NCBI GenBank assembly: GCA_019508115.1
Contig: JAEKMC010000072.1
Location: forward strand, 1-32,255
Length of the DNA: 32,255 bases
Direction of reading: 5' to 3'
DNA from: Sphingomonas sp.
GTDB lineage: Bacteria; Pseudomonadota; Alphaproteobacteria; Sphingomonadales; Sphingomonadaceae
Part shown: positions 1 to 32,255 of the stretch, piece after piece
Layout of the letters: each line of letters begins with the position of its first letter
Numbering within the stretch: position 1 is the first letter of the stretch
The notes under the pieces: model-generated
Databases searched by the model: none
The model's input: the letters and a program-made list of their open reading frames with translations, nothing else
Told to the model about the DNA's origin: nothing
Program-made: the position numbers and the translations under genes

Positions 1-2
1 AT

Positions 3-119
3 TTCGATCGCGATTCGAATACGATCGAGGTCTTCGTCACGCGCATCCGCAAGAAATTGGGCGCCGACGTGATCACCACCATCCGCGGGCTCGGCTACAG
101 CCTCGAGGAACCGGCCTGA
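3..119 (+). CDS. Response regulator, OmpR/PhoB type, C-terminal fragment (5' truncated)
   Basis: Only the last 38 codons lie in the window; the gene begins upstream. The translated end contains RIRKKLG followed by TTIRGLGYSLE, the recognition helix and C-terminal hairpin of the winged-helix domain of OmpR/PhoB-family response regulators, which bind promoter DNA when phosphorylated. The TGA at 117-119 is one base from the ATG of the histidine kinase at 121, so the two are almost certainly cotranscribed and form one two-component pair. The receiver domain is outside the window, so the signal cannot be named. A PhoP-like role is possible from the partner kinase's architecture, but this is not shown. 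Confidence 0.9.
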   Translation, partial: FDRDSNTIEVFVTRIRKKLGADVITTIRGLGYSLEEPA

Positions 120-120
120 C

Positions 121-1575
121 ATGCGTATGCCAGCGCTGAAGCGCTGGCTGGAGCTGCCGGCTAATTGGGGACGGCTGCTTATCGGCCGGCCCTTGCGCAT
201 ATCGGCGATTGAGGGCGGCCGTCCGCATGTGACGCGCGAGACGACGGGCTCGCTCACGCGGCGCATGCTCGGCATCGCCGCCTTGTGGATCGGGCTGCTG
301 CTCGCGGGCGGCGGGCTCGCGCTCGACCGCGTGCTCGACGACGCGATCACGAACAATTTCGATTCGCAGCTGAAATATGTGCTGTCGGCGATGATCTCTT
401 CGGCCGAGCTGGACGATGAGGGGGAAATCCGATTCAACCGTCCGCTCGGCGACCAGCGTTTCCTCGAACCCAATTCGGGCCTTTATTGGCAGGTGTCCGC
501 GCCTGGCCACGATCCCTTCCCGTCGCGATCGCTGTGGGACCGCCGTCTCCAGGTTCAGGGCAGCCATCGCGACGAACGCATGCACATTTACGACAGCCAG
601 GAGTTCGGCGCGGACGAGGGGCTGCGCATCCTGGAACGCGACGTCCGCTTGCCGGGATCGAACGTCACCTGGCGCTTCCAGGTCGCGCAGGACCGAAGCG
701 GCCTCGATGCGCAGAAAACGGTGTTGCGCAAGACGCTGATCCGCTCGTTCGCGATCCTCGGCTTCGGCCTGATCATCATGTCGGCGTTGCAGGCGACCTT
801 CGGGTTATGGCCATTGCGCAAAGTACGCCGCCAGATCGCGGCGGTGCGTGCGGGGCGCATGGCGCGGGTCGACACGCGGCTGCCGGTCGAGATCGCGCCG
901 ATGGTCGAGGAATTGAACGACCTGCTCGCGCATAACGAACGTCAGGCGGAGGAGGCGCGCACACATGCGGGCAACCTCGCGCATGCGCTCAAGACGCCGC
1001 TGACGGTGATCATGAACGAGGCGAGCGCGGACAGCCCCGAATTGTGCAGGACCGTGATCCGCGAGGCGACGACGATGCGCCGTCAGGTCGACCATCATCT
1101 TGCGCGGGCGCGCGCGGTCGGGCGGCGGGCGTCGGGGCAGAGCGTGTCGCCGGTCTGGCCGAGCCTGGAATCGGTCGAGCGCGCGGTCAGCCGGCTTTAT
1201 CCCAGGACCACGATCGATCTTGCGGGCGACCGCATGGCACGCGTCCATGTAGAACGGCAGGATCTGGACGAACTGCTCGGCAATTTGATCGAGAATGCCG
1301 CCAAATATGGTGGTGGCCGCGTGTTCGTGACGGTCGAGAGCGGCCCGCAATATATCGAGATCCAGGTGGAGGACGATGGCGCCGGCATCCCCGAGGCCCA
1401 GCGCGGCTCGATCTTCGAGCGCGGCGCGCGGCTCGATACCGAGAAGCCCGGCACGGGCCTAGGCCTCGCGATCGTGCGCGACGTCGCGCAAATCTATGGC
1501 GGATCGGTGATGCTGGACGAAAGCGAGGATCTAGGCGGATTGCTCGTTCGGCTGCGGTTGCCGGCGGTGAAATAA
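121..1575 (+). CDS. Sensor histidine kinase, two-component, membrane-bound
   Basis: This 484-residue kinase is the partner of the response regulator ending just upstream. A first membrane segment lies at about residues 50-70, followed by a periplasmic sensor region of about 140 residues and a second membrane segment at about 208-230 leading into a HAMP-like linker. The phosphoacceptor box reads LAHALKTPL with His288. The ATPase domain shows an N box around LIENAAKYG (387-397), a G1 box DDGAGIP (418-424), FERG (432-435) and GTGLGLA (444-450), so the kinase looks intact. The layout resembles PhoQ/EnvZ-type sensors, and the sensor region gives no clue to the ligand. The ATG at 121 adjoins the upstream stop. 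Met49 would be a later alternative start, but it would shorten the cytoplasmic N-terminus. Its 3' end faces the LytTR gene across a 38-bp gap holding a small palindrome. Confidence 0.93.
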   Translation: MRMPALKRWLELPANWGRLLIGRPLRISAIEGGRPHVTRETTGSLTRRMLGIAALWIGLLLAGGGLALDRVLDDAITNNFDSQLKYVLSAMISSAELDDEGEIRFNRPLGDQRFLEPNSGLYWQVSAPGHDPFPSRSLWDRRLQVQGSHRDERMHIYDSQEFGADEGLRILERDVRLPGSNVTWRFQVAQDRSGLDAQKTVLRKTLIRSFAILGFGLIIMSALQATFGLWPLRKVRRQIAAVRAGRMARVDTRLPVEIAPMVEELNDLLAHNERQAEEARTHAGNLAHALKTPLTVIMNEASADSPELCRTVIREATTMRRQVDHHLARARAVGRRASGQSVSPVWPSLESVERAVSRLYPRTTIDLAGDRMARVHVERQDLDELLGNLIENAAKYGGGRVFVTVESGPQYIEIQVEDDGAGIPEAQRGSIFERGARLDTEKPGTGLGLAIVRDVAQIYGGSVMLDESEDLGGLLVRLRLPAVK

Positions 1576-1586
1576 AGCGCCTCACT

Positions 1587-1600
1587 CCAGCGAAAGCTGG
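1587..1600. repeat. Palindromic intergenic repeat, copy 1
   Basis: CCAGCGAAAGCTGG forms a 5-bp stem with a GAAA loop between the convergent ends of the histidine kinase and the LytTR gene, and is followed by GATGACGGATG. The same core recurs at 11254-11273, 11304-11321 and 28784-28801. Lying between converging genes, it could act as a bidirectional RNA hairpin, but there is no T-run typical of an intrinsic terminator. Confidence 0.75.
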
Positions 1601-1613
1601 GATGACGGATGGG

Positions 1614-2291
1614 TCAGACGAGGTTCAATCCACGCACTGATGCGATGCCGCTCCGCGCGACCGGGACGACCAGGCCGTTGCTCAGTACCAGGCGCCAATT
1701 GCGGCCGTCCTGCTCGACCGCGCGGATCGCGGCGTGCGCGACCCACCAGCTGCGGTGCACGCGGAGTCCGTCGGGGCGGCCGTAGCGCGCGATCGCGGCC
1801 TTCATCGGCATCAGCTCGATCGTCGATCCGCCCGGGCGATGGATGCGGACATAATGGTCCTCCATCTGCAGGCAGAGCACATCGCTCGCCACCGGCAGGG
1901 AAACCGCGATGCCCAGGCTGCGCGCGCGACGCACCTGTTCGAGCATCGTCCAGCCCGCGACGATGAAGGCTTCGACCAGCAAGGTGCGGATATACCAATC
2001 GGCGGCCGACATCTTGCCGACTTCCTTCGGCCACGCCCAGGCGCTGAACAAAGCCGCCGCGCCCGCGATCGGGATTGCGGTCAGCGCGACCGCGAGCGCC
2101 GCCGCCGCGCCCAATGGCAGCCCCAGCCTGCGCCCGACGCGGATCATGCCGGGAAGCAGACCAGCGGCAAGCCCGGTGCCGATCACGATCATGCCGGTCC
2201 AGTCGAACAGGCAGATCAGCAGGTCGCCGCTCAGGAAGCCGATCAGGCCGATCGTGCCGCCCGCCGCCGCCGCGAACAGCAGCAACCGCAT
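1614..2291 (-). CDS. LytTR-family transcriptional regulator with N-terminal membrane domain
   Basis: From the ATG at 2291 the protein has 225 residues. Residues 1-118 form about four hydrophobic segments. The C-terminal part (about 130-225) matches the LytTR DNA-binding fold: LQMEDHYVRIH at 141-151, RVHRSWWVA at 177-185 and NGLVVPVAR at 205-213. There is no receiver domain, so it is a membrane-tethered LytTR protein rather than a classical LytR/AgrA response regulator. The start is uncertain. The frame is open far upstream, no convincing ribosome site precedes 2291, and a TTG at 2360 would add 23 mostly polar residues that look coding. The neighbour on the opposite strand starts at 2472, so control of that gene is possible but not shown. 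Function unknown beyond DNA binding. Confidence 0.82.
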   Translation of the reverse strand: MRLLLFAAAAGGTIGLIGFLSGDLLICLFDWTGMIVIGTGLAAGLLPGMIRVGRRLGLPLGAAAALAVALTAIPIAGAAALFSAWAWPKEVGKMSAADWYIRTLLVEAFIVAGWTMLEQVRRARSLGIAVSLPVASDVLCLQMEDHYVRIHRPGGSTIELMPMKAAIARYGRPDGLRVHRSWWVAHAAIRAVEQDGRNWRLVLSNGLVVPVARSGIASVRGLNLV

Positions 2292-2471
2292 CCACCAGCC
2301 AAGCTGACCCAGATCGGGCTCCCAGCTTTCGACGACGCCATCAAGTTCGTTTCCGCGCAAAAAACCAATTCCCGAACCCGTCTGCCCATTCGCGAATGAC
2401 CGCTGGCGGCGGCCGATCGCGCTCTTCAGCTTCCGGCATATCACGCACCCACAGAGCGAGAAAGGTGAGGA

Positions 2472-3047
2472 ATGGGCCAGGAATTGACGATTGGACGGCG
2501 CCAGTTGGGCGGGCTGCTGGCGCTTGGCACGCTGGCGTTGGCGAGCGGGGCGAAGGCCGCGGACGGTCCGGTCGCGCCGACCGGAGACATCCACGATTTC
2601 GACTATCAAGTCGGAACCTTGGAGGCGGTGCAGCGCAAGCTGAAGAAGCGCTGGACGGCCAATCCCGAATGGGAAGAATTCCCCAGCCGGTCGACCTACG
2701 TCCAATATCTGGGCGGCGCGGTCAGCCTGGATCAGACCGATTTCCCCACGCGCGGCACGTCCGGCATGACCGTGCGCGTGTTCAACGCCGAGAAGCGCCA
2801 GTGGCTGATCTATTGGGTCACGCGCAAATCGCCCGAAATGGGAACGCCGGTGGTCGGCGGCTATCAGGGTAATCGCGGGCTCTTCTACGGCGACGACCAG
2901 GAGGATGACGGCCGTCCGATCAAGGTGCGCTTCATCCGCACCAAGAGCCCGCCCGACAAGGAGCGTTGGGAGCAGGCCTTCTCGCTCGACAATGGGCTGA
3001 CCTGGGAAACCAACTGGACCGCCGATTTCACGCGCGTCCGTACCTGA
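2472..3047 (+). CDS. Exported DUF1579-like protein of unknown function
   Basis: This 191-residue protein starts with a signal peptide. An RR pair at 9-10 precedes a hydrophobic stretch ending near ASGAKA (about residue 29), which suggests export, possibly by the Tat route. The mature part opens with HDFDYQVGTLE, which resembles the D-F-x-x-G start of the DUF1579 lipocalin-like fold, and continues with alternating beta-rich segments and many Trp/Tyr residues. The ribosome site AAGGTGAGG lies just before the ATG. It is divergent from the LytTR gene, with about 180 bp between them. I assign the fold with moderate confidence and no enzymatic role. No cysteines or lipobox are seen. Confidence 0.8.
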   Translation: MGQELTIGRRQLGGLLALGTLALASGAKAADGPVAPTGDIHDFDYQVGTLEAVQRKLKKRWTANPEWEEFPSRSTYVQYLGGAVSLDQTDFPTRGTSGMTVRVFNAEKRQWLIYWVTRKSPEMGTPVVGGYQGNRGLFYGDDQEDDGRPIKVRFIRTKSPPDKERWEQAFSLDNGLTWETNWTADFTRVRT

Positions 3048-3082
3048 CCGGGGCATCGCCGTTCGCCTCGCTCTTTTCGGTT

Positions 3083-3127
3083 GAACCGGAACCCCGATCG
3101 CATCAGCTTGGCGCGGGATTCCGGTTC
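3083..3127. repeat. Inverted repeat upstream of the AIM24-family gene
   Basis: The left arm GAACCGGAACCCC (3083-3095) and right arm GGGATTCCGGTTC (3115-3127) pair at 12 of 13 positions around a 19-nt loop. The left arm also overlaps a small palindrome CGGTT-G-AACCG (3078-3088), so two folds compete. It lies after the stop of the DUF1579-like gene and 13 bp before the ATG at 3141. It could be a terminator for the upstream gene, a leader structure or an operator. There is no T-tract. Confidence 0.6.
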
Positions 3128-3140
3128 GAGGGGAAGGGCG

Positions 3141-3911
3141 ATGCGCTACGACATTTCCGGCACGGTGATGCAGACGGTCTCGATCGATCTCGATCGAGGC
3201 GAGCGGATCGTCAGCCAGACGCACCAGATGGCGTGGATGAGCGACGGCATCGCGATGGACACGCATACCGGCGGCGGGCTGTTCGCGGGCCTCAAGCGCG
3301 CGATGAGCGGCGGCAGCCTGTTCATCACCGAATATATCGCGGAGGCGCCCGGCCATGTCGCCTTCGCGCCGCGCTTTCCCGGCACGATCATGCCGGTCGC
3401 GCTTCGCCCCGGCCAGTCGCTGATCTGCCGCAAGGAGACGTTCCTGTGCGCCGAATATTCGGTGACGCTCGACATCGCGTTCCAGCAGAGGTTCGGCGCC
3501 GGCTTGTTCGCGGGCGAGGGCTTCATCCTGCAGCGCGTGACCGGGCCGGGCACGGTCTTCCTCGACCTCTCGGGCGAGGTGGTCGAGAAGACGCTGGCGC
3601 CGGGCGAGCGGCTGCGCGTCCATGCCGGGCATATCGGCGTGCAGGAGCCGACGGTGGAGACCGATATCCAGATGGTGCGAGGTTTCCGCAACGTCCTGTT
3701 CGGCGGCGAGGGCCTGTTCCTCGCGACGCTGACCGGCCCGGGCAAGATCTGGCTGCAATCGATGCCGATCCTGAACCTTGCCGAAGAGATTGCGCGTCAC
3801 CTGCCCGGTAATGAGCAAGCGCGCGGTGGCGGCATCGGCGGGGCCATCGGCGGCGGCGCGGCAGGCGTCGCGCTGGGCGGCATACTCGGCGGCATATTGG
3901 GCAACGAGTGA
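3141..3911 (+). CDS. AIM24/TIGR00266-family protein
   Basis: This 256-residue protein belongs to the AIM24-like family, beta-rich proteins of unclear molecular function that are widespread in bacteria. Supporting features are a Met/Gly-rich N-terminal part (HQMAWMSDGIAMDTHTGGG, 28-46), SGGSLFITEY (56-65), repeated GxG-hydrophobic turns such as GAGLFAGEGF (119-128), and LFGGEGLFLATLTGPG (186-201). The tail, about 229-253, is Gly/Ala-rich (GGGIGGAIGGG and similar) and may insert in or associate with a membrane. The ATG at 3141 was chosen because GAGGGGAAGG precedes it; an upstream in-frame start at 3081 is unlikely. Its TGA overlaps the GTG of the next gene (GTGA, 3908-3911), which indicates translational coupling to the winged-helix regulator. 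Confidence 0.85.
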   Translation: MRYDISGTVMQTVSIDLDRGERIVSQTHQMAWMSDGIAMDTHTGGGLFAGLKRAMSGGSLFITEYIAEAPGHVAFAPRFPGTIMPVALRPGQSLICRKETFLCAEYSVTLDIAFQQRFGAGLFAGEGFILQRVTGPGTVFLDLSGEVVEKTLAPGERLRVHAGHIGVQEPTVETDIQMVRGFRNVLFGGEGLFLATLTGPGKIWLQSMPILNLAEEIARHLPGNEQARGGGIGGAIGGGAAGVALGGILGGILGNE

Positions 3912-5548
3912 CGCGGGACACGCGTTTCACGATCGGCGGCTTTCGGGTCGATCCGGCCCGCAATGTCGTTGCGGGCCCGGATGGCGAGGTGCCGATCGAG
4001 CCCAAGATCATGGATGTGCTGTGCCTGCTCGCCGAACATCCGGGCGAGGTGCTGACGCGCGAGACGATCATCGATCGCGTCTGGGGGCACGCCTTCGGCG
4101 CCGACGAGAGCCTCACGCGCGCCATATCGCGGCTGCGCAAATTGTTCGGCGATGCACGCACGCCCGCGCAGGTGATCGAGACCATCTCGAAGCGCGGCTA
4201 TCGGCTGATCGCTCCCGTTTCCTTCACCTCGCCCCTGATGGCGAACGAACCCGCGACGCTCAAGCGCGCCGGAACCCGGTGGTGGCTGCTGCTATTGGTA
4301 CCGGTCCTGCTGGCATTCGCCGCCGGTGCTTTCCTCTATCTGCACAGGCCAAATGCCGCCGGCGCGGAAGGGTTGAGCGTGCTCGTGCGGCCGTTCGAGA
4401 CGCTCGGCCCGAACAATGGCGTCGCGGCCCGCACGCTGACCGATCAGGTCGCGGTCGCGTTATCGCGCGCGAGCCTGCTTCATGTGCGCAAGGGCGGCGC
4501 CGACGAGGCGGGCGAGGGCCTGGCCTATGCAATAAGGGGCAGCGTCCAACCGCTCGGCAGCGGCATTCGCGTCACGGTCGAAATCACCGATCCACGCACC
4601 GGCGAGAGCCTGTGGGGCGGCAATTTCGACCGACCGCAGGGCCTCGACCCGGCCGCCGAGGACGAACTCGTCAGCGCGATCGCAGGCGAGGTCGACAATC
4701 GGCTGCTCGGCTTCGCTAAGACTGCCATCAAGCGCAAATCGCTCTTCGCGATGCGGCCGTGGGAGCTGACCTTGCTCGCCACCTGGGTGCCGGGAAGCGA
4801 CGAGGTGTTCCTTCGTCCGCACACGGCGGACGCAACCTGGCCACAGCGCCGCGCGCTCACGCTCGACCCCGATTATGCCCCCGCGCACGCCTCGCTGGCG
4901 CAGGCACTGGCTTATTATGCTTTGTTCACGCGCGATGCGCCGGTCGAGCAAATGCGGCGCGAGGCCGCCTACCACGCGCGCCTTGCCAAGGCACTCGCGC
5001 CCCATGACGCGGGGGTCCTGTATGCGCTTTCGAGCTATTATCGCATGGTCGGCGATCGGCCCGCTGCGGAAGCGATGCTGCATCGCGTGCTTGCAGTGCA
5101 GCCCGATCATCCGGTCGCGCGGCTCGACCTCATATTCGTCGACGGGCTTTGCTCGGTGCATGGCGCGGCCGCGGCGGACGCACTCAGGAAGACGGTGGAC
5201 CGGCTTTCACCCGACAATCCGGTGCGCCCCGTAGCCTTGTCGCACCTTGCCGACATCGAACTCGGACGCGGCGACTTTGCAGGGGCGGCGGACGCGGCAG
5301 CACGCTCGCACGACATCGTGCACCAGACCTGGTCGGGCATGACGCTCGCCGCCGCGCTGGCCGAGCAGGGCAGGGATGCGGATGCGCGACGCATATCGCG
5401 GCAGACGAAGGCGGAATGGCCCGGGCTCGACTGGACGCGCTTCGCGATCACCATGGTTCCGGCCTGGTGCCTGGGTGGCCCGGATCAGGCGCGTGTCGCC
5501 ACCGCCTTTCGGAAGCTGGGCGCGATCGAAACCCAACAGATGCGATAG
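3908..5548 (+). CDS. Membrane-anchored winged-helix (CadC/ToxR-like) regulator with TPR-rich C-terminus
   Basis: This 546-residue protein starts at GTG 3908. The N-terminal domain (about 5-103) is an OmpR/CadC-type winged helix: it contains PKIMDVLCLLAEHPGEVLTRE, DRVWG, SLTRAISRLRKLFGD and KRGYRL. A single membrane helix follows (about 124-146, WWLLLLVPVLLAFAAGAF). The periplasmic part first carries a segment of the kind seen before TPR arrays in CadC-like proteins (SVLVRPFETLG...), then helical tetratricopeptide-like repeats from about 280 to the end. Such proteins can bind DNA from the membrane and sense a periplasmic signal. The GTG start fits because the winged helix begins immediately and the next Met lies inside the domain. 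It is translationally coupled to the AIM24-family gene and sits 100 bp before the receptor gene, a plausible target. Function is inferred. Confidence 0.88.
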   Translation: MTRDTRFTIGGFRVDPARNVVAGPDGEVPIEPKIMDVLCLLAEHPGEVLTRETIIDRVWGHAFGADESLTRAISRLRKLFGDARTPAQVIETISKRGYRLIAPVSFTSPLMANEPATLKRAGTRWWLLLLVPVLLAFAAGAFLYLHRPNAAGAEGLSVLVRPFETLGPNNGVAARTLTDQVAVALSRASLLHVRKGGADEAGEGLAYAIRGSVQPLGSGIRVTVEITDPRTGESLWGGNFDRPQGLDPAAEDELVSAIAGEVDNRLLGFAKTAIKRKSLFAMRPWELTLLATWVPGSDEVFLRPHTADATWPQRRALTLDPDYAPAHASLAQALAYYALFTRDAPVEQMRREAAYHARLAKALAPHDAGVLYALSSYYRMVGDRPAAEAMLHRVLAVQPDHPVARLDLIFVDGLCSVHGAAAADALRKTVDRLSPDNPVRPVALSHLADIELGRGDFAGAADAAARSHDIVHQTWSGMTLAAALAEQGRDADARRISRQTKAEWPGLDWTRFAITMVPAWCLGGPDQARVATAFRKLGAIETQQMR

Positions 5549-5648
5549 ACTTCACAAAGACCTCGGGAAAACATCACCTCTCCTTCGGGACGCCGGGACG
5601 AGCGCCGAACTAGCCGAGAGCCTGTCTTCCACAGGTTCGAGGCCTATC

Positions 5649-7688
5649 ATGCGACATAAGAATTGGACCGGGGCGCTGGCGCTCGCATTGCTGATCGAGG
5701 GCTTCCCGCTGAGAGCGGCGACTGCGCCGGACGAAAGCTATCCGGCACGCTTCTTCGCGGGCTTCCATCCCAGCAATGCGCTGGACATGGTCGAGCATGT
5801 CCCCGGTTTCACCTTCCAGCCCGGGGATGCGACGCTGCGCGGGATGGCGGAGGCGGCCGGCAATGTCGTGATCGACGGCAAGCGGATCGCGGACAAGAAT
5901 TTCACGCTCGACCAGGTACTGGAACGCATTCCGGCGACGCAAGTCGACCACATCGCGCTCATCCGCGGCAGCACACCGGGCGTCGATATGCTGGGCCAGC
6001 CGGTGGTCGCCAATGTCGTGCGCAAGGCGGTGGCGGGTGCGACGGGGGCGCTGACGGTTTCGAACGGAACCTATGCGGACGGGCGCATGATTCCGGGCCT
6101 CACGTTCGAACGTTCGCGCAGTTTCGGTCCGGGCCGCAGCCTTTCGTTCAGCGCCTCGCTATCGCGCTATGTCGAGGCCAAATTGGGCGACGGGAGCAGG
6201 CTGCGCACCGACGATGCGGGCCGGCCGATCGAGCGAGCGTGGATCGATGCGGCTTCCGGCGGCGTCACCGGTTTCGCGCAGGGTACGGCCGAGCTTCCCG
6301 GACTGGGAGGACAGCTCCGCTTCAATGGCACGCTGACCTGGACCAATTATCAGAAGCACCTGACCGATCATGTGTTTGCACCCGCGCCTAGCGTCTCGAC
6401 GCTTCACGAGACGCTCGGGGGGCTGGCGCACGGCCAGGCGGGCGGTGAGATCAGCGGCCATCTCGATCGGAAGTTCGGCGATGAGGTCGACAGCGAGACC
6501 AGTGCGCTGCTGCGGCTCGGGCGCAAGAGCTATCGTTCGCAACTCGATGCACCTGGCGCCGTGACGCTCTTCACGGAGCATGAGCGTTCCGGCGAGGCGC
6601 TCATGCGTTCGCGACTGCATTATGCCGCGAGCCCGAAGCTATCGGCCGCCCTGACGCTGGAAGGCGCCTATAACTGGCTGGATACACGCAGCGGCGTTCG
6701 CTTCAATGAATTCACGATCCCGCTTCCCAATGGGGTGGCGCGGGTGACCGAGGCACGTGGTGAAATCGGTGCGGAGGCGGTTTGGCAAGCGGCCAACGCA
6801 CTGACGGCCGAAGGCGGCGCGCATGTCGAGCTGTCGCGGATACACGCCGTCGCCGATACACGGCAGGCGCGCCATTACATCTACCCCAAACCTTATCTTC
6901 GCCTGACGCTGGCGCCGAGCAAGCGGCAGCAAGTGCGGCTGCGCGTCGCGCGCGAGGTCGGGCAGCTCGATTTCACGAACTTCGTCGCAGCGGCTTCGCT
7001 CGACAAAGGATCGATCTCGTCGGGCAATGCCGCGATCCGTCCCAACAGCGCGTGGATCGCCGAGGCGAGTTACGAATGGCATTCCGGCGGGGCCGCGGTA
7101 GCGCTCACCGCGCGCCATTCGTGGCTGAAGGATGTAATCGATCGTGTGCCCGTTACGCCTGCGGGCGGCGGCGCCTCATTCGACGCGCCCGGCAATATCG
7201 GTGGCGGTCACGAGGACGATCTGATCGGCGATTTGACGCTGCCGCTGGGCGGGCTCGGCGTGCCGCACGCCGAACTCAAGCTGGACGCCACCTGGCGCCA
7301 CGCCCGCGTCACCGACCCCACGACCGGCGACAAACGGCCAATCTCCAATCAGAAACCCGTCGAGTTCACCGCCAATTTCCACCAGGATCTGCCGCGCTGG
7401 AGGGCGGCTTGGGGCGCCAAGCTCGACACCGGCTGGAAGACCTCGACCTATTTGTTCGACGAGGTGGACTGGAACCGGACGAGCGCGTCGCTGACCTTGT
7501 TCGCGGATTATGTTCCACGACCGAACCTGTCCTTTCATCTCGAGATGGGGCAAGTGTTCGGGCAGCGCTACCGGCGCGTGATCGCCTCTTACGGCGGGCT
7601 GCGCGGCGCCGATCCACTGGCCTATCATGACGATCGCCGGCTCAGGCTGGGCCAGGTCTTGAGCCTGCGTGTGCGCCGCGCATTTTAG
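5649..7688 (+). CDS. TonB-dependent-receptor-like outer membrane protein
   Basis: This 679-residue protein has a signal peptide ending near LRAATA (about 25). A short plug domain follows (about 35-125), with the typical pattern VVIDGKRIADKNFTLDQVLERIP, then VDHIALIRG. The rest alternates beta strands and ends in LRVRRAF, with the C-terminal Phe expected of an outer membrane barrel. It is small for the family, and I see no clear TonB box between the signal peptide and the plug, so energised transport is not certain. The ATG at 5649 is preferred because the signal peptide starts there; the frame is open further upstream. It follows the winged-helix/TPR regulator in the same direction. Its stop overlaps the stop of the convergent tesB (TTAG, 7685-7688). 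The substrate is unknown. Confidence 0.85.
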   Translation: MRHKNWTGALALALLIEGFPLRAATAPDESYPARFFAGFHPSNALDMVEHVPGFTFQPGDATLRGMAEAAGNVVIDGKRIADKNFTLDQVLERIPATQVDHIALIRGSTPGVDMLGQPVVANVVRKAVAGATGALTVSNGTYADGRMIPGLTFERSRSFGPGRSLSFSASLSRYVEAKLGDGSRLRTDDAGRPIERAWIDAASGGVTGFAQGTAELPGLGGQLRFNGTLTWTNYQKHLTDHVFAPAPSVSTLHETLGGLAHGQAGGEISGHLDRKFGDEVDSETSALLRLGRKSYRSQLDAPGAVTLFTEHERSGEALMRSRLHYAASPKLSAALTLEGAYNWLDTRSGVRFNEFTIPLPNGVARVTEARGEIGAEAVWQAANALTAEGGAHVELSRIHAVADTRQARHYIYPKPYLRLTLAPSKRQQVRLRVAREVGQLDFTNFVAAASLDKGSISSGNAAIRPNSAWIAEASYEWHSGGAAVALTARHSWLKDVIDRVPVTPAGGGASFDAPGNIGGGHEDDLIGDLTLPLGGLGVPHAELKLDATWRHARVTDPTTGDKRPISNQKPVEFTANFHQDLPRWRAAWGAKLDTGWKTSTYLFDEVDWNRTSASLTLFADYVPRPNLSFHLEMGQVFGQRYRRVIASYGGLRGADPLAYHDDRRLRLGQVLSLRVRRAF

Positions 7689-8542
7689 GCGGCCTTCGAA
7701 GCGACCGGCCGGATCAGCCCTTCCTGCGCGACGCTCGCGATGTGGCGGCCGTCCTGCGTGTGGAACGTGCCGCGGGCGAGGCCGCGCCCGCCGCCGGCCC
7801 ATGGGCTTTCCATCGTGAAAAGCATCCATTGATCGAACGCAGGCGGCGCGTGCAACCACACACTATGGTCGAGGCTCGCGACCTGGAGCTTGCCGCTGAA
7901 CAGAGGCACGCCATGCGGCAGGACGGTTGTGGTCAGCAGCCCGAAATCGCTGAGATACGCGAGCATGGCGCTTCGCATCGCCGGATCGGCGGGCGCGGGG
8001 CCGGCGAGACGGAACCAGAGATAGGATGGGCCCGGCTGCGCGGCCGGCGCGAGCTCGCCGAACGGCGGGACGGGACGGAATTCGAAGGCGCGGAAACGCT
8101 TGAGGAAGTGCGCCATCAAGGGCGATCCGCCGCCGCTCTCGTCGCTTCGTTCCAATGTGTCGGGCGAAGGCACGCCGGGGAGGGCGACGCCATGTTCCAG
8201 CCCGGCCTCCGGTCGCTGGAAGGAGGCTGTCATGGTGAGGATCGGAGTCTCGCCCTGGAGCGCGACGATCCGCCGCGTGGCAAAACTGCGGCCGTCGAAG
8301 TCGTGTAGCACGCGGTAATCGATCGGCTGCTCCTCGTCGCCGGGGCGCATGAAATAAGCGTGGAGCGAATGGGCTTGCTGTCTCTCCGCAACCGAACGGC
8401 TGGCAGCGACCAGTGCCTGCCCGATCACCTGCCCGCCGAACACGCGCCCGCGCCCGCGATGATAGCGTCCGCCGCGCCACAGATCCGGCTCGGCCTGCTC
8501 GACGTCGAGCAGCGCAATCAGGGCCTCTACTTCATCGTCCAC
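7685..8542 (-). CDS. tesB: Acyl-CoA thioesterase II
   Basis: This 285-residue double-hotdog protein hydrolyses acyl-CoA to free fatty acid and CoA. The N-terminal hotdog carries GGRYHRGRGRVFGGQVIGQA and HSLHAYFMRPGD. The C-terminal hotdog has LDHSVWLHAPP (Asp225), ESPWAGGGRG and SVAQEGLIR (Gln273), corresponding to the Asp and Gln of the TesB catalytic triad. The Thr/Ser position falls in ESPWAGGG, a variant also known in ACOT8-like enzymes. Length matches TesB (about 286). Its start overlaps the end of the nitronate monooxygenase gene by 16 bp, so it is the last gene of the leftward fatty-acid operon. It probably frees CoA when poorly degradable acyl-CoAs build up. Confidence 0.93.
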   Translation of the reverse strand: MDDEVEALIALLDVEQAEPDLWRGGRYHRGRGRVFGGQVIGQALVAASRSVAERQQAHSLHAYFMRPGDEEQPIDYRVLHDFDGRSFATRRIVALQGETPILTMTASFQRPEAGLEHGVALPGVPSPDTLERSDESGGGSPLMAHFLKRFRAFEFRPVPPFGELAPAAQPGPSYLWFRLAGPAPADPAMRSAMLAYLSDFGLLTTTVLPHGVPLFSGKLQVASLDHSVWLHAPPAFDQWMLFTMESPWAGGGRGLARGTFHTQDGRHIASVAQEGLIRPVASKAA

Positions 8543-9459
8543 GCCACACTCCGATAGTCGGCGATCAGATCCTCGCAGATCGCACGGGCGGGCCGTATCG
8601 CCTTGATTGCGCCGACGCCATGGCCGGCCGACCAGATCGTCTTCCAGGCACGCGCCTCGCCCTCCAGGTCGAGCGCGCCGACATGGCCGGGCGCGTCGAG
8701 CAGGCCGTTGGCGGCGAGGCTCGCTCTCATGAAATTGGCATGGATGCCGGTGACCTTGTCGGTGTGGACGATGTCGGCGGCGTGTGCCTCGACCATCATC
8801 CGTTTTTGCTCGGGCGAGGCGAGGCTTTCGGCGGCGGGGATGAAGTGGCTGCCGAAATAGCCATAATCCGCGCCCATCAGTTCGGCCGCGGCGATATGGC
8901 GCCCGCGCGACAAAGCGCCCGCGAGCACCAGCGCACCGTCGAAGATGCCGCGTATCTCGTCGATCAGCGCGAAGGGGCTGATCGTGCCGGCATGACCGCC
9001 CGCACCGGCGGAGACCGCGATCAGCCCGTCGGCGCCGGCCTTGGTGGCTTTTTCGGCATGGCGTGCGCTGATGACGTCATGGAAGACGAGGCCGCCATAA
9101 GAATGGACCGCATCGACCACCTCGCGGACGGTGCCGAGCGAGGTGATGACGAGCGGCACCTTGCGCTTCACGATCATTTCGAGATCGGCCTGCAACCGGC
9201 TGTTGGTGCGGTGGACGATTAGATTGACGCCATAAGGCGCGGCATCGCCATCCAACCGTGCCTCTATGTCATCCAGCCATTCGACGAAGCCGTCGGTGGT
9301 GCGCTGGTTCAGCGCCGGAAAGGTGCCGAGCAGGCCCGCCTTGCAGCATTCCACCACCAGGTCAGGCCCCGAGATCAGGAACATCGGGGCGACGATCGCG
9401 GGGATGGCGAGCCGGCCGGCAAGCTGGCTGGGGATGGTCACCTCAGAAGGCGTCCTCAT
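8527..9459 (-). CDS. Nitronate monooxygenase family flavoprotein (NMO/2-nitropropane dioxygenase-like)
   Basis: This 310-residue TIM-barrel flavoprotein shows the family's N-terminal PAIVAPMFLISGPDLV, where FMN contacts are expected, then GTFPALNQRT, GVNLIVHRTN, a middle strand ending HDVISARHAEKA, the Gly-rich AVSAGAGGHAG that holds FMN phosphate in this family, and GADYGYFGSHFI. Family members oxidise alkyl nitronates, but many are uncharacterised and some act as enoyl reductases. Its place inside a beta-oxidation operon suggests a role on acyl-CoA-linked substrates or in detoxifying a nitronate such as 3-nitropropionate, a known inhibitor of succinate dehydrogenase. This is inference. It overlaps its neighbours by 17 bp (acyl-CoA dehydrogenase) and 16 bp (tesB), consistent with coupled translation. 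Confidence 0.9.
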   Translation of the reverse strand: MRTPSEVTIPSQLAGRLAIPAIVAPMFLISGPDLVVECCKAGLLGTFPALNQRTTDGFVEWLDDIEARLDGDAAPYGVNLIVHRTNSRLQADLEMIVKRKVPLVITSLGTVREVVDAVHSYGGLVFHDVISARHAEKATKAGADGLIAVSAGAGGHAGTISPFALIDEIRGIFDGALVLAGALSRGRHIAAAELMGADYGYFGSHFIPAAESLASPEQKRMMVEAHAADIVHTDKVTGIHANFMRASLAANGLLDAPGHVGALDLEGEARAWKTIWSAGHGVGAIKAIRPARAICEDLIADYRSVAWTMK

Positions 9460-11233
9460 CGAGCGCCATCATCGACCCCTTGCCCGACTTGATCGCGAGG
9501 AAGCACGCGGTTGCCTGCGGCAATATCCGATCGAAGAAGAAGGAGGCGGTGGCGATCTTGGCCTTGTAGAAAGCTGCCTCTTCACTGCCCTCAGCGAGGC
9601 GCGCATTGGCGATCTTCGTCGCCTGGGCGAAGCAATAGCCCATCGCGACAAGGCCGAGCAGACGTAGATAGTCGGTCGCCGCCGCACCGGCTTCTTCGGG
9701 ATCCCTGAGCCCCTTTTGCGCGATCGTGCCGGTCGAGAGTTGGAGCGCGCCGAAGGCTTGCGCCAGACCCGGGATGATCGCGGCAAGGCTTTCATCCTCG
9801 GCATGATCTTCCAGGAAATTGGATACGGGGTGGAAGAAGGAGCGCAGGTAACGGCCCATATGCGCGCCGAGCTTGCGCCCGACCAAGTCGAGCGCCTGGA
9901 TGCCGTTGGTGCCTTCGTAGATCATCGCAATCCGGGCATCGCGGACATATTGCTCTACGCCGCTCTCGGCGATGTAGCCGTGACCGCCATAGACCTGGAC
10001 CGCGAGATTGGCGGATTCATAGCCCATGTCGGTGAAGAGCGCCTTCACGACCGGGGTCATCAGAGCGACGAAATCGCCCGCGCGCTGCTTGACCTCGGGA
10101 TCGTTGGAGTAACGCTCGGCATCGAGCGCACGGCTGACCCAAGCGCAGATCGCGCGGCAGCCTTCATTGTAGGCGCGCGCGGTCATCAGCATGCGGCGCA
10201 CGTCGGGGTGAACGATGATCGGATCGGCGGGCTTGTCGGGAAATTTTGGCCCCGAGAGCGCGCGACCCTGGAGCCGGTCCTTCGCGTAATAGACCGCCGA
10301 CTGGTACGCCGCCTCGCCGACGCCGAGCCCCTGGACGCCGACCGAGACGCGCTCGGTGTTCATCATCTTGAACATGGCTTCCATGCCCTTGTGGGGCTTG
10401 CCGACGAGCCAGCCGGTCGAATCCTCGAACTGGAGCTGGCAGGTGGCCGAACCCTTGAGACCCATCTTGTGCTCGATCGCGGCGCAATGGACGCCGTTCG
10501 AGGGGCCGACCGAGCCGTCCGCCTTGGGCAGATATTTGGGTACGAGGAACAGGCTGATGCCCTTCACGCCCGCAGGCGCATCGGGGAGCCGTGCCAGCAC
10601 GAGATGGATGATGTTGTCGGTCAGGTCATGCTCGCCTGCCGAGATGAAGATCTTGGCGCCGGTGATCTTGTAGCTGCCATCGCCCTGCGGGACCGCCTTG
10701 GTGCGGAGCATGCCGAGGTCGGTGCCGCAATGCGCCTCGGTCAGGCACATCGTACACGACCATTCGCCCGAGACGAGTTTCGGCAAATAACGCTTCTTGA
10801 GCTCCTCGGTGGCGAAGCCCTCGATCGCTGTGGTCGCGCCATGGGTCAGGCCGGGGTAGAGACTGAAGGCGAGATTGGCGGCGCAGATCATCTCCTCGGT
10901 CATCTTGTTGACCGTCTCGGGCAGGCCCTGGCCACCCCATTCGGGATCGGACGCGAGCGCGCACCAGCCGCCGTCGCGGAACTGCGCGTAGGCCTCCTTG
11001 AAGCCGGCAGGCGTGCGGACGACGCCGTTTTCGAGATGGCAACCTTCGATATCGCCGGTGCGGTTGAGCGGCAGCAGGATTTCCTGCGCGACGCGGGCGG
11101 CTTCCTCAAGGATGGCGTCCGTCAAATCGGGCGTGAATTCGCTCAGCGCGTCGAGCCCGCCGAAGCCGTCATCCTGGTGGAGTTCGTGCAGCACGAACTT
11201 CATGTCGCGCAATGGCGCTTCGTAGACCTGCAT
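9443..11233 (-). CDS. Acyl-CoA dehydrogenase, long form (DmdC-like, with C-terminal extension)
   Basis: This 596-residue enzyme oxidises acyl-CoA to trans-2-enoyl-CoA using FAD and passes electrons to ETF. It shows the flavin-binding MCLTEAHCGTDLGMLRT (162-178), ITGAKIFIS (190-198), HKMGLKGSATCQLQFED (255-271), MNTERVSVGVQGLG (291-304) and the catalytic-base region YEGTNGIQALDLVGRKL, with Glu440. The N-terminal strand MQVYEAPLRDMKFVLHE and the roughly 130-residue C-terminal extension are typical of the 590-600-residue subgroup that includes 3-methylmercaptopropionyl-CoA dehydrogenase. I therefore cannot tell a fatty-acyl from a methylmercaptopropionyl substrate; the operon favours fatty acyl. 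The ribosome site GAGGGAGAG precedes the ATG. A 101-bp gap with two palindromic repeats separates it from the upstream fusion gene. Confidence 0.94.
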   Translation of the reverse strand: MQVYEAPLRDMKFVLHELHQDDGFGGLDALSEFTPDLTDAILEEAARVAQEILLPLNRTGDIEGCHLENGVVRTPAGFKEAYAQFRDGGWCALASDPEWGGQGLPETVNKMTEEMICAANLAFSLYPGLTHGATTAIEGFATEELKKRYLPKLVSGEWSCTMCLTEAHCGTDLGMLRTKAVPQGDGSYKITGAKIFISAGEHDLTDNIIHLVLARLPDAPAGVKGISLFLVPKYLPKADGSVGPSNGVHCAAIEHKMGLKGSATCQLQFEDSTGWLVGKPHKGMEAMFKMMNTERVSVGVQGLGVGEAAYQSAVYYAKDRLQGRALSGPKFPDKPADPIIVHPDVRRMLMTARAYNEGCRAICAWVSRALDAERYSNDPEVKQRAGDFVALMTPVVKALFTDMGYESANLAVQVYGGHGYIAESGVEQYVRDARIAMIYEGTNGIQALDLVGRKLGAHMGRYLRSFFHPVSNFLEDHAEDESLAAIIPGLAQAFGALQLSTGTIAQKGLRDPEEAGAAATDYLRLLGLVAMGYCFAQATKIANARLAEGSEEAAFYKAKIATASFFFDRILPQATACFLAIKSGKGSMMALDEDAF

Positions 11234-11253
11234 TCATACTCTCCCTCGGTGTC

Positions 11254-11273
11254 ATCCCAGCGAAAGCTGGGAT
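11254..11273. repeat. Palindromic intergenic repeat, copy 2
   Basis: ATCCCAGCGAAAGCTGGGAT is a perfect 8-bp stem with a GAAA loop in the gap between the fusion gene and the acyl-CoA dehydrogenase gene. It is inverted relative to copy 3, 30 bp away, so the two can also pair with each other. It ends 20 bp before the dehydrogenase start codon in transcript order. Confidence 0.85.
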
Positions 11274-11303
11274 CTCGGGAGGCGATTCCGTGACCTCCTG
11301 AGG

Positions 11304-11321
11304 CCCCAGCTTTCGCTGGGG
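11304..11321. repeat. Palindromic intergenic repeat, copy 3
   Basis: CCCCAGCTTTCGCTGGGG, followed by CGACGGAT, is a perfect 7-bp stem located just after the stop codon of the fusion gene (leftward strand). Together with copy 2 it makes a paired REP-like element inside an apparent operon. Possible effects are stabilising the 3' end of the upstream message or attenuating transcription. Confidence 0.85.
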
Positions 11322-11334
11322 CGACGGATTATGT

Positions 11335-13656
11335 TCAGTTCCTCAACGGCTTGCCCGTCTCCAGCATATGCTCGACCCGCGCGATCGTGCGGACGTCGCG
11401 GACGCGCAGCATGAAGGCGTCGCGCTCCAGCTTGAGCATGTCCTGCTCGCTCACCGTGTCGACGAGGTCGGCCGGGCCGCCGGTCAGTACGCCCGCGAGT
11501 GCGTCGGACACGACCATGTCGTAATCGGTCGCGAGCCCGCGCTTGCGGAAGGACTGCGCCGCCATGTTGAGCCCGACATGCCCGCTTTCGCCCGGCAACC
11601 TGAATTCGGGCGGGGCGGGGGGCTGATAGCCTTCGGCCAGCGCGAGTGCTTTCGCCTTGGCGTCGCTCAGCAACCGGTCGCGGTTCATTGTGATGCCGTC
11701 ATCGGGGCGCAGGAACATGAGTTCCTTGGCCTGGGCGGCGGATTTGGACACGGTCGCGGTCGAGACGGTCTCGAACACCTTGGCGACGGCGGGCATCGGC
11801 CCCTTCGGCATGGCAGGCGCATCCCGCCAGCGCTGGATCATCTCCCCGCAACCGCCCCAGCCCGGGATCAGCCCGACGCCGCATTCGACCAGCCCCATAT
11901 AGAGCTCGGCATGCGACTGGATCGCGTCGCAATGGAGCAGGATTTCGCAGCCGCCGCCCAACGCCATGCCGGCGGGCGCGCCGACCACGGGGAAGGGAGC
12001 ATATTTGAGCGCTTTGTAGGCTTTCTGGCCGCCCGCGACGAGCTTCTCGACCTCGCTCCAGGCCGCGATGTTGAGCGCGAACAGGGCCAGGCCGAGATTG
12101 GCGCCGGCGGAGAAATTGCTGCCGTCATTATAGACGATCAAAGCCTTGAAGCTCTTCTGGACGAGCGGGATCGCCTGGCCGATCAGCTTCATCACGTCGC
12201 CGTCGAGCGCATTCATTTTGCCGGTGAATTCGAGGGCTGCAACGCCGTCGCCTACGTCCCACAGAGCAGCGGAAGCGTTCTTGAGCAAAGGCTGGCTCGC
12301 GAGCTTGATATCTTCGAGCCGGAGCACGCCTTCGGGGCGGACGATGTCGTGATATTCGCCATCCAATCCAAGATATTGGCGCTTACCGTTCTCGACCCGG
12401 TAGAAGCTGCGCTCGCCCGCCAGCTTGAGCAGATCGGGAACGGGCTTGCCCTCGGTTTCGAGCCGCTGGGCGAGATTGGCGGCGCCGATCCTGTCGATCA
12501 TCTCGAACGGGCCGGCTTTCCAATTATAGCCGAGCTTCATCGCGTCATCGATCGCGACGACATCGTCCGCCGCCTGGGGGACCAGGCTCGCGGCATAGGA
12601 AAGCGTGCCGCCGAGGATCGCCCAGGCATAGTCGCCGATCTTCCCCTCGGTCGCGATCAGCGCGTTCAGATCGCCTTTGGCGGCGGGGCCGGAGGGGCCG
12701 ACCGGCTTTTCCTTCTCGCGATAGTCTCCGCTAACCAGATCAATGGCTTCGCGGCGCTTGTTCATGTCCGGATTAAGGCGATAGAAGCCGCCTTTGCCCT
12801 TTCGGCCGATCGAGCCCTCGGCGATCATCCGCTCGATCAGCGGGATCGAGCGCGCGATCGCCTGATAGGGATCGCCCTTGGGCAAGGTCTCGGTCAGACT
12901 TTTCTGGAGGTGCGGCATCAGGTCGATGCCGACCAAGTCCATCAGCCCGAAAATACCGGTTTTGGGCACGCCCATCGGCTTGCCCGCGATGGCATCGGCT
13001 TCCTCGACCGTGAGGCCGAGATCGAAGGCCGCGTTGAGCGCGAGTTGGATCCAGAGCGTACCGATCCGGTTGGCGATGAAGCCCGGCGTGTCCTTGGCAT
13101 GGACGATGGTCTTACCCATGGCGCGATCGGCAAAAGCCTCGACCCGCGCCGCGATGGCGGGATCGGTTGCCGCGCCGGTCACGATCTCCAGCAGCCGCAT
13201 GTAGCGCGGCGGGTTGAAGAAATGCGTGATCAGGAAGTCGCGCTTGAAGGCATCACTGCGCCCCTCGACCAATTGACCGAGCGGGATGGTCGAGGTGTTG
13301 GAGGAGATGGCGGTGCCGGGCCGGCGCACCGCCTCCAGCCTTGAGTAGAGATCGCGCTTGATATCGAGCCGCTCAATCACCGCCTCGATAATCCAGTCGC
13401 ACTCCGCCACCTTGGCGAGATCGTCCTCGATATTGCCCGTTTCGATCAGCCTGGCAGCCTTGGGCGACATGAAGGGAGCCGGATCGGTCTTGAGCATCTT
13501 CGCGACCGCACCCTCCGCAACTGCGTTGCGATTGGCGGGATCCCGCACGATGTCGAGCAATAGCACCGGCACGCCGGCGTTGGCGGCTTGCGCGGCGATG
13601 CCGGCGCCCATCACGCCCGCCCCGATCACGCAGACCTTCTTGATCGCGTCGGTCAT
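11335..13656 (-). CDS. 3-hydroxyacyl-CoA dehydrogenase / enoyl-CoA hydratase fusion (FadN-like domain order)
   Basis: This 773-residue bifunctional enzyme hydrates 2-enoyl-CoA and oxidises the resulting 3-hydroxyacyl-CoA with NAD. The dehydrogenase comes first: VCVIGAGVMGAGIA (8-21) is the Rossmann motif, followed by ITHFFNPPRYMRLLEIV with the catalytic His and NRIGTLWIQLALN at the start of the C-terminal dehydrogenase domain. The hydratase domain is at the C-terminus: GMALGGGCEILL and LVECGVGLIPG keep both catalytic glutamates. This order is the reverse of E. coli FadB and matches Bacillus FadN and its alphaproteobacterial homologues. The ATG at 13656 overlaps the thiolase stop (ATGA), giving a coupled pair. 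The frame stays open upstream inside the thiolase gene, but the Rossmann domain fixes the start. Confidence 0.94.
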   Translation of the reverse strand: MTDAIKKVCVIGAGVMGAGIAAQAANAGVPVLLLDIVRDPANRNAVAEGAVAKMLKTDPAPFMSPKAARLIETGNIEDDLAKVAECDWIIEAVIERLDIKRDLYSRLEAVRRPGTAISSNTSTIPLGQLVEGRSDAFKRDFLITHFFNPPRYMRLLEIVTGAATDPAIAARVEAFADRAMGKTIVHAKDTPGFIANRIGTLWIQLALNAAFDLGLTVEEADAIAGKPMGVPKTGIFGLMDLVGIDLMPHLQKSLTETLPKGDPYQAIARSIPLIERMIAEGSIGRKGKGGFYRLNPDMNKRREAIDLVSGDYREKEKPVGPSGPAAKGDLNALIATEGKIGDYAWAILGGTLSYAASLVPQAADDVVAIDDAMKLGYNWKAGPFEMIDRIGAANLAQRLETEGKPVPDLLKLAGERSFYRVENGKRQYLGLDGEYHDIVRPEGVLRLEDIKLASQPLLKNASAALWDVGDGVAALEFTGKMNALDGDVMKLIGQAIPLVQKSFKALIVYNDGSNFSAGANLGLALFALNIAAWSEVEKLVAGGQKAYKALKYAPFPVVGAPAGMALGGGCEILLHCDAIQSHAELYMGLVECGVGLIPGWGGCGEMIQRWRDAPAMPKGPMPAVAKVFETVSTATVSKSAAQAKELMFLRPDDGITMNRDRLLSDAKAKALALAEGYQPPAPPEFRLPGESGHVGLNMAAQSFRKRGLATDYDMVVSDALAGVLTGGPADLVDTVSEQDMLKLERDAFMLRVRDVRTIARVEHMLETGKPLRN

Positions 13657-14789
13657 TCGGCCGCCTCCAAGACGGTGGCGATGCCCTGGCCGCCGCCGAT
13701 GCACTGGGTGGCGAGCGCATAATGGCCGCCCTGGCGCTTGAGCAGGGACGCAGCCTTGCCGACAATGCGCGCCCCGGTCGCGCCGAGCGGGTGGCCGATC
13801 GCGATCGCGCCGCCGTCGATATTCACCGTATCGGGCTTCAGGCCCAGGTCGCGCATGCAAGCGAGCGCCTGGCTGGCGAAGGCTTCGTTCAGCTCGACCA
13901 CGTCGAGGTCGCCGACCGAAATTCCGGCGCGTTCCAGTGCCTTGGTCGAGGCGCCGACCGGGCCGATGCCCATGATCTCGGGCGCGCAGCCGGCGATGCC
14001 GACCGATTTGATCCGGGCGAGGATCTGCAGTCCGTGCTCGCGCGCATAATCTTCGCTCGTCACCAGCACCGCGCTGGCGCCGTCGGTGAGCGGCGAGGCG
14101 GTGCCCGCGGTCACCGACCCGTTGGCGTCGAAGGCGGGTTTCAGCCCGGCCAGGGCCTCAGCATTGGTGTCGGCGCGGATCGTGCCGTCCTCGCTCACCA
14201 CGCCTTTCTTTGTCTGGATGGGCACGATCTCGTCACTGAGCTTGCCATCGTCGCGTGCCGCCGCAGCCTTGTGCTGGCTCCGGACCGCGAAAGCCTCCTG
14301 CTCGGCGCGCGTGATCTGATATTTGGTCGCGACGTTCTCGGCGGTCTCGCCCATGCCCATATAGGCGGCGCTCTTGGCCGCGAGCGCGGGGTTGGGGAGG
14401 GGGTTGAATCCCATCATCGGCACGCGGCTCATCGACTCGACGCCCGCGCAGATGAAGACCTCGCCCGCGCCCAATTGAATCTGACCCATCGCGATATGGA
14501 TCGCGCTCATCGACGATCCGCAGAAGCGGTTGACCGTCATCCCGCCTACCGAAAGCGGCAGGCCCGCCAGCAGGCCGATGAGCCGCGCAACGTTGAGGCC
14601 CTGCTCGCCTTCAGGGAAAGCGCAGCCGAGGATGATGTCCTCGATATCCGCGACGGCGACCCCGGTCCGCTCGATCAGCCCGCGAATCACCTGCGCCGCG
14701 AGATCGTCGGGGCGGACGCGCGCCAGCTCCCCTTTCGTGGCGAAGTGGAAGGGCGAGCGGACATAGCCCGCGATCACGGTGTTGCGCAT
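13653..14789 (-). CDS. fadA: Acetyl-CoA acyltransferase (3-ketoacyl-CoA thiolase)
   Basis: This 378-residue thiolase cleaves 3-ketoacyl-CoA with CoA to acetyl-CoA and a shortened acyl-CoA. The nucleophile lies in VNRFCGSSMSAIH (Cys90), the His motif is GGAIAIGHPLGATGARI (His333), and the second active cysteine is in QCIGGGQG (Cys363). LNEAFASQALACMRDLG gives the NEAF loop. Length is slightly shorter than usual (about 390). It is the first gene of the leftward beta-oxidation operon, and its stop overlaps the start of the dehydrogenase/hydratase fusion, so the two probably form a thiolase-multifunctional enzyme pair. GGAGAGTGACCG precedes the ATG. A biosynthetic acetoacetyl-CoA thiolase is less likely given the neighbours. 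Confidence 0.93.
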   Translation of the reverse strand: MRNTVIAGYVRSPFHFATKGELARVRPDDLAAQVIRGLIERTGVAVADIEDIILGCAFPEGEQGLNVARLIGLLAGLPLSVGGMTVNRFCGSSMSAIHIAMGQIQLGAGEVFICAGVESMSRVPMMGFNPLPNPALAAKSAAYMGMGETAENVATKYQITRAEQEAFAVRSQHKAAAARDDGKLSDEIVPIQTKKGVVSEDGTIRADTNAEALAGLKPAFDANGSVTAGTASPLTDGASAVLVTSEDYAREHGLQILARIKSVGIAGCAPEIMGIGPVGASTKALERAGISVGDLDVVELNEAFASQALACMRDLGLKPDTVNIDGGAIAIGHPLGATGARIVGKAASLLKRQGGHYALATQCIGGGQGIATVLEAAE

Positions 14790-14808
14790 CGGTCACTCTC
14801 CGGCAGGC

Positions 14809-14867
14809 ACTTGACGATAGCGTGCCTTGTCGCCCTAAAGGTGCGATACTTTCCCTATACGTCAAGT
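14809..14867. promoter_or_regulatory. Candidate operator/divergent promoter: spaced inverted repeat in the fatty-acid divergon
   Basis: The arm ACTTGACGATAG (14809-14820) on the top strand is mirrored by CTATACGTCAAGT (14855-14867), which reads ACTTGACGTATAG on the bottom strand; the arms match except for one inserted base. Each arm contains a TTGACG hexamer resembling a -35 box pointing into the interval, one per direction. On the plus strand TTGACG (14811-14816) is followed after 19 bp by TAAAGG; a 19-bp spacer is typical of promoters activated by MerR-type proteins, and a MerR-like gene ends the rightward operon. Start sites and binding are inferred. Confidence 0.45.
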
Positions 14868-14961
14868 AATTTTTCGTGCACAAACATTGAACGTCGGGCG
14901 CGAGCCCGGGTTCGGATCACACGCCAAAGAGCGCGGATCTGGAGAAGGATGAAGGAGAGCT

Positions 14962-15363
14962 ATGATCGGCTTGAGCATGCTCGCGGCGGCAGCCGCGATG
15001 AGCCCCGATGCCGCCATCGGACGGTGGCGCACGGAAACGCGAAACGGCATCGTCGAGGTCGAGCGCTGCGGCGCCTCGATCTGCGGAAGGCTGGTCAGCT
15101 CCGACGGGCTCCGCACCAATCCCAATATGTTGGACATCAACAACAAGGATGCGGCCTTGCGCGGCCGTCGCCTGATGAACCTGCAGGTCTTGGGCGGATT
15201 CACGCGGAGTGATGGCGGGTGGAGCGGCGGCACCATCTATAATGGCGAGGATGGCGGCACCTACCGCGCCACCGTCACGCCGATCGATGCCGATCACCTC
15301 AAGGTGAAAGGATGCATCATCTGGCCGCTCTGCAAGAGCCAGACCTGGACGCGCTTCCGCTGA
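14962..15363 (+). CDS. DUF2147-family exported protein
   Basis: This 133-residue protein has a very short hydrophobic N-terminus (MIGLSMLAAAAAM), probably a signal peptide. The mature part is typical of DUF2147: IGRWRTETRNGIVEVERCG, then SICGRLVSS, DINNKDAALRGRRLMNLQVLGGF, and a C-terminal CIIWPLCKSQTWTRF. Cysteine pairs near both ends suggest disulphides in the periplasm. The family's function is not established. GAAGGAGAGCT directly before the ATG is a good ribosome site, and a small hairpin CGGGC-GCGA-GCCCG (14895-14908) lies in the presumed leader. It is the first gene of the rightward operon, 44 bp before the fadL-like gene, so a link to lipid uptake is suggested by context only. Confidence 0.87.
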   Translation: MIGLSMLAAAAAMSPDAAIGRWRTETRNGIVEVERCGASICGRLVSSDGLRTNPNMLDINNKDAALRGRRLMNLQVLGGFTRSDGGWSGGTIYNGEDGGTYRATVTPIDADHLKVKGCIIWPLCKSQTWTRFR

Positions 15364-15407
15364 TGCGCCCCCAATTCAACAAAACGAAAAGCATGAGGGA
15401 GTTTAGG

Positions 15408-16712
15408 ATGACCAAGGTTTCCAGGCGCGCGCTTTTCGCCGCGAGCATCTCCGTCCTCGCGGGCGGGATCGCCACGTCGGCCGACGCGGCCGCTTTCTAC
15501 CTGCAGGAACAGTCGGTGCGTGGCGCAGGCCGCGCTTATTCGGGCGAGGTCGCCGATCAGGGTGCGGCATCGTTGTGGTGGAATCCCGCCGCAAGCGGCG
15601 GCATGACCGGCGGCGATGCGGTGATCGGCGTGAGCGAGATCATGCCGCGCGGAAACGTGCACAATAATGGCACATTGATCATCCGTCCGGGCCAGGCGCC
15701 CGCGCCGGTTGGCGGCGATGCCGATTCACGCAACCCGATCAAGGACGGGACTTTGCCGTCGGGCGCCGTCGCCTACGGTATCACGCCGCGCCTGTCGTTC
15801 GGGCTGGCCGTGACCTCGCCCTTCAGCTTCACGACCAATTATGAATCGACCAGTTGGGCACGGTATACTGCCGACAAGACCAACCTTCGCATGGTCGACA
15901 TTCAGCCGTCCTTGGCCTTCGCGATCACGCCCGAAATCAGCATCGGCGCCGGCGTCAATGCCGAATATGTGAAGGCGAGCCTCTCCAATTCCCTGCCCAA
16001 TCTCTCGCCCTTGCTGCCCGATGGACATCAAACACTGAAGGGCAATGGCTGGAATTGGGGCTGGACCGTGGGCGCGCAATTCCATGCGGGCAATGCCGTC
16101 ACCGTCGGACTCAGCTACAAATCGAGCATCAAGCACAAGCTCGACGGCAATGTCATCACGGCGGGCCTGGCGGGCCCCATTGCCGGACTGAACGGCACGA
16201 TTCCCACCTCGGCCGAATTCCGCACGCCGTGGCAGGCGATGGTCGGCATCCGCGCCAAGGTGACGCCCACGCTGACGCTCAACGCGGAGATCAATCGCTT
16301 CGGCTGGAACAAGTTCGACACGATCGACCTGGGCGCGCCGCTCAACGTCGCGATCCCCGAAAATTACGGCAATAGCTGGAGCTATGCCGGGGGTCTCGAT
16401 TATGCGCTCTCGCCGGGCGTGACGCTCCGTGCGGGCATCCAGCGCGACCAATCGCCGACCCGTGACACGCATCGCGACGCGCGCGTGCCCGACAGCAACC
16501 GCTGGAACTTCGCCGCGGGTGGCAGCGTCGACGTGACCAAAGGTGTCGGGATCGATGCCGCGGTGAACTATATCAAATTCAAGGACGCCAGCATCGACCG
16601 CACCACCGCCGCCTATGCGGGCTCGCCGGTGCAAACCCCGATCCTGGTCAACGGCAGGATCGAGAATGCGCATGCGCTGGTCCTATCGATCGGGGCGCAT
16701 GTGAAGTTCTGA
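15408..16712 (+). CDS. FadL/TodX-family outer membrane long-chain fatty acid or hydrophobic-compound channel
   Basis: This 434-residue protein has a signal peptide ending near TSADAAA (about 29). The mature N-terminus AFYLQEQSVRGAGRAYSG, followed by DQGAASLWWNPA, is the hallmark of the FadL hatch region with its NPA motif. The remainder is a barrel of alternating strands ending in AHVKF with a terminal Phe. It should let long-chain fatty acids or other hydrophobic molecules diffuse across the outer membrane; the partner ligase gene downstream argues for fatty acids. I chose the ATG at 15408, preceded by GAGGGAGTTTAGG; an upstream ATG at 15393 in the same frame would overlap that site. The stop overlaps the ligase start by one base (TGATG), so translation is probably coupled. 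Confidence 0.9.
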   Translation: MTKVSRRALFAASISVLAGGIATSADAAAFYLQEQSVRGAGRAYSGEVADQGAASLWWNPAASGGMTGGDAVIGVSEIMPRGNVHNNGTLIIRPGQAPAPVGGDADSRNPIKDGTLPSGAVAYGITPRLSFGLAVTSPFSFTTNYESTSWARYTADKTNLRMVDIQPSLAFAITPEISIGAGVNAEYVKASLSNSLPNLSPLLPDGHQTLKGNGWNWGWTVGAQFHAGNAVTVGLSYKSSIKHKLDGNVITAGLAGPIAGLNGTIPTSAEFRTPWQAMVGIRAKVTPTLTLNAEINRFGWNKFDTIDLGAPLNVAIPENYGNSWSYAGGLDYALSPGVTLRAGIQRDQSPTRDTHRDARVPDSNRWNFAAGGSVDVTKGVGIDAAVNYIKFKDASIDRTTAAYAGSPVQTPILVNGRIENAHALVLSIGAHVKF

Positions 16713-18400
16713 TGCAAAAAGCGGCGGACATGATGCGTGACAATGCTCCGGCGGCGGCGGCGGCGCCGGAGGCGATGCCGCCGATCGCGCCGCGCTTGCT
16801 GACGGACTTGCTCGACAAGGCAGTCGCGCAGCACGGAGGCCGGCCGGCGATCGATTTCCTCGGTCGCCGCTGGACCTATCGGGAGCTGGGCGAGCTCGTT
16901 CGCCGGGCCGCGCGCGGCTTGCAGGATCTGGGCGTCAAACCGGGGACGCGCGTCGGCCTGTGCCTTCCCAACACGCCGTATTTCGTGATCTTCTATTTCG
17001 CGGTGCTTCGCGTTGGCGGGGTAGTGGTCAATTTCAACCCGCTTTATGTCGAGCGGGAGCTGAAGCATCAAATCGTGGATTCGGGCACGACGATCATGAT
17101 CGTGCCCGATCTCGAGATGATCCATTCCAAGGTCGCCCGGATCGCGGAGGAGACCGGGCTCGCCAACATCGTCGTCTGTCCGTTCGGGGCGGTGCTGCCG
17201 CCTATGAAACGCGCCGCCTTCGCGCTCTTCAAGCGACGCGACATAGCCCGGATTCCCAGGGATTCACGGCATGTCCGCTTCGCCGACCTGATCGCCGATC
17301 ATGCCGATCCCGAGCCGGTCGCGCAGTCGCCGCACGATCTGGCCGTGCTCCAATATACCGGCGGCACGACCGGCCAACCCAAGGGCGCGCGACTGTCCCA
17401 CGCCAATCTCGCCGCCAACAGCGCACAGATGATCCGGCATGTCGGTCATCTGCCCGACCGACAGGAGCGCACGCTTGGCGTGCTGCCGCTGTTCCACGTC
17501 TTCGCGCTGACGACGGTGCTCGATTATTCGGTCGATACCGCCGCCGAGATGGTGCTGCTGCCGCGCTTCGAGATGAAGCAATTCCTCGCCACGATCCGCC
17601 GGACGCGGCCAACTCAGTTCTTCGGCGTGCCGACCATCTACGCGGCGATGGATGCGCTCCCCGACGGGAAAGCGCCGAACCTGAGCACGATGAAGACCTG
17701 TATTTCGGGCGGCGCGCCTTTGCCGTTCGAGGTGCGCGACCAGTTCGAGCGCCGCTATGGCTGCCGGTTGGTCGAGGGATATGGCCTGTCGGAGGCGAGC
17801 CCGATCATCGCCTGCAATCCCTGCGAGGGAGTGGTCAAGAACAATAGTTGCGGCCCCGCTTTCCCGGAAACCGTGCTGGAGATACGCGACCTCGACGATC
17901 CGCATCGCGTGCTGGGCAGAGGCGAGCGTGGCGAGGTGTGCGCGCGCGGTCCGCAGGTGATGCAGGGTTATTGGAATCGCCCTGACGATAATGAGACGGT
18001 CTTCGTCGATGGCGCGCTACGCACCGGCGACGTGGGATATCTCGATGAAGACGGCTATCTTTTTCTGGTGGATCGCATCAAGGACCTGATCCTGTGCGGG
18101 GGGTATAACGTCTATCCGCGGATCATCGAGGATGCACTTTACGAGCATCCCGCGGTGGCGGAGGCGGTGGTGATCGGGGTGCCGGATGCGTATCGCGGTC
18201 AATCGCCCAAGGCATTTGTGGCGCTCCACGCCGGCATGCATGCCGACGAGGACGAATTGTGCGCGTTTCTGCAGGAAAGGCTAAGCAAGATCGAGATGCC
18301 GTCCAGTATCGAGCTTCGCGACAGCCTGCCCAAGACGATGATCGGCAAGCTTTCCAAGAAAGCATTGGCCGACGAGGAAGCGGCGAGGCGTGCGGCATGA
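16712..18400 (+). CDS. Long-chain acyl-CoA synthetase (AMP-forming), FadD-like
   Basis: This 562-residue member of the adenylate-forming superfamily activates fatty acids to acyl-CoA through an acyl-AMP intermediate. Visible motifs are the phosphate loop YTGGTTGQPKGARLSH (215-230), LPLFHVFAL, the adenine/acyl motif SGGAPLPFEVR and YGLSEASP, the hinge region TGDVGYLDEDGYLFLVDRIKD, GGYNVYPR and the C-terminal catalytic lysine in MIGKLSKK (Lys546). Length is normal for FadD (about 560). The ATG at 16712 overlaps the FadL-like stop, and the final TGA overlaps the MerR-like ATG (ATGA at 18397-18400), so porin, ligase and regulator are one transcription unit. I left the symbol blank because several ligase subtypes share these motifs. 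Confidence 0.93.
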   Translation: MQKAADMMRDNAPAAAAAPEAMPPIAPRLLTDLLDKAVAQHGGRPAIDFLGRRWTYRELGELVRRAARGLQDLGVKPGTRVGLCLPNTPYFVIFYFAVLRVGGVVVNFNPLYVERELKHQIVDSGTTIMIVPDLEMIHSKVARIAEETGLANIVVCPFGAVLPPMKRAAFALFKRRDIARIPRDSRHVRFADLIADHADPEPVAQSPHDLAVLQYTGGTTGQPKGARLSHANLAANSAQMIRHVGHLPDRQERTLGVLPLFHVFALTTVLDYSVDTAAEMVLLPRFEMKQFLATIRRTRPTQFFGVPTIYAAMDALPDGKAPNLSTMKTCISGGAPLPFEVRDQFERRYGCRLVEGYGLSEASPIIACNPCEGVVKNNSCGPAFPETVLEIRDLDDPHRVLGRGERGEVCARGPQVMQGYWNRPDDNETVFVDGALRTGDVGYLDEDGYLFLVDRIKDLILCGGYNVYPRIIEDALYEHPAVAEAVVIGVPDAYRGQSPKAFVALHAGMHADEDELCAFLQERLSKIEMPSSIELRDSLPKTMIGKLSKKALADEEAARRAA

Positions 18401-18813
18401 CCGCCCGCCACAAGCCGTCCGACGACCACGCCGCTTTGAAGGGCATTCAGGAGGTCGCGAAGGAGCTTGGCCTCACGATGCGTGCGCTGCGCTTCTATGA
18501 GGACAAGGGCCTGATCGCGCCGCAGCGCGTCGGCACCACGCGCATCTACGGCAAACGCGAAGTGGCGCGCGTGCGCCTCGTCCAGCGCGGCCGGCGGCTG
18601 GGCTTCACGGTGCGCGAGATCCAGGAATTCCTCGATCTCTACGATGCCGACCCCGAGCATGTGGAGCAGATGCGCCTGCTGATCGTGCGCGTGCGCGAGC
18701 GGCTGGCCGAGCTGGAGCAGCGTCGTGCGGGGATCGAGGAGGCGATCGCCGAACTGCGCGAGATGGAACGCGAGACGCTCGAGAGCCTCGAAAAAGCCGG
18801 CAAGTCCGCCTAG
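18397..18813 (+). CDS. MerR-family transcriptional regulator of the fatty-acid locus
   Basis: This 138-residue regulator has the MerR winged helix at about 14-80: IQEVAKELGLTMRALRFYEDKGLI, then IYGKREVARVRLVQRGRRLGFTVREI, followed by a long coiled coil (about 85-133) and no cysteine-rich metal site. Absence of metal-binding cysteines and the position behind the acyl-CoA ligase fit a small-molecule sensor controlling fatty or branched acyl catabolism, as MerR-type LiuR proteins do in other proteobacteria; the effector here is unknown. Translation is coupled to the ligase. The natural target is the spaced inverted repeat at 14809-14867, which would include autoregulation. The stop codon shares the palindrome CTAG with the stop of the convergent MBL-fold gene. 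Confidence 0.9.
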   Translation: MTARHKPSDDHAALKGIQEVAKELGLTMRALRFYEDKGLIAPQRVGTTRIYGKREVARVRLVQRGRRLGFTVREIQEFLDLYDADPEHVEQMRLLIVRVRERLAELEQRRAGIEEAIAELREMERETLESLEKAGKSA

Positions 18814-19778
18814 TCGGCCTTCGTCGGCGGCGCGCACAATTCCGCCTGCTTGGCGCGGTCGCGCAGGATCTTGTCGATATAATAATCCAGATAATCCTGG
18901 CTTTGCCGGCGTTCCTGCGCGGATTTTATCAGCGGCCCGGCACCCCTGATCCATCCGTCGATACAGGCCTGTTTGGGCGCCGATCCGGCTGCACAATCGA
19001 GCAAATCGTCGAAAGCCAACCGGTAGAGGTGGAAATCGGCGTGACTGAGGGGCTGGCCATGGCCTGGGTAAAGGATCGCGAAATCGGCGCGGTCGATCAC
19101 GTCCAGCGCATGCCGCCAGCCATCCGGACAGGCGGTGTCGAAGAAGGGCAGGGGCAGCACGACCAAATCACCGGCCGCTATGATCCGGGCTTTCGGATCA
19201 TAGACCCAGGTGTCGCCTTCCGTGGCGGCGAAGGGCGCGAGCCGTAATTCCAGCGTGCGACCCGCGTAAGGAAGCCTCGTGGTGCCGGTGACCGGGACAT
19301 CGGGCAGCAGGTCGCGGCGATCGGAAATCGCCTCGTAGCCCAAGCGGATATCGGCCTTGTCCGCCTCGGAGACGGACGGGTCGGCCAGCGTCTTCCGGGC
19401 ATTGTCGAGCGAATGCGCGAGGAAGTGGTCCAGCGCGCCATAGATTGCTTCACTCGTGTAGAGCTTGGCATTCGGATAGACCGCGCGCAGTTCCTGATTC
19501 CCACCGCTGTGATCGAGATGCCAATGCGTGTTCACGATCGCGACGATCGGCTTGTGGCGCGCCCGGGCATATTCGAGGATCGCCTGCTGATGCTCCTTGT
19601 GGCGCCCCGTATCCACGACGATCAGGCCGCGTGCATCCTCGAAGATGATCGTATTGCCGTCGGGCTGGCGGTCGGCTGGAAAAGCCCCCGGAATCAACTT
19701 GATCGGGAAAGCCCCCGGTGCCGGCGTCGCCCCGAGCAGCGCCAGACCGAGAAACGCGCCGACCAGGCCTTTCCTCAT
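18810..19778 (-). CDS. Exported MBL-fold (metallo-beta-lactamase superfamily) hydrolase-like protein
   Basis: This 322-residue protein has a signal peptide (1 to about 22, GLVGAFLGLALLGATPA). The superfamily motif is clear: NTHWHLDHSGGN (83-94) supplies His85, His87, Asp89 and His90, and AAGDLV (about Asp204) supplies the bridging Asp; YPGHGQPL supplies the last His. The third His of the usual set, which sits in the motif GPAHTDGD in class B enzymes, reads FAATEGDT here, with Ala185 in the His place, so metal site 1 may be altered. No specific substrate can be assigned; beta-lactamase activity is not implied. Its ATG overlaps the stop of the upstream exported methyltransferase gene (ATGA, 19775-19778). 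Confidence 0.88.
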   Translation of the reverse strand: MRKGLVGAFLGLALLGATPAPGAFPIKLIPGAFPADRQPDGNTIIFEDARGLIVVDTGRHKEHQQAILEYARARHKPIVAIVNTHWHLDHSGGNQELRAVYPNAKLYTSEAIYGALDHFLAHSLDNARKTLADPSVSEADKADIRLGYEAISDRRDLLPDVPVTGTTRLPYAGRTLELRLAPFAATEGDTWVYDPKARIIAAGDLVVLPLPFFDTACPDGWRHALDVIDRADFAILYPGHGQPLSHADFHLYRLAFDDLLDCAAGSAPKQACIDGWIRGAGPLIKSAQERRQSQDYLDYYIDKILRDRAKQAELCAPPTKAD

Positions 19779-20545
19779 TTGGACGGTTTGCGGAACTTCA
19801 GCGCGAACTGGCTGGTATGGCCGCGGATCGTCTTGTCGAACACGGGGATGGTGAGCGGATCCTTGGAATTGAGCAGGACGTCGCTCTTGCCCGCATAGTC
19901 GAACCCGGCCGCTTTCGCTTCCTTGATCACCGTGTCGGGATCGATCCGGTGGAGCGTATCGGTGTCGGCGGTGCCGTGGCCGGCGGCGCTCTTATGATCG
20001 ATCACGATGAAGATGCCACCGGGCTTGAGCGCGCGATAGGCCATCTTGGCGAAGGCCGCCGTGCCGGGCTTGCCCATGAACGGGTCGCCATAATCATGGT
20101 AATTTTGCGAGGTCCAGATCAGGTCGAGCGGCTCCGGCGCGGTCAGTTCGGCCGAGGGCTGCACCTGAACCACGACGTTGGGATAATGCGGATCGGCGGC
20201 GATCTGGCGTAATTTGGCGACGTCGCCCGACGCCTCCTTGGCATATGGCGCGGGCCAGACCGCATAGACCTTGCCTTTGGGGCCGACGATCGTGCTGAAG
20301 ATGCGCGTCCAATAGCCATTGCCCGGGATCAGATCGAGCACGCGCTGCCCGCTATGCACGCCCGACAGACCGACGAGCTCGGCGGGATGGCGGCGCGCAT
20401 CGTCGCCGCGCTGGGCGGCACGCCCGGGATCGGCGAGTGCGCTTGCCACTTGCGCCGCGTTCGACGCGGGGGCAGCAGGAAGGCAGGCGGCCCCGGCAAC
20501 AAGCAACGCGACAGCAGCGGACCGACCGATCAGTTTCCCAGGCAT
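19775..20545 (-). CDS. Exported class I SAM-dependent methyltransferase-like protein (COG4798-like)
   Basis: This 256-residue protein has a signal-peptide-like start (GRSAAVALLVAGAACLPAAPAS, about 7-28), then a Rossmann methyltransferase fold. Motif I is RVLDLIPGNGYWTRIF, followed by GPKGKVYAVWPAPYA, LDLIWTSQNYHDYGDP in the motif IV region, and ALKPGGIFIVIDHKSAAGHG. Motif I differs from the usual D-x-G-x-G-x-G. The predicted methyltransferases of COG4798 share this design and export signal. A SAM-dependent enzyme outside the cytoplasm would be unusual because SAM is cytoplasmic, so the true location and activity are open. GGGAGG precedes the ATG at 20545. It is translationally coupled to the MBL-fold gene, which suggests a common but unknown process. 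Confidence 0.85.
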   Translation of the reverse strand: MPGKLIGRSAAVALLVAGAACLPAAPASNAAQVASALADPGRAAQRGDDARRHPAELVGLSGVHSGQRVLDLIPGNGYWTRIFSTIVGPKGKVYAVWPAPYAKEASGDVAKLRQIAADPHYPNVVVQVQPSAELTAPEPLDLIWTSQNYHDYGDPFMGKPGTAAFAKMAYRALKPGGIFIVIDHKSAAGHGTADTDTLHRIDPDTVIKEAKAAGFDYAGKSDVLLNSKDPLTIPVFDKTIRGHTSQFALKFRKPSK

Positions 20546-20730
20546 GGATTCCTCCCATTTTCTTGTGCGAGCGATGCGCCAGGATCGCGCGATCGCGTAG
20601 TCAAGAAAACATAAAGAATCGCCAATTCGAACCAGATGCTGCGGACGCGCGCAGCGAAGCCGCGAACCGCCACGATCGCCGCATGTGATGGCCACGCTAA
20701 TTACGGGACGTTGCGGCTTATCGGCGGCCG

Positions 20731-21834
20731 CTACCGCTTTAGCAGGTCGACGAACTTGGTTCTCACCCGGGCGTCGTCGACACCCAGGACCACCCGCACG
20801 TCGCGTTCGCCCAGATGTGGTCCCTTACCAGGCGCCCAAGTCAGCAGCGCTCCGTAACTCGCGCCGGGCATCAGATCGACGTCCATCGCCAATTGCGTCT
20901 GGCGGGTCACGATAGACGGATCCAGCCATACCGAAACCGCCGTTTCGTCCCAGAGCGGATAGCCGGGCTCGGCAATCATCGACAAATAGTGCGCCACCGG
21001 CCGGCCCGAGGCGGTCGCTTTTGCGAACAATGGGCCATCCGCGATGTTCTGGCGGCTGGCGTCGTTGGTAACCAGCGTCAATTGCGGCCAAGGCGAGGTG
21101 AACACGATCCGCGTGGCCTCTGGATCCCAGAAATGGTTGATCGACATGCGCGGGGCGTAGGCCGCCTGCTCGGCGAACTGGTCAAGCGGCTTGTCGATTT
21201 CCGGAGGCAGCATGACGCCGCCTTCGGTCATCAGTTCCTTCACGCGTCCCGCAAAGCCGTCGTCCAGGCGTTGCGCCAGCGCGAGATTGGTGAGCGGACC
21301 CATGGCGAGGATGGTGATCTGACCAGGATATTTGCGGGTCATATCGATCATGAACTGCGCCGCTGAACGCGGGTCCGGCTTGGTGGCGGGCATGCCTTCG
21401 GCCATCGGCGGGATCACATCGGGGGCGTGGGTCTGACGCCGTTTCAATGTGTTGTAGCTGGGCCAGCTTTCCATCCAGGCGCCCTTGTACGGCATCGGGC
21501 TGTATGAGGCTTCGCGCAGTTTGTTGCGGGCCTGGGTGTTGACCAGGGGATAGATCGCGCCTTGTGCCACCGGAATATCGGTGCGCTGCACCAGTTCGAG
21601 CATGCGCAGCGTCTCGGCGGTTTCTTCCGGAGCCCAGCCATCGCCCGAGACCGTGGTGATGCCGAGAACCTCGACCGAGGGATCCTGCAACAGCATCAAT
21701 ATGCATTGCAGGTTGGGGTTCTCGAAAGCATCCTGATCGATGATCACCTTGCGGCGTTCCGCGGGGGCGGCCGGCGCCGCGTCAAAGCCTACGAAAGCGG
21801 TGATGGACAGCAGCAAGGCCAGTAACAGTCGCAT
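20731..21834 (-). CDS. Exported nucleoside hydrolase-like protein with altered catalytic motif
   Basis: This 367-residue protein has a signal peptide (1 to about 25) and the inosine/uridine-preferring nucleoside hydrolase fold: KVIIDQDAF at 29-37, VLGITTVSGD, MGPLTNLALAQRL (178-190) and YPLWDETAVSVWLDPS (292-307). In active enzymes the N-terminal motif is DxDxGxDDA; here it reads D33-Q-D35-A-F-E-N-P-N, so the last two Asp, which bind Ca2+ and the ribose, are Asn39 and Pro40. The later HD pair is W295-D296. The fold is clear, but ribosyl hydrolase activity is doubtful or altered. Possible roles are binding or hydrolysis of an extracytoplasmic nucleoside-like compound. No operon partner is evident; it lies alone between the methyltransferase and trmB. 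Confidence 0.82.
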   Translation of the reverse strand: MRLLLALLLSITAFVGFDAAPAAPAERRKVIIDQDAFENPNLQCILMLLQDPSVEVLGITTVSGDGWAPEETAETLRMLELVQRTDIPVAQGAIYPLVNTQARNKLREASYSPMPYKGAWMESWPSYNTLKRRQTHAPDVIPPMAEGMPATKPDPRSAAQFMIDMTRKYPGQITILAMGPLTNLALAQRLDDGFAGRVKELMTEGGVMLPPEIDKPLDQFAEQAAYAPRMSINHFWDPEATRIVFTSPWPQLTLVTNDASRQNIADGPLFAKATASGRPVAHYLSMIAEPGYPLWDETAVSVWLDPSIVTRQTQLAMDVDLMPGASYGALLTWAPGKGPHLGERDVRVVLGVDDARVRTKFVDLLKR

Positions 21835-21909
21835 GCGATCAAATATCCTAGGATGGTGGCGCGCACCTCATCGGGATGTCAGGGCGGGTGACGTGTCGAG
21901 GATGACGAG

Positions 21910-21959
21910 GAGGCGAGGCGCAGAAACGGCTTGCCTGTAATGATTGCCTGCCTCGCCTC
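21910..21959. repeat. 10-bp inverted repeat upstream of the nucleoside hydrolase-like gene
   Basis: GAGGCGAGGC (21910-21919) and GCCTCGCCTC (21950-21959) are perfect inverted arms around a 30-nt loop. They lie in the 210-bp gap between the trmB stop and the leftward nucleoside hydrolase-like gene, about 75 bp before its start. The structure could be an operator, an RNA hairpin or the terminator of trmB, but no T-tract follows on either strand. Confidence 0.6.
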
Positions 21960-22044
21960 AGCGATCCAGCGCAATAAAGTAGACGGACCATTGCCCTAAT
22001 CCACGCGGTCGCCGCTGCCGAAGCAAACCGCCTCATGGCCCCTC

Positions 22045-22725
22045 TTAAAGGCGCCTATAGGTCATATACCACACCTCGTGACCGATGCGGCGGGCCTTGG
22101 CCTCGTATCGCGTCTCGGGCCAGTCATCGGGGCGGGCGAGGAAGTCCCGCGGGCCTTGCGCCAGCCATTCGAAATGCGGGCTCTGGCCCATCACCATCAT
22201 CGCCCAGCGGCAATAGATGGGGTGATCGGTGCCGAAGCGGAATTCGGCACCAGGCTTGAGCTTGGCGGCGAGCAGGTCGATCGGGCCCTTGTTCATGAAG
22301 CGCCGCTTGGCGTGGCGCGCCTTGGGCCAGGGATCGGGGTGGAGCAGATAGGCGCGGGCGAGGCTGGCATCGGGCAAGCGCTCGATCACGTCGAGCGCGT
22401 CGCCATTGTAGATGCGGATATTGGTGAGGTCCTCATCGTCGACGTGCATCAGCAGCCCGACCACGCCGTCGAGGAAGGGCTCGCAGCCGATAAATCCATG
22501 ATCGGGCCGCATCGCCGCCTGGCCGGCGAGGTGCTCGCCACGTCCGAAGCCGATCTCCAGTTCGAGCGGACGATCGTCGCCGAACAAGGCAGCGGCGGTC
22601 AGCGCGCCCTCGAGGGGTACCGCTATTTGGGGCAGCAGGCGTTCGGTCAGCGCCGCCTGGCCGGCGCGCAGCTTATGCCCGGTGCGGCGGCCGTACAGGC
22701 GGCGGATGGTGGTCGGATCGGACAT
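22045..22725 (-). CDS. trmB: tRNA (guanine-N7-)-methyltransferase
   Basis: This 226-residue enzyme methylates N7 of G46 in the variable loop of tRNAs using SAM. The SAM site LELEIGFGRGEHLAGQA (54-70), the IGCEPF turn (79-84), LTNIRIYNGDA (100-110) and the signature LLHPDPWPKARHAKRRF (127-143) are all typical of TrmB. FRFGTDHPIYCRWA near the C-terminus is the usual TDxxxY segment. Length is normal. It is cytoplasmic. It is transcribed leftward behind the cytochrome c gene across a 101-bp gap holding a large inverted repeat. The assignment is firm from the signature motif. Confidence 0.96.
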   Translation of the reverse strand: MSDPTTIRRLYGRRTGHKLRAGQAALTERLLPQIAVPLEGALTAAALFGDDRPLELEIGFGRGEHLAGQAAMRPDHGFIGCEPFLDGVVGLLMHVDDEDLTNIRIYNGDALDVIERLPDASLARAYLLHPDPWPKARHAKRRFMNKGPIDLLAAKLKPGAEFRFGTDHPIYCRWAMMVMGQSPHFEWLAQGPRDFLARPDDWPETRYEAKARRIGHEVWYMTYRRL

Positions 22726-22737
22726 ATATAAAAATCG

Positions 22738-22813
22738 CCCGGCGGAGGCCGGGGCCGCTGGAGATATTCGAAACGCAGCGCTTCAAGACGCAGCGGCCCC
22801 GGCCTCCGCCGGG
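22738..22813. repeat. Perfect 23-bp inverted repeat between the cytochrome c gene and trmB
   Basis: CCCGGCGGAGGCCGGGGCCGCTG (22738-22760, given as the left arm) is the exact reverse complement of 22791-22813, with a 30-nt loop. Each arm also contains its own short palindrome, and the right arm is followed by GCGACGGAT, the same flank seen after copy 3 of the CCAGC palindrome. On the leftward transcript it lies just after the cytochrome c stop and 12 bp before the trmB ATG. The RNA hairpin should be very stable; no T-run is present. It looks like a REP-type element made of two inverted units. Confidence 0.85.
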
Positions 22814-22826
22814 GCGACGGATATGA

Positions 22827-23531
22827 TCAGTGCTTCTCGGTCGAAGTGCCCGAAACCGCGGGGGCAGCGTCACCGGCGATATTGTGCTTCGGCTGCTTGG
22901 CGGCCTCGGCTTCGGTCTGCACCGGCACATTCTTCGCCTTGGTTGCGTCCGCGCCGGTCGTTTCGGCGGCAGCCTTCTCCGGGCTCGCGGCGCCGGCCGC
23001 GGGCGCGGCAGGCAGCGGCAGTGGATGGTCACCCTGTTTGTTCAGGTAGGCGATCACGTTGGCGCGATCCTGTGGGTTAGACAGGCCTGCGAAGGTCATC
23101 TTGGTGCCCGGCGCATAGGCCTTCGGGCTGGTCAACCAGGCATTGAGGCTATCGAAATCCCACTTGCCGCCCTTGCTCTTGAGCGCATCGGAGAAAGCGA
23201 AACCGCCGCGGCCGGTTGCCGCAGCTTCGCCGACCACGCCATAGAGATTCGGGCCGAGCGCGTTGGCGCCACCCTTGTCCGCATTGTGGCAGGCGGCGCA
23301 CTTCTTGAAGACGTCTTCGCCCTTGGCGGCATCGGCCTGGCTCATATAAAAAGCGAAGGGCTTCTCGGCCGCCGCAACGGCGCCGCCTTCCTGCTCCACG
23401 CCCTGGACCTCATAGCCCATTTTCTCGGGGCGCTCGCTCTTGAAATGTTCGCCCGTGACGATCGTCAGGCCAAGACCGATGATGCCGGCAAACAATACCC
23501 AGCCAGCAATCGTGTTCGTGCGATCGTTCAT
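22827..23531 (-). CDS. Membrane-anchored cytochrome c (CycM/c552-like)
   Basis: This 234-residue class I cytochrome c carries an uncleaved N-terminal membrane anchor (about 8-26, TIAGWVLFAGIIGLGLTIV). The haem site is CAACH at 78-82 and the likely axial ligand is Met145 in GTKMTFAGL. GPNLYGVVGE and RANVIAYLNKQ complete the fold, which ends near residue 170. The rest is an Ala/Pro/Glu/Thr-rich disordered tail of about 60 residues. Anchored cytochromes of this kind carry electrons between the bc1 complex and cytochrome oxidases in alphaproteobacteria, with the haem domain in the periplasm. It is divergent from pheA; a TATATCGC box in the 132-bp gap may be the -10. The long tail is uncommon. Confidence 0.92.
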   Translation of the reverse strand: MNDRTNTIAGWVLFAGIIGLGLTIVTGEHFKSERPEKMGYEVQGVEQEGGAVAAAEKPFAFYMSQADAAKGEDVFKKCAACHNADKGGANALGPNLYGVVGEAAATGRGGFAFSDALKSKGGKWDFDSLNAWLTSPKAYAPGTKMTFAGLSNPQDRANVIAYLNKQGDHPLPLPAAPAAGAASPEKAAAETTGADATKAKNVPVQTEAEAAKQPKHNIAGDAAPAVSGTSTEKH

Positions 23532-23663
23532 GCCCCTGCCTGACCCTCAAAGGTTTGCGATATACCCCCCGCCGCGCGGGATTTGCCGGTTCCTTAGTGG
23601 GCGCGGGCGCGCGCCGCAAGCGGTTGCGGGCGAGGCTCGCAGCCTCTATCCGCCCCGGCCATC

Positions 23664-24551
23664 ATGGAGAGCTATCCCGCACCCGCGCGCGCTTTGGTCG
23701 CCGCAATGACCGAGGCCGCCGCCGAACATCCCGAACGCGCCGTCGCGATCCAGGGTGCGCCCGGCTGCAATTCGCACATCGCGGCGCTGGAAGCCATTCC
23801 CGACGCGCTGCCTTTGCCCTGTTTCAGCTTTGAGGATGCGCTTGATGCGGTGAAGGACGGCAAGGCGCGGCGGGCGCTGATCCCGATCGAGAACAGCCTG
23901 CATGGCCGCGTCGCGGACATTCATTTCCTGCTGCCCGAATCCGGCCTGTCCATCACCGGCGAGCATTTCATGCCGATCCGCTATTGGCTGATGGGGCTTG
24001 CGGGTGGGCAGGTCACCGGCGCGATGAGCCACCCGCAGGCGCTGGGCCAATGCCGGCATTGGCTGCGCGCGCATGGACTCAAGTCGTTGCCTTATACCGA
24101 TACGGCGGGCGCTGCGGCGATGGTGGCGGAGCTGGGCGATGGCTCGATCGGCGCGATCGCGCCGCGTCTTGCCGCCGATCTCTACGGGCTCGAGCTGATC
24201 GCCGACCGGCTGGAGGACAGCGACGACAATACGACGCGGTTCGTCATGCTCGAAGAAGGGGCGGTGACCCCGCCGTCCGGTGGACCGCGCATGACCAGCT
24301 TCGTGTTCGAAGTGAAGAATGTGCCCGCCGCGCTCTACAAGGCGCTCGGCGGTTTCGCGACCAACGGCGTCAACATGACCAAGCTTGAAAGCTACCAACG
24401 CGGCGCGAGCTTCGCCGCGACCGCTTTCTATTGCGACGTCGAAGGCGGGCCCGACGACGCGAACCTGGGGCGGGCACTGGAAGAGCTTGAATTCCATACC
24501 AAGAGCCACCGCATCCTGGGCACCTACCCCCAGGCGCGGCCGCGCGGTTGA
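23664..24551 (+). CDS. pheA: Prephenate dehydratase
   Basis: This 295-residue enzyme converts prephenate to phenylpyruvate, the penultimate step of phenylalanine synthesis. The periplasmic-binding-like catalytic part shows AIQGAPGCNSHIAA, FEDALDAV, IPIENSLHGRV (73-83), SHPQALGQC (122-130) and the catalytic NTTRF motif (Thr191, Arg192, Phe193). A C-terminal ACT domain (about 211-288) has VPAALYKALGGFATNGVNM, then TKLES, the Phe-binding GALV/ESRP-type region in variant form, so feedback inhibition by Phe is likely. No chorismate mutase domain is fused, as is common in alphaproteobacteria. The ATG at 23664 has only weak ribosome-site pairing. It is cytoplasmic and monocistronic in appearance. 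Confidence 0.95.
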   Translation: MESYPAPARALVAAMTEAAAEHPERAVAIQGAPGCNSHIAALEAIPDALPLPCFSFEDALDAVKDGKARRALIPIENSLHGRVADIHFLLPESGLSITGEHFMPIRYWLMGLAGGQVTGAMSHPQALGQCRHWLRAHGLKSLPYTDTAGAAAMVAELGDGSIGAIAPRLAADLYGLELIADRLEDSDDNTTRFVMLEEGAVTPPSGGPRMTSFVFEVKNVPAALYKALGGFATNGVNMTKLESYQRGASFAATAFYCDVEGGPDDANLGRALEELEFHTKSHRILGTYPQARPRG

Positions 24552-24583
24552 ACCCCTAACCGGACTCGGGTCGCCGCATTGAT

Positions 24584-24610
24584 GCGCGCGCGGCCTTGCC
24601 AAGCGCGCGC
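24584..24610. terminator. GC-rich hairpin after pheA (possible terminator)
   Basis: GCGCGCGC (24584-24591) with GGC, a CTT loop and GCC then AAGCGCGCGC (to 24610) forms a strong hairpin 33 bp after the pheA stop and 25 bp before the next ATG. A short CTTTAT stretch follows. It may end pheA transcription, but the T-run is poor, so read-through into the SGNH cluster is possible. Confidence 0.4.
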
Positions 24611-24634
24611 CCGCCTTTATCCCAAGTACATTCC

Positions 24635-25597
24635 ATGAAGTGGCTTCGTCTTCTCCTCGATCGAACGGCCGTCCTGTTCCTTGGCGTCGCGGCCGGGGTG
24701 GCGATCGGCTATGCGTTCGGCAGCGGCAACGAGAAGAAGCAGGCGGTCAGCCTTGCGCCGGAAGCCGCGCCCGTGGTGGCGCCGCGCGCAACCGCACCGC
24801 CACCGCCGGCCGGCGCGGCCGCGCCCGAGGCGGAGACGCCCAAGGGCACGGTCGCCGAGCCTGCGGACACCACCCCGCCGCAAGCCGACCAGCCGTCCGC
24901 GCAGATCGCCGAGAAAGTGAAGCAGGGCGGGCAGGTGCGCGTCGGCGTGTTCGGCGACTCTTTCGGCGACGGTGTCTATAGCGCTCTCTACCGTCTCCTT
25001 CCGGCGAAGGCCGGATTCCAGGTCGATAAATATTCGCAGCCGTCGACCGGCTTCACCCGCTATCGCCGGCTCGACCTCGAGCAGCATGACGATCAGCAGA
25101 TCGACGGCCAATCGCTCGACGTGGCGGTGATCTCGTTCGGCGCCAATGACGCGCAGGGCGTGTGCGACAATGGCCATTGCGGCGCGCTGATGGGGGCTTT
25201 CTGGCAGCGCGTGATTTCGGCGCGTGTCGAATCCTACGTCGCGATGCTGCGGCGGCATGGCGCGCAGGTCTATTGGGTCGGGCTGCCGGTGATGCGCGAT
25301 CCCGCTTTCGACACGGACGCGCGCGCGATGGACGAATTCTATCGCGGTCTGATGGCGCGGCTCGACGTTCCGTATATCGAGATCCGGCCGCTCACCGCCG
25401 ACGCGCAGGGGCAGTATCAGGCTTATTATGTCGACAAGGACGGCACGCCCAAGCTGTTCCGCGCGGGCGACGGCGTGCACATGTCGATGAACGGCTATGT
25501 TCGGATCGCCAAGGGTCTGGCGGACCGGATTCGCGCGAGCGTCGCCGCGGCCAAAGGTGGCGCGGGGGCGGGCGCGGACAGCGGCGAGGCACAATGA
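24635..25597 (+). CDS. DUF459-like SGNH hydrolase, membrane-anchored, first gene of the O-acylation cluster
   Basis: This 320-residue protein has one N-terminal membrane anchor (about 9-29), a Pro/Ala-rich linker (about 38-95) and an SGNH/GDSL-type domain in the periplasm. The catalytic Ser is in VFGDSFGDG (Ser109), an SFGANDAQG block supplies the Asn, and DGVHMSMNGY near the C-terminus supplies the Asp-His pair. DUF459-like proteins of this type often occur next to MBOAT acyltransferases. It could add or remove acetyl or other acyl groups on a polysaccharide or peptidoglycan. I chose the ATG at 24635 because the anchor starts there; a TTG at 24596 is less likely. The stop overlaps the next ATG (ATGA, 25594-25597), giving tight coupling to a second SGNH gene. 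Confidence 0.87.
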   Translation: MKWLRLLLDRTAVLFLGVAAGVAIGYAFGSGNEKKQAVSLAPEAAPVVAPRATAPPPPAGAAAPEAETPKGTVAEPADTTPPQADQPSAQIAEKVKQGGQVRVGVFGDSFGDGVYSALYRLLPAKAGFQVDKYSQPSTGFTRYRRLDLEQHDDQQIDGQSLDVAVISFGANDAQGVCDNGHCGALMGAFWQRVISARVESYVAMLRRHGAQVYWVGLPVMRDPAFDTDARAMDEFYRGLMARLDVPYIEIRPLTADAQGQYQAYYVDKDGTPKLFRAGDGVHMSMNGYVRIAKGLADRIRASVAAAKGGAGAGADSGEAQ

Positions 25598-26934
25598 TCG
25601 CGCTCGCCGCCTTTGCCGCCGCGGCGATGCCCGTCAGCGGACTGGCGCAGGCGGAGACGTTGCGGCCCTTCTTCGCCAAGCTCGCGCACGCCAACATGCG
25701 GCCGGTCCATATCCTCCAGATCGGCGACAGCCATACCGCCGGCGATGCGATCACCAGCGCATGGCGCGACTTGCTCCAGCAGAAATATGGCGCGGCGGGG
25801 CGGGGCGTGCTGGCGCCCGGGCGGCCGTTCGACGGCTACATCACGCATGGCGTGACCGTGACGATGTCGCCGGGATGGAAGATTTCGAGCGATTTCGGTG
25901 CGACCTGGTCGATGCCGTCGCCGCCCTTGGGGTTGAGCGCGTTCACGCTTACCAGCCAGAGCGATGGCGCGACGATGGCGCTGCTGGCCGACCCGAATGA
26001 GGCGTTCGACCGCTTCGTGGTGTGCGCGATCGTCAAGCCGGGCGCGGGGCATCTCACGCTCCACGCGGGTACCGAGGCCGCGACGTTCAATCTCGCGTCC
26101 GCGACCGAGCGTCCTGAATGCCGCACGATGAAACTGGCGCAGCCGGCGACGACCGCGGACCTGACCGTTTCGGGCGGTCCGGCGACGCTGACCTCGTGGG
26201 CGACGTTCAAGGATGGGGGAGGGGTCGCGCTTTCCAATCTGGGCGTGGTCGGATCGCAATTGATCCACTGGGCGCGCACCGACGATGCGGTTCTCACGGA
26301 GGAACTGGCCAATTACAGGCCGGACCTGATCGTGCTCGCCTTCGGCACCAACGAGGGCTTTTCGCCGCGCGTGAACGAGTTCGAATATGAGGTCACGTTG
26401 CGCGCGCAGATCGGGCGCATCCGCCGGCTTGCGGGCAATGTGCCGATCCTGGTCCTGGGCGCGCCCGATGCGCTGAGCCGCCGCGGCGAGATGCGCGCCA
26501 ACACGAGCACGGGCGAAACTTCGCCCGAGTGCGGGGCGCCCGTGGCGCAGCCGGTACAGGCCGATCCCGGCGTGATCGAGACGATCATGTCGCGACTCAG
26601 GAACAGTGTCGGCATGGCGCCGAGTGAACCGCCGCCCGCGTCGCAGCCGGCAACTCCGGTGCCCACGCCTGTGGCAACCGGAACCAGCAAGGGCCCGCTA
26701 TTTCCGCCGGCCGGTCTCAAGCTGGTGCGCGACGTCCAACGCCGCATCTCGCGCCAGCTGAACGTCGCGTTCTGGGACTGGGAAGCGCGCCTGGGCGGGC
26801 GCTGCTATGCCGACGCCTGGGTACACGCCAATCCGCCGCTGATGCGGGGCGATTATGTGCATTACACGATGACGGGCGGCAAGGAGGTCGCGCAACGGCT
26901 GGAGGACGATCTCGACAGGGCGATGGCGCGGTGA
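25594..26934 (+). CDS. Second SGNH/GDSL-family exported protein (possible O-acetyltransferase or esterase)
   Basis: This 446-residue protein has a signal peptide (1 to about 20) and a second SGNH domain. LQIGDSHTAGD (41-51) holds the nucleophile Ser46, LIVLAFGTNEGF the Asn block, and GDYVHYTMTGG near the C-terminus the Asp420/His423 pair. Between blocks I and III a beta-rich insert of about 150 residues may be a carbohydrate-binding module, as in PatB/Ape1-type or AlgX-like proteins. A Pro/Thr/Ser-rich linker (about 345-370) splits the C-terminal part. It could complete the transfer of acyl groups delivered by the MBOAT protein 25 bp downstream. Acceptor and donor are unknown. The ATG at 25594 is fixed by the signal peptide and by the 4-bp overlap with the preceding gene. 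Confidence 0.87.
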   Translation: MIALAAFAAAAMPVSGLAQAETLRPFFAKLAHANMRPVHILQIGDSHTAGDAITSAWRDLLQQKYGAAGRGVLAPGRPFDGYITHGVTVTMSPGWKISSDFGATWSMPSPPLGLSAFTLTSQSDGATMALLADPNEAFDRFVVCAIVKPGAGHLTLHAGTEAATFNLASATERPECRTMKLAQPATTADLTVSGGPATLTSWATFKDGGGVALSNLGVVGSQLIHWARTDDAVLTEELANYRPDLIVLAFGTNEGFSPRVNEFEYEVTLRAQIGRIRRLAGNVPILVLGAPDALSRRGEMRANTSTGETSPECGAPVAQPVQADPGVIETIMSRLRNSVGMAPSEPPPASQPATPVPTPVATGTSKGPLFPPAGLKLVRDVQRRISRQLNVAFWDWEARLGGRCYADAWVHANPPLMRGDYVHYTMTGGKEVAQRLEDDLDRAMAR

Positions 26935-26959
26935 ATTTTGACCAGCGGGGCATCTGCTG

Positions 26960-28375
26960 ATGCTTTTCCCCACGCTCAGCTTTGGCCTGTTCTTCCTGGT
27001 CGTGTTCACCGTGGTCTGGGCCGCGAACGGATCGAACGAGTGGCGCAAGATCCTGCTGCTGGTCGCGAGCTGGATTTTTTACGGCGCTTGGGACTGGCGC
27101 TTCGTCGCGCTGCTGATCGGATCGGCCTTGCTCAATTGGGGTTCGGCCGAGCTGATCTGGTTTAACCGCGAAGCCTCGGCCGGCCGCCGCCGCGCGATCA
27201 TGATCGCCGGCGTGACGGGCAATCTGGCGATCCTCGGCTTCTTCAAATATTATGGTTTCTTCGTCGAGCAGCTGGGCGATATCCTGCACGCGGTAGGCTA
27301 TGCGCGCGACCTGCCGCTGATGCAGGTGGTGCTGCCGGTCGGCATCTCCTTCTTCACGTTCCAGGGCATGTCCTATCTGGCGGATGTCCATGCCGAGCGG
27401 CTGGCGCCCGCCAAGTTGCTCGACGTCACTTTGCTCATGTCCTTCTTCCCGCATCTGGTGGCGGGGCCGATCGTGCGCGGGTCGGACCTTCTGCCCCAGT
27501 TCGAGGAAAGCCCGCGGCTGACGCGCGACATGGCGAGCATGGGGCTGGTGCTGATCGTCTGGGGTCTGTTCAAGAAGGCGGTGGTGGCGTCGGAGCTTTC
27601 GACCGGGCTGGTCGACCCGGTCTTCTTCGATCCCGCCGCGCATTCGCGGCTGGACCTGATCGCCGCCGCTTATGGCTATGCCGTCCAGATCTATTGCGAC
27701 TTTTCGGCCTATAGCGACATGGCGATCGGGATCGCGGCGTTGCTCGGCTACAAATTCCCCCTCAATTTCAATCAGCCTTATCGCGCGCAATCGCTCCAGG
27801 ACTTCTGGCGGCGCTGGCACATCAGCCTGTCGAGCTGGTTGCGCGATTATCTCTATATCGGCGCACTCGGCGGCAGCCGGAGGGGTTTTGCCCGCCAATG
27901 TTGCAACCTGATGGCGACGATGCTGCTTGGCGGCCTGTGGCACGGCGCCAAATGGACCTTCGTGATCTGGGGCGGGCTGCACGGCGGCGTACTCGCGCTC
28001 GAGCGGATCTGGGATCGCATCCGCCCGCACGGTTTCCCGCGGCTGCCGAGGGTGCTCGGCATCCTGATCACCTTCCACATCGTGCTGGTCGGTTGGATCT
28101 TCTTCCGCGCGGAGAGTTTCGACGCGGCGATCGCCTATCTGAAGGGGATCGGCGCGGCGGGCGTCGCGAGCGATGTGCTGACCCCGCTCGCGTGCGGGCT
28201 GATCCTGTTCGGGATGGCGATCCACTTCACGCCCGCCAATCTGGGGCAGAGGCTCGCGCTGCAGGTCCGTCTGCTTCCCGCATGGGGGTTGGGGCTGCTG
28301 GTGGGCATCACGATCCTGATCGTCGATGCGATGCGTTTCGAAGGCGTCGCGCCCTTCATTTATTACCAATTCTAG
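26960..28375 (+). CDS. MBOAT-family O-acyltransferase (AlgI/PatA-like)
   Basis: This 471-residue polytopic inner membrane protein has about 10-12 hydrophobic segments. It shows MBOAT signatures: LNWGSAELIW, FFKYYGFFVEQLG, VVLPVGISFFTFQGMSYLAD (123-142), FFPHLVAGPIVR, FSAYSDMAIGIAALLGYKFP, FWRRWHISLSSWLRDYLYI (282-300, with His287) and MLLGGLWHGAKWTF (321-334) with the invariant His328. Such proteins move acyl groups, usually acetyl from acetyl-CoA, across the membrane to an SGNH partner that acylates alginate, cellulose, peptidoglycan or other polymers. The two SGNH genes immediately upstream and the small membrane protein downstream make that reading likely, but the polymer cannot be named from this window. 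The gap to the upstream gene is 25 bp. Confidence 0.94.
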   Translation: MLFPTLSFGLFFLVVFTVVWAANGSNEWRKILLLVASWIFYGAWDWRFVALLIGSALLNWGSAELIWFNREASAGRRRAIMIAGVTGNLAILGFFKYYGFFVEQLGDILHAVGYARDLPLMQVVLPVGISFFTFQGMSYLADVHAERLAPAKLLDVTLLMSFFPHLVAGPIVRGSDLLPQFEESPRLTRDMASMGLVLIVWGLFKKAVVASELSTGLVDPVFFDPAAHSRLDLIAAAYGYAVQIYCDFSAYSDMAIGIAALLGYKFPLNFNQPYRAQSLQDFWRRWHISLSSWLRDYLYIGALGGSRRGFARQCCNLMATMLLGGLWHGAKWTFVIWGGLHGGVLALERIWDRIRPHGFPRLPRVLGILITFHIVLVGWIFFRAESFDAAIAYLKGIGAAGVASDVLTPLACGLILFGMAIHFTPANLGQRLALQVRLLPAWGLGLLVGITILIVDAMRFEGVAPFIYYQF

Positions 28376-28385
28376 GGATTCGCGC

Positions 28386-28712
28386 ATGCCGCAGGACACG
28401 CCATCGCCGATCGACCTGCCCGAGCCGGAACTCGAAGAATCCGGGCTGGGCTGGTCGTTCGGCGTAATCCTGATCGCGAGCCTGTTCCTGCTCTGCGCGA
28501 ATGCCGCCTCGTTGCGCGACTGGATCGACGATCAGCCGCCCAGTCCGGCGCAGCAGCAGGCGGCCGAATATGCCGACCAATGGGTCGATACGACCGAGCA
28601 ATTCGGGATCGGCCTGCCGCGCAAGGCCATGCACGACCAATGGAAGCGCGCCGAAGAGGCGCGCTTCCATGGATCAGCGCAAAAGGAAGGGGCTACGGAC
28701 GCCATTCAGTAA
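28386..28712 (+). CDS. Small single-pass membrane protein of the MBOAT cluster, function unknown
   Basis: This 108-residue protein has an acidic/proline-rich N-terminus, one membrane helix (about 22-42, GWSFGVILIASLFLLCAN) and a hydrophilic, charged tail ending in AEEARFHGSA and about ten further residues. I recognise no domain. It starts 10 bp after the MBOAT stop, and an AGGGA ribosome site overlaps that stop, so the two are almost certainly translated together. Position suggests an accessory or scaffold subunit of the O-acylation machinery, perhaps holding an SGNH protein near the MBOAT pore. It is not a duplicate of either SGNH anchor. No catalytic residues are apparent. Confidence 0.8.
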   Translation: MPQDTPSPIDLPEPELEESGLGWSFGVILIASLFLLCANAASLRDWIDDQPPSPAQQQAAEYADQWVDTTEQFGIGLPRKAMHDQWKRAEEARFHGSAQKEGATDAIQ

Positions 28713-28720
28713 CGCCGTCA

Positions 28721-28801
28721 TGCCAGCGGAACCTGGCATCCATCTCCTGGCCGAGCCGCATCGGCTGAAGGTTGGGAGTTGGACCCCAGCTTTCGCTGGG
28801 G
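28721..28801. repeat. Degenerate pair of palindromic intergenic repeats
   Basis: TGCCAGCGGAACCTGGCA (28721-28738, imperfect stem) and CCCCAGCTTTCGCTGGGG (28784-28801, perfect, followed by CGGCGAT) lie in the 117-bp gap between the small membrane protein and the convergent cell wall hydrolase. The second is identical to copy 3 at 11304-11321; the first is a variant. The placement at a convergent gene junction fits the other copies. Confidence 0.8.
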
Positions 28802-28829
28802 CGGCGATGTAGAGGTAGTGCTTGGCCGC

Positions 28830-29438
28830 TTAGCGGTAGAAGATGTGCGCGCCGACCGCGGCGACGCGCTCGCGCGTGCGGAAGAAGGCGTTGGTGGGCG
28901 CATAAGAAGCGCGGAAATAGATAGCGCCGGGCGCAACTGGTTCAGCCTCACCGGCGAGCACTTCATGTGCCACCTCGACCGCTTCCTGCCAACCATCGCT
29001 ATCCTTGCGCGGGTGGAAGCTGGCGATGCGGAAATATTGCCCCTTCTGGTTGACGATCTCGCAGATCGAATCGCCGAAGCGGCCGCCGACCTTGAGCCGA
29101 TTCACCAACGTCTGGGCGACCGCGATCTTGCCCTCGCGCGGCTGGTTGCCGGCTTCGTGCATCACGACCTTGGCCATGCATTCGACGGACGCGGTATCGG
29201 CCGACGTTGCGACCGGAGCCGCCTGCGAGGCCGTATCGTCCGAAGCGGCCTGCGTCGGGGCGGCCGGCTGCTGCGCAACGGGCGCCGGGGCGGGCGCGGT
29301 CGCACTCAGGTCGTAAGCGAGGAGGGGGGTGGCCGCGACATATTCGGCGGCCGAGCTGCCCGAGGACAGCGCAAAGCAGGATAGAGCGAGGCCGAGACCC
29401 GCACCCGAAGCAAGCGTTATGGGACGCTTGAAATGCAT
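28830..29438 (-). CDS. SleB/CwlJ-like cell wall hydrolase
   Basis: This 202-residue protein has a signal peptide (1 to about 30), a linker rich in Pro, Ala and Gln (about 47-83), and a C-terminal Hydrolase_2-type domain (about 85-202). The domain begins VECMAKVVMHEAGNQPREGKI, with a glutamate (Glu95) in the place of the catalytic residue of SleB/CwlJ lytic enzymes, and continues with VAQTLVNRL, ICEIVNQKGQYF and AIYFRASYAPTNAF, the usual end of the fold. It should act in the periplasm on peptidoglycan; family members are spore cortex or vegetative wall hydrolases, and the vegetative role applies here. It is leftward and convergent with the O-acylation cluster, which could be a link if peptidoglycan is the acylated polymer. 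The ATG is at 29438. Confidence 0.9.
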   Translation of the reverse strand: MHFKRPITLASGAGLGLALSCFALSSGSSAAEYVAATPLLAYDLSATAPAPAPVAQQPAAPTQAASDDTASQAAPVATSADTASVECMAKVVMHEAGNQPREGKIAVAQTLVNRLKVGGRFGDSICEIVNQKGQYFRIASFHPRKDSDGWQEAVEVAHEVLAGEAEPVAPGAIYFRASYAPTNAFFRTRERVAAVGAHIFYR

Positions 29439-29781
29439 CTAAAACTCTTACGAATGCGCAAAACCGCCCACCGTCGCGAAACCACTATGCGACGGCTGCG
29501 AAATTTAACGTCTTGTCAGCAGGACGAGGGTAGATGTGCCCTTGTGACCAAATGTCTTGACGGGCCTGTCGGGGTTTTGCGTCGCAGCGTCAACGAAACC
29601 ACGATGAATCGTTTCGTCGATGGGACGATCGGAGCATATCGCCGGTAAAAGGCCGTGTTCCTTAGGCATCGCTTTACCATCAATCTCACCAGATGGGGTG
29701 CGATTCTCTCCCGTTCATCGCGCGTTTGGGGCATGACGTTAACCGTACCGGTCGCAGGCGCGATTCGGCGGGAGGGCAAGG
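29439..29781. other. 343-bp divergent intergenic region with direct and inverted repeats
   Basis: This gap separates the divergent cell wall hydrolase and AI-2E-family permease genes. I see no supported gene in it. It holds a direct repeat (CGAAACCACTATG at 29477-29489 and CGAAACCACGATG at 29594-29606), and each copy lies in a 25-bp perfect inverted repeat with 7-bp arms: CCGTCGC/GCGACGG at 29471-29495 and ACGAAAC/GTTTCGT at 29593-29617. These could be operator sites for both genes. No clear -35/-10 pair was found, and the ribosome site of the permease is GGAGGG at 29771-29776. Confidence 0.55.
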
Positions 29782-30963
29782 GTGGAAGAGCGTCCGAACA
29801 CGTCCTTCTTGCAGGCCATGATGTCCGGCCGGGCAGCGGAAGCGCTGCGCCGGGATCGGCTGCTGGCGGCGATCGCCTTGTTCGGCGGCATCGGCATCGC
29901 GATCGCGCTGCCGTTCGCGCTTCAGGCGGGTGCGGCCTTTTTCCTGCCCGTTACCGCGGCCCTGGTCATCGCGATCGCGCTGGTGCCGATGCTCGAATGG
30001 TTTGAGCGTCGACGGGTGCCGTCGGCAGTCTCGGCCTTCCTGTGCATCGCCGTGTTCCTGGTGGTCGCCAATGCGGCGGTGGCGGCGATCATCGTGCCGG
30101 CATCGGGCTGGTTCGCCTTGCTGCCGGAAAGGGTCATTCGCATTCGCCACAATCTGCGGCCGCTGCTCGACATATATAACAGCCTCGATCGGTTCGTCAG
30201 CAACACGCAGGCGACCTTCATGGGCAAATCCGGCCATCAACTGGTCGTCTCGCTCGGCAAGCCGTCGTCGCTGCTCGACGTGGTGGCGAGTTCGGCGCCG
30301 GTCGCGATCCTGCAGATGTTCTTCGCGGTGCTGGTCGTCTTCTTCTTCCTGTCTGGATGGACGCGTATGCGCCGCCAGACGATCACCAGCCGCGGCAGTT
30401 TCACCAGTGCGCTGACCACAGCGCGCGTGATCCAGGAAATGGTCGACGCGACCTCAGCCTATCTCGCGACGATCACGATGATCAATATCAGCCTGGGTCT
30501 GCTCGTCGCAGGCGCCTTCTGGCTGATCGGCCTGCCCGATCCGCTGATGTGGGGCGGCATCGTCGCGCTCTCTAACTACATGCCCTATCTCGGTCCGATC
30601 ATGGCCTCTTTGCTGCTCGCGCTCGGCGGGCTGATGGTGTTTCGCGACGCCTGGTACGCGATCCTTCCGGTCGCGACCTTCATCTGCTGCCACCTGATCG
30701 AGTCCAACCTGATCACCCCGGCTCTGGTCGGGCGCAGGCTGACGATCAATCCGCTGCTGATCCTGGTGTCGCTGAGCTTCTGGGGCTGGGTATGGGGACC
30801 GGTCGGGGCACTGCTGGCGGTGCCGATCCTGATCATTGCCAAGACGGTGCTGGACGCGGCGGGCAAGCCCGACATTGCGGGCTTCCTGTTCGAAGAAGGC
30901 ACGCTCACCAGCCCCGTTCCGGAAACGCCTTCGCCGCTGCCGCCCGACGCGCCGGAAGCCTGA
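29782..30963 (+). CDS. AI-2E family transporter (PerM/UPF0118-like)
   Basis: This 393-residue inner membrane protein shows the family pattern of about seven to eight hydrophobic segments: a pair of segments at the N-terminus (about 27-70), an extended soluble stretch (about 110-170) and a C-terminal block with ALSNYMPYLGPIMASLL, HLIESNLITPALVGRRLTINPL and FWGWVWGPVGALLAVPIL, the conserved signature of PerM/YdiK-type permeases. Some family members export the AI-2 signal or act as Na+/H+ antiporters, but most are uncharacterised, so the substrate is left open. The start is GTG at 29782 with GGAGGG upstream. The C-terminus is Pro-rich and cytoplasmic. The tRNA-Asp unit follows after 99 bp. Confidence 0.92.
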   Translation: MEERPNTSFLQAMMSGRAAEALRRDRLLAAIALFGGIGIAIALPFALQAGAAFFLPVTAALVIAIALVPMLEWFERRRVPSAVSAFLCIAVFLVVANAAVAAIIVPASGWFALLPERVIRIRHNLRPLLDIYNSLDRFVSNTQATFMGKSGHQLVVSLGKPSSLLDVVASSAPVAILQMFFAVLVVFFFLSGWTRMRRQTITSRGSFTSALTTARVIQEMVDATSAYLATITMINISLGLLVAGAFWLIGLPDPLMWGGIVALSNYMPYLGPIMASLLLALGGLMVFRDAWYAILPVATFICCHLIESNLITPALVGRRLTINPLLILVSLSFWGWVWGPVGALLAVPILIIAKTVLDAAGKPDIAGFLFEEGTLTSPVPETPSPLPPDAPEA

Positions 30964-31007
30964 CGATCGGGCTTGGAAAAAAAGCCGGAAGCAGCGGGTG
31001 TCAGGCG

Positions 31008-31036
31008 TTGACAGCCCCGGCGACCCTCTCTAGTCG
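31008..31036 (+). promoter_or_regulatory. Predicted sigma-70 type promoter of tRNA-Asp
   Basis: TTGACA (31008-31013) matches the -35 consensus perfectly. A 17-bp spacer leads to TAGTCG (31031-31036), a weak -10. Transcription would begin near 31043, about 20 bp before the tRNA. The spacing and strong -35 are typical of stable RNA promoters in alphaproteobacteria. The -10 assignment is tentative. Confidence 0.65.
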
Positions 31037-31062
31037 GCGCGTCTCCGCAAGGGATTGCCTAC

Positions 31063-31139
<77 letters not shown>

Positions 31140-31146
31140 CCTTCCA

Positions 31147-31161
31147 GGACATCGGATGTCC
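31147..31161 (+). promoter_or_regulatory. Hairpin overlapping the S1/P1 nuclease start codon
   Basis: GGACAT-CGG-ATGTCC is a perfect 6-bp stem with a 3-nt loop. Its right arm starts with the ATG at 31156 and its left arm contains part of the only ribosome-site-like AGGA (31146-31149). If the stem forms in RNA, both would be sequestered. It begins 7 nt after the tRNA CCA end. Chance is possible for so short a stem. Confidence 0.5.
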
Positions 31162-32064
31162 CGGATCGGATGGTGCCTTGCCTGGCTCTCGATCGTCGCC
31201 GCCACGCCTGCTTTTGCCTGGCGCAGTCAGGGCCATATGGCGACCGGACTCATCGCCTATGACCGGCTCGCGGTACGCGATCCTTTCGCCATCGCCGCAA
31301 TCGATGCGCTGATCGCGCAGCACCCCGATCGCGCGCGCTTCGACGTGGCGCTGGCTGGGCTTGCCGGTGCCGAGCGCGAGCGGCGGCTGTTCGCGTTGAT
31401 TGCCCGCTGGCCCGACGATATTCGCGGGACGCCTTACGACCATCCCCATTGGCACCATCAGCTGCGTGTGGTCGTCGGCTGGAGCATTTTGCGCGGTCCG
31501 CGCTTCGGCGCGGCGGATCATGCCTTCCGGCGCAATCTCAAGCTGCTGCGCGATCCCGGGGCCGATCCAGCGCAGCGTGCGATCGCGCTTTGCTGGCTGT
31601 TCCACATCACGGGCGATATGCACCAGCCGCTCCACGCGGGGCACCGGATGGACGGCCGTTTCCCGCTGACGGATTACGCCGGAACCAAAGGCTGGGTCCG
31701 CAGGAGTGCCGATGCGGCGCCCGAGACGCTGCACCATTTCTGGGACACCGCCGCCGATCGCGCGGAGGAGGAGGTGGCAGGCGCGGACGCGATTGCAGCG
31801 GCAGTCGAAGCGGATCCGCCGGCCGTCGAAGAGGAGGACGCCGATCTGGTCGCCGCTTATCGTTCCTGGGTGAAGGAAAGCGAGCGAGCCGCTGCCGATA
31901 CCGCTTATCCGGACGTTATGGACGCGGAAGCGCGGAGTCCGGAGAAGGCAGGGCTGCTTTCACAGGATTATGTCGCGCGGGCGCGCAGCCTTGCCGAACG
32001 GCGGATAGGACAAGCGGGGGAGCGGCTTGGCGATCTGCTCGCCGCTGTGTTTCCACGAGGTTAG
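31156..32064 (+). CDS. S1/P1-type nuclease, exported
   Basis: This 302-residue protein has a signal peptide ending at PAFA (21) so that the mature chain begins W22-RSQGH, the N-terminal Trp and His (Trp22, His27) that bind zinc in S1/P1 nucleases. Further zinc ligands are visible: Asp in ARWPDDIR (87-88), His in HPHWHHQL (97-103), His150, Asp154 and His160 in HITGDMHQPLHAG, and His193 and Asp197 in LHHFWD. This trinuclear zinc site cleaves single-stranded RNA and DNA to 5' nucleotides, here probably in the periplasm or outside for phosphate or nucleoside recovery. The ATG at 31156 was chosen because the signal peptide starts there; the frame continues upstream through the tRNA. The stop overlaps that of the convergent GGDEF gene. 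Confidence 0.93.
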   Translation: MSRIGWCLAWLSIVAATPAFAWRSQGHMATGLIAYDRLAVRDPFAIAAIDALIAQHPDRARFDVALAGLAGAERERRLFALIARWPDDIRGTPYDHPHWHHQLRVVVGWSILRGPRFGAADHAFRRNLKLLRDPGADPAQRAIALCWLFHITGDMHQPLHAGHRMDGRFPLTDYAGTKGWVRRSADAAPETLHHFWDTAADRAEEEVAGADAIAAAVEADPPAVEEEDADLVAAYRSWVKESERAAADTAYPDVMDAEARSPEKAGLLSQDYVARARSLAERRIGQAGERLGDLLAAVFPRG

Positions 32065-32255
32065 GCGACGACGACCTTGTTGCGACCGCTGCGCTTGGCT
32101 TCGTAGAGTGCCACGTCGGCGCGCTTGAGCATCGACGAGGTGATCTCGTCATCCTCGCGGCTGAGTTCGGCGATGCCGGCCGAGAAGGTCAGGCGGCCCA
32201 GGGTCTGGCCGGTGGCGTTGATCTTCAGGTCGCGCGCGCCGATCGCCGCACGGAT
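32061..32255 (-). CDS. Diguanylate cyclase (GGDEF) C-terminal fragment (truncated by window end)
   Basis: The last 64 residues of a leftward gene are present. They contain LTFSAGIAEL followed by LKRADVALYEAKRSGRNKVVV, the characteristic end of a GGDEF domain that makes cyclic di-GMP from two GTP. The GGDEF signature itself and any sensory domain lie beyond the window, so activity cannot be judged. The TAA stop is at 32061-32063 and overlaps the convergent S1/P1 stop TAG (shared TTAG). Confidence 0.93.
   Translation of the reverse strand: MRAAIGARDLKINATGQTLGRLTFSAGIAELSREDDEITSSMLKRADVALYEAKRSGRNKVVVA

Follow-up and report, generated by a model that had tools for sequence, protein, structure and literature searches.

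The locus examined here raises the question of what a small membrane protein does in a gene cluster that otherwise resembles an envelope acylation system. In the Sphingomonas sp. window (the whole stretch of 32,255 nucleotides that was analyzed), four plus-strand genes form a tight array at positions 24635-28712, encoding two SGNH proteins (SGNH1 and SGNH2), an MBOAT protein and the small protein. ORF coordinates bear out the junctions given in an earlier note on this DNA, a 4 bp overlap (ATGA) between the SGNH genes and gaps of 25 bp before the MBOAT gene and 10 bp before the small-protein gene. The order patB-ape1-patA-small gene recurs in other genomes, including some whose stretch contains neither of the outer neighbours, PDT and AI-2E, so the cluster is more than chance. 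The earlier note had tied its reading to a conserved neighbourhood in relatives, and genomes of the family do have the same neighbourhood and co-occurrence. Its suggestion of a possible envelope O-acylation system is right. The first three genes are of a known kind, an O-acetyl-peptidoglycan (OAP) operon (patB-ape1-patA). We assign a probability of roughly 80% to the reading that the cluster is a peptidoglycan O-acetylation and de-O-acetylation operon, with the PatB membrane module as its fourth protein, an independent subunit by which PatB docks on PatA.

Sequence comparison establishes the family identities and catalytic residues of the three enzymes. The patB-like gene (24635..25597, + strand, 320 aa), assigned by Pfam, NCBIfam and PDB profile matches, encodes SGNH1, which has an N-terminal membrane anchor (DRTAVLF...), a Pro/Ala-rich linker and an SGNH transferase domain. 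The predicted triad of Ser109, Asp279 and His282 (GDSF and DGVH, conforming to the GDS(H/F) and DG(I/V)H motifs of PatB-type, Ape2-family SGNH proteins of OAP clusters) is invariant in the 23 sequences of alignment A4. The DUF459-like assignment made earlier holds (Pfam DUF459, E 2.5e-49). The NCBIfam PatB model matches with E 6.7e-14 and 52 bits, far under its equivalog cut-off of 580, so SGNH1 is a divergent PatB member. At a threshold of E 0.01, its PDB relatives comprise PatB entries plus the DUF459 protein of Campylobacter, 8gr2, and nothing else (8gr2, 8tlb, 7tjb and 7trr match profile A4 with E 1e-27 to 6e-22). DUF459 alone is no proof of PatB: 22 of 30 DUF459 loci are without an MBOAT within about 1.5 kb.

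SGNH2 (ape1-like gene, 25594..26934, + strand, 446 aa; Pfam and PDB profile matches) is a predicted O-acetylpeptidoglycan esterase of the Ape1 type. It has a signal peptide-like start, GDSH at residues 44-47, a beta-rich insert, GTNE at 251-254 and D420-x-x-H423, in agreement with the Ape1 pattern of OAP clusters (GDSH, Dx(V/T)H and, in subfamilies a and b, a beta-rich segment after motif I). Pfam matches it to Lipase_GDSL_2 (E 1.9e-10), and the best PDB match of profile A3 is the Ape1-type 4k3u (E 8.9e-41), with 8gld and 8gkd at E 4e-10, the latter titled Ape1 of Campylobacter jejuni. In alignment A3 (23 sequences, leaving out the truncated Ape1 of L019, L032 and L042), GDSH and GTNE are invariant, and Asp420 and His423 are conserved at 90% or more. 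An Ape1 match is missing in some PatA loci that have the small protein (L117, L174 and L178).

The patA-like gene (26960..28375, + strand, 471 aa) was assigned by Pfam (MBOAT, E 4.5e-27), PDB (DltB, E 4e-28) and alignment A2. The two histidines singled out earlier, His287 and His328, do not vary among the 25 PatA-type sequences of A2 (built without L019), and neither does the C-terminal acyl-shuttle hexapeptide F466-I-Y468-Y-Q-F471 (FIYYQF). Conserved His residues and a C-terminal FXYXXF are what characterizes the PatA MBOAT of OAP clusters; the Tyr of this motif is acetylated in Campylobacter PatA (PMC12148441), a pattern that FIYYQF fits. The earlier reading stands in part. It missed the PatB-like nature of SGNH1, the Ape1-like nature of SGNH2 and the FIYYQF end of the MBOAT, and it offered no function for the small protein.

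The acceptor had been left as either peptidoglycan or an exopolysaccharide, and the structural relatives of PatB and Ape1, together with the OAP-type gene set, now favour peptidoglycan over exopolysaccharide. MBOAT-SGNH pairs also modify alginate and cellulose (PMC12148441), and this pair could be used in the same way on an exopolysaccharide or another envelope glycan. We consider that unlikely. The solved relatives of SGNH1 and the Ape1-like SGNH2 argue against it, as does the published description of OAP clusters as PatA, PatB and Ape (PMC6174289, PMC1199599). Five other MBOATs examined in the family (L049-L053) have no PatB, Ape1 or small-protein match nearby; their F(I/L/M)YFQF ends are not diagnostic, because other alphaproteobacterial PatAs also end in FIYFQF. 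The cluster MBOAT is the only one found in the source genome, the assembly of which is 71.7% complete. Peptidoglycan is thus the presumed acceptor. The convergent cell wall hydrolase that had been taken as a pointer to peptidoglycan is indeed present (SleB/CwlJ type, 28830..29438, - strand; Pfam Hydrolase_2, E 3e-18), but it is weak evidence for the acceptor. It is a frequent neighbour, and we do not count it as a member of the machine.

The small fourth protein (28386..28712, + strand, 108 aa) was studied by alignment, an AF2 model, its distribution and its fusion to PatB. It has an acidic N-terminal tail with SP[IV]DLP, one transmembrane (TM) helix ending in Asn39, then Trp46 and two amphipathic helices (AF2 helices 18-38, 40-48, 54-72 and 77-105). 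The invariant alignment columns are M1, P8, A31, L35, N39 and W46. As the earlier note had it, the window protein belongs to no family in Pfam or NCBIfam. Among 26 members searched against Pfam, six families were matched, each from one member and none above its curated cut-off, with a best E of 0.0097, and a PDB fold search with the model gave no match (best E 1.9). The open-access literature searched, subscription papers being outside its scope, yielded no description of the protein. A 665-aa frame in L113 that looked like a natural PatA-small protein fusion was rejected, as the MBOAT lies in a different frame.

Co-occurrence of the small protein with PatA is strict in the genomes sampled. 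Of 119 family genomes, 22 carry a cluster-type PatA (63% identity or more, the next best genome being at 48%; the cut-off was picked after seeing this gap), and the identical 22 carry the small protein. In 21 of these 22, the window included, patA is followed by the small gene at a distance of 8-46 bp. In G033 the two lie about 187 kb apart, and in the genome of L156 the small gene is on another contig, yet it is kept in both. In a class sample of 289 genomes, the small gene follows patA in 14 of 15 PatA-type genomes (E <= 1e-160, with a gap to 1e-136, chosen after seeing the list), and the contig of the 15th ends there. A wider HMM recovered seven small proteins missed by the first class search. 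Absences are weaker than presences in these counts, which scored up to 16 (class) or 40 (family) candidates per genome. Outside the 15 counted, a 4.2 kb contig of G533 opens with a small-protein match but has no patA on it.

Evidence on the origin of the small protein comes from genomes in which a related domain is part of PatB. An HMM built from 43 alphaproteobacterial small proteins was run on 9,676 frames of 80 PatA loci and gave 34 matches at E<0.1, a cut-off set after seeing the list. Twenty-four are separate genes, and ten are in frame with, and N-terminal to, a PatB domain in Actinomycetota-, Chloroflexota- or unassigned loci. Of the 24 named alphaproteobacterial loci, at least two (L159 and L170) correspond to G431 and G363, already in the HMM. 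Three fused domains have E-values of 3.9e-9, 4.2e-6 and 3.5e-5; the other seven are weak alone (E 4e-4 to 0.07). Profile-profile comparison aligned the family with the fused PatB N-terminus over 73 columns, the TM and the following helices, with a probability of 96.7% and an E of 3.3e-10. Real scores ranged from 15.8 to 39.9 bits, and none of the 997 scored full shuffles rose above 12.9. When the shuffle was confined to the residues behind the TM, the median fell from 20.95 to 8.35, and some copies still reached 26.6 bits, so a sizeable portion of the top scores is due to the TM part. The AF2 model of the fused PatB of L184 (best PDB match PatB 7tjb) has helices at 43-60, 62-71, 76-94 and 99-107, a layout that agrees with that of the small protein, after which come a linker of low confidence and the SGNH domain.

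The alphaproteobacterial PatBs inspected by eye have at their N-terminus only a signal peptide-like start or a TM and linker, and no domain like the small protein. Extra PatB searches gave one new PatB genome in the order of G250 and three in that of G434; the class of G434 (E <= 1e-25) gave no new genome. Given the PatB-fused domain, the matching helices and the domain-free alphaproteobacterial PatBs, the small gene most likely encodes the split-off N-terminal membrane module of PatB. Comparisons with the Neisseria-type PatB N-terminus did not establish direct homology: hhalign probabilities were 2.7, 9.5 and 16% over at most 35 columns. In the 9.5% comparison, hhalign retained 42 of the 43 small proteins, and one profile, at 19.9, came out above the best of 200 permutations (18.9). 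Across seven OAP loci from outside the class, the HMM matches the PatB N-terminus of L089 best (E 0.053).

The small protein could instead be a regulator or stability factor that is linked to the operon, acting for example on the hydrolase, and resemble PatB only in a shared single-TM architecture. In 16 of 25 PatA-type loci, and also in the window, the hydrolase gene runs convergently to the small gene, and in G033 the small gene sits in a hydrolase neighbourhood (L020) with patA elsewhere. We think this quite improbable: the small gene is kept in loci without a hydrolase match in the stretch (L015, L017-L019, L036 and L039), the likeness to PatB extends beyond the TM, and all 34 HMM matches lie either behind patA or in a fusion with PatB, in a database of about 3-12 kb per locus drawn around patA. 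Least probable, and rejected here, is a DltX-like carrier shuttling acetyl between PatA and PatB, which the single-pass microprotein DltX beside DltB and DltD might suggest (PMC12148441), for the small protein has neither the C-terminal FXYXXF nor any Tyr among its nearly invariant columns, and PatA bears its own FIYYQF.

We hypothesize that the split-off module works as a docking subunit, with the chemistry of acetyl transfer taken over from published PatAB work. PatA would transfer acetyl from cytoplasmic acetyl-CoA to its own Tyr468 at the periplasmic face, PatB would take it onto Ser109 and from there to the MurNAc C6 hydroxyl, and Ape1 would remove it again. The small protein is predicted to have one N-in TM helix (K+R in the N-flank exceed those in the C-flank in 12 of 17 members outside alignment A1 but in only 11 of 26 within it), with both amphipathic helices on the periplasmic side, where it may dock the PatB catalytic domain on PatA. 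Docking is suggested by the published AlphaFold model of Campylobacter PatAB, in which the N-terminal region of PatB rests on PatA; counting against it, PatB remains active in vitro when this region is missing (PMC12148441). Since the sphingomonad PatB is already held in the membrane by a TM of its own, a need for anchoring alone cannot explain the small protein there. The conserved Glu7 of PatA, a contact in the published PatAB work (PMC12148441), was dropped as a marker of docking type because of its mixed pattern (5 of 5 readable among seven non-alphaproteobacterial N-termini, Asp or Glu in 9 of 17 alphaproteobacterial PatAs, Ser in the window).

If the small protein docks PatB on PatA, the alphaproteobacterial transferase would be a three-protein complex, with a probable third working part so far overlooked. 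More tentatively, at somewhat under even odds, the PatB membrane module could be a general third unit of PatA-PatB acetyltransferases that holds or gates the PatB active site over PatA, and in Alphaproteobacteria a separate subunit behind patA, obligatory for a soluble or loosely tethered PatB. A membrane microprotein accompanies the cluster in the window and almost every alphaproteobacterial OAP cluster of the sample, with an origin readable from fusions. An unnamed conserved gene gains a testable job, and the role of the PatB N-terminal region becomes testable by deleting one small gene.

The OAP cluster of Neisseria and Campylobacter (patA-patB-ape1) matches the window cluster in its three enzyme families and their active-site motifs; it differs in gene order, in lacking the fourth gene and in the N-terminal helical region of its PatB, which the window PatB lacks. 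In the sphingomonad Zymomonas mobilis, both ape genes, ape2 (since renamed PatB; PMC6174289) and ape1b, lie upstream of pat, as in the window, and the Ape1b type likewise has a segment of about 100 residues with much beta-structure after motif I; the parts of Weadge et al. 2005 consulted do not mention a fourth gene (PMC1199599). The Dlt system (DltB-DltD-DltX) also combines an MBOAT, an SGNH protein and a single-pass small protein, but carries the acyl-Tyr motif on DltX, whereas in the window it is on PatA. The Actinomycetota/Chloroflexota-type loci (L182-L185, L189, L191-L193 and L195) differ in the order patA-patB, in that no Ape1 match was found and in having the module fused to PatB; their PatB has the same N-terminal module. 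The OAP operon is of an already known kind, and what is new is its 108-residue fourth protein.

Four plus-strand genes occupy positions 24635-28712, joined by a 4-bp overlap and then by gaps of 25 and 10 bp, a packing that bears out the earlier note. They encode a 320-residue SGNH protein with the Pfam domain DUF459 (SGNH1), a 446-residue SGNH protein with Ape1-type PDB matches (SGNH2), a 471-residue DltB-like MBOAT, and a 108-residue small protein (28386-28712) that neither Pfam nor NCBIfam places in a family and that lacks a PDB relative (best E 0.11). With a profile of 23 sequences, the only PDB chains that SGNH1 matched below E 0.01 were 8gr2 (E 1e-27), titled GDSL esterase CJ0610C of Campylobacter jejuni, 8tlb (6e-27), a Campylobacter PatB, and 7tjb/7trr (6e-22), Neisseria PatB. 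In the PDB search, SGNH2 matched 4k3u in three stretches (E 8.9e-41), an entry labelled 'GDSL-like Lipase/Acylhydrolase' that we take to be meningococcal Ape1, as well as 8gld/8gkd, the latter titled Campylobacter Ape1. A fourth chain, 2j0v (E 0.0033), is a GTPase and was taken as a chance match. The beta-rich insert recognized earlier in SGNH2 agrees with the segment that defines Ape1a/b in excerpts of PMC1199599. The MBOAT residues His287 and His328, singled out in the same note, are indeed kept across the 25 aligned sequences, and a C-terminal FIYYQF occurs in all 25 PatA-type proteins listed.

The small protein occurs in 12 of 59 relatives, including the window's genome and all seven genomes of its genus. 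Among 119 genomes of the family, 22 have a PatA match at 63% identity or above, and 18 more have only weaker matches (at most 48%); the small protein is present in exactly those 22, which are non-independent through shared ancestry. This is a co-occurrence of the kind that the earlier note proposed to look for. With start codons picked by script, the small gene begins 8-46 bp past patA in 21 of the 22, and four other genomes of the genus have gaps of 9, 14, 138 and 152 bp. The exception, G033, has its small gene adjoining hydrolase and AI-2E genes, about 187 kb from patB-ape1-patA, so that the operon is split with both halves retained. At this locus (L020, 4796-6975) the small gene stands alone, with an ORF resembling the ChpT histidine phosphotransferase on one side and, on the other, a transposase-like ORF that separates it from the hydrolase and AI-2E genes; both names were given by eye.

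A PatA cut-off of E <= 1e-160 delimited 15 genomes in a sample of 289 from the class. A first HMM finds the small protein in seven of them at E <= 1e-3, a wider HMM places it directly 3' of patA in seven more, and in the last (G631) the contig ends after patA. The next two PatA matches below this group (G220 and G787) had no PatB, Ape1 or small-protein match in the stretch fetched. The 80 loci fetched with PatA include 24 from named Alphaproteobacteria (Sphingomonas, Brevundimonas, Novosphingobium, Parvibaculum, Stella, Nitrobacter and others), 23 of which have a separate small gene, in one case (L175) non-adjacent and 1.4 kb downstream; for the 24th (L156), the protein is encoded elsewhere in the genome, on a different contig (E 5.7e-31). 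Seven O-acetyl-peptidoglycan (OAP) loci outside the class gave no significant small-protein match.

That the small protein would be a separate form of the N-terminal membrane module of PatB is well supported by comparative evidence, and such a separate module appears to be new. An HMM of 43 alphaproteobacterial small proteins, searched at E < 0.1 against 9,676 stop-to-stop frames of the 80 PatA loci, yielded 34 matches: 24 separate genes (the 23 alphaproteobacterial ones and one immediately 3' of PatA in an unassigned bacterium, L197) and ten domains fused to PatB. The fused domains are N-terminal to the PatB SGNH domain within one frame, directly past PatA, in records titled Dehalococcoidia, Nitriliruptorales, Solirubrobacterales, Acidimicrobiales, Microthrix, Actinomycetes, Frankia and an unassigned 'bacterium' (L179; the others are L182-L185, L189, L191-L193 and L195). 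Their E-values are 3.9e-9, 4.2e-6 and 3.5e-5 for the top three and 4e-4 to 0.07 for the remaining seven. A profile of the ten matched the separate small proteins at 96.7% (E 3.3e-10, 73 columns); control comparisons with the alphaproteobacterial PatB N-terminus gave 0.3 and 1.0%. The real fused domains scored 15.8 to 39.9 bits, versus at most 12.9 in full within-segment shuffles (997 scored of 1,000). Shuffling only the post-TM part, where single copies with the TM part intact still reached 26.6 bits, cut the median from 20.95 to 8.35, which argues that the likeness is more than that of a TM helix.

We also aligned 11 PatBs, comprising six of the ten fused matches and five further PatBs, from the same set of loci, that were beyond the reach of the HMM. 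All 11 matched DUF459 and the NCBIfam PatB model; in the L184 protein, the only one with positions listed, these matches fall within the SGNH part and none covers the N-terminal part. The best PDB match of the L184 fused PatB model is PatB 7tjb (E 1.4e-14). AF2 predicts the same succession of helices in the small protein (18-38, 40-48, 54-72 and 77-105; mean pLDDT 84.5) and in the N-terminus of the L184 protein (43-60, 62-71, 76-94 and 99-107, followed by a linker modelled at low confidence; mean pLDDT 75.3), the last helix having 29 and 9 residues, respectively.

The acetyl-transfer chemistry probably carries over from work on Neisseria and Campylobacter. PatA would transfer acetyl from acetyl-CoA to Tyr468 of FIYYQF, from which it would pass to PatB Ser109 and then to the C6-OH of MurNAc, and Ape1 would reverse this O-acetylation. 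Excerpts of PMC12148441 (2025) show that the tyrosine of the PatA C-terminal FXYXXF is acetylated and that PatB uses a peptide of this kind; they state that such pathways are without a DltX-like microprotein. In the Campylobacter PatAB AlphaFold model excerpted there, the N-terminal region of PatB consists of a TM helix and two amphipathic helices at the membrane surface, and it rests against helices 1 and 17 of PatA. Because the small protein matches this layout, we propose, by analogy and from the fusions in other phyla, that it docks PatB on PatA. Against docking are the in vitro activity of CjPatB without its N-terminal 113 residues, given in the same excerpts (PMC12148441), and the fact that sphingomonad PatB already has its own anchor. 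Judged by eye, the PatBs of clusters with a small gene are complementary to it: they open with a TM anchor and Pro/Ala-rich linker in the window, sphingomonads, L084-L087 and L091, and with a signal peptide-like start and linker in L110-L113 and L115-L122. Profile comparison of the small protein with the Neisseria-type PatB N-terminal region gave a probability of 16% at best, too low to show homology. From K+R flank counts we infer an N-in/C-out topology for the small protein; the N-flank count is higher in 12 of 17 members outside the 26-member alignment, but in only 11 of those 26.

Further observations count against the overall reading. DUF459 proteins often occur with no MBOAT beside them (22 of 30 loci), and an Ape1 match is absent from three small-gene clusters (L117, L174 and L178). 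The DUF459/PatB-like loci without an MBOAT match within ~1.5 kb are from other Alphaproteobacteria (L057-L063, L066, L068-L073 and L075-L082). L117 (G759) and L178 (Nitrobacter winogradskyi) have PatB-PatA-small, that is, acetylation minus the usual in-cluster esterase, and L174 (a Hyphomicrobiales MAG) has a small gene of its own and, upstream of patA, as many as three PatB-like domains.

Convergent to the operon is a minus-strand SleB/CwlJ-type cell wall hydrolase gene (28830-29438). The same convergent arrangement with the small gene recurs in 16 of 25 PatA-type loci, several without the outer neighbours PDT and AI-2E, and this may reflect a functional pairing of acetylation with cell wall cleavage, or old synteny. 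Between the small gene and the hydrolase gene, at 28715-28812, we noted by eye an imperfect palindrome (e.g. CCCAGCTTTCGCTGGG), possibly a terminator or REP-like repeat.

In available excerpts, OAP clusters are described as PatA, PatB and Ape (PMC6174289; PMC1199599). In L196, and likewise in most of L200-L233, records that are mainly of Bacteroidota type, one or two Ape1-like proteins come before PatA with no PatB or small-protein match, resembling the ape1b-ape1c-pat order excerpted from PMC1199599. The three-enzyme core studied here is an ordinary example of an established type. Its arrangement is already known in a sphingomonad, since Zymomonas mobilis, according to excerpts of PMC1199599 (2005), has ape2, later named PatB (PMC6174289, likewise excerpted), and ape1b together upstream of pat.
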